Source: Bacteroidota bacterium
Lineage (GTDB): Bacteria > Bacteroidota > Ignavibacteria > Palsa-1295
NCBI GenBank assembly: GCA_030706745.1
Contig: JAUZNX010000020.1
Coordinates: 1-48,488 of the forward strand
Length of the DNA stretch: 48,488 nucleotides
Direction of reading: 5' to 3'
Position numbers and translations under genes: made by a program. Shown here in pieces: positions 1 through 48,488 of the stretch; position 1 is the stretch's first letter; every line of letters begins with the position of its first letter. The notes beneath the pieces were generated by a model. That model did no database searches, was not told the origin of the DNA, and saw only the letters and a list, made by a program, of their open reading frames with translations.

Positions 1-2209
1 CATTGTTCTGACCGGTCGTGTTCGAGTACAACGCCTCGTAACCATAGCCCGAGTTATAGCTACCGGTCGTGTTGTTGTTCATGGCCATGTGACCAGATGC
101 CGTATTGTTCTGGCCCGTCGTGTTGGCATAGAGCGCCTGGTGGCCGACGCCCGAATTGTTCGTACCGGTCGTGTTCGAGAACAGCGCCTCGAATCCAATG
201 GCCGAGTTGAAGCTGCCGGTCGTGTTGTGGTACAATGCTTCGTGTCCGATCGCCGAGTTGTTCTGTCCCGTCGTGTTTGAGTTCAATGCCTCGTAGCCGT
301 AGGCCGAGTTGAAGCTTCCGGTCGTGTTCGCGAGCATGGCTTGATGACCCATCGCCGTGTTGTTCACGCCGGTCGTGTTCGCCAGCAGCGCCTCGTAACC
401 GAGTGCGGAGTTGAAGCTTCCGGTCGTGTTATGAAGCATCGCCTCGTGTCCAATGGCCGCGTTGTTCTGACCGGTCGTGTTCGAGAGCAGGGCCTGGTAG
501 CCAAGGCTTGAGTTGAAGTTACCGGTCGTGTTGTTCTGCATGGCCTGATGGCCGATGGCGGTGTTGTTGACACCGGTCGTGTTCGCCAGCAGCGCCTCGT
601 AGCCGAGGGCGGAGTTGAAGCTTCCGGTCGTGTTATGAAGCATCGCCTCGTGTCCGATGGCCGCATTGTTCTGACCGGTCGTGTTCGAGTACAACGCCTC
701 GTAACCATAGCCAGAGTTATAGCTACCGGTCGTGTTGTTGTTCATGGCCATGTGGCCGGTAGCCGTATTGTTCTGGCCCGTCGTGTTGGCATAGAGCGCC
801 TGGTGACCGAGACCGGTGTTGTTCGTGCCCGTGGTGTTCATCATCATGGCCTCGTATCCCATCGCGGAGTTGTAACTGCCGGTGGTATTATCGAGCAATG
901 CTTCATGGCCGAGCGCGGTGTTGTTTTGACCGGTGGTGTTTGAATACAACGCCTGGTACCCCAGAGCGGAGTTATAGTTACCGGTTGTGTTGGAGTTCAT
1001 GGCCATGTGGCCGATGGCGGAATTGTTCTGGCCGGTAGTGTTGGCGTAGAGCGCCTGGTGGCCAAGACCAGTGTTGTTCGCGCCGGTCGTATTCCCCAGG
1101 AGCGCTTCGTAGCCGAGTGCCGAGTTGTAGCTGCCGGTGGTGTTATGGAGCAAGGCTTCGTGGCCGAGCGCGGTATTATTCGTGCCGGTGGTGTTTGAAT
1201 ACAACGCCTGGTACCCCAGAGCGGAGTTATAGTTGCCGCTCGTGTTCGAGTAGAGAGAGTGGTTGCCAAGCGCCGTATTATTGACGCCGGTTGTGTTCTT
1301 ATTTAAAGACGAGTGTCCCGCGGCGGTATTATTGGATCCGGTCGTATTTGAGGTGAGGGCACCGAACCCTAACGCGGCATTGTAGGCGCCAGTTGTGTTA
1401 TTCAGGAGTATCTGGTATCCGAATCCGGTGTTATTGCCGCCTCCATACTCGATCAGACCCGATCTCTGATTATTGTTTTCAAAGATTTGAAAATTATTCC
1501 CCGGAGCAAGTTGAATGGTCGAGTAGAGATGAATGTCACCGTATACATAGACGGGACTGCTCGAGGAACCGAGATATGAATATCCTGTGACGGTCAACGC
1601 GCCGCTGATCGTCGTATTTCCCTGCACAGCGCCTCCACGGGCGCCCTCCAGCTCGGTCTGGCCCGATTTGAGGAGCAGAGTATTTGTCGCAGGATCCATC
1701 GCTGCCACGATGCCATCTCCGGTCTGGATGTTCACGCTTGCGCCGCGACCGGTAACGGTTTGACCGTTGACGGTCAGCGACTTGAGGTAGTCGGTCCCCA
1801 TTTTCTCGGCCGTGATGGCACCGTCTGCAACGGTCATCGCGTAGGGTGCGCTCGCAACCGGCTCGGTGGCACGGACTTCAGCGCCGCCATCGATGACTGT
1901 TGCGACGAAGAGCGAGCCCTCGATCGCAGGAAGCGGTGCCTGGCTGCCCAGTTCGATCGAGAAGACGCCGCCAGTGGTGTTCGCATGGAAGTTATCCTCC
2001 CATGCGGGGGTCTGGGCGTCAGCGCTGCTGTAGAATCGGACAAGTACTGAGTGCATCCCGTCCGGAATCGCAGCGCCATCAGGGCCGGTGATTCGGCCCT
2101 GATAGCTGATGCGATGCGGTACATCGGCATGTCCGATTTGTTGGGCGTGGGCAGTTTGAGTTGCCCATAATGCTCCGCCAAGGAGCAAAGAGAACAGAAA
2201 TTTTCTCAT
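1..2209 (-). CDS. Giant 17-residue-repeat surface/fibre-like protein, truncated by the left window edge
   Basis: The reading frame opens with ATG at 2209 and stays open to base 1, so the C-terminus lies outside the window. Residues 1-24 form a signal peptide (MRKFLFSLLLGGALWA...AHAQ). Residues ~30-170 are a module shared with the protein at 16638-19712 (ISYQGRI...PDG; PYAMTVADGAITAEKMGTDYL; a VNGQTVTG motif). From about residue 270 there are at least 28 tandem 17-residue units (51 bp each) of the form NTTGxxNxAxGxxALxx. This pattern resembles the head repeats of trimeric autotransporter adhesins and of phage-tail-fibre-like proteins, which often end in a peptidase S74 chaperone domain. That domain would be off-window, so the assignment is inference. 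There is no Shine-Dalgarno sequence; a promoter-like TATCTTTC lies just upstream. Export and a surface location are likely. The ligand is unknown. Confidence 0.85.
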   Translation of the reverse strand, partial: MRKFLFSLLLGGALWATQTAHAQQIGHADVPHRISYQGRITGPDGAAIPDGMHSVLVRFYSSADAQTPAWEDNFHANTTGGVFSIELGSQAPLPAIEGSLFVATVIDGGAEVRATEPVASAPYAMTVADGAITAEKMGTDYLKSLTVNGQTVTGRGASVNIQTGDGIVAAMDPATNTLLLKSGQTELEGARGGAVQGNTTISGALTVTGYSYLGSSSSPVYVYGDIHLYSTIQLAPGNNFQIFENNNQRSGLIEYGGGNNTGFGYQILLNNTTGAYNAALGFGALTSNTTGSNNTAAGHSSLNKNTTGVNNTALGNHSLYSNTSGNYNSALGYQALYSNTTGTNNTALGHEALLHNTTGSYNSALGYEALLGNTTGANNTGLGHQALYANTTGQNNSAIGHMAMNSNTTGNYNSALGYQALYSNTTGQNNTALGHEALLDNTTGSYNSAMGYEAMMMNTTGTNNTGLGHQALYANTTGQNNTATGHMAMNNNTTGSYNSGYGYEALYSNTTGQNNAAIGHEAMLHNTTGSFNSALGYEALLANTTGVNNTAIGHQAMQNNTTGNFNSSLGYQALLSNTTGQNNAAIGHEAMLHNTTGSFNSALGYEALLANTTGVNNTAMGHQAMLANTTGSFNSAYGYEALNSNTTGQNNSAIGHEALYHNTTGSFNSAIGFEALFSNTTGTNNSGVGHQALYANTTGQNNTASGHMAMNNNTTGSYNSGYGYEALYSNTTGQNN
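11..1399 (-). repeat. 28 tandem 51-bp repeats (17-aa units) with 13-unit higher-order repeat
   Basis: The ACCGGTCGTGTT-like core (plus-strand view; it encodes NTTG) recurs exactly every 51 bp from 11 to 1388, giving 27 intervals and 28 copies. The right-hand copies (1100-1400) are the most divergent and the left-hand copies are more uniform. Bases 1-90 are almost identical to 664-753, an offset of 663 bp or 13 units. This implies recent block duplication on top of unit-by-unit expansion. All differences keep the frame. Confidence 0.93.
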
Positions 2210-2216
2210 AAGATAT

Positions 2217-2250
2217 GAAAGATAGAAAGGTTCGTGAGACGTGCAACAAA
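2217..2250 (-). promoter_or_regulatory. Candidate Bacteroidota-type promoter of the repeat-protein gene
   Basis: On the minus strand, TATCTTTC (2224-2217) resembles the -7 element TAnnTTTG with one mismatch at the last base. TTTGTTG (2250-2244) lies about 19-22 bp upstream, as expected for a -33 element. The leader would be very short. This was assigned from motif and position only. Confidence 0.35.
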
Positions 2251-2477
2251 CGCCACAGATCCAGGCGACAGAAGACCGGAATTCAGGGCGCCGAGAAAGA
2301 GCCAGGTAATTGGCAGATGCCAAGTCTGCTCCTCCCGTAGAACGGCCGCAAAAATATGCGATTCGGTTGATATTGGTGTACTAGGACACTACTAGTTCTG
2401 GAGATGGAGACCGGCAGAAATCGCGGCTGTCAGCAGAATATCCGGCAAATACCAAAGAGAGGGAGTTACCATCCGGC

Positions 2478-3023
2478 TCACGGCACGAGCCATCTGACCA
2501 GAATCACGCTCATAATCAGTGCGACGATATCCGAGAAGATACCGCCGAGCGCCGCGTGCCGCGTCCGCTTCACGCCGACCGAGCCAAAATACACTGCAAG
2601 CACATAGAATGTCGTCTCGTGGCTGCCCATCATCGCACCGGAAAGGCGGCCCATGAAGCTGTCCGGACCGTGTGATTTCATGATGTCAGTCATGAGTCCC
2701 AGCGAGCCGGAACCTGAAAGATTGCGTATGATGGCGAGCGGCAATAGTTCGCTCGGGAAATGAATCGCGTCGGTGACCGGACTAATCGCGGTCGTGAGAA
2801 TATCCATCGCTCCACTCGCGCGGAACATGCCGATTGCGACGAGCATCGCCACTAAATACGGGATGATTCTCACCGCTGTTGTGAAGCCATCCTTCGCGCC
2901 TTCGACGAATTCCTCATAGACCTTGACTTTCCGGATCGCGGCCACCAGAACGATTGTGAAGACGATCAGCGGAATCGCTGCCGTCGAAAGGACTTTGGTG
3001 ATGACGATGAACGTGCTTTCCAT
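2478..3023 (-). CDS. spmB: SpmB-like Gate-domain membrane protein
   Basis: This 181-residue integral membrane protein matches the SpmB (spore maturation protein B) family. That family carries a nucleoside-recognition/Gate domain and also occurs in many non-sporulating bacteria. Typical features are the first hydrophobic segment after MESTFIVITK, the RIIPYLVAMLVAIGMFRASG segment, the LSGSGSLG motif, and GSHETTFYVLAVYFG near the C-terminus. The ATG overlaps the stop codon of the upstream spmA by one base (TAATG at 3025-3021), so the two are translationally coupled and probably form one membrane complex. Sporulation is not implied; the substrate in non-spore-formers is not established. Confidence 0.88.
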   Translation of the reverse strand: MESTFIVITKVLSTAAIPLIVFTIVLVAAIRKVKVYEEFVEGAKDGFTTAVRIIPYLVAMLVAIGMFRASGAMDILTTAISPVTDAIHFPSELLPLAIIRNLSGSGSLGLMTDIMKSHGPDSFMGRLSGAMMGSHETTFYVLAVYFGSVGVKRTRHAALGGIFSDIVALIMSVILVRWLVP

Positions 3024-4057
3024 TACGCGGCCTCCGTCCCTTCTATCGCCCGCACCGGGAAGAACCGCTGAATGAACCGCGTAAACATCACCCCAAGAAT
3101 CAAGCTCACTAACGTCGCCAAAAACGTCGGCATGATAATATCTGTGGGGTTCGAGCTACCCAGCGTCAGGCGAATCGCGATGACCGTTGCGGGCACGAGC
3201 GTGAGCGCCGTCGTATTGATCGTCAGGAACATGCACATCGCATTCGTTGCGGTGCCAGCCACGGGATTGAGTTTATTCAGCTCTTCCATTGCTTTGAGTC
3301 CGAGCGGCGTGGCAGCGTTCGAAAGTCCCAAGAAATTCGCCGTCATGTTCATCACCATCGCGCCCATGGCGGGATGATCGGGTGGCACATCGGGGAAGAT
3401 GCGTGTCATGATTGGTCGCACGATCTTCGCCAACAGCAGCACCAGTCCCGCCGCTTCGGCGATCTTCATGATGCCAAGCCAGAGCGCCATGACGCCGATC
3501 AGTCCTAACGCGAGTGTAACTGCGGTGTCCGCGATCTTGAGAATGCCTTCGTTCGCAACCTTCGCAAGAATTCGAAAATGGACGGTGGGTAGTTGATAGC
3601 GGAAGGTTGATAGCGGAAAGTGGATCATTTGTTTTCCACTATCCACTATCAACCTTCCACTATCAACTATCGCCGCTTGCCCGATCAGCTTTGTGGCGTC
3701 TCCATTGGCGGCAGCAGCATCGACCATGACTGGCGGAGCATTCGCTGGCAGCGTCAGCGTGAGTGTGCCGGCGCTTGGATTGGTTTGCGATTGAATGAGA
3801 TCGGCGGCAAACGCGACCGTATCGCCCTTCACAGCCTTGGCTTCGCTCGCGCCATAGAAGTGAGCGATCTCAGCCTTAGTCAGGAAGACGGTCCCCGCAT
3901 AATGATTCGGACCCGCCGGTTTTAGCGCGCCCGGCGTAGCGGAAAGCGTGAGTGGCTCGCCATTCCGGAAGCGGTCGGTCGACTCTTCACTCACGTCGCG
4001 ACCAACCGCGACGCAGATCGCGGCGGCAATAAGAAACAGCCAGATGTAATTAAGCAC
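3023..4057 (-). CDS. spmA: SpmA-like membrane protein with a large extracytoplasmic insertion
   Basis: Residues 1-19 (MLNYIWLFLIAAAICVAVG) and ~165-335 align with the roughly 200-residue SpmA family. Visible family motifs are ALWLGIMKIAEAAGL, PDVPPDHPAMGAMVMNMTAN, NAATPLGLKAMEELNKLNP and NTTALTLVPATVIA. About 145 extra residues lie between the first and second membrane segments, which explains the 344-residue length. The last part of this insert (residues ~130-156) is encoded by a long inverted heptamer-repeat tract (3591-3668), giving the low-complexity phrase PLSTFRYQLPTVHF. The rest (LTLSATPGALKPAGPNHYAG...; LTLTLPANAPP) looks like a beta-rich soluble domain. It is coupled to spmB by a TAATG overlap. 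The function is unknown beyond the family. Confidence 0.85.
   Translation of the reverse strand: MLNYIWLFLIAAAICVAVGRDVSEESTDRFRNGEPLTLSATPGALKPAGPNHYAGTVFLTKAEIAHFYGASEAKAVKGDTVAFAADLIQSQTNPSAGTLTLTLPANAPPVMVDAAAANGDATKLIGQAAIVDSGRLIVDSGKQMIHFPLSTFRYQLPTVHFRILAKVANEGILKIADTAVTLALGLIGVMALWLGIMKIAEAAGLVLLLAKIVRPIMTRIFPDVPPDHPAMGAMVMNMTANFLGLSNAATPLGLKAMEELNKLNPVAGTATNAMCMFLTINTTALTLVPATVIAIRLTLGSSNPTDIIMPTFLATLVSLILGVMFTRFIQRFFPVRAIEGTEAA
3591..3668. repeat. Heptamer-repeat inverted pair, in frame inside spmA
   Basis: Two 34-bp arms (3591-3624 and 3635-3668) are complementary except for 3 positions, with a 10-base spacer. Each arm consists of 7-mers of the type TTGATAG/CGGAAGG (CTATCAA/CCTTCCA on the other strand). 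The reading frame of spmA continues through without a stop. Confidence 0.9.
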
Positions 4058-4139
4058 GTGCGAAAATACGACCAGAATGATAATGATCCAGGTAGGCCGA
4101 TAAACTTACCTGGACCCCGCTCAAATTTCAATTCACTTG

Positions 4140-5726
4140 CTACTTACTCAGTACGACAAATTCGACGCGGCGATTCTCCGCCCGGCCTTCATCGGTCGAG
4201 TTATCCGCGATGGGTGACTCCTCACCGTAACCGTGTGTCTTGACCCTGGCCTTGGTGATGCCATTGCGTACCAGGTAATCGCGCACCGAATTCGCCCGCT
4301 TCTCGGAGAGTTGCCGGTTGTATTCCGGCGAGCCGACTGAATCGGTATACCCTGCGATCTCCACCTGCATCGTGGGTACGGCTTTCATCAGCTTAACCGC
4401 TCGATTCAGTTCAGGATACGACGAACTCTTAAGGTCCGAGGAATTGAAATCGAAGAAGACGAGCAGGCGCGTGCGGCCATTCGTTGTTTCGCTCAGCTTG
4501 ATATCCGGATGGTTCGAAAGAATGCGGCCATCTTTATCCACTTCGAAATACGCTGTCCCGAAGAGATGGCCATTCGCATCCGCCGTGACAGAATACTTGC
4601 CTGGCGCCTTAACGCGCACGTTATAGCGACCATCGCCATCGGTCTTATCCGTAGCGACGACTTCGTTGCTGGTCAGATCGACCACGGTCATCGTGGCGTC
4701 AATCGGCTTTCCACTTTTCGCATCAGTCACGGTGCCGGTCAGTGCCACCTTGCCATCGGAGCCAACTTCACTCGTGGTGGCGCCCGATTCCGCATGGCTC
4801 TCGCCTTGGGAAGTTATGTTCGCCGTGTTTCCGCCGCCACCCCCAAATGGGAAACGAATGCCAACCGTCAGAGAGGCGTACCAGAGTTTCGGGTAGGTTA
4901 TTGCTGGCAAGAAAAACGCGGATGCCATTGTATCCAGATGAGATCTGGCGTCACTCGTCAACCATTCGGTCAATGGAATGCTGAAAAGCAGCTCGACATC
5001 GAACATCGTACTTGACCCCGGATTGAGTGTGAATGCGGTTCCGGCGCCCAGTTGGACTGCGGCGCGACCACCCGCGAAGTAGTTCGTAGCACTAGAAGCC
5101 GGATGATCGAGCGAACTGACGGCGCTTCGGTCTCCGGTGCCGGAATAATAATATGTTGATCCGTCGGTGAGGTCCTGGTGAAGTGTGATCGAATTGCTCA
5201 GCAGTGTCGAAAGCTCGAATCCTCCAATGCCGTAGAACTGATCACTGAGCCGAAAATTGAGGAGCGCCGCAAGACTCAGGTTCGAGAGTGTCAGCGCATA
5301 GGAGTTCGATGAACTCGCGCTGGCAGTCACCTCATGGGTTGTCGGATCATGCGCAAGCACGACGTCCTGACTTTCGTCTCTGGATGTATGATTGGTTAGA
5401 AGGCGGAGCTTAGCGGCAAGATCGAGATTCTCGCCAAGCGGAACTGCGATTTTGCCCCCGAGCAGAAGTCCGACGCCAGAACCGAGATTTTCGAGAGGCA
5501 TATAGGCCTGAATAAAATGTGTCGGATCGGGACTTAAGGGATCAATCTCATTCGGATCCTCAATATGCCAGATGAAATTCTGATTTCCTATGTACGATGA
5601 ACCCGTGAGCCCAAGATCGAACCCCCAGTAACTATGTCCGGTAATACTGTTAGTTTGCGCGTGAACGCACAGCGGAATGAGCAGCAACAACGCGATTGAA
5701 AGAAGGCGAGACAAGGAAATTTGCAT
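4140..5726 (-). CDS. OmpA-family outer membrane protein (barrel, CNA-B-like domain, OmpA C-terminal domain)
   Basis: The protein has 528 residues and a signal peptide ending at about VHAQ (24). Residues ~25-300 carry alternating beta strands typical of an outer membrane barrel, ending in YASLTVGIRFPFGGGGG. Residues ~325-400 form a carboxypeptidase-regulatory/CNA-B-like beta domain (LTGTVTDAKSGKPIDATMTV...DGDGRYNVRVKAPGKYSV). Residues ~415-528 are the OmpA peptidoglycan-binding domain: FDFNSSDL, IAGYTDSVGSPEYNRQLSEKRA, HGYGEESP and GRAENRRVEF. It probably anchors the outer membrane to the wall. It is monocistronic by appearance, with a perfect -7 element 24 bp upstream and no Shine-Dalgarno sequence. 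Confidence 0.92.
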   Translation of the reverse strand: MQISLSRLLSIALLLLIPLCVHAQTNSITGHSYWGFDLGLTGSSYIGNQNFIWHIEDPNEIDPLSPDPTHFIQAYMPLENLGSGVGLLLGGKIAVPLGENLDLAAKLRLLTNHTSRDESQDVVLAHDPTTHEVTASASSSNSYALTLSNLSLAALLNFRLSDQFYGIGGFELSTLLSNSITLHQDLTDGSTYYYSGTGDRSAVSSLDHPASSATNYFAGGRAAVQLGAGTAFTLNPGSSTMFDVELLFSIPLTEWLTSDARSHLDTMASAFFLPAITYPKLWYASLTVGIRFPFGGGGGNTANITSQGESHAESGATTSEVGSDGKVALTGTVTDAKSGKPIDATMTVVDLTSNEVVATDKTDGDGRYNVRVKAPGKYSVTADANGHLFGTAYFEVDKDGRILSNHPDIKLSETTNGRTRLLVFFDFNSSDLKSSSYPELNRAVKLMKAVPTMQVEIAGYTDSVGSPEYNRQLSEKRANSVRDYLVRNGITKARVKTHGYGEESPIADNSTDEGRAENRRVEFVVLSK

Positions 5727-5749
5727 ATTGACGTTAAATGATTTGAGTG

Positions 5750-5757
5750 CAAATATA
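5750..5757 (-). promoter_or_regulatory. TAnnTTTG promoter -7 element of the OmpA-family gene
   Basis: The minus strand reads TATATTTG, a perfect match to the Bacteroidota -7 consensus, and lies 24 bp upstream of the ATG at 5726. No clear -33 TTTG is visible. Confidence 0.6.
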
Positions 5758-5883
5758 ACTTAATATGGTGATGAAGTGTAGAGTATGCCTCGGGAACCCG
5801 GGACGAACTGCCCGCAGCAAGCGTTTTATCCCTGCAAGAAATTGGCCTGCTGGCGTGCACATCGATAACCCTGAGATCTACCC

Positions 5884-8067
5884 TTGAAACAACTGCTCCA
5901 ATCCCTCCGCTCTGGCGCGATCACAATTAATGATGTGCCAGTCCCCACCGAGCCAAAGCGCGCCGGTGTCATCGTTCGCGTCCATACCAGCCTTATCTCC
6001 GCCGGAACGGAGAAGATGAAGGTCGATCTCGCGCGGGCCTCGCTTATCGATAAAGCTCGCAAGCGTCCCGATGATGTCAAGAAGGTCCTGGCTGAAGTCA
6101 AGCAGCAAGGCTTTTGGAAGACCTATCAGCGGGTGATGAACAAGCTCGACACGCCGGGCCCGCTGGGATATTCGTGCGCCGGAGAAGTTATCGCTGTGAG
6201 CGAGGACGTGGATGATCTGAAGCCGGGCGATCGCGTTGCCTGCGGCGGACAAGGCGCGAGCCATGCAGAAGTTGTCGGCGTGCTCCGCAATTTGTGCGTG
6301 AAGCTTCCGGACAATGTTCCGTTTGTGTCCGCATGCTTCACGACGCTTGGCGCGATTGCTATGCAAGGCCTCCGCCAAGCGAATGTGACATTTGGCGAGT
6401 CGGTCGTCGTGATTGGGCTTGGACTGGTCGGTCAGCTTGCATGCGCGATTGCTAAAGCAGCCGGATGCGTAACGATCGGTGTCGATCTGGATGATCACCA
6501 CGTCGAAATCGCACGCAAGCACACAGCACACCATGCGTTTAACCGAGGTCAAGCCGGACTCGCCGGTACAATCAAGCAGCTTACCAGCGGACACGGCGCG
6601 GACACTGTGATTATCTGTGCCGCAACAAGTTCGAACGATCCGATCACCTTCAGTGCCGAGATCGCCCGTGACCGCGCGCGCATTATCATGGTCGGCGTGA
6701 GCGATATTCAGATTCCGCGTGATGCTTATTTCGTAAAGGAGTTGGAGTTCCGGCTTTCGCGCTCGTACGGTCCGGGACGCTACGATCACAATTACGAAGA
6801 GAAGGGGATCGACCTTCCAATCGGCTACGTGCGCTGGACCGAGCGCCGCAACATGCAGGAATTTGTCCGGCTACTCGGCGAAGGACAAATCGACACCGCT
6901 GCAATCACCACACACACGTTCCCCATCGAGCGCGCCGAAGATGCTTACTCCATCATCGCCGGCGAACGCAAGGAGCGGTATTTGGGGATGGTGCTGACCT
7001 ATCCGGCGCCAATTACGAATTACGAATTACGAATTACGAATGAAGTTGCACCGAAAGCTGAGTCCCAATTCCTCAATCATAACTCGTCATTCATAATTCA
7101 AGTGGGTTTTATCGGCGCCGGCAACTTCGCGCAAGGATTCCTGCTGCCTACGCTCAAAGAGAACGCCAAGCTGGTTGCTGTTGCGAATCAATCCGGCGCG
7201 AGCGCAATGGATGCGCAAAAGAAGTTTGGCTTCGAGCGCATGACAACTTCCGCCGATGAAGTTATCGCGGCCAGTGACGTCAACACGATCTTTATCGCAA
7301 CGCGTCACGGTGATCATGCTCGGCTGGCTGCGGATGCGCTCCGGGCTGGAAAGAATGTATTTGTCGAGAAACCGATGGCGGTGACGATGGAGCAATTGCA
7401 GTTGGTCGCGAAGGCCTACGAAGACGCGCGCAAATCTGCCGAAGTGAAATTCATGGTTGGCTTTAATCGTAGGTTCTCATCGCTTGTTGGGAAGACCAAG
7501 ACGTTCTTCGATGATCTCTCGCCAAAGATGATTTTCTATCGTGTGAACGCTGGACCACTTCCGCGCTCGCACTGGACGCAGGACGAAACCGAAGGCGGTG
7601 GACGAATCATCGGCGAGGGCTGCCACTTCATTGATACTGCGACTTACCTCGTGGGTGATGCCGCGCCGCGCTCGGTCTTCGCAAAATCTATTTCGACAGG
7701 TCGCGCAGACTCCGTCGATCTCGATACAGTCTCCATCACAATCGACTACGAGGATGGCTCGGTTGCGAGCATCCTGTATCTCGCCAATGGCGATAAATCG
7801 CTTCCGAAGGAAGAGATACAGGTCTTCTCGAATGGCCGCACCGCAATTATGAAGAATTTTACGGAGCTTGAACTCTGGGACGGCTCCGGCAAACCCAAGA
7901 CTGAGTCCGGCTCTGGCAAAGGCCACGCAGAGGAAGTCAAGGCCTTTCTTGCCAGTTTCACACGATCAGGAGAAGGCCCGATCCCGTTCGATTCGCTGCT
8001 GGCGACGACACTCGTCACTTTCGCTGCTCGGGAATCGCTAGCGACCGGTGAAGTGGTGCGGTTTTAG
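5884..8067 (+). CDS. Two-domain oxidoreductase: zinc-type (MDR) dehydrogenase fused to Gfo/Idh/MocA domain
   Basis: The protein has 727 residues. Residues 1-375 are a medium-chain dehydrogenase with a GroES-like part (LISAGTEKMKV, GPLGYSCAGEVIAV, GDRVACGGQGASHAE) and a Rossmann motif GLGLVG at ~177-182. Residues ~406-727 are a Gfo/Idh/MocA dehydrogenase (VGFIGAGNFAQ, then the VEKPMAV motif with the usual catalytic lysine, and GFNRRFS). This fusion is a recognised architecture, often found near surface-polysaccharide genes; the substrate is probably a sugar but is not determined here. The linker (residues ~376-406) is encoded by heptamer repeats, giving ITNYELRITN. The start is TTG at 5884, chosen because MKQLLQSLRSG matches the usual family N-terminus and no ATG is near. 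Confidence 0.85.
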   Translation: MKQLLQSLRSGAITINDVPVPTEPKRAGVIVRVHTSLISAGTEKMKVDLARASLIDKARKRPDDVKKVLAEVKQQGFWKTYQRVMNKLDTPGPLGYSCAGEVIAVSEDVDDLKPGDRVACGGQGASHAEVVGVLRNLCVKLPDNVPFVSACFTTLGAIAMQGLRQANVTFGESVVVIGLGLVGQLACAIAKAAGCVTIGVDLDDHHVEIARKHTAHHAFNRGQAGLAGTIKQLTSGHGADTVIICAATSSNDPITFSAEIARDRARIIMVGVSDIQIPRDAYFVKELEFRLSRSYGPGRYDHNYEEKGIDLPIGYVRWTERRNMQEFVRLLGEGQIDTAAITTHTFPIERAEDAYSIIAGERKERYLGMVLTYPAPITNYELRITNEVAPKAESQFLNHNSSFIIQVGFIGAGNFAQGFLLPTLKENAKLVAVANQSGASAMDAQKKFGFERMTTSADEVIAASDVNTIFIATRHGDHARLAADALRAGKNVFVEKPMAVTMEQLQLVAKAYEDARKSAEVKFMVGFNRRFSSLVGKTKTFFDDLSPKMIFYRVNAGPLPRSHWTQDETEGGGRIIGEGCHFIDTATYLVGDAAPRSVFAKSISTGRADSVDLDTVSITIDYEDGSVASILYLANGDKSLPKEEIQVFSNGRTAIMKNFTELELWDGSGKPKTESGSGKGHAEEVKAFLASFTRSGEGPIPFDSLLATTLVTFAARESLATGEVVRF
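7011..7103. repeat. AATTACG heptamer tract, in frame in the interdomain linker
   Basis: Four tandem AATTACG-type units begin at 7011. A degenerate inverted counterpart (AATCATAACTCGTCATTCAT, from 7075) follows after about 40 bp. The frame stays open and the tract lies exactly between the two enzyme domains. Confidence 0.85.
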
Positions 8068-8106
8068 GCCAAAAGCTGAAGGACGAGTCCGACCGATTCG
8101 GGTACG

Positions 8107-8940
8107 TCAAACCATGTGCTTCACCCGATCCCAAATGGCATCCAGTTCGGCAAGTGTGAAGTCGGCCATGGGTCGGCCAGAGGCCTCGACTTCGGATTCA
8201 ACCATTCGGAATCGGCGCTCGAATTTCTTGGTGGCTTCACGCAAGGCATGCTCGGGGTCCATCCCTTCGTGGCGGGCGAGATTGACAAGCGAAAACAGCA
8301 GGTCACCGAACTCCTCCTGCTTTCGGTTATCCACTTTTGCGAGTTCATCTTCGAACTCGAAGACCTCCTCCCGTACTTTTTCCCATACACTATCGGAATC
8401 TGGCCAGTCGAATCCGACTTTGGCAGCTCGCTCCTGGGTCCGGGTGGCTTTTTGTAAGGCCGGAAGGGCGTGCGGGATTCCGTCCAAAACGCTGGTTCTG
8501 CCCTTTTCGGCGCGTTTTAGCTGTTCCCAGTTGCGGCTTACGTGCTCGGCACCGGTAACCTGAGTATCCCCAAACACATGCGGATGGCGGTAAATGAGCT
8601 TATCGGCCTCGGTGCGGAGGACCTGTTCCAGGGTGAAATGGCCCTCTTCCCGGGCAAGTTCCGAGTGGAATAGGATGTGTAATAACATATCTCCGAGTTC
8701 TTTTTTTAGTTCAGTGTAGTCTCCTGTGACTATCCCGTGCTCGATCGCTTCGAGGGTCTCATAGGCTTCTTCGATGAGCATAGGCCGGAGCGAGGCATGC
8801 GTCTGTTCACGGTCCCAGGGACACTCCAGACGAAGGCGGCGGAGGATCTGTATGAATTCGGTGAGTGCCGCGAGGGCAGCCTCATCGCTGGCAATGAGAT
8901 TATCGCTGGGGGACTGAGAAGGAGCATTTTGGCGATTCAT
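8107..8940 (-). CDS. mazG: MazG nucleoside triphosphate pyrophosphohydrolase
   Basis: The protein has 277 residues, close to the ~260 usual for MazG. It contains two all-alpha MazG domains. The first has ECPWDREQTHASLRPMLIEEAYE followed by KKELGDMLLHILFH (metal-binding EExxE and ExxD); the second has REEVFEFEDEL followed by EEFGDLLFSLVN. IYRHPHVFGD is also a typical family motif. The enzyme hydrolyses NTPs to NMP and pyrophosphate and is linked to nucleotide-pool sanitation and the stress response. I chose the ATG at 8940 (MNRQNAP...); the frame extends further upstream, but that part has no family similarity. It converges on the oxidoreductase gene, with 39 bp between the two stops. Confidence 0.93.
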   Translation of the reverse strand: MNRQNAPSQSPSDNLIASDEAALAALTEFIQILRRLRLECPWDREQTHASLRPMLIEEAYETLEAIEHGIVTGDYTELKKELGDMLLHILFHSELAREEGHFTLEQVLRTEADKLIYRHPHVFGDTQVTGAEHVSRNWEQLKRAEKGRTSVLDGIPHALPALQKATRTQERAAKVGFDWPDSDSVWEKVREEVFEFEDELAKVDNRKQEEFGDLLFSLVNLARHEGMDPEHALREATKKFERRFRMVESEVEASGRPMADFTLAELDAIWDRVKHMV

Positions 8941-9095
8941 GGCGTGCTCCAACACGAGGAGCAGTAAGCCAGTGTCATGGGGTGTGATTGGCGACCCGAT
9001 GATGCACGCAAAGTTTTGAAAAATACGAGATCGCACTGTGGTCATTATTCCACAATGCGGACCATTTAGAGACAAAACGGAGTAAAGAGACTATC

Positions 9096-10082
9096 ATGGC
9101 AAATCCAGAAACCGCCGCAACTGTGCGGCCTGCAAAAGTAGCCACCAAGCCGCTCGTTGCACATAAGACCAAGAAGCCGAGCGCAATGCCCGTATTTCTG
9201 CTGTCGATTGTCGGCGGGCTGGCAGTACATCTGCTTTTTTGCCTTGCACTGCAAGGCCTAGGCGATGGCATTCGGTGGCACCCGTTCGGTATCGATTCGG
9301 ACGTGCACTTTGGCGAGCAGCAGTTCTTCGTACAGCCGCCCCTGGCGTTCATCCCGTTCGACATATTATTCGGATTTATCTTTGCGACGGCGGTTGGCTT
9401 TATCATTCGTTTGCCCTTCTTCCGCGATCGCGTGTATCACACGCTGATGGAGATCAAGAAGCGCCTTCAGCTCCAGCTTTCGGCGAGCGCCGAGGAAGTG
9501 GAGTCTATCCTCCGCAACGACCCGGAAAACACGGCCCGCGTTTTGGCACGCCGCACCGATATCAACTTGGATAGCGTCCAATTGGAAATTGGAGCAATCA
9601 ATGGAGCGACAGCGTATTTGGCTGGCAAAGGCTCGTGGCTATCCGGCATCGGCACCTATATGCGGTTCCACTTTACAGAAGAGTATTCCAATATGGTGAC
9701 TGGTATGGCGTATGGCGGTGCGGCATTCCTGATCTTTGTGGTCGGTATTCGTGGATTAAAATTCATCCCTGCGACGAAGCCGAGTTTCATTCTCTTCGCG
9801 CTCGGTATCGAGTTTTCGATGTTGACATTGCTCGCGATCACGATGGTCTTTACTGTCGAGGAAGAGCGGACGGATCGAATTCTTCGCCAGATGGTCGATG
9901 CTGTCAAGGGTCCGAAGAAGGCGCTTGCCGAGCCAGAGCCAGTGCCGGAGCTTCAGCTCACCCGTGGCGATTACGAGCGCATCGTTCGCGAGCAAATGGA
10001 CAAGCAAATTGTCAAGGTCCTTTCAGACAAGGACGACGACGCGATGCGTCGGCTGGCACTCGATTTGGTCGCCAAAGGCTAA
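9096..10082 (+). CDS. Uncharacterised four-helix membrane protein
   Basis: The family was not recognised. The 328 residues comprise a short basic, Ala/Lys-rich N-terminus, predicted membrane helices at ~33-52, 85-104, 202-219 and 229-253, a cytosolic-looking acidic/amphipathic segment between helices 2 and 3 (MEIKKRLQLQLSASAEEVESILRNDPENTARVL), and a charged C-terminal tail (EPEPVPELQLTRGDYERIVREQMDKQIVKVLSDKDDD). The tail could be a short coiled coil or an oligomerisation segment. It starts 155 bp from, and divergently to, mazG, and is followed by a good intrinsic terminator, so it is probably a single-gene transcript. No function is proposed. Confidence 0.8.
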   Translation: MANPETAATVRPAKVATKPLVAHKTKKPSAMPVFLLSIVGGLAVHLLFCLALQGLGDGIRWHPFGIDSDVHFGEQQFFVQPPLAFIPFDILFGFIFATAVGFIIRLPFFRDRVYHTLMEIKKRLQLQLSASAEEVESILRNDPENTARVLARRTDINLDSVQLEIGAINGATAYLAGKGSWLSGIGTYMRFHFTEEYSNMVTGMAYGGAAFLIFVVGIRGLKFIPATKPSFILFALGIEFSMLTLLAITMVFTVEEERTDRILRQMVDAVKGPKKALAEPEPVPELQLTRGDYERIVREQMDKQIVKVLSDKDDDAMRRLALDLVAKG

Positions 10083-10107
10083 GCATTCTCAGCGTGAGTC
10101 TTTAGTA

Positions 10108-10141
10108 AGGGCCGGAAGTGGAAACACTTTCGGCCTTTTTA
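10108..10141 (+). terminator. Intrinsic terminator after the membrane-protein gene
   Basis: GGCCGGAAGTG (10110-10120) pairs with CACTTTCGGCC (10125-10135), with one G-T pair and a GAAA-type loop, followed by TTTTTATT. It lies 26 bp after the stop at 10082. Confidence 0.85.
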
Positions 10142-10191
10142 TTCTCTGTGATCGGCACCTGACAACCGTCTATTCTTGTTAGCGCGCATCC

Positions 10192-11277
10192 ATGATCATT
10201 GTCATGCAACGCGGGGCTTCAGAAGCCCACATTCAGCAGATTTCGAAATTCCTCACCAGCCGTGGCATCCGTGCCGAGCGGTTGGATGGGCAGGAACAGA
10301 CTGTTTTCGGCATTGTCGGAAAGAGTGGCGGGTACGATCTAGCCTCGATGGCCGCTATGCCAGGCGTCCAGGAAGTGGTTCGTGTTTCGACGCCGTTCCG
10401 GCTAGCGGCTCGTTCCGGGCATCCGGAGGATACCGTCATTACCATGCCGGACGGAACCCGGATTGGCGGCAATGCACCTTCGGTCATGATCGCGGGGCCT
10501 TGCTCGGTCGAGGGCTACGACCAACTTCGGCGCACGGCAGAATTCGTGCGCAATCTTGGCGTGCGGTTTCTTCGTGGCGGGGCATTCAAGCCGCGCACCT
10601 CGCCGTATAGCTTTCAGGGACTTGGCTTCGATGGACTCGAGCTTCTCAAGAAGATCGGCGAGGAATTCGGTCTCTTCATCGTGACTGAAGTCATGGAGCC
10701 AGCTCATGTTCCAGCGGTTGCTGAGTTCGCTGATGTATTGCAGTGTGGCTCTCGCAACATGCAGAATTATCCGCTCCTGCGTCAACTTGGCAATATCCGC
10801 AAGCCCGTGATGCTCAAGCGAGGTGCGGGATCCACCATCGAGGAATGGCTGATGGCCTCCGAATATATTCTGGCCGGCGGCAATGGAAATGTCGTGCTGT
10901 GCGAGCGCGGTATTCGCACGTTCGAGCCATCGCTCCGATTCACAGCAGATATCGCAGCGGTTCCGGTTGTCAAAAAGCTATCCCATTTGCCCGTCATCGT
11001 CGATCCATCGCACGCTACCGGGCAGCGCGAATTTGTCGGAAGCATTGCTCGTGCCGCTCTGGCGGCGGGCTCCGATGGCTTGATGGTCGAAGTCCACCAC
11101 GATCCCGATCGTTCGCTTTCGGATGGCGCTCAGTCGCTGACATTCGAGCAGTTCGAGGAGTTGATGGGCGAACTGGTCCGCGTCGGGGATGCTGTGAACC
11201 GGCCGCTCCTAGTCGAGCCCTTCAACCGGATTGTGAATAATGGAGAGCGGAGAGTGGAGAACGAGAAGCCGGCATAG
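10192..11277 (+). CDS. aroF: 3-deoxy-7-phosphoheptulonate (DAHP) synthase
   Basis: This is the first enzyme of the shikimate pathway; it condenses phosphoenolpyruvate with erythrose 4-phosphate. It has 361 residues. Residues 1-~70 are the small N-terminal ferredoxin-like domain (MIIVMQRGASEAHIQQI...) found in the AroA(I-beta) class, where it mediates allosteric control. The barrel domain shows IAGPCSVEG, FLRGGAFKPRTSPYSFQG, TEVMEP, QCGSRNMQNY, MLKRGAGSTIEEW and VIVDPSHATGQRE, which cover the metal- and substrate-binding motifs. The last ~12 residues (NNGERRVENEKPA) come from a heptamer-like repeat (from about 11240) and are not part of the family fold. The next gene begins 39 bp after the stop. 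Confidence 0.93.
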   Translation: MIIVMQRGASEAHIQQISKFLTSRGIRAERLDGQEQTVFGIVGKSGGYDLASMAAMPGVQEVVRVSTPFRLAARSGHPEDTVITMPDGTRIGGNAPSVMIAGPCSVEGYDQLRRTAEFVRNLGVRFLRGGAFKPRTSPYSFQGLGFDGLELLKKIGEEFGLFIVTEVMEPAHVPAVAEFADVLQCGSRNMQNYPLLRQLGNIRKPVMLKRGAGSTIEEWLMASEYILAGGNGNVVLCERGIRTFEPSLRFTADIAAVPVVKKLSHLPVIVDPSHATGQREFVGSIARAALAAGSDGLMVEVHHDPDRSLSDGAQSLTFEQFEELMGELVRVGDAVNRPLLVEPFNRIVNNGERRVENEKPA

Positions 11278-11312
11278 TTCATACTATCGACTATCCGTTA
11301 TCAACTATCCAC
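11240..11312. repeat. ACTATCC-type heptamer tract spanning the aroF 3' end and the next gene's leader
   Basis: GGAGAGCGGAGAGTGGAGA in the coding end of aroF is followed by ACTATCGACTATCCGTTATC and AACTATCCACTCC (from 11283). The two halves are roughly inverted relative to each other. The GTG start of the CoA-binding protein follows at 11317. Confidence 0.75.
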
Positions 11313-11316
11313 TCCG

Positions 11317-11727
11317 GTGACCATTCCCGAACTGTTGCACACTTCCAAGACGATCGCTATCGTCGGAATTTCGGATGATCTCACCAGACCAAGCTCGGAG
11401 GTTGCCGGAGCTTTGATGCGTCGTGGGTTTACGATTATCCCGGTCAATCCACGACTGAAGGAGTGGCACGGTATTCCCGCCTACCCCTATGTTTCGCAAA
11501 TCCCGGAGGATATTGCCATTGACATCGTAGACATCTTTCGGCGTAGTGAATTCACCCCCGATACTGTCCGCGATGTCCTGAAGCGCAGGAACAAACCGCG
11601 TTGCATTTGGCTGCAGCAAGAAATTGTAAATGCCGAGTCGCGCAAACTTGCCGAGGATGCTGGCATCTTTTACGTCGAAGATCGCTGCACGGCAGTTGAT
11701 GCGGCACTGGCACGCGTGAAGGTCTAG
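11317..11727 (+). CDS. CoA-binding (YccU-like) protein
   Basis: This 136-residue protein belongs to the small CoA_binding Rossmann family. Visible motifs are KTIAIVGISDDLTRPSSEVAGALMRRG at the N-terminus, IPVNPRLKEWHGIPAYP, IDIVDIFRRSE, and C-terminal IFYVEDRCTAVDA. Such proteins bind CoA or nucleotides; the physiological role is not known. The start is GTG at 11317, directly after a heptamer tract. The stop (TAG at 11725-11727) is one base before the ATG of rsmE, so the two are surely cotranscribed. Confidence 0.88.
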   Translation: MTIPELLHTSKTIAIVGISDDLTRPSSEVAGALMRRGFTIIPVNPRLKEWHGIPAYPYVSQIPEDIAIDIVDIFRRSEFTPDTVRDVLKRRNKPRCIWLQQEIVNAESRKLAEDAGIFYVEDRCTAVDAALARVKV

Positions 11728-11728
11728 C

Positions 11729-12442
11729 ATGGAAAGCCTCATCGTTGTGCCCGATGATGTCGATCGTCTCAGAAACGAACTCATCCTTCGCGGGGATGAA
11801 GCGCACCATGCGCTCAAGTCACTTCGGCTTCGGCCCGGTGATGCACTGCTTGCCACCGATCTCGAAGGCATCTGCTACGAATGCCAACTGACAGGCGAAC
11901 AGGATAAGAACGCGCTCTGCTCGATTCAAAAAGTCCTGCCAAACTTCGGCGAGCCATCACGTGATGTCTTGCTCATCCAAGCGATGATCGCCCAACCGGC
12001 CCGCTGGGAATTCCTACTCGAGAAAGCCACCGAACTCGGTGTCTCGCAGATTCAACCCATCATAACGGAGCGGACCGAACAGCGGCACCTGCGCCGCGAC
12101 CGATCCGAACGCATTCTGCGAGCGGCCGTGAAACAGACCAAGCGATCGCGATTGCCAACGCTTCTGATGCCGGATGACAATGAACTCGGCTCATTTGAGG
12201 ATGCGCTCCAATCGGCTCGTCAAGCCGGACGAGAAATCATTCTGCTTCACGATGAAGCAGTCGAAGCTCTCGGTACTGCTTCGACTTCGTCCATTGCTAT
12301 CGTCGTGGGTCCTGAAGGTGGGTTTACAGATGCCGAGCTTCGCGTTGCTCTCGATCGAGGTGCACGACTCGCCTCACTTGGCTCGCGCCGTCTGCGGGCG
12401 GAGACCGCTGCCATCGCCGCGCTGGCGATATTATCAGTTTAG
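11729..12442 (+). CDS. rsmE: 16S rRNA (uracil1498-N3)-methyltransferase
   Basis: The protein has 237 residues, the usual size for RsmE. The N-terminal PUA-like part reads LILRGDEAHHALKSLRLRPGDAL. The SPOUT knot carries QAMIAQPARWEFLLEKATELGV, the IQPIITERTEQRHLRRDRSERI motif, VVGPEGGFTDAE, and the knotted end LGSRRLRAETAAIAAL. It methylates U1498 in the 30S subunit with S-adenosylmethionine. It follows the CoA-binding gene with a one-base gap and is followed by a GC-rich double palindrome. Confidence 0.95.
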   Translation: MESLIVVPDDVDRLRNELILRGDEAHHALKSLRLRPGDALLATDLEGICYECQLTGEQDKNALCSIQKVLPNFGEPSRDVLLIQAMIAQPARWEFLLEKATELGVSQIQPIITERTEQRHLRRDRSERILRAAVKQTKRSRLPTLLMPDDNELGSFEDALQSARQAGREIILLHDEAVEALGTASTSSIAIVVGPEGGFTDAELRVALDRGARLASLGSRRLRAETAAIAALAILSV

Positions 12443-12497
12443 GGGCAAGCTCCAGCTTGCCCTTTGCGGGATGCAGGGCGAGCTGGAGCTCGCCCCT
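12441..12497. repeat. GC-rich double palindrome between convergent genes
   Basis: Two arms (12441-12463 and 12475-12497) are inverted copies of each other, and each is itself a near palindrome (GGGCAAGCT/AGCTTGCCC and GGGCGAGCT/AGCTCGCCC). The element abuts the rsmE stop and the end of the acetyltransferase gene. It may act as a bidirectional terminator. Its form is that of a dispersed REP-like repeat. Confidence 0.8.
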
Positions 12498-13074
12498 ACA
12501 CTACTTTGACAATCCCATAGATCTTGATGCTCACAAACTTTCCGCGCCGAAGCTCATAGTCAGTCAGCGTCGCTTCGTGCGTCATGCCGCAGCGCTCCAT
12601 GACACGTGCCGATCGCTCGTTGTCAAGATCGCAGGTTGCCTGCACGCGATGCATGCCCATCTCGTCGAATGCAAAACGGATGAGTTCATTGGCAGCCTCG
12701 GTCATGTAGCCTTTGCCCCAGCGGGACCGATTGAGAATATAGCCGATCTCCAACCGGTGATGATCCGGCGCGAAATGATGCATCCCGCACGTGCCGATGA
12801 GCGTCCCATTCTCTTTCAGCACGATCCCGAATTCGATTCGCGTGCGTGCGGCAAAATCCCTTGGACAGCTCTCGATAAATGGAATCGTCTCATCCACCGA
12901 GCGATGTGTCGGGAAGACCATGTATTGCGTTGCTTCCGGGTCGCTCGCATATTCGAAGATCGCGACTTGATCGGCCATCGTGATCTCGCGCAGCACGAGA
13001 CGCTCGGTTTCGAGCCTGGGATGCACCTCGAAGAACCGGGAGAGGTCGAGCGGAGGGAGGCCCGTAGATGGCAT
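12496..13074 (-). CDS. GNAT family N-acetyltransferase (RimJ/RimL type)
   Basis: The protein has 192 residues. The N-terminal LETERLVLREITMADQVAIFEYASDPEATQYM is typical of RimJ/RimL-like ribosomal-protein acetyltransferases and relatives. The acetyl-CoA pyrophosphate loop is within RSRWGKGYMTEAANELIRFAF, followed by VQATCDLDNERSARVMERCGM. The substrate cannot be predicted. The ATG lies three bases after the stop of the sigma54 regulator gene, so the two form one transcript. Its last bases run into the 12441-12497 palindrome. Confidence 0.9.
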   Translation of the reverse strand: MPSTGLPPLDLSRFFEVHPRLETERLVLREITMADQVAIFEYASDPEATQYMVFPTHRSVDETIPFIESCPRDFAARTRIEFGIVLKENGTLIGTCGMHHFAPDHHRLEIGYILNRSRWGKGYMTEAANELIRFAFDEMGMHRVQATCDLDNERSARVMERCGMTHEATLTDYELRRGKFVSIKIYGIVKVV

Positions 13075-13077
13075 CCG

Positions 13078-14646
13078 TTACACCGCTGCTTCTGCTTCGA
13101 CGGGCGTGGCCTGGCCGTCTTTGGTTTCGATCTTGTAGAGTTCGATCAGCCGGTACATGGTCGAGCGGCTGATGGCGAGCCGCTGCGCGGTATCGCTCAG
13201 GTTCTCTTTGCAGACTTTCCAGGCATGTTCGACAGCCATCTTGCGCAAATCATCGAGCGGGAGCACTTCGTGGTTCTTGGCAGGATCGAAAAAGTCGCGT
13301 GCTCGGATTTCGCCTTCAACGGGAATTTCGCTGTACTCGCGAATGGCCATCGGAAGATCTTCGAGGTGGATCGCATCGCCCTCGGCAATGAGTACAGCAC
13401 GCTCGATGGTACTCTCGAGTTCGCGAATGTTACCGGGCCAGGGGTAAGCCATCATGGCTTCGATGGCCGCATGCGAGATCGCATGGATGTTCAGTCCGCG
13501 CCGGTCGTTAAATCGCTTCAGGAATGACTCGGCCAGCAGTAGAATATCACCCTTGCGCTCGGCCAGACGCGGCAAGGTGATTGGGAATGTCGCGATGCGA
13601 TAATAGAGATCCTCGCGGAAGCGCTTGGCCGCGATGGCTTCGCGAAGATCGTTGTTCGTCGCACAGATAATTCGGACATCGACGCGAACGGCCTCGGTGC
13701 CGCCGACGCGCTCGAACTCGCGCTCTTGGATCGCGCGCAGAAGCTTCGCCTGAAGCATCAACTCCATGTCGCCGATCTCATCGAGGAACAGCGTACCGCC
13801 GTTGGCGGCTTCGAACTTTCCGATCTTTCGCCCGATCGCGCCAGTGAAGCTTCCTTTTTCGTGACCGAAGAGTTCGCTTTCCAGCAACTCGTGCGGGATA
13901 GCCGCGCAATTGATGACCTGAAACGGTCCATCGCGGCGCTCGCTGTTCGCATGCAAGGCGCGCGCGACGAGTTCTTTGCCAGTACCGGAATCACCGAACA
14001 CGCAGACGGTGATGTCACTCGTGCAGGCTTTGCGCATGAGCTTGAACACGTCATGCATCCTCGGATCGCTGGAGATGATATTCGAAAAATCGTAGCGGTT
14101 GTTCAGCTCCGCCCGGAGTGCGCGCAGTTTCTCGTGGAAGCTGTGTGTCTGCAACGCATTCCGAATGATGACTTGCAGCCGCTCGGTGTCGATCGGTTTT
14201 GTCAGATAATCATACGCACCGGCCTTGAGCGATTCCACGGCAACGGAGACGCTCTCCTGCGCGCTGATCATTACGATCGGCAGATGCTCGTCGGCGCTTC
14301 GCATGGCGCGCAGCACATCGATGCCATGGATGTCCGGCAGATTAATATCGAGCAGGACCAGCCGCGGCTTTTTTTCGCGCATCGCGACGATTCCTGCCTC
14401 ACCGGAATACGCGACGATCGTAGGATAATCCCACACGTCATGGACCCAGTGATTGACGAGGTCCGCGACGAACGGTTCATCGTCGACAATCAGGATGGGA
14501 GCGGCTTGCTCTTCGGCGGAGGTCAACGCTGGGGGCATCTGGCCGGGGGCCGACGCTCCGAAACCAGTGGCAACCGTCGCTGAATTTAGCGAATTAACAA
14601 GAGTTGATGGCGCGGTGGCAGACCGCTGGTTCATAGTCGATTTCAT
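13078..14646 (-). CDS. NtrC-family sigma54-dependent response regulator
   Basis: The protein has 522 residues. Residues ~50-165 are a receiver domain: DDE acidic pocket, phospho-acceptor Asp100 in [10 protein letters not shown], and Lys150 in YLTKP. Residues ~190-430 are the AAA+ sigma54-activating domain: Walker A GDSGTGKE at 218-225, GSFTGA loop at 265-270 (a variant of GAFTGA), and Walker [11 protein letters not shown] at 283-292. A Fis-type helix-turn-helix follows at ~479-500 ([19 protein letters not shown]). A low-complexity N-terminal extension of ~48 residues precedes the receiver. It activates transcription from -24/-12 promoters on phosphorylation. No sensor kinase gene is adjacent, so the partner is unknown. 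It is followed directly by the GNAT gene. Confidence 0.94.
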
Positions 14647-14836
14647 GCAAACAAGTCGCGTATGCGTGGCATAGTAACGGTCAGAACCGCTCTCATGTGA
14701 GCCCGAACGTGGCTCAGGACACTAATCCTAAACTGAGACATTAATCCGGCTTTGACACAACAACAGAGCGGCTGCAGTTCAAAATCGGTCAATGACAATA
14801 CTGTAATGTATCATTGTGAGAATATGGTTCCGAGCG

Positions 14837-16585
14837 CTAGCGGGCGACCGTAATGCTCCGGGTTTGGACATAACCATTGGATGAACAGCGGAGATAGTAG
14901 ATGCCAGATGGGAGCGGTGCAACATCGATCGACCACCCCCCGCCCCCTCCTTGAAAAGGAGGGGGAGTGTTAAATGTGCCGCGCGCGCGTTCCGTCCCGA
15001 TCATGTCGTACAGCCGGTACTCGATAGAAGAACCCGCTTCGCCCGCAAAAGCTACAGCGACCTCACTCTGCGCTGGATTGGGCACGACGCTTACGATCTC
15101 GAACGGCGACTGGCCCGACATGGTGCGCAGAAGTATCGGGTCGTTGCAGTTTGTTAGATCGAAATCAATTTCGACCGAGTCCGGCCCTGCAATGGCGGCC
15201 ACATTATCTCCACAGATGGCCGGGTGGGAAGGGTAGAAATGGATGCTGTCAAGATAAATTTTTGCAAACGAGTTTTCGAGTGCAGTACCGAAACTCAATG
15301 CCAACAATTGTGAGCGAAGCGGCTGTTGGTCGCTGATAATCCAAAGATCGAGAGTACCTGACGCTGAGCTTGAATCCAAAACCCGCCAGCCGGGCGGAAG
15401 CATAACATTACGCAAATCGAACGCATCGTCAAAATGGAGGGCAAAGTGCACCGTATTAAAACCGAGAAGAGAATCGCGCTGCATGGTGTAAAATACGGTC
15501 ACAGTATCTCCTGCCACTTTCAAGGCTGAAGAAGCGCTTACGGTCACTTGCGGTGCAGGCGGACTGCTCAAGCGATAACGCCAGACTTTACTGGGATTAT
15601 TTCCGCCTGGCAAATTATTAAGACCATCTCCGGCATAGATATAGTCATCGCTGATCCAAAATCGCACATCAGTAAAGGCAGATGGACCGCCTATGGAATG
15701 CCATGACACGCCGGTATCGGCTGACATAAGAATACCTTTATAATGCGTTTGGACATAGAGATTGCCACACTTGTCGGCCCTGATGCACCCAGAGAGAACG
15801 ACGGTAGAATCATTTGTAAATGGCGGGGCAAGAGCGTTGATGATCCTCCAAGTCTTGCCACCGTCGTCGGATCGAGAGACCCTATTCATCGATTCGGAAG
15901 CCGCAAAGAATGTGGAGGTTCCCGGGAAACAGGCAGGCTGCCAGCATTCGTCCGAAAAACCGGATTCGGCCCACGTTACCCCACCATCGGTCGTATAGAG
16001 CGCAACGCTGGGAGGGTACTGATTCACTGCAGTGACGACACCATTTAATCCAGAAAATGCAAAGCCACCATGCAACCGCCCGAACATTGTCCAAGTGAGC
16101 CCGCTATCGGATGATGCGCGGACATTCGAATCAATATTCGAAAGCTGCCAAAACGAGGAAAGCAGTCGCTTGGAATCAGTGTCGAAGTAAATTGCGACAT
16201 TGCTTTCACCGCCTCCATTGGCAGGCCCTAACGGTGTCCAGAAAAGTCCTGCATCCGTCGTCTTGCGAATAAAATTGTAATCCGCTAGCCAACCTGTGTG
16301 CCCGTCTTCAAACGTGAAGTCCTCTACTCCGTAGTTGAGTGGGAATCCTTCGAAGGGGAGCCTAACGCCGTGCCAGTTCAAGCCGCCATCGGATGTTCGC
16401 CAAAGAGAAGTCGAGTCGGAACCTACTGCAAGAGTACTTACAAAACCAATTTCGGGTCTGCCGACCTGGTCCATAAAATATACCGAGACGATCTGGTATG
16501 GAAAGTCCCCAATTGCTTCCCATTGCGCATTCGATGAACATGGGAGCAGTGTTATGAAGGATGCCACGATCACCTTCTTCAGCAT
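14837..16585 (-). CDS. T9SS-sorted BNR/Ycf48-like secreted protein
   Basis: The protein has 582 residues with start ATG 16585 (MLKKVIVASF...SNAQ signal peptide); the longer frame to 16669 adds no signal-like sequence. The first ~350 residues hold repeated BNR/sialidase-type blades: SLWRTSDGGLNW, RKTTDAGLFW, RASSDSGLTW, YTTDGGVTW and SRSDDGGKTW, the pattern of Ycf48-like propellers. A cohesin-like beta region follows (FNTVHFALHFDDAFDL). The C-terminal ~85 residues are a T9SS type A sorting domain (VVPNPAQSEVAVAF, YRLYDMIG, LPSGIYYLRC). A palindrome (14943-14965) inside this domain adds PPPFQGGGGGW in frame. It is probably secreted and surface-attached. No Shine-Dalgarno sequence is present. 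Confidence 0.85.
   Translation of the reverse strand: MLKKVIVASFITLLPCSSNAQWEAIGDFPYQIVSVYFMDQVGRPEIGFVSTLAVGSDSTSLWRTSDGGLNWHGVRLPFEGFPLNYGVEDFTFEDGHTGWLADYNFIRKTTDAGLFWTPLGPANGGGESNVAIYFDTDSKRLLSSFWQLSNIDSNVRASSDSGLTWTMFGRLHGGFAFSGLNGVVTAVNQYPPSVALYTTDGGVTWAESGFSDECWQPACFPGTSTFFAASESMNRVSRSDDGGKTWRIINALAPPFTNDSTVVLSGCIRADKCGNLYVQTHYKGILMSADTGVSWHSIGGPSAFTDVRFWISDDYIYAGDGLNNLPGGNNPSKVWRYRLSSPPAPQVTVSASSALKVAGDTVTVFYTMQRDSLLGFNTVHFALHFDDAFDLRNVMLPPGWRVLDSSSASGTLDLWIISDQQPLRSQLLALSFGTALENSFAKIYLDSIHFYPSHPAICGDNVAAIAGPDSVEIDFDLTNCNDPILLRTMSGQSPFEIVSVVPNPAQSEVAVAFAGEAGSSIEYRLYDMIGTERARGTFNTPPPFQGGGGGWSIDVAPLPSGIYYLRCSSNGYVQTRSITVAR
14943..14965. repeat. GC-rich palindrome in frame in a T9SS sorting domain
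   Basis: CCCCCTCCTT (14943-14952) and AAGGAGGGGG (14956-14965) are perfect 10-bp arms around 3 bases. The element encodes the Pro/Gly-rich PPPFQGGGGG on the minus strand, between beta strands of the sorting domain. Confidence 0.85.
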
Positions 16586-16637
16586 AGAGAAACCGGAGAG
16601 ACGGAAGCGCCTCCCCGGTATTGTGATACCACGATAT

Positions 16638-19600
16638 TTATCGAGCAACCACATGGAATTGGAATCCAAAATCGAAAAGATGCGGGGCGGGAGAGATGCT
16701 GTCCCACATGTTGACCGTAAAGACGCCCGCGGTCAAGGTACTCACGGTGATCCACCCTGGAGCCATTGCGCTTGCGATACAAGAGATTGTAGCAACACAG
16801 GCCGCATCGTCGTTCGTGAAAGTATGAAATGAGCCGTCTGCATTTTTGACGTTACCCGTCAGAATGATTTGATAGCTCCCCGTCCCGATCTTCGTAACTA
16901 CGCAGCCGATCCCATCCGCCTTTGTAGGCGCGCCAGCTATCACACTACCCCATGCGATGAGGGTGTTGTTGGCGTATATCGTCCCCATGGTCGATTGATT
17001 TGGGCCTGGGCCGGGGACACCAAGGTTTTGGGTCGCCGTCGCGGCTCCACTATCAGAGATCGAGAACGCGTTGCCCCTATTCGCCGCCGACCCGTTGCCG
17101 ATCGAGAGCAAGTCGGAAGGCGATGGACTATTGAAATGGCCGAGGGCTGTTTGCCCGTACCCGTTCGCGATTAAGCTATCACCGCCGGGTATGGCCGCGT
17201 AGATGCCTCCAACGGTGATCGTATTATTGTGACCGCCACCGATGGTCCCAAAGATGCCCCATGTCTGGTTCGAATCGCCCCCGGCAATTGTGTTGTACTG
17301 CGCAGAACTATTGAACGTTGGATGTTCTATGATATTGTATCTTCCTCCACCAATCGTAGACCAATCGCCAGCATCGTAAATTCGATTCAGTTGGCCGCCA
17401 GCGATAGTCGTATATGGACTTGCTGTTATATTCGTGCTGCCACCTCCAATCGCGCTATGATCCGAAAATACCCTATTCGTGTCGCCACCCGCAATGACGG
17501 AATGATCGGCCATGATACCAACATAATTAGACTGTCCGCCGCCGATGACCGATGCCCCAGCGTTCGCGTCTATGACATTAATATACCCGCCCGCGATCGT
17601 CGAATATCCGTTGGTATCCGGTAGAATCTTATTGGAGTACCCTCCGGAAACGACGCCACCGATGGCCTGAATCGAATCGTTCTGCCCACCTGCTATTACG
17701 GCATAACTTGCATCGTCGGTCAATATGTTTTCGCCTCCTCCGCCGATGGCGCCACCTATCGATTGTACCGTATTGTGGATGCCGCCAGAAATCGTCGATG
17801 TTTGACAGAAGGTATCGACCGTGTTTTCGATGCCCCCCGCAATGACCGAATGATAGGCCCACGGACCGATCGTATTGTTCCATCCGCCCCCGATGGCGCC
17901 ACCACTGCCAAATACTGCGTTTTTGAATCCCCCCAGGATGGATGCCGTTCCTGCATAATCGCTATCCGTTTGAATCCAATTACCCGCCCCACCAGCGATC
18001 ACGCTGCTGTTGGCAAAGGCTCCAATCTTATTGGGGGACGCAATCGAACCGCCGCTCAATATCGCCGCTCCGCTGAGTCCCGGCGCAATGGTATCCGCGC
18101 TCGAACCACCAATAATATTCGGCGAGGTCGCCCCCTCTTCGAAGCGCATGACGCGTTGGTTGCCGCCGGTTGATGTGGCGCTATTATTGACATGAATCTC
18201 GAATGCTTGTTTGTCCTGAGTTCCGATATAGTTTGGCCCCGCCGATGTGCCGACGTTCCCGCTAAGACCCCAGTAGTTGTCACTATCAACACCGCCTCCG
18301 CCGCCACCGGTGCCGGTGTCTGTAGCCCACGCTAATGATACAAACGATCCACTTACGGAATTTGCCTTCAGAACTTGTCCGGTTAATGGCAGTGTAAGCG
18401 GGAGTGTATAAACAATATTGGTGCTCTGAAGTCCGGCTTTGAACGCGGTGTAATTCGGCCACGCATACGTTCGGCTTGTGTTCGGCTCATAAAAGCGAAT
18501 CTCACGAGCCACGCTATCGACATTCCCAATCCAAAGATTCACGTTGCCCAAATAACCAATCCCCTGAAAAGCGGAGAGATCGGTAAGCAATGCGATGTTA
18601 GGAATGGTACCATCCCTACTTCCTGAGTGTAAGGAGTCATCCCCATTAAATCCGAAAGAGAAACCTCCCAATGTAAGCGAGGTACCGCCTGGAATTGCGG
18701 TTCCGATTCCGAGGGCGGTATTGTTCGCGCCGCCACTAATGGTCGAATGCCAAGAATTGGCATCGCCAATGTCAGATCCGACCCAGTTCCCCTCACCTCC
18801 AGCGACAACGTCATCGTCTCCAAATGCCTTATTATCAAGGCCGCCAGAAACGACAGCCGCGAACTCTGTCGCCTCATTCTGGGACCCGGCCGTTACTGCC
18901 GCGTTTCCACCTGATGCGCTGTTGCCCCCGCTCTGAGAAGCGGCCCACTTCGGGATGACAGTCCCGCCCACCGTGGCCGTACCACCATTTAGGAAGGGCA
19001 ACGCATTGGTCACATCTGCCAATAGATCGACGGCACTATATGATGGGGGCTTTGTTCCGTGAAGGACGGTGGTCGCTGTCCCGGTTGCATAGCCGTTAAC
19101 GACCAGAGAAGCGTCTGTGAGGGCTATGAAGTCCGTAATTCCTTGAGTTCGCGATCCTTTCTGTCTCAAGGTTGTAGCCGAACCCTTCAGCAGCAGCGTC
19201 TGAGTGGCATCGTCGAAAGCCATTTGCAGGCCGCCGCCAGCTTCAATATTAAGTGTCGTTCCCTTGCCCGTCACCTTCTGGCCGTTGACACTGATCGACC
19301 TAACGTAATCCGTCGCGAGCTTCGCTGATGTGATGGAGCTATCAGCAACATTCAGCGCCATCGGAACAGCGGTGAGCCGCGTTCGCACACCGGGCGGTGT
19401 GCCGTTAACTGCGACCGAGACCCAAAGCGATTTGTCCATAGTGGTTGCTGGCGGCAACGGTTTAGCAGCGCCTAACCCCAAATTGAACACACCTTGTGTC
19501 ACTTGAGTCACGTATTCATCCGACCAAATCTGACTGCCGCCAGTTTCGGCGGTCCAGAGCGAAACAGCAATATGGAACGACCCGTCTCCCAGCGAGCCAT

Positions 19601-19712
19601 CCGAATTCGTGATTGTGCCTTGATAGCTAATAATCGGGCCACCGCTGGACTGCGCATGGGCCGTGTGACTCAAGAACAACGAAACGAGCAATAGCACACA
19701 GAGTCTTTTCAT
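16638..19712 (-). CDS. Large secreted repeat protein with YadA-head-like Gly-Gly repeats
   Basis: The protein has 1024 residues. The signal peptide is MKRLCVLLLVSLFLSHTAHAQ. Residues ~28-180 match the N-terminal module of the left-edge protein (ISYQG.I...DGS; PMALNVADSSITSAKLATDYVRSISVNGQKVTGKG; a DDATQTLLLKGS match to ATNTLLLKS). From about residue 260 to 920 it contains irregular 14-20-residue repeats of the form xxIxGGxxNxI (AVIAGGQNDSI, TIGGGRYNII, TIAGGDSNQ). They resemble the left-handed beta-roll repeats of YadA/trimeric autotransporter heads. The last ~100 residues look like a compact fibre-tip domain. I see no sorting domain and no S74 peptidase. AGGAGG lies 8-9 bases before the ATG, an unusually strong Shine-Dalgarno for this window. 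It is divergent from an XRE regulator. Confidence 0.82.
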   Translation of the reverse strand: MKRLCVLLLVSLFLSHTAHAQSSGGPIISYQGTITNSDGSLGDGSFHIAVSLWTAETGGSQIWSDEYVTQVTQGVFNLGLGAAKPLPPATTMDKSLWVSVAVNGTPPGVRTRLTAVPMALNVADSSITSAKLATDYVRSISVNGQKVTGKGTTLNIEAGGGLQMAFDDATQTLLLKGSATTLRQKGSRTQGITDFIALTDASLVVNGYATGTATTVLHGTKPPSYSAVDLLADVTNALPFLNGGTATVGGTVIPKWAASQSGGNSASGGNAAVTAGSQNEATEFAAVVSGGLDNKAFGDDDVVAGGEGNWVGSDIGDANSWHSTISGGANNTALGIGTAIPGGTSLTLGGFSFGFNGDDSLHSGSRDGTIPNIALLTDLSAFQGIGYLGNVNLWIGNVDSVAREIRFYEPNTSRTYAWPNYTAFKAGLQSTNIVYTLPLTLPLTGQVLKANSVSGSFVSLAWATDTGTGGGGGGVDSDNYWGLSGNVGTSAGPNYIGTQDKQAFEIHVNNSATSTGGNQRVMRFEEGATSPNIIGGSSADTIAPGLSGAAILSGGSIASPNKIGAFANSSVIAGGAGNWIQTDSDYAGTASILGGFKNAVFGSGGAIGGGWNNTIGPWAYHSVIAGGIENTVDTFCQTSTISGGIHNTVQSIGGAIGGGGENILTDDASYAVIAGGQNDSIQAIGGVVSGGYSNKILPDTNGYSTIAGGYINVIDANAGASVIGGGQSNYVGIMADHSVIAGGDTNRVFSDHSAIGGGSTNITASPYTTIAGGQLNRIYDAGDWSTIGGGRYNIIEHPTFNSSAQYNTIAGGDSNQTWGIFGTIGGGHNNTITVGGIYAAIPGGDSLIANGYGQTALGHFNSPSPSDLLSIGNGSAANRGNAFSISDSGAATATQNLGVPGPGPNQSTMGTIYANNTLIAWGSVIAGAPTKADGIGCVVTKIGTGSYQIILTGNVKNADGSFHTFTNDDAACVATISCIASAMAPGWITVSTLTAGVFTVNMWDSISPAPHLFDFGFQFHVVAR

Positions 19713-19719
19713 AGGATTT

Positions 19720-19726
19720 CCTCCTA
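19720..19726 (-). promoter_or_regulatory. Strong Shine-Dalgarno of the large repeat protein
   Basis: The minus strand reads TTAGGAGGAAATCCTATG, placing AGGAGG 8-9 bases upstream of the ATG at 19712. It fixes this start. It is notable because the OmpA, GcvT and first repeat-protein genes have no such site. Confidence 0.75.
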
Positions 19727-19811
19727 ATTATTGGGTTAGAGCGTTTGACCTCCATGAGACGAACCCTTTGACAAGAACAACTCGGCAAAGAGCACCTTGT
19801 TACAGGCTTTT

Positions 19812-19826
19812 CGACAAAACTTGTCG
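19812..19826. promoter_or_regulatory. Palindrome in the divergent region: candidate XRE operator
   Basis: CGACAA-AAC-TTGTCG is a perfect 6-bp inverted repeat with a 3-base centre. It lies 100 bp upstream of the repeat-protein start and 86 bp upstream of the XRE start. The size and symmetry suit a dimeric HTH repressor; the assignment is inference. Confidence 0.4.
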
Positions 19827-19911
19827 TCAACGGTACAAAGATACAAAGAAAAGCGAGCAACTATCAATAATCTTGACATAGACTTTCGCTTCTACTGTCA
19901 TAACTTGCGGT

Positions 19912-20136
19912 GTGGCTCTCCTCGACATCGTATCGCAGAACTTAAGAGGATTCCGAATCAAACGGGGGTTTACTCAGGAAGCTCTCTCGGCGAAGGTCGG
20001 AATGGGTTCGAACCACCTTGCCCGGATTGAACGTGGAGAAGAAGGCCTTACTCTCGAACGCTGGGAGCAAATTTGCAGGGTTCTTAAGATCGAGCCTCAC
20101 GTTCTGCTGATTCCAGAGAGTTACAAGGAGCCCTAA
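19912..20136 (+). CDS. XRE-family helix-turn-helix regulator
   Basis: The protein is only 74 residues long and consists almost entirely of a Cro/C1-type HTH: LRGFRIKRGFTQEALSAKVGMGSNHLARIERGEEGLTLERWEQICRVLKI. It binds DNA and probably acts as a dimer. The start is GTG at 19912. A TTGACA hexamer at 19874-19879 could be a -35 element, but no good -10 follows. It is transcribed divergently from the 1024-residue repeat-protein gene, with a perfect palindrome (19812-19826) in the shared 199-bp region. Control of the repeat protein or of itself is a reasonable guess. No toxin gene or phage gene is nearby. Confidence 0.85.
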   Translation: MALLDIVSQNLRGFRIKRGFTQEALSAKVGMGSNHLARIERGEEGLTLERWEQICRVLKIEPHVLLIPESYKEP

Positions 20137-20334
20137 GCCTTCGGGAACTCCGGAGAATGCCTCTTGTTTATCACCTTGATGCCTGGGTACTTAATAGGCA
20201 CCAAGTGGCGTATCGAAAACCAAGTCCGGAGATGGTGTTCATTAAATGACAATTCAAAAGAGAGAGCTAAAGTATCACTTTAACTTCGGGCACCTATTTC
20301 AGGAGGCAACTGGCGGAGTTGGCTCGGAAACGGC

Positions 20335-20352
20335 CATCCGCCGCGGCGGATG
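20335..20352. repeat. Perfect 18-bp GC-rich palindrome
   Basis: The sequence CATCCGCCGCGGCGGATG equals its own reverse complement. It lies 66 bp upstream of the -7 element of the cytochrome gene. It could be an operator or a dispersed repeat. No second copy was noticed in this window. Confidence 0.6.
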
Positions 20353-20417
20353 ACTGTAAAAAGGCCGAACACAAAATGGCAAGCAGGGAATCGGATAGCA
20401 ATCCACGAAAAAAGTGC

Positions 20418-20425
20418 TATATTTG
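20418..20425 (+). promoter_or_regulatory. TAnnTTTG promoter -7 element of the cytochrome c gene
   Basis: TATATTTG is a perfect match to the Bacteroidota -7 consensus, 54 bp before the ATG at 20479. No -33 TTTG was seen at the usual spacing. Confidence 0.55.
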
Positions 20426-20478
20426 AAAACCGAATTTCCTGTGATCGTTTTGTGACATTAACCCAAAGAAGTAACTTT

Positions 20479-21189
20479 ATGAGACATCGGATTCTTCGTT
20501 TTTCAATTTTGCTCGGCCTGAGTGCCCTCGGGAGCATCGGAGTATGGAACTGCGCTCCGAAGACCACAATGAGCTCGAGTAGCAGCGACTCGACCGTTGC
20601 CGCGGCCACAGCAGAGCATGGCAAATACCTCGTGAAATCCATGGGCTGCGGTGATTGCCACACGCCGTGGGTGATGGGGCCGCAAGGTCCGGCACCCGAT
20701 ATGTCGCGCATGCTTTCGGGGCATCCAGCCGGGATGCACATCGATGGCCCAGCGAAGCTTGCTCCGCCCTGGATGTGGGGCGGCGACATGAGCATGACGG
20801 CTTTTTCGGGACCGTGGGGCGTCAGCTTTGCTGCGAATCTTACGCCGGACTCGGCGACAGGTTTAGGGACCTGGTCGCAGGACACGTTCATGGCTGCGCT
20901 TCGCATTGGCAAACACAAAGGCACAGGCCGGCCGATCTTGCCGCCCATGCCGTGGCCCTCGTTTACTAATCTGACGGATCGGGATTTGGCGAGCATCTAC
21001 ATGTTTTTGCGGACGATCCCGCCGATCACGAACCAGGTGCAGGATCCGATTCCTGGTATGATGGGGATGGGTGGCCCGCCGCCAGGGGCACCGGGTGCTC
21101 CAGGAGGGATGCAGGCGCCTGGCAGCCCCATTCCGCCACAAGGGCTTCCACCACTGCCACCGGGTGCGCCGCCGCTGCCAAAAAAATAA
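20479..21189 (+). CDS. Monoheme c-type cytochrome with a Pro/Gly-rich tail
   Basis: The protein has 236 residues with start ATG 20479 (MRHRILRFSILLGLSALGSIGVWNC). The Cys at ~25 may be a lipoprotein site, although the lipobox is not canonical. One CxxCH haem site is present (MGCGDCHTPW). Downstream, FAANLTPDSATGLGTWSQDTFMAALRIGKHKGTGRPILPPMPW and the helix TDRDLASIYMFLRTIPP are typical of the cytochrome c subunits of periplasmic dehydrogenases such as alcohol dehydrogenase. The methionine-rich middle may provide the axial ligand. The last ~45 residues (PPPGAPGAPGG...PPLPPGAPPLPKK) are low-complexity Pro/Gly, which is unusual. No dehydrogenase gene is adjacent. It is probably periplasmic or membrane-attached electron transfer. 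Confidence 0.85.
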   Translation: MRHRILRFSILLGLSALGSIGVWNCAPKTTMSSSSSDSTVAAATAEHGKYLVKSMGCGDCHTPWVMGPQGPAPDMSRMLSGHPAGMHIDGPAKLAPPWMWGGDMSMTAFSGPWGVSFAANLTPDSATGLGTWSQDTFMAALRIGKHKGTGRPILPPMPWPSFTNLTDRDLASIYMFLRTIPPITNQVQDPIPGMMGMGGPPPGAPGAPGGMQAPGSPIPPQGLPPLPPGAPPLPKK

Positions 21190-21206
21190 CGGCGGCATAC
21201 GGCGAA

Positions 21207-21257
21207 CGAATACGAGTGACGAGCGTGAACGCTGGCGCGCTCGTTACTCGTTATTCG
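21207..21257. repeat. Inverted repeat between cytochrome c and dcd
   Basis: CGAATACGAGTGACGAGCG (21207-21225) pairs with CGCTCGTTACTCGTTATTCG (21238-21257), with few mismatches and a 12-base loop. The units (GAGTGAC, GTTACTC, GTTATTC) resemble the AATTACG heptamer family. It may also terminate the cytochrome transcript. It ends four bases before the dcd start. Confidence 0.7.
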
Positions 21258-21261
21258 ACCC

Positions 21262-21819
21262 GTGATCCTAACAGACCAGCAGATTCTTCTCGCGATAGCC
21301 CAGGGCTCGATTGTGATCGAGCCGTTTCGGCGGGAGTCTCTTGGCTCCAACAGTTACGACGTGCATCTTGGCAGCACGCTTGCGGTTTATACAGCAAGGG
21401 AGCTCGATGCAAAGCTGCATAATACAGTCGAGTACTTCGAGATTCCGGAAGAAGGTTATGTTCTTCAGCCGGAGCAGCTCTATCTTGGCGTTACGGTCGA
21501 GTATACGGAAACGCACAAGCATGTCCCGTTTTTGGAAGGCAAATCGAGCGTTGGCCGGCTCGGGATTGATATTCACGCAACAGCCGGCAAAGGGGATGTC
21601 GGATTTTGCAATGCCTGGACCCTTGAAATGTCTGCGCGTCAGCCCGTGCGAATTTATGCGGGAATGCCCATCGGTCAACTCATCTATTTCGAGACTTCGG
21701 GCGAGTGCGCGGTGTCCTACAACCAAAAGCCCGATGCGAAGTATCGCCAGCGGAGCACGCGCCCGATCGAATCCATGATGTTCCGAAATTTCGATCCGAG
21801 GACAGAACGCTGGCTGTGA
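21262..21819 (+). CDS. dcd: dCTP deaminase
   Basis: The protein has 185 residues and converts dCTP to dUTP for thymidylate synthesis. Family motifs are LTDQQILLAIAQGSIVIEPF at the N-terminus, LGSNSYDVHLG, FLEGKSSVGRLGIDIHATAGKGDVGF (the nucleotide-binding RSS-like and glycine-rich region), NAWTLEM, and GQLIYFE. The trimeric dUTPase-like fold is expected. The start is GTG at 21262, supported by the family N-terminus and by the hairpin ending just before it. A following inverted repeat (21854-21882) could be its terminator or the tetR operator. Confidence 0.93.
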   Translation: MILTDQQILLAIAQGSIVIEPFRRESLGSNSYDVHLGSTLAVYTARELDAKLHNTVEYFEIPEEGYVLQPEQLYLGVTVEYTETHKHVPFLEGKSSVGRLGIDIHATAGKGDVGFCNAWTLEMSARQPVRIYAGMPIGQLIYFETSGECAVSYNQKPDAKYRQRSTRPIESMMFRNFDPRTERWL

Positions 21820-21853
21820 TGAAACCTGCGGCATAGGTCATCGTACAGGTGCC

Positions 21854-21882
21854 GGAAACCAAAGACACCTAATTCGGTTTCC
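21854..21882. promoter_or_regulatory. Inverted repeat upstream of the TetR gene: candidate operator
   Basis: GGAAACC (21854-21860) and GGTTTCC (21876-21882) are perfect 7-bp arms, 15 bp apart, ending 10 bp before the tetR ATG. The position suits autoregulation of the efflux operon. A terminator for dcd is the alternative, but there is no T-tract. Confidence 0.4.
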
Positions 21883-21892
21883 TACGCGCCAC

Positions 21893-22555
21893 ATGTCGCC
21901 AGCCGCCACTTCAACTCATCCGGACCACGCGCTTCGCGTTCGCATCGTCGATGCGGCGCGGGAGTTGTTTCTCGAACGGGGATATTCGCAGGTCTCGACA
22001 ATTGAAATTGCGGATGCGCTGGGAATGAGCAAGAAGACGCTCTACCGGGAGTTCGAGACGAAGGAGGAGATTCTCCGGGCGGTGGTGATACCGAAGCTAA
22101 AGGAATCCTCCAAGCGGATCGATGCGATCATTGCCGATCGAGCCTTGCCGTATCCGGATAAGCTCCAAGCCATTCTGGCGATCCTGGGAGTGCAGCAGCA
22201 GCGAGTTTCGCCAGTGCTCATTCGCGACGTGACGAATCACGCGCCCGAGGTCTGGCATGAAATTCAGGAGCACAAACGCGCTCGACTTAAGAAATTCGAA
22301 ACACTGCTCCGGGAGGGAATCGCGCTCGGATATTTTCGGAGCGATATTCCGAGCGAAGTCATTGTCCGAATGCATACGGCTTCGGTCGAAGCACTCATGA
22401 CGCCACAGGCTTTGGGCGAATTGCCGTGTACGTCGAGCGAGCTCTTCCAGAATATCGTCAGCGTGCTCTTCGAGGGGATTCTTCGTGAGGGCAAGCGCAA
22501 ATCATTTACCGGCAGACTGAATCGGAACAAGAAAGCAATTAGTGATAAGGGATAA
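21893..22555 (+). CDS. TetR/AcrR-family regulator of the efflux operon
   Basis: The protein has 220 residues. The N-terminal HTH is classic TetR: IVDAARELFLERGYSQVSTIEIADALGMSKKTLYREFETKEEIL. The C-terminal ligand-binding part is divergent but helical (DKLQAILAILGVQQQRVSPVLIRDVTNHAPEVWHEIQEHKR). It ends two bases before the emrA-like start and heads the operon, so local repression relieved by a pump substrate is likely. The ATG at 21893 is the first in frame, and a 7-bp inverted repeat precedes it. Confidence 0.92.
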   Translation: MSPAATSTHPDHALRVRIVDAARELFLERGYSQVSTIEIADALGMSKKTLYREFETKEEILRAVVIPKLKESSKRIDAIIADRALPYPDKLQAILAILGVQQQRVSPVLIRDVTNHAPEVWHEIQEHKRARLKKFETLLREGIALGYFRSDIPSEVIVRMHTASVEALMTPQALGELPCTSSELFQNIVSVLFEGILREGKRKSFTGRLNRNKKAISDKG

Positions 22556-22557
22556 CC

Positions 22558-23643
22558 ATGGCTGAAACTCGAGAACAAGTCACACCAGTCACCGGCGCGC
22601 AACAGAAGAATGGTACCGCTCCGAAGGTGAAAGCACCGCAGGAGGATCGGGCGGAGAAGAAAAGTCCGGTCCGCCGCGTGCTGCCATTTATTTTCGGTGC
22701 GATTATTCTCGCCGGGGCGGCATATGGCTGGCATATCATCCAATACAACAAAGTACACGCAGAGACCGACGATGCCCAGATCGACGCGGATATCAGCCCA
22801 ATCCTTCCGCGCGTTTCCGGATATGTGTCGAGTGTGGATGTTAGCGATAACCAACGGGTCGATTCGAATGCCGTACTCGTCCGTTTGGATGCGCAGGACC
22901 TGGTATTGAAGGTCAAAGCGGCCGAGGCTGCGGTTGAAAATGCACAGGCAATGGTGCGGTCCGCTGAAGCCTCCGTCTCGACGGCGCACGCGAATGCGGC
23001 AACCGCTGAGGTGAACCGCCGGAAGACGGCCGCGGATCTCGAGCGCGCTCGCGGACTTCTCGCGGGCAGTGCCATGACCCAGGAACAGTTCGATGCCGCA
23101 AAGGCGGCGGCAGAATCCGCAGAGGCGCAATTCAAGAGTGTAAACGATCAGGCGGCCGCAATCACGACTCAGGTCGCGGTTGCCGAGTCGCAAGTCAAGC
23201 AGCGCGAAGCCGATCTTGACAATGCCAAGCTACAGCTTTCGTATGCCACGATCAATGCTCCGATGGCGGGTACGATCGCCAAAAAGAATGTTCAGGTCGG
23301 AGAGTACATTCAGGCCGGACAGCCACTGATGGCGATTACGCCAGGCGACATCTGGATCACGGCGAACTTCAAGGAAACACAAGTAGCAAAGATGCATCCC
23401 GGCCAGCCGGTCGAGTTCACACTCGATTCCTACCCGGACAGTACGTTTCATGGTACGGTGCAATCGATCTCGCCGGCTACGGGAGCGAAGTTCTCGTTGC
23501 TGCCACCAGACAATGCGACGGGCAACTTTGTGAAGGTCACACAGCGCGTGCCCGTGAAGATCCTGGTCGATCGGGGTGATTATTCCAGATCACCACTGCG
23601 GCCCGGCATGAGCGTGGATGTGACGGTATCCACCAGTAAATAA
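22558..23643 (+). CDS. emrA: EmrA/HlyD-type membrane-fusion protein
   Basis: The protein has 361 residues. After a basic cytosolic N-terminus, one membrane helix lies at ~41-60 (VLPFIFGAIILAGAAYGWHII). The biotinyl-lipoyl-like half motif reads HAETDDAQIDADISPILPRVSGYVSSVDV. A long Ala-rich coiled-coil hairpin spans ~125-230. The returning half reads LSYATINAPMAGTIAKKNVQVGEYIQAGQPLMAI, then WITANFKETQVAKMHPGQPVEF, an EmrA signature. It bridges the EmrB-like pump and the TolC-like channel encoded downstream. It lies two bases after tetR. Confidence 0.94.
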   Translation: MAETREQVTPVTGAQQKNGTAPKVKAPQEDRAEKKSPVRRVLPFIFGAIILAGAAYGWHIIQYNKVHAETDDAQIDADISPILPRVSGYVSSVDVSDNQRVDSNAVLVRLDAQDLVLKVKAAEAAVENAQAMVRSAEASVSTAHANAATAEVNRRKTAADLERARGLLAGSAMTQEQFDAAKAAAESAEAQFKSVNDQAAAITTQVAVAESQVKQREADLDNAKLQLSYATINAPMAGTIAKKNVQVGEYIQAGQPLMAITPGDIWITANFKETQVAKMHPGQPVEFTLDSYPDSTFHGTVQSISPATGAKFSLLPPDNATGNFVKVTQRVPVKILVDRGDYSRSPLRPGMSVDVTVSTSK

Positions 23644-23711
23644 TCTTTAGCCGAACAATGGATTATCGAGATTCTATAGTATTCATATAATCGATCCAAT
23701 CTACAGCAATA

Positions 23712-25265
23712 GTGGCAGAGCAAGGCTTCCGGAAATGGATTATCGTCATCACCGTCATTACGGCGGCGGTGATCGAATTGATCGACGTCTCGATCGTCAA
23801 TGTCGCGCTCAGTGACATGAGCGCGACACTCGGCGCGACGATCGAGGACATCGCTTGGGTCATCACTGCCTATGCGATTGCAAACGTCATTGTAATTCCG
23901 ATGACGAGCTTTCTGGGCGGATTGTTTGGGCGCCGCAACTACTATACATTTTCAATTCTGCTCTTTACCGCGGCCTCCTTCTTTTGCGGACACTCAAGTA
24001 CGCTCGCGGAGCTCGTGTTTTTCCGGTTCATGCAGGGACTTGGTGGCGGCGCATTGCTCTCGACGTCGCAGTCCATTCTCTTCGACACATTTTCGGTGGA
24101 GGAGAGGCCACTCGCTGCGGGCATCTTTGGACTCGGCGTCGTTATCGGTCCAACGATCGGCCCGACACTTGGTGGCTGGATCGTCGATAATTTCACATGG
24201 CCCTGGATCTTCTTCGTGAATATCCCCATCGGCATCACGGCGGCGATTCTCGCCTACACATTCGTCAAAGAGCCAAAACACGAACGCACAGTTTCTAAGA
24301 TCGACTGGCCTGGCATCGGGCTTCTGGTGGCTGGTATTGCATCGCTACAATATGTGCTCGAGCGTGGCGAAACGGAAGACTGGTTCGATTCCCGCACCAT
24401 TGTGATACTCGCAGTCATCTCAGTGATTTCACTGGTGGCTTTCGTCTGGCGAGAACTGACGACCGAGCACCCTGTCGTCGAACTGCACGTGCTGAAAAGC
24501 CGAACGCTGGCGTTCTGCGCGTTCCTTACATTTATCATTGGGTTCGGACTCTTCTCGTCCGTCTTTATCATACCGGTGTTCGCGCAACGTTTGCTCGGCT
24601 ACGATGCCATGCAGACTGGTTTGTTGCTGTTGCCCGGCGCGATTGTCACGCTGTTCGTGCTGCCCTGGGTGGGGCGCATTCAGCAGAAGGGAATGCCGGC
24701 CCAGATCATGATCTTTGTCGGCTTCACGCTCACGGCGCTGTACACGTACTTGCTTTCACGGATTAGTCTCGATGCCGGTTGGTGGACGTTCTTCGGGCCG
24801 CTCGTGATCCGTGGGATTGGATTGCCACTCTGCTTCGTACCGATCACGACGCTGGCCGTCTCGGGATTGCATCCTCGGGACATCCCGCAAGGCGTAGCGC
24901 TGAACAATATGATGCGGCAGCTTGGCGGGTCGTTCGGGATTGCCATCGTTACCACCTATCTCGCCCATCGGATCGGTATTAATCGAGTGGCTCTGCTCTC
25001 GCATGTGACGCAATATGGTACCGCCACTCAACAGCGGTTGAATATGCTGATCCATGGCTTCGTGGCAAAGGGCTCGACCCTCGCGGTCGCAAAGCAGCAA
25101 GCCTACGCAGCGCTGGATGGCACCGTTATGCGGCAAACGATGGTCAAAAGTTATCTCGATGTTTTTGTTTTTGTCACGATCTTCTTTGTGCTTTGCTTGC
25201 CATTGATTTTAACAATCCGCAAAGGCAATGCACCGGTGAGCGCGGAAATGGCGTCCGCACACTGA
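23712..25265 (+). CDS. emrB: EmrB/QacA-type (DHA2) MFS drug exporter
   Basis: The protein has 517 residues and about 14 membrane segments. DHA2 motifs are visible: LIDVSIVNVALSDMSATLG (motif D1-like), GGLFGRRNYYTFSILLFTAAS (motif A), and GPTIGPTLGGWIVDNFTWPWIFFVNIPIGI (motif C region and following). Proton-driven export of hydrophobic compounds is expected; the substrates are not predictable. The start is GTG at 23712, 68 bp after the membrane-fusion protein gene. The gene belongs to the tetR-emrA-emrB-tolC run. Confidence 0.94.
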   Translation: MAEQGFRKWIIVITVITAAVIELIDVSIVNVALSDMSATLGATIEDIAWVITAYAIANVIVIPMTSFLGGLFGRRNYYTFSILLFTAASFFCGHSSTLAELVFFRFMQGLGGGALLSTSQSILFDTFSVEERPLAAGIFGLGVVIGPTIGPTLGGWIVDNFTWPWIFFVNIPIGITAAILAYTFVKEPKHERTVSKIDWPGIGLLVAGIASLQYVLERGETEDWFDSRTIVILAVISVISLVAFVWRELTTEHPVVELHVLKSRTLAFCAFLTFIIGFGLFSSVFIIPVFAQRLLGYDAMQTGLLLLPGAIVTLFVLPWVGRIQQKGMPAQIMIFVGFTLTALYTYLLSRISLDAGWWTFFGPLVIRGIGLPLCFVPITTLAVSGLHPRDIPQGVALNNMMRQLGGSFGIAIVTTYLAHRIGINRVALLSHVTQYGTATQQRLNMLIHGFVAKGSTLAVAKQQAYAALDGTVMRQTMVKSYLDVFVFVTIFFVLCLPLILTIRKGNAPVSAEMASAH

Positions 25266-25295
25266 CAAGCATCGATGACTTACGAATGTTGAATT

Positions 25296-26612
25296 ATGAA
25301 ATCCTTTTTGCTAAGCCTCGCCTTCCTGTTATCGAGTACCGTACAGAGTATCGAGCTCTATGCACAGCAGACCGACACGCTCACGCTTGCCGAGGCCGTG
25401 CAAATGGCGGTGCGGACGGCACCCTCGGCCCGTGCGGCCGAAGCCGCAGTCGATGCAGCAAAAGCTCATGTCAAGGAGATCGATTCCTACGCCTATCCGC
25501 AACTGAACGGAGATGCGAATTATACGCGCATCGATCCGGTCGTCTCGATCGATTTTCCGGTCAACGGACACACACAGACGTTCAACACGATGCCCAACAA
25601 TAACTACAACGGCAACCTGAACGTCCAGCAACTCATCACAGCATTTGGGCGCGAAGGGGCAAACGAACGAGTTGCTATCAGCGGGATTCAAACCGCGACA
25701 GACAATCTCCAGCAGTCGCAAACGATGGCAGCATACCAAACGGTGCAAGCGTATTATGCAGTCCTGACAACAGATCAGGCAATCCACGTCGAACAAGATC
25801 AGCTCACGGTATTGCAGGATAATTTGAAGATCACACTGGAGCGAGAGAAGCAGGGGACTGCAACTTCGCTCGATCCACTGTCGGTGCGCGTGCGAATCTC
25901 GACCATTCAGAGCCAGATTGCCGACTTGACATCCACGCGGCGCAAGCAGGCGGCACAACTGCGGCGGCTTATCGGACTTTCACCGAACGCGCCAGTACTC
26001 GTTACCCGTCCGGCGCAGGGCCAGCCGCTGCCGGAACAGATTGACTCACTCCATGCTATCGCAGAACGCCAGCGAACGGAGATCCAACTTGCGAAGGACG
26101 CGGAGCGAACCGCTCGACTTCAAATCGATGCAGCGCGGATGGCAAATAATCCGGTGCTCTCGGCCAACGTATCGGGAGGAGTAAAGGATGGCTACTTGCC
26201 GAATTTGACCGATCCAAAACTTAATTGGGCCGGCACCGTCGCGCTCCACGTACCGATTCTCGATGGAGGCCGTGTATCGAGTCAAGTCGATCAGGCGGAT
26301 GCCAATTATCGCGCTGCGCAAGCGCGACTGGAGGATGCAGAACGTGGGATCGAAAGCGATATTGAACAAGCACTTGCCGACATCGACGCGAGCCGCTCGC
26401 GCCTGGAGTTGGTCACAACCCAGATCGAGCAAGCCCAACAGGCCTTTAGTGTCGCTCAGGTTCGTTACGCGAACGGCGTTGCGACGAATCTGGATGTTCT
26501 CACCGCTCAGCAAGCACTCGAGCAGACGCGCCTTCAACAAGCACAGCTAATGTACTCGTATGAACTCAGCGAGTACAATCTCAACCGGGCGGTCGGGACG
26601 AAGGTGTGGTAA
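25296..26612 (+). CDS. TolC-family outer membrane efflux channel
   Basis: The protein has 438 residues with a signal peptide (MKSFLLSLAFLLSSTVQSIELYAQ). Two outer-membrane-efflux repeats follow: LTLAEAVQMAVRTAPSARAAEAAVDAAKAHVKEI...YPQLNGDANYTRI, and later LSANVSGGVKDGYLP...VPILDGGRVSSQVDQADANYRAAQARLEDAERGIESDIEQALADI. The end shows YANGVATNLDVLTAQQALEQTRLQQAQLMYSYELSEYNLNRAVG. It forms the exit duct for the EmrAB-like pump. The 30-bp spacer before its ATG contains a degenerate heptamer-like stretch (TTACGAATGTTGAATTATG), and the start codon lies in it. Confidence 0.93.
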   Translation: MKSFLLSLAFLLSSTVQSIELYAQQTDTLTLAEAVQMAVRTAPSARAAEAAVDAAKAHVKEIDSYAYPQLNGDANYTRIDPVVSIDFPVNGHTQTFNTMPNNNYNGNLNVQQLITAFGREGANERVAISGIQTATDNLQQSQTMAAYQTVQAYYAVLTTDQAIHVEQDQLTVLQDNLKITLEREKQGTATSLDPLSVRVRISTIQSQIADLTSTRRKQAAQLRRLIGLSPNAPVLVTRPAQGQPLPEQIDSLHAIAERQRTEIQLAKDAERTARLQIDAARMANNPVLSANVSGGVKDGYLPNLTDPKLNWAGTVALHVPILDGGRVSSQVDQADANYRAAQARLEDAERGIESDIEQALADIDASRSRLELVTTQIEQAQQAFSVAQVRYANGVATNLDVLTAQQALEQTRLQQAQLMYSYELSEYNLNRAVGTKVW

Positions 26613-26931
26613 GCTTGGACGGTCGAATTCCACTTAGTCCACAAACTGCTGCAAACTGGAACTTCCTGCGGTTCATCGGTCATAAAAAGGCAATCGCTGC
26701 GCGGGATGTATGTAACCCGTGCAGGGATCAGTTAGTGGTAACTTCCGCGAGGGGAATCCGACCGGCATTCGTATGAGGCTGGCACATCGGCTGGTCTCGG
26801 CGGAATAGGATGCCTCGCGATACCTCTGCCCGTTTACACGGACGTACAAATATCGCGGATGGAAGTTACGTGAGAGTTATCCGCAGATAACCTTGGCATT
26901 AAGAGTCACAAACCTATCCACATACCCACAA
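26613..26931. other. Intergenic region between convergent genes
   Basis: This stretch of 319 bp lies between the stop codons of the TolC and Omp28-like genes. GTTATCCGCAGATAAC (26877-26892) is a small hairpin with 6-bp arms. No open frame with coding character and no clear T-tract terminator was seen. Confidence 0.5.
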
Positions 26932-27981
26932 TCACCTGACGATGACCTTCGCGTGATCGGTCTCGGTCCCATCGACGAACATGCGGATGACATAGCATCC
27001 TGCCGGGAGTGAGCCATCCAGTTCGATCGAGCTTTCTCCCTGCGGCATCATGCCATCGACGAGCGTGCGAACGGAGCGGCCAAGCATGTCGCTCAGTGTG
27101 ACCCGAACTCTGCCTGTATAGGGAAGTGTGATGCCAACTTGTGAGAGGCGCGGCGTCGGGTTCGCAAATAGCCGCAAATGAGCGTTGGGAGGTGCATTCA
27201 AGGTGACTGCACCTTTGATCGCAAGACTGAGAACCCCAATGGCTTCCACTTTCTTCACGGTTCCTTGATCGTCCTGCAGGAATGCAATGGCTTGCATGTT
27301 CTCAGGGTTCCAGAGTTTACCCCAGTAATCTGGAATGGTCGGGTCAAAAGAGAAGTCATACGTGTCAGATCCTGTCGGCGTAAACGGGCTGCTTCCTTGC
27401 GGCGATGGCAGCATCACGCGCAAAATGTCATCCCAGTAACCGCTTGGAGGATTCCCGTACGCCTGATGGCTATTATCCATCACGATGTGCGACTCCGTCA
27501 CTGCAACAAAGAGGCGACATGACGTTCCTGGCCTAACGGAATTCTGTACCCTGATATGAATAACGCCATCGGCATCAGTCGAATCGGAGAGTTGGATCGG
27601 GGTTGTGGCAATCCCTTTTGTCTTACTGAGTGCTTCCCATGCACCTTCGACGCTTCCACTTGGCTGCCCGTTGATGATCCCGGTGGGGTCGGTGCTGATA
27701 CCATAAACCGAACTGCTTCGATAGAATGATGAACTTTGAGATGCTTTATAGAAGGTATCCAGCGGATTCGCAATATCGTTGTGATAATTGATCCGGACGA
27801 TGCCATACGTAGGATTTGCAGCCATGAATGCATCGAATTTATTATCCGCATCTGCACACGGCCCACAGTTGGTATTGGAAAATAACTCGGCGAGGACTTT
27901 GGGTTGCGCGAGTATCCGTGAGGGTGCAGCAACCACAATGAGGGCGCATGCGCCCAGGAAAAATAGCGATCGATTGAGCAT
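26932..27981 (-). CDS. Omp28-like thioredoxin-fold protein with T9SS sorting domain
   Basis: The protein has 349 residues. The start is ATG 27981 (MLNRSLFFLGACALIVVAAPSRILAQ), a good signal peptide; the longer frame to 28047 would overlap the upstream gene. The sequence LAELFSNTNCGPCADADNKFDAF holds a CGPC thioredoxin-like motif typical of Omp28-related outer-membrane proteins. The middle is the Omp28 beta domain (GTSCRLFVAVTESHI...; VMLPSPQGSSPFT; AIAFLQDDQGTVKKVEAI). The C-terminal ~75 residues form a T9SS type A sorting domain (LFANPTPRLSQVGITLPYTG, LSDMLGRSVRTL, LPAGCYVIRM). The start lies nine bases from the stop of the barrel gene, so the two are one transcript. It is likely surface-exposed or secreted. 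Confidence 0.85.
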   Translation of the reverse strand: MLNRSLFFLGACALIVVAAPSRILAQPKVLAELFSNTNCGPCADADNKFDAFMAANPTYGIVRINYHNDIANPLDTFYKASQSSSFYRSSSVYGISTDPTGIINGQPSGSVEGAWEALSKTKGIATTPIQLSDSTDADGVIHIRVQNSVRPGTSCRLFVAVTESHIVMDNSHQAYGNPPSGYWDDILRVMLPSPQGSSPFTPTGSDTYDFSFDPTIPDYWGKLWNPENMQAIAFLQDDQGTVKKVEAIGVLSLAIKGAVTLNAPPNAHLRLFANPTPRLSQVGITLPYTGRVRVTLSDMLGRSVRTLVDGMMPQGESSIELDGSLPAGCYVIRMFVDGTETDHAKVIVR

Positions 27982-27989
27982 AACAGGAA

Positions 27990-29747
27990 TTAGATCTGAC
28001 TTGTCAGCGTAAGCCGCAAGCCCTTGAACGGCGGGACTTGACGGCAAATTCCTCCCGTACAGTTCAAGCCACCGCGCTCCGCGCCGTACGACGCCAACAG
28101 CGTGTGAGAGCCTCCGAGCCGAAGTGAGATGAAGCCCTGAGGCCAGTTGTCCTCGAGGTGAAACGGTCCATTTTCATACTGGATCGATAAATCTAGAAGG
28201 CCGCCGATCGTAATAGTCGGACCAAACGTATACTGCAGCGTGAGAAGCTCGTTGAGGCGTCGCTTATCCGTCGTCGTCAACGAGCCATCGTAGGACCATT
28301 GGTGTTCGAGAATGCCCAGAAGACTCTGACTCGGAGTTGTTTCGTACTGCGTCTTAACGGCGAGTGTGGTCGAGGACTTCGTTTCAGCGCCAGCATTGGA
28401 TGCGGAGTAACTGATTACATCGCTGCGCCGGTGCAGGACAAAACGAATGTAGTCCAAATCGTTGTCAGGTACGAAATTCCATTCCGCTTCGGCAAAGTAC
28501 TCCCAAAACGGATAATAACCGAAATCGCTGAATCGAGGTAATAAGTTGGTGCTATCGACCGCCAGGGAATTTGCATCGTATTTATCGTGTCGGCTGGATG
28601 ACGCGCCATAGAGATCGATTGTCCAGTGCGGAATGGCGGTGATATTGGCTTCCAACGCGAGGCCAAGTTCATCATCGAACCAGACCGGGTGATTGGTGCG
28701 CGATATGGTTGTGAGGGTAATATCCTTATACACTTCAGGAGGGCTGGAGATCGGTAGCCTGCTGAAGACATCCTGAAACTGGTCCCCGTTGGGATGACGG
28801 AAATAATCGTAATTCTTGTATTCAAGCGTCAATCCGAAATTCGCGTTTGAGTAGCTTAGCGAGCCATACATGGCATGCCCCGTGTGACTGGTATCGACTG
28901 CTGAGCCATAGATTTCGCTAACATGGGTTCGGTTCTCAGTCCATTCGAGATATCCTTCGAACTCACCCGAGTTCAGGTCGGCATAAAAATCGGGTTGGTT
29001 GACCTCGCGGGATTCGGTCAGGCCCTGTGAAATGAGATCGCCAGTTGCAAAGGCCTGGAGGAACACCGCACCAAGTGTAAGTTTGTGCTTGAAGAAGCTA
29101 AATTCGCCGTTCACCGCGCGAGCCGAGATTTTGACCGGCAGCGTGTCTGCCTGCGAAAGCGTCGAACCGGTCGAGATCGGTACAGGATAGAAATTCTCGA
29201 TGCCACCCACACCGCGCACAGCGACAGACATATCAAGATCGACCCATTCCTTCGGGATCTTGAATTCGGTTTTTCCGAACACACCATCCAACCACGAATC
29301 ATAATTCAGTGGACGGGATTCGAAGAGATTGACCGCAAGGCCGCGACCGAATAATGCACTGACATCACCGGCCTGAAGGTCCAGATTGTCCTTTCGATAG
29401 GTGATCCACCGACGGCGGAAATTTCGGTCTTGATACGAGCGGCCAACTTCGCTAGGGTCGTCCATCTCATACCGAAGCCCGACGGAAAAATACTGATAGA
29501 AAAGTCGCGCGTTCGCAATCTCTTCTAAATAATGCTTTTCGTTGGAATGTCCTGCCGCATCAGTCGTCGAGCCGTCACCGATGCGAAGCAGATTCGAGCC
29601 TGCGGCATGCACGTCTTCGGATTGTTGAGCAGAGCTGGGCCCGGCAATAAAAATGAACAGACCGATGGCGGCAATTGACCTGATTATCCTATTCACAGTT
29701 TCAAAAATACGGCGGAGTTGAGTATGGCCGGAGAATTGTGTGTTCAA
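27990..29747 (-). CDS. Outer membrane beta-barrel protein (DUF6029-like), partner of the Omp28-like protein
   Basis: The protein has up to 585 residues. The hydrophobic signal SIAAIGLFIFIAGPSSAQQ follows an over-long N-terminus. A GTG at 29696 (VNRIIRSIAAIG) would give a normal signal peptide and is a plausible true start. The body is rich in amphipathic beta strands with aromatic ends (FYQYFSVGLRYEMDD, FGLTLEYKNYDYF, EYFAEAEWNFVPD, TITIGGLLDLSIQYENG, GFISLRLGGSHTLLASYG), as in a large barrel. The family name rests on its size and its coupling to an Omp28-like gene, a pairing I recall from Bacteroidota, so it is tentative. TATTTTTG (29709-29702) matches the -7 consensus just before the GTG. 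Confidence 0.75.
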   Translation of the reverse strand: MNTQFSGHTQLRRIFETVNRIIRSIAAIGLFIFIAGPSSAQQSEDVHAAGSNLLRIGDGSTTDAAGHSNEKHYLEEIANARLFYQYFSVGLRYEMDDPSEVGRSYQDRNFRRRWITYRKDNLDLQAGDVSALFGRGLAVNLFESRPLNYDSWLDGVFGKTEFKIPKEWVDLDMSVAVRGVGGIENFYPVPISTGSTLSQADTLPVKISARAVNGEFSFFKHKLTLGAVFLQAFATGDLISQGLTESREVNQPDFYADLNSGEFEGYLEWTENRTHVSEIYGSAVDTSHTGHAMYGSLSYSNANFGLTLEYKNYDYFRHPNGDQFQDVFSRLPISSPPEVYKDITLTTISRTNHPVWFDDELGLALEANITAIPHWTIDLYGASSSRHDKYDANSLAVDSTNLLPRFSDFGYYPFWEYFAEAEWNFVPDNDLDYIRFVLHRRSDVISYSASNAGAETKSSTTLAVKTQYETTPSQSLLGILEHQWSYDGSLTTTDKRRLNELLTLQYTFGPTITIGGLLDLSIQYENGPFHLEDNWPQGFISLRLGGSHTLLASYGAERGGLNCTGGICRQVPPFKGLRLTLTSQI

Positions 29748-29910
29748 AATGAAAATATTCGGCGGTTAAACACTTGAATCCAGGTTTCCTTCGCAAAAAC
29801 AAACACCACCCACCAAAGAATCGGCAATGACTGCGCAGCAGATTGTGGTGACAAGGCGCATCGTGACCAGCTGCTCAACGGACCGGTGCACTCTTTGCGG
29901 TGCGAGAGAA

Positions 29911-29924
29911 TGTCCGGTCGGACA
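29911..29924. promoter_or_regulatory. Small palindrome upstream of the PfpI-like gene
   Basis: TGTCCG-GT-CGGACA lies 42 bp before the ATG, in the 219-bp divergent region between the barrel gene and the PfpI-like gene. It is a possible operator. The evidence is symmetry only. Confidence 0.3.
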
Positions 29925-29966
29925 GCGAACCGTTCATAATTCACTCAACAATAACGTAGAAAGTCT

Positions 29967-30527
29967 ATGGCACAATCAGACCTCACCGGCATGAGCGTGG
30001 CAATTATCGTCACCGACAATTTTGAAGAGTCCGAACTTACCGGTCCGCGCGAAGCGCTCGATAACGCGGGAGCGGATACTTTCCTAATCGCACCGAAACC
30101 TGAATGGGTAAGGGGATTCCGTCACGATCAGGCGGGAGATGATTTTCCGGTGGACCAGACCCTCGATGAAGCCAATCCGGATGAGTTCGACGCACTCCTG
30201 CTGCCCGGCGGCGCATTGAATGCAGATCGGCTCCGGACGGAGAAACGGGCGCTCGAATTCGTGCGAAGAATGAACCAAGAAGGAAAGCCGATTGCGTTCA
30301 TCTGTCACGCACCTTGGGTCTTGATTTCCGCTGGTCTGGTGAAGGACCGTCGGCTTACCGGATTCCACACGATCAAAGACGATATCATCAATGCCGGTGG
30401 AAAGTATGAGGATACTGAGGTTATTCGCGACCGCAATTGGGTATCTTCTCGGCAGCCTTCAGACATTCATGCCTTCAATGAGGCCATGCTCGAACTCTTC
30501 AGCGAGCGCGTTCCGGCACATGCCTAA
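29967..30527 (+). CDS. PfpI/DJ-1-family protein (YhbO-like protease or deglycase)
   Basis: The protein has 186 residues. Family motifs are VAIIVTDNFEESELTGPREAL (Glu20/21 near the catalytic site), DALLLPGGALNADRLR, and the nucleophile elbow AFICHAPW with Cys113-His114, followed by LTGFHTIKDDIINAGG and SSRQPSDIHAFNEAM. Members are described as stress-induced proteases or protein/nucleotide deglycases acting on glyoxal adducts. The start is ATG 29967, the first ATG of the frame. It ends three bases before a long hairpin shared with the convergent ssrA gene. Confidence 0.92.
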   Translation: MAQSDLTGMSVAIIVTDNFEESELTGPREALDNAGADTFLIAPKPEWVRGFRHDQAGDDFPVDQTLDEANPDEFDALLLPGGALNADRLRTEKRALEFVRRMNQEGKPIAFICHAPWVLISAGLVKDRRLTGFHTIKDDIINAGGKYEDTEVIRDRNWVSSRQPSDIHAFNEAMLELFSERVPAHA

Positions 30528-30530
30528 AAT

Positions 30531-30612
30531 CAGAACCGGGATTCGTGAGATGTTCAAGACGTTTGGGATCTGAATCCCGTCCATCCAAAGCATCCCACAA
30601 ATCCCGGTTCTG
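30531..30612. terminator. Bidirectional hairpin terminator between pfpI-like gene and ssrA
   Basis: The arms 30531-30552 and 30591-30612 are complementary at 20 of 22 positions (CAGAACCGGGATT.GTG.GATG). An inner GGGAT...ATCCC stem sits in the loop. AAAAT precedes the left arm and TTT follows the right arm, so T-tracts serve both directions. Confidence 0.7.
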
Positions 30613-30618
30613 TTTCCG

Positions 30619-31094
30619 TGGAGATGAGGGGAGTCGAACCCCTGTCCGAAGAATTCAACCGAAGGGTACTACGCACATAGTCCCCTGATTAGTTAGATGA
30701 CGTCCGGCCATAGCAGGAGACCCCCGACCGATCATCATCGCCCCTCCTTATTACTTCTGCGCAAGCGAAGAGCACTCATGCGCGAAGAGACCTGGCGGAT
30801 GATTGCTCATCCGGTTTACACCGCATCCGAATCTGCCAAGTCCAAAGACCCGGTGCGACGGGCGCCCTCCCACCGATAGGTGGAATAGCAGCATCAACCT
30901 TAGATTACTCTAAAGGAGCTTAGGCAGCCATTGCGTAGCTATAAGAGTTCGCAATTGTTTGTTGCCGCGAGTTTGAGTCAGAATCATCTTGCGATAATTC
31001 ACGAGCGTTCCCGGCGCCACTCGGTGCGCACCTGCATGTGATTGCTCACACGCGACTTCAGCGGATTATCCCCCGTCGAAACCAGTGCATCCCC
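30619..31094 (-). ncRNA. ssrA: tmRNA (trans-translation RNA)
   Basis: The 5' end on the minus strand is GGGGATGCACTGGTTTCGAC (31094-31075), typical of tmRNA. The 3' end carries the T-arm GGGGTTCGACTCCCC and the acceptor CATCTCC followed by A at 30619. The acceptor stem GGGGATG/CATCTCC pairs fully, with one G-T. CCA is not encoded (CGG follows), so it must be added. The resume codon is GCG at 30952-30950, and the tag is ANSYSYAMAA followed by TAA (30922-30920), the Chlorobium-like type. At 476 nt it is longer than the common 350-400 nt, and the resume codon lies ~143 nt from the 5' end. It rescues stalled ribosomes with SmpB (not in the window). Confidence 0.96.
30920..30952 (-). other. tmRNA tag-peptide reading frame (ANSYSYAMAA)
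   Basis: Ten codons from GCG (30952-30950) to GCC, then TAA, encode the proteolysis tag. The ending YAMAA is the recognition end for ClpXP-type proteases, where YALAA is more common in other phyla. Confidence 0.93.
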
Positions 31095-31099
31095 AGTTC

Positions 31100-31130
31100 A
31101 ATGACAAATGACGAATTACGAATGACGAAC
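31100..31130. repeat. AATGACA/AATTACG heptamer tract at the ssrA promoter position
   Basis: AATGACA AATGACG AATTACG AATGACG occupies -6 to -36 relative to the ssrA 5' end (31094). These are four consecutive 7-mers with one or two differences each. Confidence 0.85.
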
Positions 31131-31196
31131 GTTCCTGAACGGCTTGTCATCGAACCTTCCATCCCCCTTGCAGGGAGGAAAGACTAAACACAATCT

Positions 31197-31218
31197 CCCC
31201 TCCCGCTTGCGGGAGGGG
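31197..31218. repeat. GC-rich palindrome (CTCCCGC family)
   Basis: CCCCTCCCGC (31197-31206) and GCGGGAGGGG (31209-31218) form perfect arms around TT. The identical element, in opposite orientation (centre AA), occurs at 48262-48283. A degraded relative (CCCCCTTGCAGGGAGG) lies at about 31163-31178. Confidence 0.88.
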
Positions 31219-31254
31219 CGCACGATATTGTGATTAGTCACTCGGAGATTCCTA

Positions 31255-32979
31255 ATGTTCGTAACTTTGCGAATGCGCCGCACTTTCGATCTCCTTCTCG
31301 CTGCATTCGGCCTTGCCGTGATCGGGCTGTTTACGACGCGCTATCGGATGCCATTCCGTTTGGACGACATCCTGCTGATGGAGTGGTCGCTGGCGCACCA
31401 CTGGTGGGATGCATTCGATCCAATCAAGGGACAGCTTGTCAATAGCTACCGGCCGATGTTCGCGCTTGCGGCATACGGCTTGACCCATGTTGCCGGCTGG
31501 GCTCATCCGTTTTGGTGGCACCTGAAGCTTTGCTCGATGCTCATCATAGGGCTTGCGTTCGTCGGGCTGACCGCTCGTTACATTGCCGGGCGCTGGTACG
31601 CGCTCGAAGTTTCGGTGCTGCTCTATCCAGTCGCCTTTGCCACGATCCTGAATGTTTTTTTCTGGTACAGCGATCTAACGTATGGATTGGAGCTTGTCTT
31701 CACCGCTCCGGCGTGGTACTTTGGCTTGCGAGGGCTGCGCGAAGGCCAATTGACCTATTGGCTCCTGGCGATGCTGCTCGGCACGTTCGCGGTACTTTCG
31801 AAAGAGCCGGCGGTTGTGCTGGTACATGTGGTCCTGATCTGGGCCATCGTGGATGAACGTGCATGGACCAAATGGACCGGTTGGACAAGATGGCCTGCGT
31901 TTGTCGCATATTCCGTCCTTCTTGTAGTGACCGTCTTTATTCTCAGCAATTCTCCGACACGTGGCAATCGATTTCTTTCGCTTTCCGCGCCGGGAATTGG
32001 CGAGGCCGTGCGAGAGCGAATCAACTATTATAGCGCGGTCTATCTCGCAATTGCGCCTCGACTGCTCATTTTCTTTCCTATCGTCTTTATTGCGTTACGT
32101 GAGTTCGTTGGGAAATTTGGGCGTGGGGTTTCTCTCATGGATTTTCTCTCGCTCAGTGTGATGGCGGTCGTTGCCGCGCTTCTTGTGTTCACTAATGTGC
32201 TGGTCGCCGTCCCGCTATTATTCTTCATACTTATGTGGCTTGCTATCCGACCCAATCCCGAGCAAGCGCGCGCCCGGCGACTTCTGCCGTTCGTTCTCTG
32301 CTTGATGTTGGCGGTGGGCGCGCTCCTCTTCACGGTGCAGCTTGTCAAGACGCAGCTTACAGAAGTGGCGATTCTTTCCATCATTATTGGCGGATGGGCC
32401 TGGTCCGTGTGGGTGGAAGAAGTGGCGGGGAAACTCAAGACTGTGCGAAATCCTCGCGCTCGCATCGTGTTCGCTTCGTTGTTCGCGGTGCTCGGTGTGT
32501 TTGTTATTGTCGCAGCAGTCCCAAAACTGAAGGCCGAAGAGCAGATGCTGCGCGATGTTCGCGATGTGCGGCAGAATGCCAACGATGCACTTACATGGAG
32601 CGCAAAGAATTTGCCCCAGAATTCGCTCTTTGCCGTGTGTGTCTATAGTCTTCACGGTATCGAGCACCAAAACCTGCTGACACCGAAAGACGATGCGACG
32701 AAATTGCGTTCGCAGTACACGTTCGATGGTGGGTTTGTATATCACGTACTCGAAGTGCTGGGCCGGCGCGATATTCGCCATGCCTATTTGGAGGATTCCA
32801 CAATGCTGCCGCAAGTCCTTGCCGCGATGCGTCAACAGCCGAACTCGTATCTCTTTCTTCAATCGGAGTTGGATCTGAAGCTGTTTCACGGCGAGCCATC
32901 ACTGATTACTTCTTCAGATTCGCTCGTCACTCAATTTGCTCGTGGGCCATATCCCTGCGAGGTGTGGCTGCTGCGATAG
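31255..32979 (+). CDS. Polytopic membrane protein, probable GT-C type glycosyltransferase
   Basis: The protein has 574 residues and about 12 hydrophobic segments. An acidic pair follows the first segment (MPFRLDDILLMEW), where GT-C glycosyltransferases carry their catalytic Asp/Glu motif. Between helices, NSYRPMF and YGLELVFTAPAWYFGLRGL resemble GT39/PMT-like proteins, but the family was not firmly recognised. The C-terminal ~110 residues are soluble (ALTWSAKNLPQNSLFAVCVYSLHGIEHQNLL). A cytosolic loop contains W-T-x units (residues ~204-213) from a 9-nt repeat. The start may be ATG 31255 or the later ATG 31273 (MRRTFDLLL). It probably transfers a lipid-linked sugar in envelope glycan synthesis. 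Confidence 0.75.
   Translation: MFVTLRMRRTFDLLLAAFGLAVIGLFTTRYRMPFRLDDILLMEWSLAHHWWDAFDPIKGQLVNSYRPMFALAAYGLTHVAGWAHPFWWHLKLCSMLIIGLAFVGLTARYIAGRWYALEVSVLLYPVAFATILNVFFWYSDLTYGLELVFTAPAWYFGLRGLREGQLTYWLLAMLLGTFAVLSKEPAVVLVHVVLIWAIVDERAWTKWTGWTRWPAFVAYSVLLVVTVFILSNSPTRGNRFLSLSAPGIGEAVRERINYYSAVYLAIAPRLLIFFPIVFIALREFVGKFGRGVSLMDFLSLSVMAVVAALLVFTNVLVAVPLLFFILMWLAIRPNPEQARARRLLPFVLCLMLAVGALLFTVQLVKTQLTEVAILSIIIGGWAWSVWVEEVAGKLKTVRNPRARIVFASLFAVLGVFVIVAAVPKLKAEEQMLRDVRDVRQNANDALTWSAKNLPQNSLFAVCVYSLHGIEHQNLLTPKDDATKLRSQYTFDGGFVYHVLEVLGRRDIRHAYLEDSTMLPQVLAAMRQQPNSYLFLQSELDLKLFHGEPSLITSSDSLVTQFARGPYPCEVWLLR
31864..31893 (+). repeat. 9-nt repeat encoding W-T-x units
   Basis: TGGACCAAA, TGGACCGGT, TGGACAAGA and a partial TGG encode WTK WTG WTR W. 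A matching tract lies on the minus strand at 41799-41831 in the other GT-C gene. Confidence 0.8.
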
Positions 32980-33054
32980 ACTTCTTGAGTGCCATTGGAA
33001 CAATGGTGGCGGCAGTTCGCTATACCATTCTCTATCACCACACGAGATACGAAG

Positions 33055-33444
33055 ATGGATTACTATTTTTCAAAAACACTTCACACGACGTTCGATGATG
33101 CAATTGCGCGCGCGACGGCTGGCCTGGCCACCGAAGGATTCGGTGTCCTTACCGAGATCGATGTCGCGGCAACGCTCAAGAAGAAACTGGACGTGGATTT
33201 TCGACCGTACCGCATACTTGGCGCCTGCAATCCTGCCTTTGCGCATCGTGCGTTATCGGCCGAAGATAAGATCGGGACGATGCTGCCGTGCAATGTCGTA
33301 GTGCAAGAACTTGCTCCGGGTCAGGTCGAAGTTATAGCCGTCGATCCCATTGCATCGATGGCCGCAGTACAAAACGAAGCGCTGATGCCGATCGCGACGG
33401 AAGTTCGCGAGAAACTCAAGCGTGTCATCGATCGGCTTTCGTAA
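33055..33444 (+). CDS. DUF302 domain protein
   Basis: The protein has 129 residues. The start is ATG 33055 (MDYYFSKTLHTTFDDAIARATAGLATEGFGVLTEIDV), which fits the usual DUF302 N-terminus; the longer frame upstream lacks similarity. Other family features are the KKKLDVDFRPYRILGACNPAFAHRAL motif, MLPCNVVVQE, and VEVIAVDPIASM. DUF302 proteins are small, probably dimeric, and of unknown biochemical role; some occur near metal or redox genes. It lies 75 bp after the GT-C gene on the same strand and converges on the esterase gene. Confidence 0.9.
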   Translation: MDYYFSKTLHTTFDDAIARATAGLATEGFGVLTEIDVAATLKKKLDVDFRPYRILGACNPAFAHRALSAEDKIGTMLPCNVVVQELAPGQVEVIAVDPIASMAAVQNEALMPIATEVREKLKRVIDRLS

Positions 33445-33473
33445 GCAAAAGTTTGTAGCCTATATGCCGCAGG

Positions 33474-34568
33474 CTATTCTCCTCGATGAACGGCAGCCTG
33501 CGCTGGCGGCCGAACCCAATTCCATCCGGCAAGAAATTTTGTACGAAGATCTAGTGGGACTTCGTGGATCATACCAGGGACGATGGTGAGATCGAACGGA
33601 ATCCCGCCTTTTGCGCACAGATCGTGGATGCCTTGGATTTGTGCGTGAAATGTCGGATCCTCATACTCGCCACTGATGGCATAGATACGAACACCTCTGG
33701 CGCGGGCAACCGCAAGCGCGCTGTCGTTCGGTGGATCGGACGTGAAGCCGGACATCGCAATTGCGCCGTGAAAAATATCGGGATGCCGAAGCGTGAGTTC
33801 AATGGACGCCTGTGCGCCCTGCGAAAAGCCTGTGAGATACACTTGCGAAGCATCGACACGATGCGCGTGTGTGAAATCACTCGCGATCTTGAGAATCGGT
33901 CCTTCGATTGCGTCCATATTCGAGCCCCAGGAATTCGTGATTTCGGACTCGCGAATAATACCCGCCGGAACAACGATGACAGCCTTCAGCAGATTTGCCA
34001 TTTCAGGCCATCGCTCTGCAAAACTTTCGTAGTTGCCATTGCCACCATGCATCGCGATGATTAGCGGCCACCGGTCTGTTGAGTCGTAGCCATTCGGATA
34101 GTAGATCAATGGCGGCTGCGCATGCCACGTCGGACGTTCCTCGGCGCAGACGGTAGCCCAAAACTGCGATTCACTATCAAGCCATGTCGAACCGCAAGCG
34201 GAGACCAGCAGACTGTCGAGTCGAATCAGCGGGGAATTCCAAAAATGGTGATGAAATGCGCGATCGAGGTGTGTCCGTGACGCCGAATCCTCATGGATGC
34301 GGGCAGAACAGCGAGCAATGCCATACTCTGCGGTTCCTCGATACCACTCCCGAACAACCAGCGGAAGAGAAGCACTATGTTCGACGGCCTGTTGGTAGTA
34401 TTCGATGGCGCCGCGCCAGTCCGATTGATACTCGGCAATGCCGGCTAGATGCCAGTCGGCTCGGACAAATGCATAGTAATCCTGTTGCTGCGCCCGAAGT
34501 GTGGGAGCCAGGATGATTAAAAACAAAGCAATGACACATCCCTGCAGCTTACGCAAGTGTTCGAACAT
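33474..34568 (-). CDS. Secreted alpha/beta-hydrolase (esterase/PHB-depolymerase-like)
   Basis: The protein has 364 residues. Residues 1-27 are a signal peptide (MFEHLRKLQGCVIALFLIILAPTLRAQ). Residues ~35-120 contain a TPR-like helical pair (WHLAGIAEYQSDWRGAIEYYQQAVEHS). The hydrolase domain starts near residue 145: WPLIIAMHGGNGNYESF (oxyanion region), nucleophile elbow LTGFSQGAQAS (GxSxG), Asp in SGEYEDPTFHAQ, and His in PGMIHEVPLDLR. The feruloyl-esterase/polyhydroxybutyrate-depolymerase-like group is closest by motif; the substrate is unknown. It is periplasmic or secreted. It is downstream of valS on the same strand, separated by 184 bp with a weak terminator. Confidence 0.85.
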   Translation of the reverse strand: MFEHLRKLQGCVIALFLIILAPTLRAQQQDYYAFVRADWHLAGIAEYQSDWRGAIEYYQQAVEHSASLPLVVREWYRGTAEYGIARCSARIHEDSASRTHLDRAFHHHFWNSPLIRLDSLLVSACGSTWLDSESQFWATVCAEERPTWHAQPPLIYYPNGYDSTDRWPLIIAMHGGNGNYESFAERWPEMANLLKAVIVVPAGIIRESEITNSWGSNMDAIEGPILKIASDFTHAHRVDASQVYLTGFSQGAQASIELTLRHPDIFHGAIAMSGFTSDPPNDSALAVARARGVRIYAISGEYEDPTFHAQIQGIHDLCAKGGIPFDLTIVPGMIHEVPLDLRTKFLAGWNWVRPPAQAAVHRGE

Positions 34569-34663
34569 TCAATTATTGGCAAATGCGGCTTAAAAACGGA
34601 CCGAACTTCGCAAAGAAGTTCTTTGCAGATTGTGGGGCACTGCATCCATTGACGTGGCCGAAA

Positions 34664-34687
34664 AACGCTCATGACTAAGCATGAGTT
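34664..34687 (-). terminator. Weak intrinsic terminator downstream of valS
   Basis: On the minus strand, CTCATG-CTTAGT-CATGAG is followed by CGTTTTT. The stem is only 6 bp. It lies 66 bp beyond the valS stop. Confidence 0.4.
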
Positions 34688-34752
34688 CGGATTTTCATCG
34701 AATGAATCCGTTTCTTAACACAAGCGGTATTTGGAAATCACGCGAGAATAAT

Positions 34753-37581
34753 CTATGCGAGCTCTTTTAGGCTTCCTTCGAGCTTTTCAATCTGATCTGC
34801 ATAGTTTGATTGCTTCTCCCGCTCCTTCAGCACGACCTGTTCGGGCGCGCGCGCAAGAAACCCATCATTTGAAAGCTTCGCGGTTACCTGCTCGAATTGA
34901 GATCGGACCCGGACGAGCTCCTTCGAGAGCCGTTCGTGCTCTTTGGCGCGGTCGGCGACAGATACCGTTGGTTGCTTCACAAATACACGCGCATCACCAC
35001 CGACGAGTTCGCTGGTATACTCGCGTGACGAATACTCGGTACCCTCGGCTTCAATCGTCAGTTCACTGGCACGTGCCAGCCGCTCGATGATATGCGAGCA
35101 CGATTGGAGGGCCCGCAGACCTTCGGCATTTCGGGCTTGAACCACGATCGATGCCGAGGCCGATGGAGGAAGATTGAGCGTGGAGCGAATCAGCCGCGCT
35201 GCCTCGACTGTCTTCTGAACGAGCAAGAACTCCCGTTCCGCTTCGTCATCGATCTTATACGTATCTGGCGTGATGTAATCGTCGCGGCCGAGCAGCACGT
35301 CTTCCGGCACGCCGGTCAGTGCATGCCAAAGTTCTTCAGTGACAAACGGCATGATCGGATGCAACAAACGGAGGATGCCCTCCAAAATTTCAACCGCCAG
35401 CGGCACCGAATCCGGTTGAAGTTTGACGATCTCAAGGTACCAATCGCAGAAATCGCCCCAAACGAAATCGTAGAGGACTTTCGTCGCCTCGTTGATCTCG
35501 TAGTTATCGAAAGCCTTGCGGATATCACGCGCGGCACGGTTGGCGCGGCTAATGATCCACTTGTCCGATAAAGTGGATAGTGGATAGTGGATAGTGGATA
35601 ATGGAGAATGGGGAGTGGATCGCTTAACACTGTCCACTATCCTCTTTCCACTATCCGCTGCTTCCGATTCAAACTCCGTAGTGGCCGGTAGCTTCGCCTG
35701 ATATTCATCGCGCTTCATGATGACGAAGCGCGTCGCATTCCAAAGTTTGTTCGCGAAGTTGCGGCCAATCTCGCAGGAGGCTTCGGCAAAGCGAATGTCC
35801 TGACCAAGCGGTGCGAGATAGAGCAGCGAAAACCGCACGGCGTCGGTGCCATAGCGCGCGAGGAGTTCGAGCAAGTCCGGCGAGTTGCCGAGCGATTTCG
35901 ACATCTTGCGGCCATCCAAATCGCGCACGATGTTGTGGAAATAGACGTCGCGGAAGGGGATCAAGTCCTTCAGTTCGGTTCGCGGCGAGCCGTCTTTCAT
36001 TGGAATCGACGGCATGAACTCGATGCCGGCCATGATCATCCGCGCGACCCAGAAGAAGATAATCTCGAAGCCGGTCGAGAGCAGCGAAGTCGGATAGAAC
36101 TCGATCAGGTCCGGTGTCGCTTCGGGCCAGCCGAGCGTCGCCATCGGCCAGAGCCATGACGAGAACCACGTATCGAGCACATCTGGATCTTGCACGAGCG
36201 GGCCAGTGTAACCGGCTGCGGTAGCTTTCGCGCGTGCTTCCGGTTCATTGCGGCCAACAAAAATCTCGCCGGTCTCCGCATACCACGCGGGTATCCGGTG
36301 GCCCCACCAGAGCTGCCGCGAGATACACCAATCTCGGATGTTCGTCATCCAGTGGCGATACGTGGTGACCCATCGCTCGGGATGCAGGTGCACGAGCCCC
36401 TCGTCCACTACTCTCAACGCGGGTTCCGCGAGCGGTTTCATGCTCACGAACCACTGGTCCGAGAGATATGGCTCGACCATCTCGCCGCCACGCTCCGAAT
36501 AACCGACGGAGTGCGTATAGTTCTCGATCTTTTCGACCAGACCGAGTAGTTGCAGTTCTTCGACGACACGCTTTCGGGCATCGAACCGGTCGAGTCCGGC
36601 AAAGCGTCCGCCGTTCTCGTTGATGACACCGTGCGTGTCCATCACGTTGATCTGCGCGAGGTTGTGCCGCAAACCAATCTCGAAATCATTCACGTCGTGC
36701 GCCGGTGTGATCTTGACGCAGCCAGTACCGAATTCTTTGTCCACATAGGCATCCGCGATGATCGGAATCTCGCGCTCGACCAGAGGCAGGACCAACGTGC
36801 GGCCCACGAGGTGCTTGTAGCGGTCGTCGTCGGGATTGACAGCCACGGCCACATCGCCGAGCATTGTCTCGGGACGCGTTGTCGCAATCGTCAGATATTC
36901 CGGCTCGCCATCACGTGAACCGACGATGGGATAACGGAAGAAGTAGAGCTTGCCCTGGGTTTCCTTGTGTATAACCTCTTCATCGGAAAGCGCAGACTGC
37001 GCGAGTGGCGACCAATTGATGATTCGCTTGCCGCGATAGATCAGTCCTTTCTCGTGGAGACGGACGAAGCACTCGATCACAGCTTCATAGTACGCCGGGT
37101 CCATTGTAAAACGGGTGCGGCGCCAATCGCAGGAGCACCCGAGTGCACGGAGCTGATCGAGAATGATCCCGCCGTATTTTTCTTTCCACTCCCAGACGCG
37201 CTCGACGAATTTCTCGCGTCCCAGGTCGTGCCGCGTGAGCCCCTCGGCCCGCATCTCGCGTTCGATCTTCGTCTGCGTGGCGATACCGGCGTGATCGGTG
37301 CCGGGCATCCAGAGTGCTTCATGGCCCAGCATCCGGTTCAGGCGGACATAGACGTCCTGAATCGAATTATTCAGCGCGTGGCCCATGTGCAGAATGCCCG
37401 TTACATTCGGGGGTGGAATGACCACGACGAATGGCGGCATATCGACCGCGCGGCGTCCGGTCGGGTCCTGCGGATTTAGCTCCGCGCGGTTCGCATCAAA
37501 TAGATGATATTGTTCCCATCGCTCGTACCATGTTTTTTCGACGGCGTTCGGGGAATATGCTTTTGCTAAGGGTTCTGCCAT
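34753..37581 (-). CDS. valS: Valyl-tRNA synthetase
   Basis: The protein has 942 residues, slightly longer than usual (~880-950). It is a class I synthetase: PPPNVTGILHMGHALN with the HIGH-type motif HMGH at 65-68, the editing-domain sequence ATTRPETMLGDVAVAVNPDD, CISRQLWWGHRIPAWY, and KMSKS at 559-563. The C-terminal Val-tRNA arm coiled coil is present (HERLSKELVRVRSQFEQV...QIEKLEGSLKEL). Residues ~638-670, between the catalytic core and the anticodon-binding domain (SDKWIISRANRA), are encoded by a heptamer tract and read SGKRIVDSVKRS...PLSTIHYPLS. It is essential and should be functional, so the tract must be tolerated. A perfect inverted repeat (37631-37649) lies upstream. Confidence 0.96.
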   Translation of the reverse strand: MAEPLAKAYSPNAVEKTWYERWEQYHLFDANRAELNPQDPTGRRAVDMPPFVVVIPPPNVTGILHMGHALNNSIQDVYVRLNRMLGHEALWMPGTDHAGIATQTKIEREMRAEGLTRHDLGREKFVERVWEWKEKYGGIILDQLRALGCSCDWRRTRFTMDPAYYEAVIECFVRLHEKGLIYRGKRIINWSPLAQSALSDEEVIHKETQGKLYFFRYPIVGSRDGEPEYLTIATTRPETMLGDVAVAVNPDDDRYKHLVGRTLVLPLVEREIPIIADAYVDKEFGTGCVKITPAHDVNDFEIGLRHNLAQINVMDTHGVINENGGRFAGLDRFDARKRVVEELQLLGLVEKIENYTHSVGYSERGGEMVEPYLSDQWFVSMKPLAEPALRVVDEGLVHLHPERWVTTYRHWMTNIRDWCISRQLWWGHRIPAWYAETGEIFVGRNEPEARAKATAAGYTGPLVQDPDVLDTWFSSWLWPMATLGWPEATPDLIEFYPTSLLSTGFEIIFFWVARMIMAGIEFMPSIPMKDGSPRTELKDLIPFRDVYFHNIVRDLDGRKMSKSLGNSPDLLELLARYGTDAVRFSLLYLAPLGQDIRFAEASCEIGRNFANKLWNATRFVIMKRDEYQAKLPATTEFESEAADSGKRIVDSVKRSTPHSPLSTIHYPLSTLSDKWIISRANRAARDIRKAFDNYEINEATKVLYDFVWGDFCDWYLEIVKLQPDSVPLAVEILEGILRLLHPIMPFVTEELWHALTGVPEDVLLGRDDYITPDTYKIDDEAEREFLLVQKTVEAARLIRSTLNLPPSASASIVVQARNAEGLRALQSCSHIIERLARASELTIEAEGTEYSSREYTSELVGGDARVFVKQPTVSVADRAKEHERLSKELVRVRSQFEQVTAKLSNDGFLARAPEQVVLKEREKQSNYADQIEKLEGSLKELA
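35572..35668. repeat. TGGATAG heptamer inverted pair, in frame inside valS
   Basis: The left part has four tandem GTGGATA-type units and two decayed ones. The right part (35629-35668; CACTGTCCACTATCC, CTTTCCACTATCC) is its inverted counterpart. The translation on the minus strand repeats every 7 residues (PLSTIHY, PLSTLSD). Confidence 0.9.
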
Positions 37582-37630
37582 GAGGCAGGCAGAACGCTAT
37601 TCGGATAGTGGCCAGTTGCAGTATGGGGGG

Positions 37631-37649
37631 CGGCGAGTAAAACTCGCCG
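37631..37649. repeat. Small inverted repeat between mgtC-like gene and valS
   Basis: CGGCGAG-TAAAA-CTCGCCG is a perfect 7-bp stem. It lies 11 bp beyond the MgtC-like stop and 50 bp upstream of valS. There is no T-tract after it on the minus strand; it is a possible regulator or attenuated terminator. Confidence 0.45.
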
Positions 37650-37659
37650 ATACACACGA

Positions 37660-38229
37660 TCAGACTTGTTCGTCTGGCGCGATCTCTTTCGCCACCTTTT
37701 TGACTTCCTTACGGCGAAGTCTGGCCTTGAACGCTTCGCGATCGATCTCACGCAGACGAAGGAACGGTGGGTAGCGGTCGATGAAGTAATCGACGGGACG
37801 CAGGAGGAGAAGAATCACGAATGCAATCAGCGCGATTGCGACGGCACTAAAGATAAATCCTGAACCGGCAACGATACCGATACCCGCCGAAACGAAAATG
37901 GATGCCGCCGTTGTGATCCCGTGAATCTTGCCGCGCTGCTGCAAAATCACACCGCCGCCGATAAAGCCGATCCCGGTGAGAATTTGCGCGGTGATACGAC
38001 CGGGCTCACCGCCGAAGAGTACCGAAGTCTCGATCGAGACGATTGTGATCACGCAACCGGCGAGCGTTACGAGCAGGCTTGTCCGAAGCCCTGCGGCTTT
38101 GCCATAGACCTGATTCTCCGCGCCGATCAGGCCGCCACCAAGGACGGCCGAGAGAATGCGCGGCCCGTAGGCGTGGGCCATGGCGATAAACCCGTCAAAG
38201 CTCTCGTTGGAATGATAGTTAGCTGGCAT
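37660..38229 (-). CDS. MgtC/SapB-family membrane protein
   Basis: The protein has 189 residues. The MgtC core is clear: RILSAVLGGGLIGAENQVYGKAAGLRTSLLVTLAGCVITI, then GRITAQILTGIGFIGGGVILQQRGKIHGITTAASIFVSAGIGIVAGSGF, with about five membrane helices. The C-terminus is basic and cytosolic (REIDREAFKARLRRKEVKKVAKEI). Family members relate to magnesium homeostasis or to regulation of F-type ATPase in pathogens; most environmental ones are uncharacterised. The start may be ATG 38229 or the internal ATG at residue 17 (MAHAYGPRIL), which is nearer the family start. Same strand as valS. Confidence 0.9.
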   Translation of the reverse strand: MPANYHSNESFDGFIAMAHAYGPRILSAVLGGGLIGAENQVYGKAAGLRTSLLVTLAGCVITIVSIETSVLFGGEPGRITAQILTGIGFIGGGVILQQRGKIHGITTAASIFVSAGIGIVAGSGFIFSAVAIALIAFVILLLLRPVDYFIDRYPPFLRLREIDREAFKARLRRKEVKKVAKEIAPDEQV

Positions 38230-38360
38230 TAGGTATTTGTAGCGCTAAAGGCTTTGCCCCGAACAGAATGTATCTTGAATTAGCTTCGAATTGAGCGACG
38301 CCGAGGTCAAAATTGCATCCCCATGCAATTCTCCAGTTTTATGTGTGGTTCAGAATCTCC

Positions 38361-40493
38361 ATGAAATCACTCTTAAGAGGCTTCATCCTAACGGTAGTGG
38401 GATTGCTAACGGCTGGTTTGCACGCTTCTGCTCAGACGATTCGCTGGGAGCGAACCTCGGGGCCTGGAGGCGGACTTCTTTCAAATGCTTGGACCTTGAG
38501 AAGTGGACTGATATTCGTCTCAGAAGACAGACATAGCATTGATGGAGGCAATCGGGTATATCGCAGCACTGACACGGGTCAAACTTGGGCAGAACTCACA
38601 GGGATCTTTCAGGATGGAGGTCATGCCGAGGCGTTTGCGAATCTTGGGAATTTGATTTTAGCGGAAGACTGGTGGGGGAAGATTTATATCAGCAGTGACA
38701 AAGGAGGGACTTGGAAGCAACAACGGGGAGAAGATTTATCATCTGTGCTTGCTGGGTTCTATCCGATCCATGACACTCTATTTTCGATTGATGGCGGCGG
38801 CTCCGGTGTTTTCAAGAGCGTCGATTCAGGACGGTCATGGCAGGATGTGTCCCGTGGATTACCACGAAAGGCCGTGAATGATACCGTCTGGGATCAAACC
38901 CATAAATACTTTTACGTTCGGTTTGATACCGTACTTTGGACTCTGAGGGGCGTAACGACGACACGAAATTCGTTGCTTGTAAGTACTGATACGGGTGTAT
39001 ATCAAAGTACGAATGGTGGTAGCCAGTGGGTTCGAAGCTCGGTCGGGCTTTCAAACTTCCCAATTGTCTCATTGATTGGTGTCGGCGATACCGTGTATGC
39101 AAGAGCGGGTTCAAGCCTTGTAAAAACGACTGACGCTGGGATGACATGGTCAGGACTGAATTGCGATCAGATCGCTTATATGGCTGCGAACGAATTGGTG
39201 GTGGCAGTTTGCAAGCAAGACAGTTCTTTCTGGATTAGCTCCAATGGTGGTAGTGATTGGCAGGAGCAGTGTGCCAAACTTGCGACACGGGGTGTCATGG
39301 CAATTGGAATGGTGAAGCATATAATTATCGCGTCAACATATGGTCAAGGGGTTTTACGAAGTAACGACACAGGAAAGTCTTGGCAGGAATCAAATTACAG
39401 TTTGAATAACATTCGCACTGCGCGGTTGCTGCTTCATAACCACACGCTCTTTGCTTCGGGGCTCCAATGTGGGACTTTCCGATCAATAGACGGGGGGAGA
39501 AATTGGTCGCAAGTCTGGGTCTCACCTTCAAATTATAGTGTTAATCAGCTTTATTGGGGGCAGGGGCATGTCTTTGCCGCGATTGACCCAGAAGTCTATT
39601 ATAGTTCTGATGATGGTGATACATGGAGTCTTATTTACGGCTGGAAGGGACCTGGCCACGAGTTAATCGAAACATTTGGTGTAATCGGAAAATCACTTCT
39701 GGCCGGTGGCGAGCAAGGGTGGTTTGTAAGCGAAGATTCAGGTCTCTCATGGAAGTACAACGAGTATTATTGTCAGAGCGGAGTTAGTGGTGCCGTCTTT
39801 TCTTCCGACACTATTTGGGATGGAACAAACTGCGGGCTTCAAGCAACTACCGATGCGGCTGTATCTTGGCATTACTCAAGTGTCATTGGTCCATCTGCCT
39901 ACATCCCTGTTCGATACGACGAAAGGTTGTATCTCATAATGAATGGATTGCAGAGTTGGGTGAATACGGCAGGCCATATTGTTACGAAGTACCTTCCAAT
40001 CCCCGTAACGTTCGCATCGAATATGCTTTTTACCCGAACCCATACTTTCGCTTGTACCGACAAAGGCGTATACGAATCGACGGATTACGGGGACTCTTGG
40101 TTGCCCGATACCTTAGGCATGGGCTCAGCCCAAGTCTTTGACATAGCAGCTGACGGTGATACTCTTTATGTGTCTGCAGGGGATGGGGTCCATCGTGGTG
40201 TCTTTGAACATGGGCTCGAAATGGTGAATACATCAATAGTGCAAAAGGTACAGGCCTCATTATTCGAATCGCAGGGGACCATCAATCTGAGACTTTATTC
40301 AAATAATGAAAGTAGTATTTCAATTGATGTCAATGACATTCTGGGCCGTCGATTCAAGACGCTTGCATTATCAGTTCCACCCGGGTTCCATGATATTCCC
40401 CTTTGTTCCGCTCCCTTCAGTTCGAGTATAGTAATTGCCCGTGGTATGATAAATGGCAATCCTTTTGTTTGCAAGTTGCTCACTGCGAGATAG
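38361..40493 (+). CDS. Secreted BNR/Ycf48-like propeller protein with divergent C-terminal sorting domain
   Basis: The protein has 710 residues. The start is ATG 38361 (MKSLLRGFILTVVGLLTAGLHASAQ signal peptide); the longer frame from 38313 is not signal-like. Many blade motifs are present: YRSTDTGQTW, YISSDKGGTW, FKSVDSGRSW, YQSTNGGSQW, VKTTDAGMTW, WISSNGGSDW, LRSNDTGKSW, FRSIDGGRNW, YYSSDDGDTW and YESTDYGDSW. About ten BNR-like blades suggest one or two propellers. The last ~75 residues (INLRLYSNNESSISIDVNDILGRRFKTL...) resemble a T9SS type A sorting domain. The gene looks clearly AT-richer than its neighbours, suggesting a different history. It ends six bases from livF (convergent). Confidence 0.82.
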   Translation: MKSLLRGFILTVVGLLTAGLHASAQTIRWERTSGPGGGLLSNAWTLRSGLIFVSEDRHSIDGGNRVYRSTDTGQTWAELTGIFQDGGHAEAFANLGNLILAEDWWGKIYISSDKGGTWKQQRGEDLSSVLAGFYPIHDTLFSIDGGGSGVFKSVDSGRSWQDVSRGLPRKAVNDTVWDQTHKYFYVRFDTVLWTLRGVTTTRNSLLVSTDTGVYQSTNGGSQWVRSSVGLSNFPIVSLIGVGDTVYARAGSSLVKTTDAGMTWSGLNCDQIAYMAANELVVAVCKQDSSFWISSNGGSDWQEQCAKLATRGVMAIGMVKHIIIASTYGQGVLRSNDTGKSWQESNYSLNNIRTARLLLHNHTLFASGLQCGTFRSIDGGRNWSQVWVSPSNYSVNQLYWGQGHVFAAIDPEVYYSSDDGDTWSLIYGWKGPGHELIETFGVIGKSLLAGGEQGWFVSEDSGLSWKYNEYYCQSGVSGAVFSSDTIWDGTNCGLQATTDAAVSWHYSSVIGPSAYIPVRYDERLYLIMNGLQSWVNTAGHIVTKYLPIPVTFASNMLFTRTHTFACTDKGVYESTDYGDSWLPDTLGMGSAQVFDIAADGDTLYVSAGDGVHRGVFEHGLEMVNTSIVQKVQASLFESQGTINLRLYSNNESSISIDVNDILGRRFKTLALSVPPGFHDIPLCSAPFSSSIVIARGMINGNPFVCKLLTAR

Positions 40494-40499
40494 GTTATG

Positions 40500-41210
40500 T
40501 TACCCCGTCCCTAAATAGGCATGCTTGACTTCTTCATTCTCTGCAAGTTCGCGCGCGGGACCGCTCAGGACAATCTTGCCGGTCTCGATCACGTATGCCG
40601 TGTGCGCGATGGCCAGTGCAAGGTTCGCATTTTGCTCGACGAGTAGCACTGTAACGCCAAGCTCACGGTTGATTTCCTTGATCTTCTCGAAGATCGTTCG
40701 GACTAGAATCGGCGCGATGCCAAGTGAGGGCTCATCGAGCAGGAGCATTTTCGGCTTGGACATAAGCGCGCGGGCGATGGCCAGCATTTGTTGCTCGCCA
40801 CCGGAGAGCGTGCCGCCCGGTTGCCAGAGTCGCTCTTTGAGTCGCGGAAAAATGGTATAGGAGAATTCCAGATCGCGCGCGATTTCCTCTCGGTCCTTTC
40901 TGAGGAATGCACCCATGCGAAGGTTCTCGAGTACTGTCAGGTTGGCAAAGATCATTCGCCCTTCAGGTGCATGTGCGATGCCGAGCTTGACGACATCGTG
41001 CGGCGGGCAGTTGGTAATATTCTTGCCGTTCCATGCGATCGAACCGCTCTTGGCCTTCAGGAGACCCGAGATCGTTCGCAGCAACGTGGTTTTGCCAGCG
41101 CCATTCGCGCCGATGAGCGTGACGATCGAGCCATCAGGCACCTCGAGCGAGATGCCGCGGATCGCTTTGATCTCGCCGTAGGAAACGTGCAGGTCCTGGA
41201 CTGTTAGCAT
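40500..41210 (-). CDS. livF: LivF-type ABC transporter ATP-binding protein
   Basis: The protein has 236 residues. The start is ATG 41210 (MLTVQDLHVSYGEIKAIRGISLEV), the usual LivF beginning. Walker A is GANGAGKTTLLRTISG, the signature is LSGGEQQMLAIARAL, Walker B is MLLLDEPSLGIAP, and the H-loop region is VLLVEQNANLALAI. It energises uptake of branched-chain amino acids or related compounds as a LivF-LivG pair. livG lies upstream with a glycosyltransferase gene between. No permease (LivH/M) or binding protein gene is in the window, so the partners must be elsewhere. Confidence 0.93.
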   Translation of the reverse strand: MLTVQDLHVSYGEIKAIRGISLEVPDGSIVTLIGANGAGKTTLLRTISGLLKAKSGSIAWNGKNITNCPPHDVVKLGIAHAPEGRMIFANLTVLENLRMGAFLRKDREEIARDLEFSYTIFPRLKERLWQPGGTLSGGEQQMLAIARALMSKPKMLLLDEPSLGIAPILVRTIFEKIKEINRELGVTVLLVEQNANLALAIAHTAYVIETGKIVLSGPARELAENEEVKHAYLGTG

Positions 41211-41240
41211 GGTTGCGGAAATCACAAACACCTGAGGCGG

Positions 41241-42878
41241 TTACTTTCCTTCCATCGGAGTGTACTCGATGGCATGAGAAATGTCGAGAATACGCGTAAT
41301 CCAAACCGCCGAATCGGACGTGGATGCTTCGGCCGGTGCCGGATACCCCGGATACCGAAAAACGTCCGGTGCATAGAACCTCCCACGCATTCGCGGGACA
41401 TACGGCTGGATCTGCTGTTCGTGTGGTTCGACGAGATCCCACAGCATGGCAGATTCGTGAAACTCACGAAGTGGGTATGAGACAATGTAGTATTGGACGC
41501 CATACCGTCGCAGGACGGAAAGGAGGTCGGCACGACCGCGAATGGAATCGACCATCGCCTCATCGGCAGCTAACCCTTCGAGTTGTAGCATCGGCTGATG
41601 GGTCATGAACGCCGTGATGCCAGCGCGATCGCCCATTGCATAGCGGCCGGGATGCGATTCGGTGAAGGGCTGGATGCCAAGCGCGTGAAGATACGGGTGC
41701 TGAGGCGGCAGGCGGAAATTCGTTGTCATCATGGGAATGTCTCGAACCAGAAAGAGAGCGGAGAAGATAATGATGAGTCCCAGAGCCGCGATTCCCGACC
41801 ACTCGGTCCATCGTGTCCACTTGGTCCACTGCTCCCGAAGCAACAGCAGAGCGACCGCCGTTGAAATTGGAAAGGGATAAAAATACCAGAGGTAACTGCT
41901 CCACGTCACCCGCAATGCCAGTAGAAGTGTAAACAGAATTGGAAACGCGACCAACAGAAGACGCACACCACTACGCGCATTCGGCTTTTTCCACGCCCAA
42001 AGCGCGAGCACGAAGCCGATTATCGTTGTCAGGAAATAGAGCGAGCCGCGCGGCGTCCCGATCGCTTCGATGGCGCGGAAGCTAAATCGGAAGCCGCCGG
42101 GCAATTGCTTTACTTGTGCGCTGACCGGAATGAGATCGCCATAAAACACAAAGTCCGAAAGGAGATACAAAACCACCGGCACCAATCCAAAAACAAACCA
42201 GGCCAAGTACCTTGGTAAGACTCGCGATTGGAATAGAAGCACGAGCGCCAGCCCAACGGCAATCACCGTGTCCAGTCGCGCCAGCACGAGGAGCGATCCG
42301 ATAAACCCGGCGAGGAGCAAGCTGCGCCGGTCCATTTGTTCCATCGCGTTCATCACCATCCATGCGAAGAGTAACAGCAAGGGGATGGCGAGTACTGTTT
42401 CCATCCCGGTGAAGATGAGCACTGTTTCGAGAACGGCCGCGCCTAAGCTAACCACATAGAGCCAACTCGATGGCGTGAATAGCCGCGAGAGCAATCGCAT
42501 GAGCAACTCTGCACTGACCATGGCGGAGATGATCTGGATGCCTTCGAGCGCGATGAAGAAGGAGCGATCGTTGCTGCGAACAACAAACGAAACTGCCGAA
42601 AGCACCCACAGCCACAGCGGATGATAGCCGTTAGTCGGTACGATGCCATCGAACGACGAGAAGCCGTGCAACGCGATATTCTTCGCCGTGAGATAATAGT
42701 AGTAGAAATCATCCTGCGGGAAGACGGAGAAGGCAAGCGAACCACGGAACAGATGATAGAGCGGCTCGTAGGCGAGCGCGGCCGCAAATAGGAGGGTTGT
42801 GAGACGAACAATCCAGTCCAAATGACGAATAACGAATGACGAATGACAAATGAAAAGACCTTGTCCCTTATTCGCCAT
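41241..42878 (-). CDS. GT-C type membrane glycosyltransferase (GT39-like) inside the liv operon
   Basis: The protein has 545 residues and about 11-12 membrane helices. After the first helix, FPQDDFYYYYLTAKNIALHG contains the acidic pair expected at a GT-C active site, and VPTNGYHPLWLWVLSA is a typical family motif. A cytosolic loop holds REQWTKWTRWTEWS from a 9-nt repeat. The soluble C-terminus includes RADLLSVLRRYGVQYYIV. The N-terminal ~20 residues (MANKGQGLFICHSSFVIRHL) are encoded by heptamer repeat DNA, so the start codon itself lies in the repeat. The start is nine bases after the livG stop, and the stop is 30 bp before livF. The substrate is unknown; it is probably a lipid-linked sugar transferase. 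Confidence 0.8.
   Translation of the reverse strand: MANKGQGLFICHSSFVIRHLDWIVRLTTLLFAAALAYEPLYHLFRGSLAFSVFPQDDFYYYYLTAKNIALHGFSSFDGIVPTNGYHPLWLWVLSAVSFVVRSNDRSFFIALEGIQIISAMVSAELLMRLLSRLFTPSSWLYVVSLGAAVLETVLIFTGMETVLAIPLLLLFAWMVMNAMEQMDRRSLLLAGFIGSLLVLARLDTVIAVGLALVLLFQSRVLPRYLAWFVFGLVPVVLYLLSDFVFYGDLIPVSAQVKQLPGGFRFSFRAIEAIGTPRGSLYFLTTIIGFVLALWAWKKPNARSGVRLLLVAFPILFTLLLALRVTWSSYLWYFYPFPISTAVALLLLREQWTKWTRWTEWSGIAALGLIIIFSALFLVRDIPMMTTNFRLPPQHPYLHALGIQPFTESHPGRYAMGDRAGITAFMTHQPMLQLEGLAADEAMVDSIRGRADLLSVLRRYGVQYYIVSYPLREFHESAMLWDLVEPHEQQIQPYVPRMRGRFYAPDVFRYPGYPAPAEASTSDSAVWITRILDISHAIEYTPMEGK
41799..41831 (-). repeat. 9-nt repeat encoding W-T-x units (second GT-C gene)
   Basis: On the minus strand, TGGACCAAG, TGGACACGA, TGGACCGAG and TGG encode WTK WTR WTE W. 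This is the same design as at 31864-31893 in the other GT-C gene. Confidence 0.8.
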
Positions 42879-42887
42879 TTGTCATTA
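42821..42887. repeat. AATGACG heptamer inverted pair at the glycosyltransferase start
   Basis: AATGACG AATAACG AATGACG AATGACA AATGAAA is followed after ~15 bases by the inverted ATTCGCC ATTTGTC ATTAC. The gap between the livG stop (42888) and the glycosyltransferase ATG (42878) lies within it. Confidence 0.88.
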
Positions 42888-43664
42888 CTACTCTGTTACT
42901 TCGCCGAGATAGGCTTCGATCACCTTCGGATCGTTGCGGATTTCGAGCGGTGAACCATGGGCGATCTTGAGACCGTAATCGAGGACGTAAATCCGCTCGC
43001 AGATTCCCATGACGAGCGACATGTCGTGCTCGATGAGTAAGATCGCAATTGAGAATTGCTCGCGAAGTTGCCGGATGAGCCGCATCAGGTTTTGCTTCTC
43101 GACCATGTTCATTCCGGCGGCGGGCTCATCGAGCAAGAGCAGCTTCGGCTCCGTGGCGAGCGCGCGGACGATTTCCAAACGGCGCTGATCGCCATACGGT
43201 AAACTCGTCGCAAGTTCATCGCGCGCATGGCGGAGCTGAAACAGATCGAGCAATTCCTCCACCCGTAGGGCAACCCGCCGCTCGTTCGAGTAGAAGCTGC
43301 CGATGCGGAGCATCGAGCGCCAGTGGCCGAACTTGGTGCGGGGCGTCAGCGATACGCGAATGTTATCGAAAACCGACATCCCGCGAAAGAGCCGAATATT
43401 CTGAAACGTCCGCGCAATTCCGCGGTGGCCGATCGTGTGTGGACGAAGTCCGTTCAGGCGCAGGCCATCGAACAGCACATCGCCTTCGGTCGGCTCGTAG
43501 ACGCCCGTGATGACGTTGAAGACGGTCGTCTTGCCAGCGCCGTTCGGACCGATGAGTCCGACGAGATCGTGCGGACCAATCTCGGCATCGAGATTGCCCA
43601 CGGCGGTCAGTCCGCCGAAGCGCATTGTAACCTTATCGAGCTTGAGACCTGCCAATTGTTTCAC
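42888..43664 (-). CDS. livG: LivG-type ABC transporter ATP-binding protein
   Basis: The protein has 258 residues. Walker A is GPNGAGKTTVFNVITG. The LivG-specific segment reads TIGHRGIARTFQNIRLFRGMSVFDNIRV. The signature is LPYGDQRRLEIVRAL, a variant of LSYGxQRRLEIARAL. Walker B is LLLLDEPAAGMN, and the H-loop is LIEHDMSLVMGI. The C-terminal LivG extension (GSPLEIRNDPKVIEAYLGE) is complete. It should pair with LivF at 40500-41210. The start MKQLAGLKLDKVTMRFGGLTAV agrees with the family. It heads the livG-glycosyltransferase-livF run. Confidence 0.94.
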   Translation of the reverse strand: MKQLAGLKLDKVTMRFGGLTAVGNLDAEIGPHDLVGLIGPNGAGKTTVFNVITGVYEPTEGDVLFDGLRLNGLRPHTIGHRGIARTFQNIRLFRGMSVFDNIRVSLTPRTKFGHWRSMLRIGSFYSNERRVALRVEELLDLFQLRHARDELATSLPYGDQRRLEIVRALATEPKLLLLDEPAAGMNMVEKQNLMRLIRQLREQFSIAILLIEHDMSLVMGICERIYVLDYGLKIAHGSPLEIRNDPKVIEAYLGEVTE

Positions 43665-43735
43665 ATAGCGTTAAACGATGTGAAACCTGGATACGGTTCT
43701 CGATAAGCGGAACGTATCATTGGTGCACTTCTCAA

Positions 43736-44275
43736 CTACCAAGGATGTATGACGCAACCAGCATTGATTCCACAATCTTCATCATGGTAATCATGAGCTA
43801 CCCTATCACATCCACTTGAAGTAAGCACTGCATCGATAATGTGATAACGGACTTGGCCTGGAGGACAGGTGGGGTCGCTCTCATATACGAAAACATCGAG
43901 CTCGGTAAGCGAACCACAAGTCACGGTATAAGTTATATTCCCATTCGCATCAACTGTGTTCGGCTTCGGGTCTAAAGGGTCAGCACTCTCAACTTCGATA
44001 ATATCGGAACGATATTTAGGACCGCCGCTCGTTATATGCGGCTGAGGAACTGGCTCTTCTTCCACGTGCGTGGGAGAAGTATAGCCGCAACCGCCGACAT
44101 AGAGGTGTGCTTTGCAAGGTGGAGGACATGGCGGCGGCGGCGGGGTGCCGCCGCCCGTTGTGGTGGTAGAGGATTCGCTACATTCGTAACCCGTTGTGGT
44201 CAATGCTAATAACATCGATACCACAAGAACTCGTGTTACTTTCCTTGAATACCACATAGAGAACATGTTCTTCAT
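43736..44275 (-). CDS. Small exported Cys- and Pro-rich protein of unknown function
   Basis: The family was not recognised. The 179 residues include an N-terminal hydrophobic export signal (VTRVLVVSMLLALTTTGYEC), and the Cys at ~32 could be a lipidation site. A linker of Thr/Gly/Pro with PPPPPCPPPC follows. The remaining region has about ten cysteines (VGGCGYTSP, TCGSLTEL, DPTCPPGQVRYHI, SGCDRVAHDYHDEDCGINAGCVIHPW), suggesting several disulfides. GGAGG lies seven bases before the ATG, a good Shine-Dalgarno. It is 14 bp downstream of a lipoprotein gene on the same strand. The base composition is AT-richer than in surrounding housekeeping genes. Confidence 0.7.
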   Translation of the reverse strand: MKNMFSMWYSRKVTRVLVVSMLLALTTTGYECSESSTTTTGGGTPPPPPCPPPCKAHLYVGGCGYTSPTHVEEEPVPQPHITSGGPKYRSDIIEVESADPLDPKPNTVDANGNITYTVTCGSLTELDVFVYESDPTCPPGQVRYHIIDAVLTSSGCDRVAHDYHDEDCGINAGCVIHPW

Positions 44276-44289
44276 AAATCCCTCCCCAA

Positions 44290-45078
44290 TTAGTTCTTGA
44301 TAATACCATACGTGCGCGCTCGACTAACCGCAGCCACGACATATTCTTTGCTCGCTACGTAAATCCTCTTGTAATTGTAGGCTGCAATAAAGATCTGAAT
44401 GACGCCCGAACTCGGGAATGCAGCAAGCATTGCAGAACCAACGAAAAAGGAACCCGTATTTGGAACCACGGTGTCGACTGGGTCTGGCCGCATATTATGT
44501 ATGCCAGTATCAATTACACCCGTCATAACCGAATCATAGGCTATCTGAATAGCCACCGAATCTGTACCGGGATTGCCGTAGGTACATGAGAATCCGGTGG
44601 TCTTCGAAACCGTGTCGATTATCGGCCTCGGATATGTTACATGAAAGAAACTTGGCGCTTGGACGGTGGTGTCCATTGATGGAACAGTTCCGGAAGTATT
44701 TCCGGCCACTTGCCAGTGGTGAGAGGTCGCAAAAGGTTGATTAGTCGTTGTGATGTAGAGATTGTCACTAGCAGGTATGGAAATCCCATTAAGCATAACA
44801 TCCCCAGCTGATACAGGAAATGTCGATGTTGTGTCGAAGAACTGCGCCATCGTCGTGTATCTCGTCCAATAAGTGCCAGCCACATTACTGGCACCGAGGG
44901 GATTTTCTGTAATCAGGCACTGGCAAAGCATTACACCCGAAATAGTATCCGAACCGGCTATGATCATCCCCGGAGCAAGCGAGAGCGGCTGATGCTTTCC
45001 GCCCGGAGATAGTGGTGGCTCGGTCTTGCAGGCGCTTACGCCGGCAAGAAGCAGAACGATAAAAAGCGGGTTTCTCAT
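44290..45078 (-). CDS. Lipoprotein of unknown function
   Basis: The protein has 262 residues with a lipoprotein signal (MRNPLFIVLLLAGVSAC, lipobox VSAC, Cys17). The mature part is Thr/Ser-rich and appears beta-stranded (GMIIAGSDTISGVMLCQCL; DNLYITTTNQPFATSHHWQV; GNPGTDSVAIQIAYDSVMTG). No domain was recognised. AGGAG lies ~9 bases before the ATG. It is followed by the Cys/Pro-rich exported protein gene with 11 bases between stop and Shine-Dalgarno, and is preceded by the DUF1573-cytochrome gene, so the three probably form one operon of envelope proteins. Confidence 0.75.
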   Translation of the reverse strand: MRNPLFIVLLLAGVSACKTEPPLSPGGKHQPLSLAPGMIIAGSDTISGVMLCQCLITENPLGASNVAGTYWTRYTTMAQFFDTTSTFPVSAGDVMLNGISIPASDNLYITTTNQPFATSHHWQVAGNTSGTVPSMDTTVQAPSFFHVTYPRPIIDTVSKTTGFSCTYGNPGTDSVAIQIAYDSVMTGVIDTGIHNMRPDPVDTVVPNTGSFFVGSAMLAAFPSSGVIQIFIAAYNYKRIYVASKEYVVAAVSRARTYGIIKN

Positions 45079-45102
45079 ATATTGTCTCCTGTCTAAAAAG
45101 TC

Positions 45103-45858
45103 CTACTTCATTGAATAGCGATTCGATCGTTCGATCCGTATGTATTGACAGAGTGTCTTAATTTCCTGAGCCGTTAACGGGCCGCCCTTCTGCCAGTCAA
45201 ACGCAGGCATGTTTGTCCCGTGCTTCCCATCGAGAATCGTCCGAAAGAGATACGTCTCGCCTAATTCTTTTTGCGAGGTTACTAAATCGGACGCCGGTTT
45301 CCCTTCCGCCCTCGCTCCATGGCAGATTGCACAATCTGCCGCGTAGAGTGTCTTTCCAAGCTGCCCGCGCCCTCGATTCACATGGCATTCGGCGCAGCGT
45401 CCCGAAAAGATATTCTGGATGCTCATTGCCGCGTTGTGCGGTCTGCTTGGCATTACAATCAATCCATGGAATCTCAAGATTTCCTGATTCGGTGTAGCGT
45501 TCGAGATGAGCGACACCGTTTTGGCATAAGGTCCTAACTCTTTACCAACCGAGCTAAACAACACCTTCAGCGAGGCCGAACATGATGGCGGGATTATGTG
45601 GGTGCTCAACCGGGCGTCAGTGCATCCGCAAGAGGGCTTAACGGCACTAATTCTTAGTGTGTCCGAACCAGAGTTATGGATTTGGTACGTATACCCGACA
45701 CTATCGCCCTGTTCTAACTTTCCCAGATCAACATCGGCTGAATCTACCGCGATCTTCACGTCGGTAGCGGCATGACCTGACGCTTTTGAGTGATTAAATA
45801 GTGAATATCCCGCAACAAGCAGCGTGAGGACGAGTAGAGTGCTGAGAACCTTCACCAT
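45103..45858 (-). CDS. DUF1573 domain fused to a diheme c-type cytochrome
   Basis: The protein has 251 residues. The N-terminal membrane anchor or signal is MVKVLSTLLVLTLLVAGYSLF. Residues ~33-135 are a DUF1573 immunoglobulin-like domain (DVDLGKLEQGDSVGYTYQIHNSGSDTLRISAVKPSCGCTDARLS). Residues ~145-245 are cytochrome c-like with two CxxCH sites, CAECH and CAICH, and GTNMPAFDW as a possible Met ligand, ending TAQEIKTLCQYIR. It is probably a periplasmic electron carrier. The start codon lies in the 3' arm of a perfect 14-bp hairpin (45853-45884), preceded by a (CT)8 run, so translation may be regulated. It is first in a three-gene envelope operon. Confidence 0.85.
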   Translation of the reverse strand: MVKVLSTLLVLTLLVAGYSLFNHSKASGHAATDVKIAVDSADVDLGKLEQGDSVGYTYQIHNSGSDTLRISAVKPSCGCTDARLSTHIIPPSCSASLKVLFSSVGKELGPYAKTVSLISNATPNQEILRFHGLIVMPSRPHNAAMSIQNIFSGRCAECHVNRGRGQLGKTLYAADCAICHGARAEGKPASDLVTSQKELGETYLFRTILDGKHGTNMPAFDWQKGGPLTAQEIKTLCQYIRIERSNRYSMK

Positions 45859-45884
45859 TTTGAAAACTACTTTTCAAAATGGTG
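45853..45884 (-). promoter_or_regulatory. Perfect 14-bp hairpin that contains the start codon
   Basis: CACCATTTTGAAAA (45853-45866) and TTTTCAAAATGGTG (45871-45884) are exact reverse complements around CTAC. In the minus-strand mRNA, the ATG (45858-45856) is inside the second arm, so the folded leader would hide the start. Confidence 0.75.
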
Positions 45885-45888
45885 TAAT

Positions 45889-45904
45889 CTCTCTCTCTCT
45901 CTCT
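45889..45904. repeat. (CT)8 dinucleotide run upstream of the DUF1573-cytochrome gene
   Basis: Eight CT units ((AG)8 on the transcribed side) lie 31-46 bp upstream of the start codon. Such runs can change length by slippage. Confidence 0.85.
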
Positions 45905-45951
45905 GATAATTCCCTAAAACCAGAGAAAACTTCTATTTCGTGAAAACTATG

Positions 45952-47073
45952 TCAGGACGTTTTGACTTCAGGCTTTACAAACGGTGGCTTCTGGACGCGG
46001 GCACGGATGCGCTTGCCGGGCCGCACTTCGACCAGCACTTCCGTGCCGTCCTTTGCCATCGCGGTCGGGACGTAGCCCATGGCGATCGGCTGGTTCAACA
46101 TCGGCGAAAGATTGCCGCTGGTGATTTCGCCGATCGTATAGCCGCTTTCATCGACAATCTTGTGGCCGTGCCGCATGATCGCGCCTTTTTCGTCCGTGAT
46201 GAGTCCGACCAGTTTGCGCGTGAGCCCGCGCTCTTTGATTTCGCGCAACGCCGGGAATGCGTGGCACTCTGGCGTCTTGTTTAATTTTGTGATCCAGCCC
46301 AAACCGGCTTCGAGGGGGTTCGTCTCTTCGGTGATATCATTACCATAGAGGCAGTACCCCATTTCGAGACGGAGTGTATCGCGGGCGCCGAGCCCGATTG
46401 GTTCGAGTCCGCCGACGGCTTTGCCTGCTTCGAAGATCGCATCCCACACTTTATCGGCATTGCCCTCGTGAGGAAACCAAATCTCATAGCCGGGCTCGCC
46501 AGTGTAGCCCGTTCGCGAGATGCCGCATTGCACGCCGGCCAGTTCGCCGCTGGTGAAATGATAATACTCAATCTTGCTCAGATCGACTTTCGTCAGCGAT
46601 TGCAGCGCCGTTTGCGCGCCTTTGCCCTGAATGGCGAGCAGCGCTGTCTCTTCGGTGAAATTCTTAAGCTTGACATTGAACTTCGGCGCGTACTTATTGA
46701 ACCAGGCCCAGTCTTTTTCCATCGTTGCGCCGTTAACGATGATCATGTAGTGGTTGGGTTCGATGTAATAGATGATCAGATCGTCGAGGATGGTGCCGTG
46801 CTCGTTCGGCAGGCATCCATATTGCGCCTGACCCGGGACGAGCGTGCTGACATCGTTCGTCGTCAGCGTTTGGAGGAAGGTGAGTGCGTCGGGTCCGGCG
46901 ACATCGAACTCGCCCATGTGCGAGACATCGAAGACGCCGCCGGCGCCTTCGCGGACGGCCTTGTGCTCGGCGATGATACCTTTTGAATATTGAACGGGCA
47001 TCTCGTAACCGGCAAATTCAACGATCTTGCCGCCGGCCGCGATGTGCTTCTGGTAAAAGGGAGTGCGTTTCAC
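45952..47073 (-). CDS. gcvT: Glycine cleavage system T protein (aminomethyltransferase)
   Basis: The protein has 373 residues with the GTG start at 47073 ([29 protein letters not shown]). The frame continues upstream to 47235, but the family N-terminus and a perfect -7 element 31 bp before the GTG favour this start. Motifs: [43 protein letters not shown]-like folate-binding region (here GCLPNEHG), [37 protein letters not shown], and C-terminal barrel [19 protein letters not shown]. It transfers the methylene group from the H-protein aminomethyl-lipoyl arm to tetrahydrofolate. No gcvH or gcvP is in the window. Confidence 0.95.
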
Positions 47074-47103
47074 GTATGGAGATTGGTCTTGAGTGTTGGA
47101 GTA

Positions 47104-47111
47104 CAAATATA
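47104..47111 (-). promoter_or_regulatory. TAnnTTTG promoter -7 element of gcvT
   Basis: The minus strand reads TATATTTG, a perfect consensus, 31 bp upstream of the GTG at 47073. The -33 region is occupied by a GC-rich near-palindrome (GGCGCC/CGCGGGC-type, ~47112-47150). Confidence 0.6.
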
Positions 47112-47189
47112 CGAGGCGGGGAGGACCCCTTGGGGCGCCCGCCCGACGCGGGCACAGAACTTCCGATTTAAGAAGCCGGTTCAGAGCGC

Positions 47190-47654
47190 ATGAAGAATTC
47201 TGGGCGTTCGTATTTCCGGTGGCTGATCCCGACAAGTCTTATCGTGCTCCTCGCGAGTGGATCATTGATTGCAACTCGCGCGCACTCTTCTTTGGCGGGC
47301 CTGCGAGCCCAGACCGATAGTGTGAACTATCAGGCCATGAGCCACACTGAAAAGAAAGAGTACATGCGCGATGTTCTGACGCCGGAATTCGCCCGAATGT
47401 TCACGGCTTTCGATGCCAAGCGATTTCCGACTGTGAAATGCGTCACGTGCCACGGTAATGGCGCGCGTACCGGAGAGTTCAAGATGCCGGATGAGAAGTT
47501 GCCAAAGCTCCCAAGATCTGAAGCCGGGATGAAGAGACTCGAAAAGAAGATGCCGGCCATCGTCAGGTTCATGCGCGATAGCGTCGCGACCCGCACCGCC
47601 TCACTGCTTGGAGTGAAGGAGTATAAGTGCGAAGGCTGTCATGTGATGAAGTGA
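47190..47654 (+). CDS. Small exported protein with two haem c sites
   Basis: The protein has 154 residues. The signal or anchor is FRWLIPTSLIVLLASGSLIATRAHS after a basic start (MKNSGRSY). Two CxxCH sites, CVTCHGNG (~residue 86) and CEGCHVMK at the extreme C-terminus, would each bind haem. Between them, FKMPDEKLPKLPRSEAGMKRLEKKMPAIVRFMRDSV is helical and Met/Lys-rich. It may be a periplasmic electron carrier. The family is not certain; the YMRDVLTPEFARMFTAFD segment resembles cytochromes in which a helix precedes the first haem. It is divergent from gcvT, with 116 bp between the starts. Confidence 0.82.
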   Translation: MKNSGRSYFRWLIPTSLIVLLASGSLIATRAHSSLAGLRAQTDSVNYQAMSHTEKKEYMRDVLTPEFARMFTAFDAKRFPTVKCVTCHGNGARTGEFKMPDEKLPKLPRSEAGMKRLEKKMPAIVRFMRDSVATRTASLLGVKEYKCEGCHVMK

Positions 47655-47894
47655 CGAATTCTTCACGAGGATTCCCCCTTGGAATCTCCGCGGACAACAT
47701 TTCGCTTCGGATGATGGCTTCGAATTATTTCGGATCTTTTTCTCGCAACGAGCTCCAACGAAGCGCCTACATCCAGAATGCACCATTGTCCTATCAATTT
47801 ATCTGGCTCATCGGTCTTGCTTTGACACGGTTTTTTCGGTGGCTCTCCGCGCCGAGGAATGCCATCTATGACCCTCAGTCGGCGCATCTGAGGT

Positions 47895-48170
47895 TTGCAT
47901 AAGAAATACCCACCGCTGACGCCGGATGAGGTGATTGCCATTCTCCGCGCGAATGGGTTTGTGACCACCGGCCAGCGAGGAAGCCATCCTCAATATGAGA
48001 ACGGTTCGTTGAAGGTGACGGTCCATATGAGCTTTCCGGAGTTCAGTGCCGAACTGATCAAGTCCATGATTCGTGAGTCATGGTCCCGATCGTGTTGCGT
48101 TCTATTGCTCGACCAAAGCCACGACGAAGAGAATCAATACAAAAATAGGAAGCGGCATCGGTCGCCGTAG
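47895..48170 (+). pseudogene. hicA: HicA-family toxin gene with an apparent one-base frameshift
   Basis: The frame from TTG 47895 gives YPPLTPDEVIAILRANGFVTTGQRGSHPQYENGSLKVTVHM...ELIKSMIRES, a clear HicA core with the catalytic His in GSHPQY. After SMIRES it diverges (WSRSCCVLLL). Dropping one base near 48080 restores ESGPDRVAFYCSTKATTKRI, which fits the usual HicA end (SGxxRxxFY...). The gene therefore carries a single-base insertion, or the assembly has an error there. HicA is an mRNA interferase normally paired with HicB; no hicB frame is visible up to the window end. The only start is a TTG directly after an in-frame stop, so the 5' end may also be degraded. Confidence 0.7.
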
Positions 48171-48488
48171 GTTTGCACCGTTCCCTCGTCGCTACGCAGG
48201 ACATCTTCATTTCCTTCTCACGCTAAGACTCCGCACAGGCTTCCGACGCGCCCTCCCCCGGCCCCTCCCGCAAGCGGGAGGGGAGAAATTTGTCGCTGGT
48301 GTCATTTCCCGAGATAACTGACCCTGAGTGTGGAGATTATTCCTGATCGGGAATTAGAAGATCCTTATGAGCCCTTTCTCTTTTTTGGCAACTTTTTTCT
48401 CTTTACTAAGCGGGTATTAGCCGCTCGTTTTGGGCCGATGCTGCCTCGCGTTTTAGCCCTAATGCGAGGTCCCTGCCCCGGAGTGTCG
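48171..48488. other. Right-end region with palindromes, no clear gene
   Basis: After the hicA remnant, the shifted frame stays open to 48321 but reads low-complexity, repeat-derived sequence (RPLPQAGGE). The GC-rich palindrome at 48262-48283 lies in it. CCTCGC (48444-48449) and GCGAGG (48464-48469) form a further small hairpin near the edge. No other coding signal was seen. Confidence 0.55.
48262..48283. repeat. GC-rich palindrome (CTCCCGC family), second copy
   Basis: CCCCTCCCGC and GCGGGAGGGG surround AA. Apart from orientation this is identical over all 22 bases to the element at 31197-31218. Confidence 0.88.

Follow-up and report, generated by a model that had tools for sequence, protein, structure and literature searches.

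When the start codon of a gene lies within a perfect inverted repeat, is the repeat a regulator of that gene, or has it arisen there without a role of its own? This question is raised by a DUF1573 and c-type cytochrome gene in a Bacteroidota bacterium of the class Ignavibacteria, analyzed here as part of a 48,488-nucleotide contig (JAUZNX010000020.1; hereafter, the window). An earlier note on this DNA placed the ATG of the gene inside a perfect 14-bp hairpin next to a (CT)8 run and saw in this arrangement a translational switch or a phase-variation element. The positions given there were correct, and the two arms, CACCATTTTGAAAA at 45853-45866 and TTTTCAAAATGGTG at 45871-45884 of the plus strand, are fully complementary, enclosing the plus-strand loop CTAC. 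The features discussed below are collected in Table 1.

Table 1. Positions of the hairpin, of the leader elements, and of the surrounding genes in the window
Feature	Positions	Strand	Remark
livG-like ABC ATPase gene, downstream neighbor	42888-43664	-	adjoins gcvT in nine relatives
Inserted cassette, approximate extent (~2.3 kb), between gcvT and livG	43665-45951		GC 48.8%
Cys/Pro-rich lipoprotein-like gene, third in cassette	43736-44275	-	GGGGAGG upstream of ATG
Lipoprotein-like gene, second in cassette	44290-45078	-	AGGAG upstream of ATG
DUF1573 and c-type cytochrome gene	45103-45858	-	251 aa, two CxxCH, N-terminal signal-like segment
Perfect 14-bp hairpin, 4-nt loop (RNA GUAG)	45853-45884	-	start codon in 3' arm
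ATG start codon	45856-45858	-	in hairpin 3' arm
In-frame TGA	45874-45876	-	hairpin 5' arm, between AG run and ATG; six codons before ATG
(AG)8 run in leader (plus-strand (CT)8)	45889-45904	-	only one in 3.8-Mb genome
gcvT, upstream neighbor, same direction	45952-47100	-	

The start of the cytochrome gene was called at the ATG, and the length of the N terminus agrees within 1-2 residues with that of the homolog in a congeneric genome, G006. The codon directly following the ATG is an in-frame GTG (45853-45855, minus strand), which is likewise inside the stem; thus, the start would be paired whether ATG or GTG is used. Folding of the leader gave a predicted ensemble dominated by the 14-bp stem, with -16.2 kcal/mol for the hairpin and a start-codon pairing probability above 0.99. 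Compared to 325 sampled genes, the start sites of which are approximate, pairing of the start codon was 0.999 versus a median of 0.60, and the start region ranked 9th in pairing. A stable stem on the coding strand takes in the start codon, as in a start-codon-sequestering leader hairpin, and these predictions speak strongly for a sequestered start codon on messages that include both arms. To that extent, the proposed translational switch has support from folding, provided that both arms are transcribed. The conditional part found no support: an Rfam search of the hairpin region returned matches at noise level only and no family, no competing stem or leader open reading frame was seen in the leader, and no ATG, GTG, or TTG that could begin a leader peptide occurs between the gcvT stop codon and the hairpin. 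The known family or competing structure that would characterize a thermometer or riboswitch is thus missing from this leader.

How unusual such a stem appears depends on the yardstick. First-order random sequences with the length and dinucleotide content of the window contained 0.0 stems of at least 14 bp and 0.025 stems of at least 12 bp. The real genome is the fairer comparison; about 836 kb of it, sampled as stretches rather than as the whole 3.8 Mb, held 28 perfect stems of 12 bp or more, including 12 of 14 bp or more, and a perfect stem of comparable size is met roughly every 70 kb. A 14-bp stem alone is not rare here. Many of the sampled stems lie just past gene ends, within a few dozen bases (15-60 nt), and some of these carry U-tracts, as expected of terminators. 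What is unusual is the overlap of the stem with a well-supported start codon, of which there was no other case among the sampled stems. Stem C14, near an open reading frame start (L118:3202-3234), was considered as a second case and rejected because the true start of the AP-endonuclease-like gene at that place probably lies downstream of the stem.

The frequency of perfect stems in this genome bears on a real possibility, namely, that the hairpin has no selected role, whatever its effect on expression. The inverted repeat might have been created or completed by a template switch, and the (AG)8 run by slippage, in the AT-rich spacer of an insertion. A single template-switching event is enough to produce a perfect stem (PMC8794818), and the leader of the cytochrome gene has a GC content of just 32%. 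The hairpin is also single-copy: its sequence was found once in the 3.8-Mb genome even with up to three mismatches allowed, which likewise led us to reject membership in a REP or other dispersed palindrome family. On the other hand, an incidental origin does not account for the precise overlap with the start codon, and a stem that sits at the start codon of an intact gene and strongly inhibits it should be counter-selected unless it is tolerated.

The cytochrome gene encodes a putatively exported heme protein that scores above the Pfam cut-offs for both parts of the protein, with 71 bits for DUF1573 (PF07610, 7e-20) and 47 and 38 bits for the cytochrome c families PF13442 and PF00034, respectively; the reading frame is intact and both heme motifs are kept. 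DUF1573-cytochrome c fusions in the same Bacteroidota family share the domain order, DUF1573 followed by cytochrome c, and most relatives searched have a gene 35-42% identical to the DUF1573-cytochrome c gene. Compared to these genes of the family, the gene in the window is an extra copy, with a close counterpart of its cassette in G006 only. In that congener, the same three genes stand together at a different genomic place, the cytochrome being 57% identical. Among 391 genomes of the class, G006 was the only other one with the cassette, and G009 has the second gene alone; among GTDB r220 contigs, just one cassette locus was found. The G006 cassette has a different upstream region, with a TTG start after AAAGG and a start-codon pairing of 0.22-0.94. 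A comparable hairpin is absent from it, which speaks for an incidental palindrome, and this single homologous cassette is too small a comparison for covariation. Two small paralogous proteins with weak similarity to sigma-70 region 4 (L093:261-668 and L093:3320-3790) precede, in G006, the cassette and another group of genes that includes one for a di-heme peroxidase-like protein, whereas the window has gcvT upstream instead. As a further observation in G009, two adjacent open reading frames (L092:6563-8017) both start with MTIRTDPHRSA, which suggests that a short sequence is repeated ahead of each gene.

Nine relatives from three genera have livG directly after gcvT, the two genes ranging from overlapping to about 64 nt apart. 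The cassette therefore sits within what looks like a conserved gcvT-livG operon. Its GC content is below that of the window (54.3%), and third-position GC is 0.44-0.56 in its genes versus 0.71-0.73 in gcvT and livG. Based on the gcvT-livG adjacency in relatives, the lower GC content, and the presence of the same three genes elsewhere in G006, the three-gene segment is most simply read as an insertion, with the hairpin in its upstream spacer. At the ends of the insert, a search for a repeat family or terminal repeats gave only 7-base chance matches. At the livG end (43658-43686, minus strand), GTTTCACAT and ATGTGAAAC form a 9-bp inverted repeat around a loop of 11 nt. The GTG at 43664, which is probably the livG start, lies in its 3' arm and is paired at about 1.0 upon folding. 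This repeat is possibly due to chance. Elsewhere around the locus, the gene at 41241-42878, which separates livG from the following ABC gene and encodes a membrane protein, is present in G004 and G005 and apparently missing in the closest relative, G001. A small exported CxxCH protein without a Pfam match is encoded divergently from gcvT at 47190-47654 and has 68% identity in G001.

Since many perfect stems of this genome lie 15-60 nt past gene ends, the hairpin, 68 nt past the gcvT stop codon, could instead mark the 3' end of the gcvT mRNA as a terminator or an RNA-stability hairpin. We consider this quite improbable. An intrinsic terminator has a GC-rich stem followed by a U-tract, and here the stem is followed by AAGGTTCTCAGC, which is no U-tract; the terminator scan found none, and termination at this site would cut off livG, the conserved neighbor of gcvT. 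As neither a U-tract after the stem nor a terminator-like site in the scan was detected, read-through from gcvT into the cassette is plausible.

In another reading, the palindrome acts at the DNA level, as an operator or promoter of the cassette, and transcription begins within or beyond the hairpin; the mRNA would then have a short leader or none, and no RNA hairpin would form. Such an arrangement would suit an acquired cassette, which would depend on a promoter of its own where read-through from gcvT did not suffice; the palindrome is as symmetrical in DNA as in RNA, and TAGTTTTC in the loop region partly resembles, by eye, the Bacteroidota -7 element. It is nevertheless unlikely, because a promoter scan of the leader on the strand of the gene found neither a sigma-70-type site nor a Bacteroidota-type pattern (TTTG-N18-22-TANNTTTG, at most two mismatches), a 14-bp half-site exceeds typical operators, and the site has no second copy in the genome.

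The lack of a visible Shine-Dalgarno (SD) sequence at the cytochrome gene, pointed out in the earlier note, is true but uninformative, given that such sequences are scarce genome-wide. A core SD motif stands at a suitable distance before about 13% of the 325 sampled genes, with 8% and 4% at control positions, and Bacteroidota are known as a phylum lacking SD sequences (PMC3155529; PMC6847099). A missing SD sequence is thus ordinary for this genome. The second and third cassette genes do have SD-like sequences upstream of their ATG codons (Table 1).

Against this background, we propose that the hairpin is probably a damper that acts in cis on translation from read-through messages; an incidental palindrome comes close behind as an explanation. 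Transcription continuing from gcvT would yield messages that contain both arms of the hairpin, and on these the stem would hold initiation at the cytochrome gene very low, while the second and third cassette genes, equipped with their own SD-like sequences, would initiate unaffected. Higher expression of the cytochrome would be possible only if a transcript began within the hairpin or some factor opened the stem. We call the damper static and do not speak of a switch, since the leader showed no competing structure, no leader peptide, and no match to a known RNA family. In Flavobacterium, initiation is tuned by structure near the start (PMC6847099). For Prevotella bryantii, protein fell to 12% and 0.7% of control when structures of -5.2 and -11.1 kcal/mol, respectively, covered the SD region, with mRNA levels roughly similar (PMC3155529); by analogy, a comparable stem should nearly silence translation of transcripts carrying both arms. 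Three points weigh against the damper. The hairpin is not shared by the only other cassette found, that of G006, so that conservation and covariation are lacking; perfect stems of such size are a regular occurrence in this genome, as described above; and sharp silencing should lead a gene to decay, whereas the cytochrome gene looks intact. Taken together, a start-sequestering hairpin in the spacer of an inserted cassette, acting as a static damper, is the best overall explanation, with a probability of roughly 0.4. A more specific proposal goes further and makes the hairpin a read-through insulator, with the cassette cytochrome silent on gcvT-livG transcripts and translated only from transcripts of its own promoter that begin within the stem, in a bacterium with very little use of SD sequences; this we regard as improbable.

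The (AG)8 run sits 4 nt upstream of the 5' arm of the hairpin. Its uniqueness in the genome, and the fact that such runs can slip, would favor a phase-variable element in which the length of (AG)n alters expression. An in-frame TGA separates the run from the ATG, and the sequence ahead of the run contains no start codon; slippage is therefore unable to shift the frame of the gene, and a change of frame by repeat length, the mark of a phase-variable repeat gene, does not occur here. Nor would the length of the run act through the hairpin, as the start codon stayed paired at above 0.99, unchanged, when the leader was folded with 0 to 12 AG units. Altered promoter spacing is formally possible, but no promoter elements were found flanking the run. 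The frameshift form of phase variation is thus excluded from the sequence, phase variation as a whole is largely rejected, and expression control by the length of the run is highly improbable.

In summary, the observation of a start codon within a perfect hairpin was confirmed, and its interpretation was supported in part: sequestration is predicted by folding, conditional switching is without support, and phase variation is largely rejected. If the stem works as predicted, it provides a natural test case for the control of translation by start-codon structure in bacteria with low SD usage, and also for the restraint of an acquired gene within a housekeeping operon. If it is incidental, the locus illustrates that an insertion site can acquire a striking start-codon hairpin with no regulatory role.

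Inverted repeats in the leaders of IS10- and IS50-type elements protect transposase genes from read-through transcripts. The hairpin described here is similar in that it would block initiation only on transcripts entering a newly inserted unit from outside. It differs in that the cassette has neither a transposase nor terminal repeats and that no promoter starting inside the repeat was found. RNA thermometers and riboswitches sequester initiation sites, and the placement of the start region in a stem is shared with them; unlike these elements, the leader has neither an Rfam match nor an alternative structure, and the stability of a perfect 14-bp stem would be unusual in a thermometer. Another parallel is offered by the P. 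bryantii nucB constructs (PMC3155529), in which a stable stem likewise covers the initiation region in a phylum with low SD usage and for which a strong loss of translation is likewise expected. Those structures were engineered and cover the SD region, whereas the stem at the cytochrome gene is natural and more stable, has a predicted effect, and holds the start codon itself.
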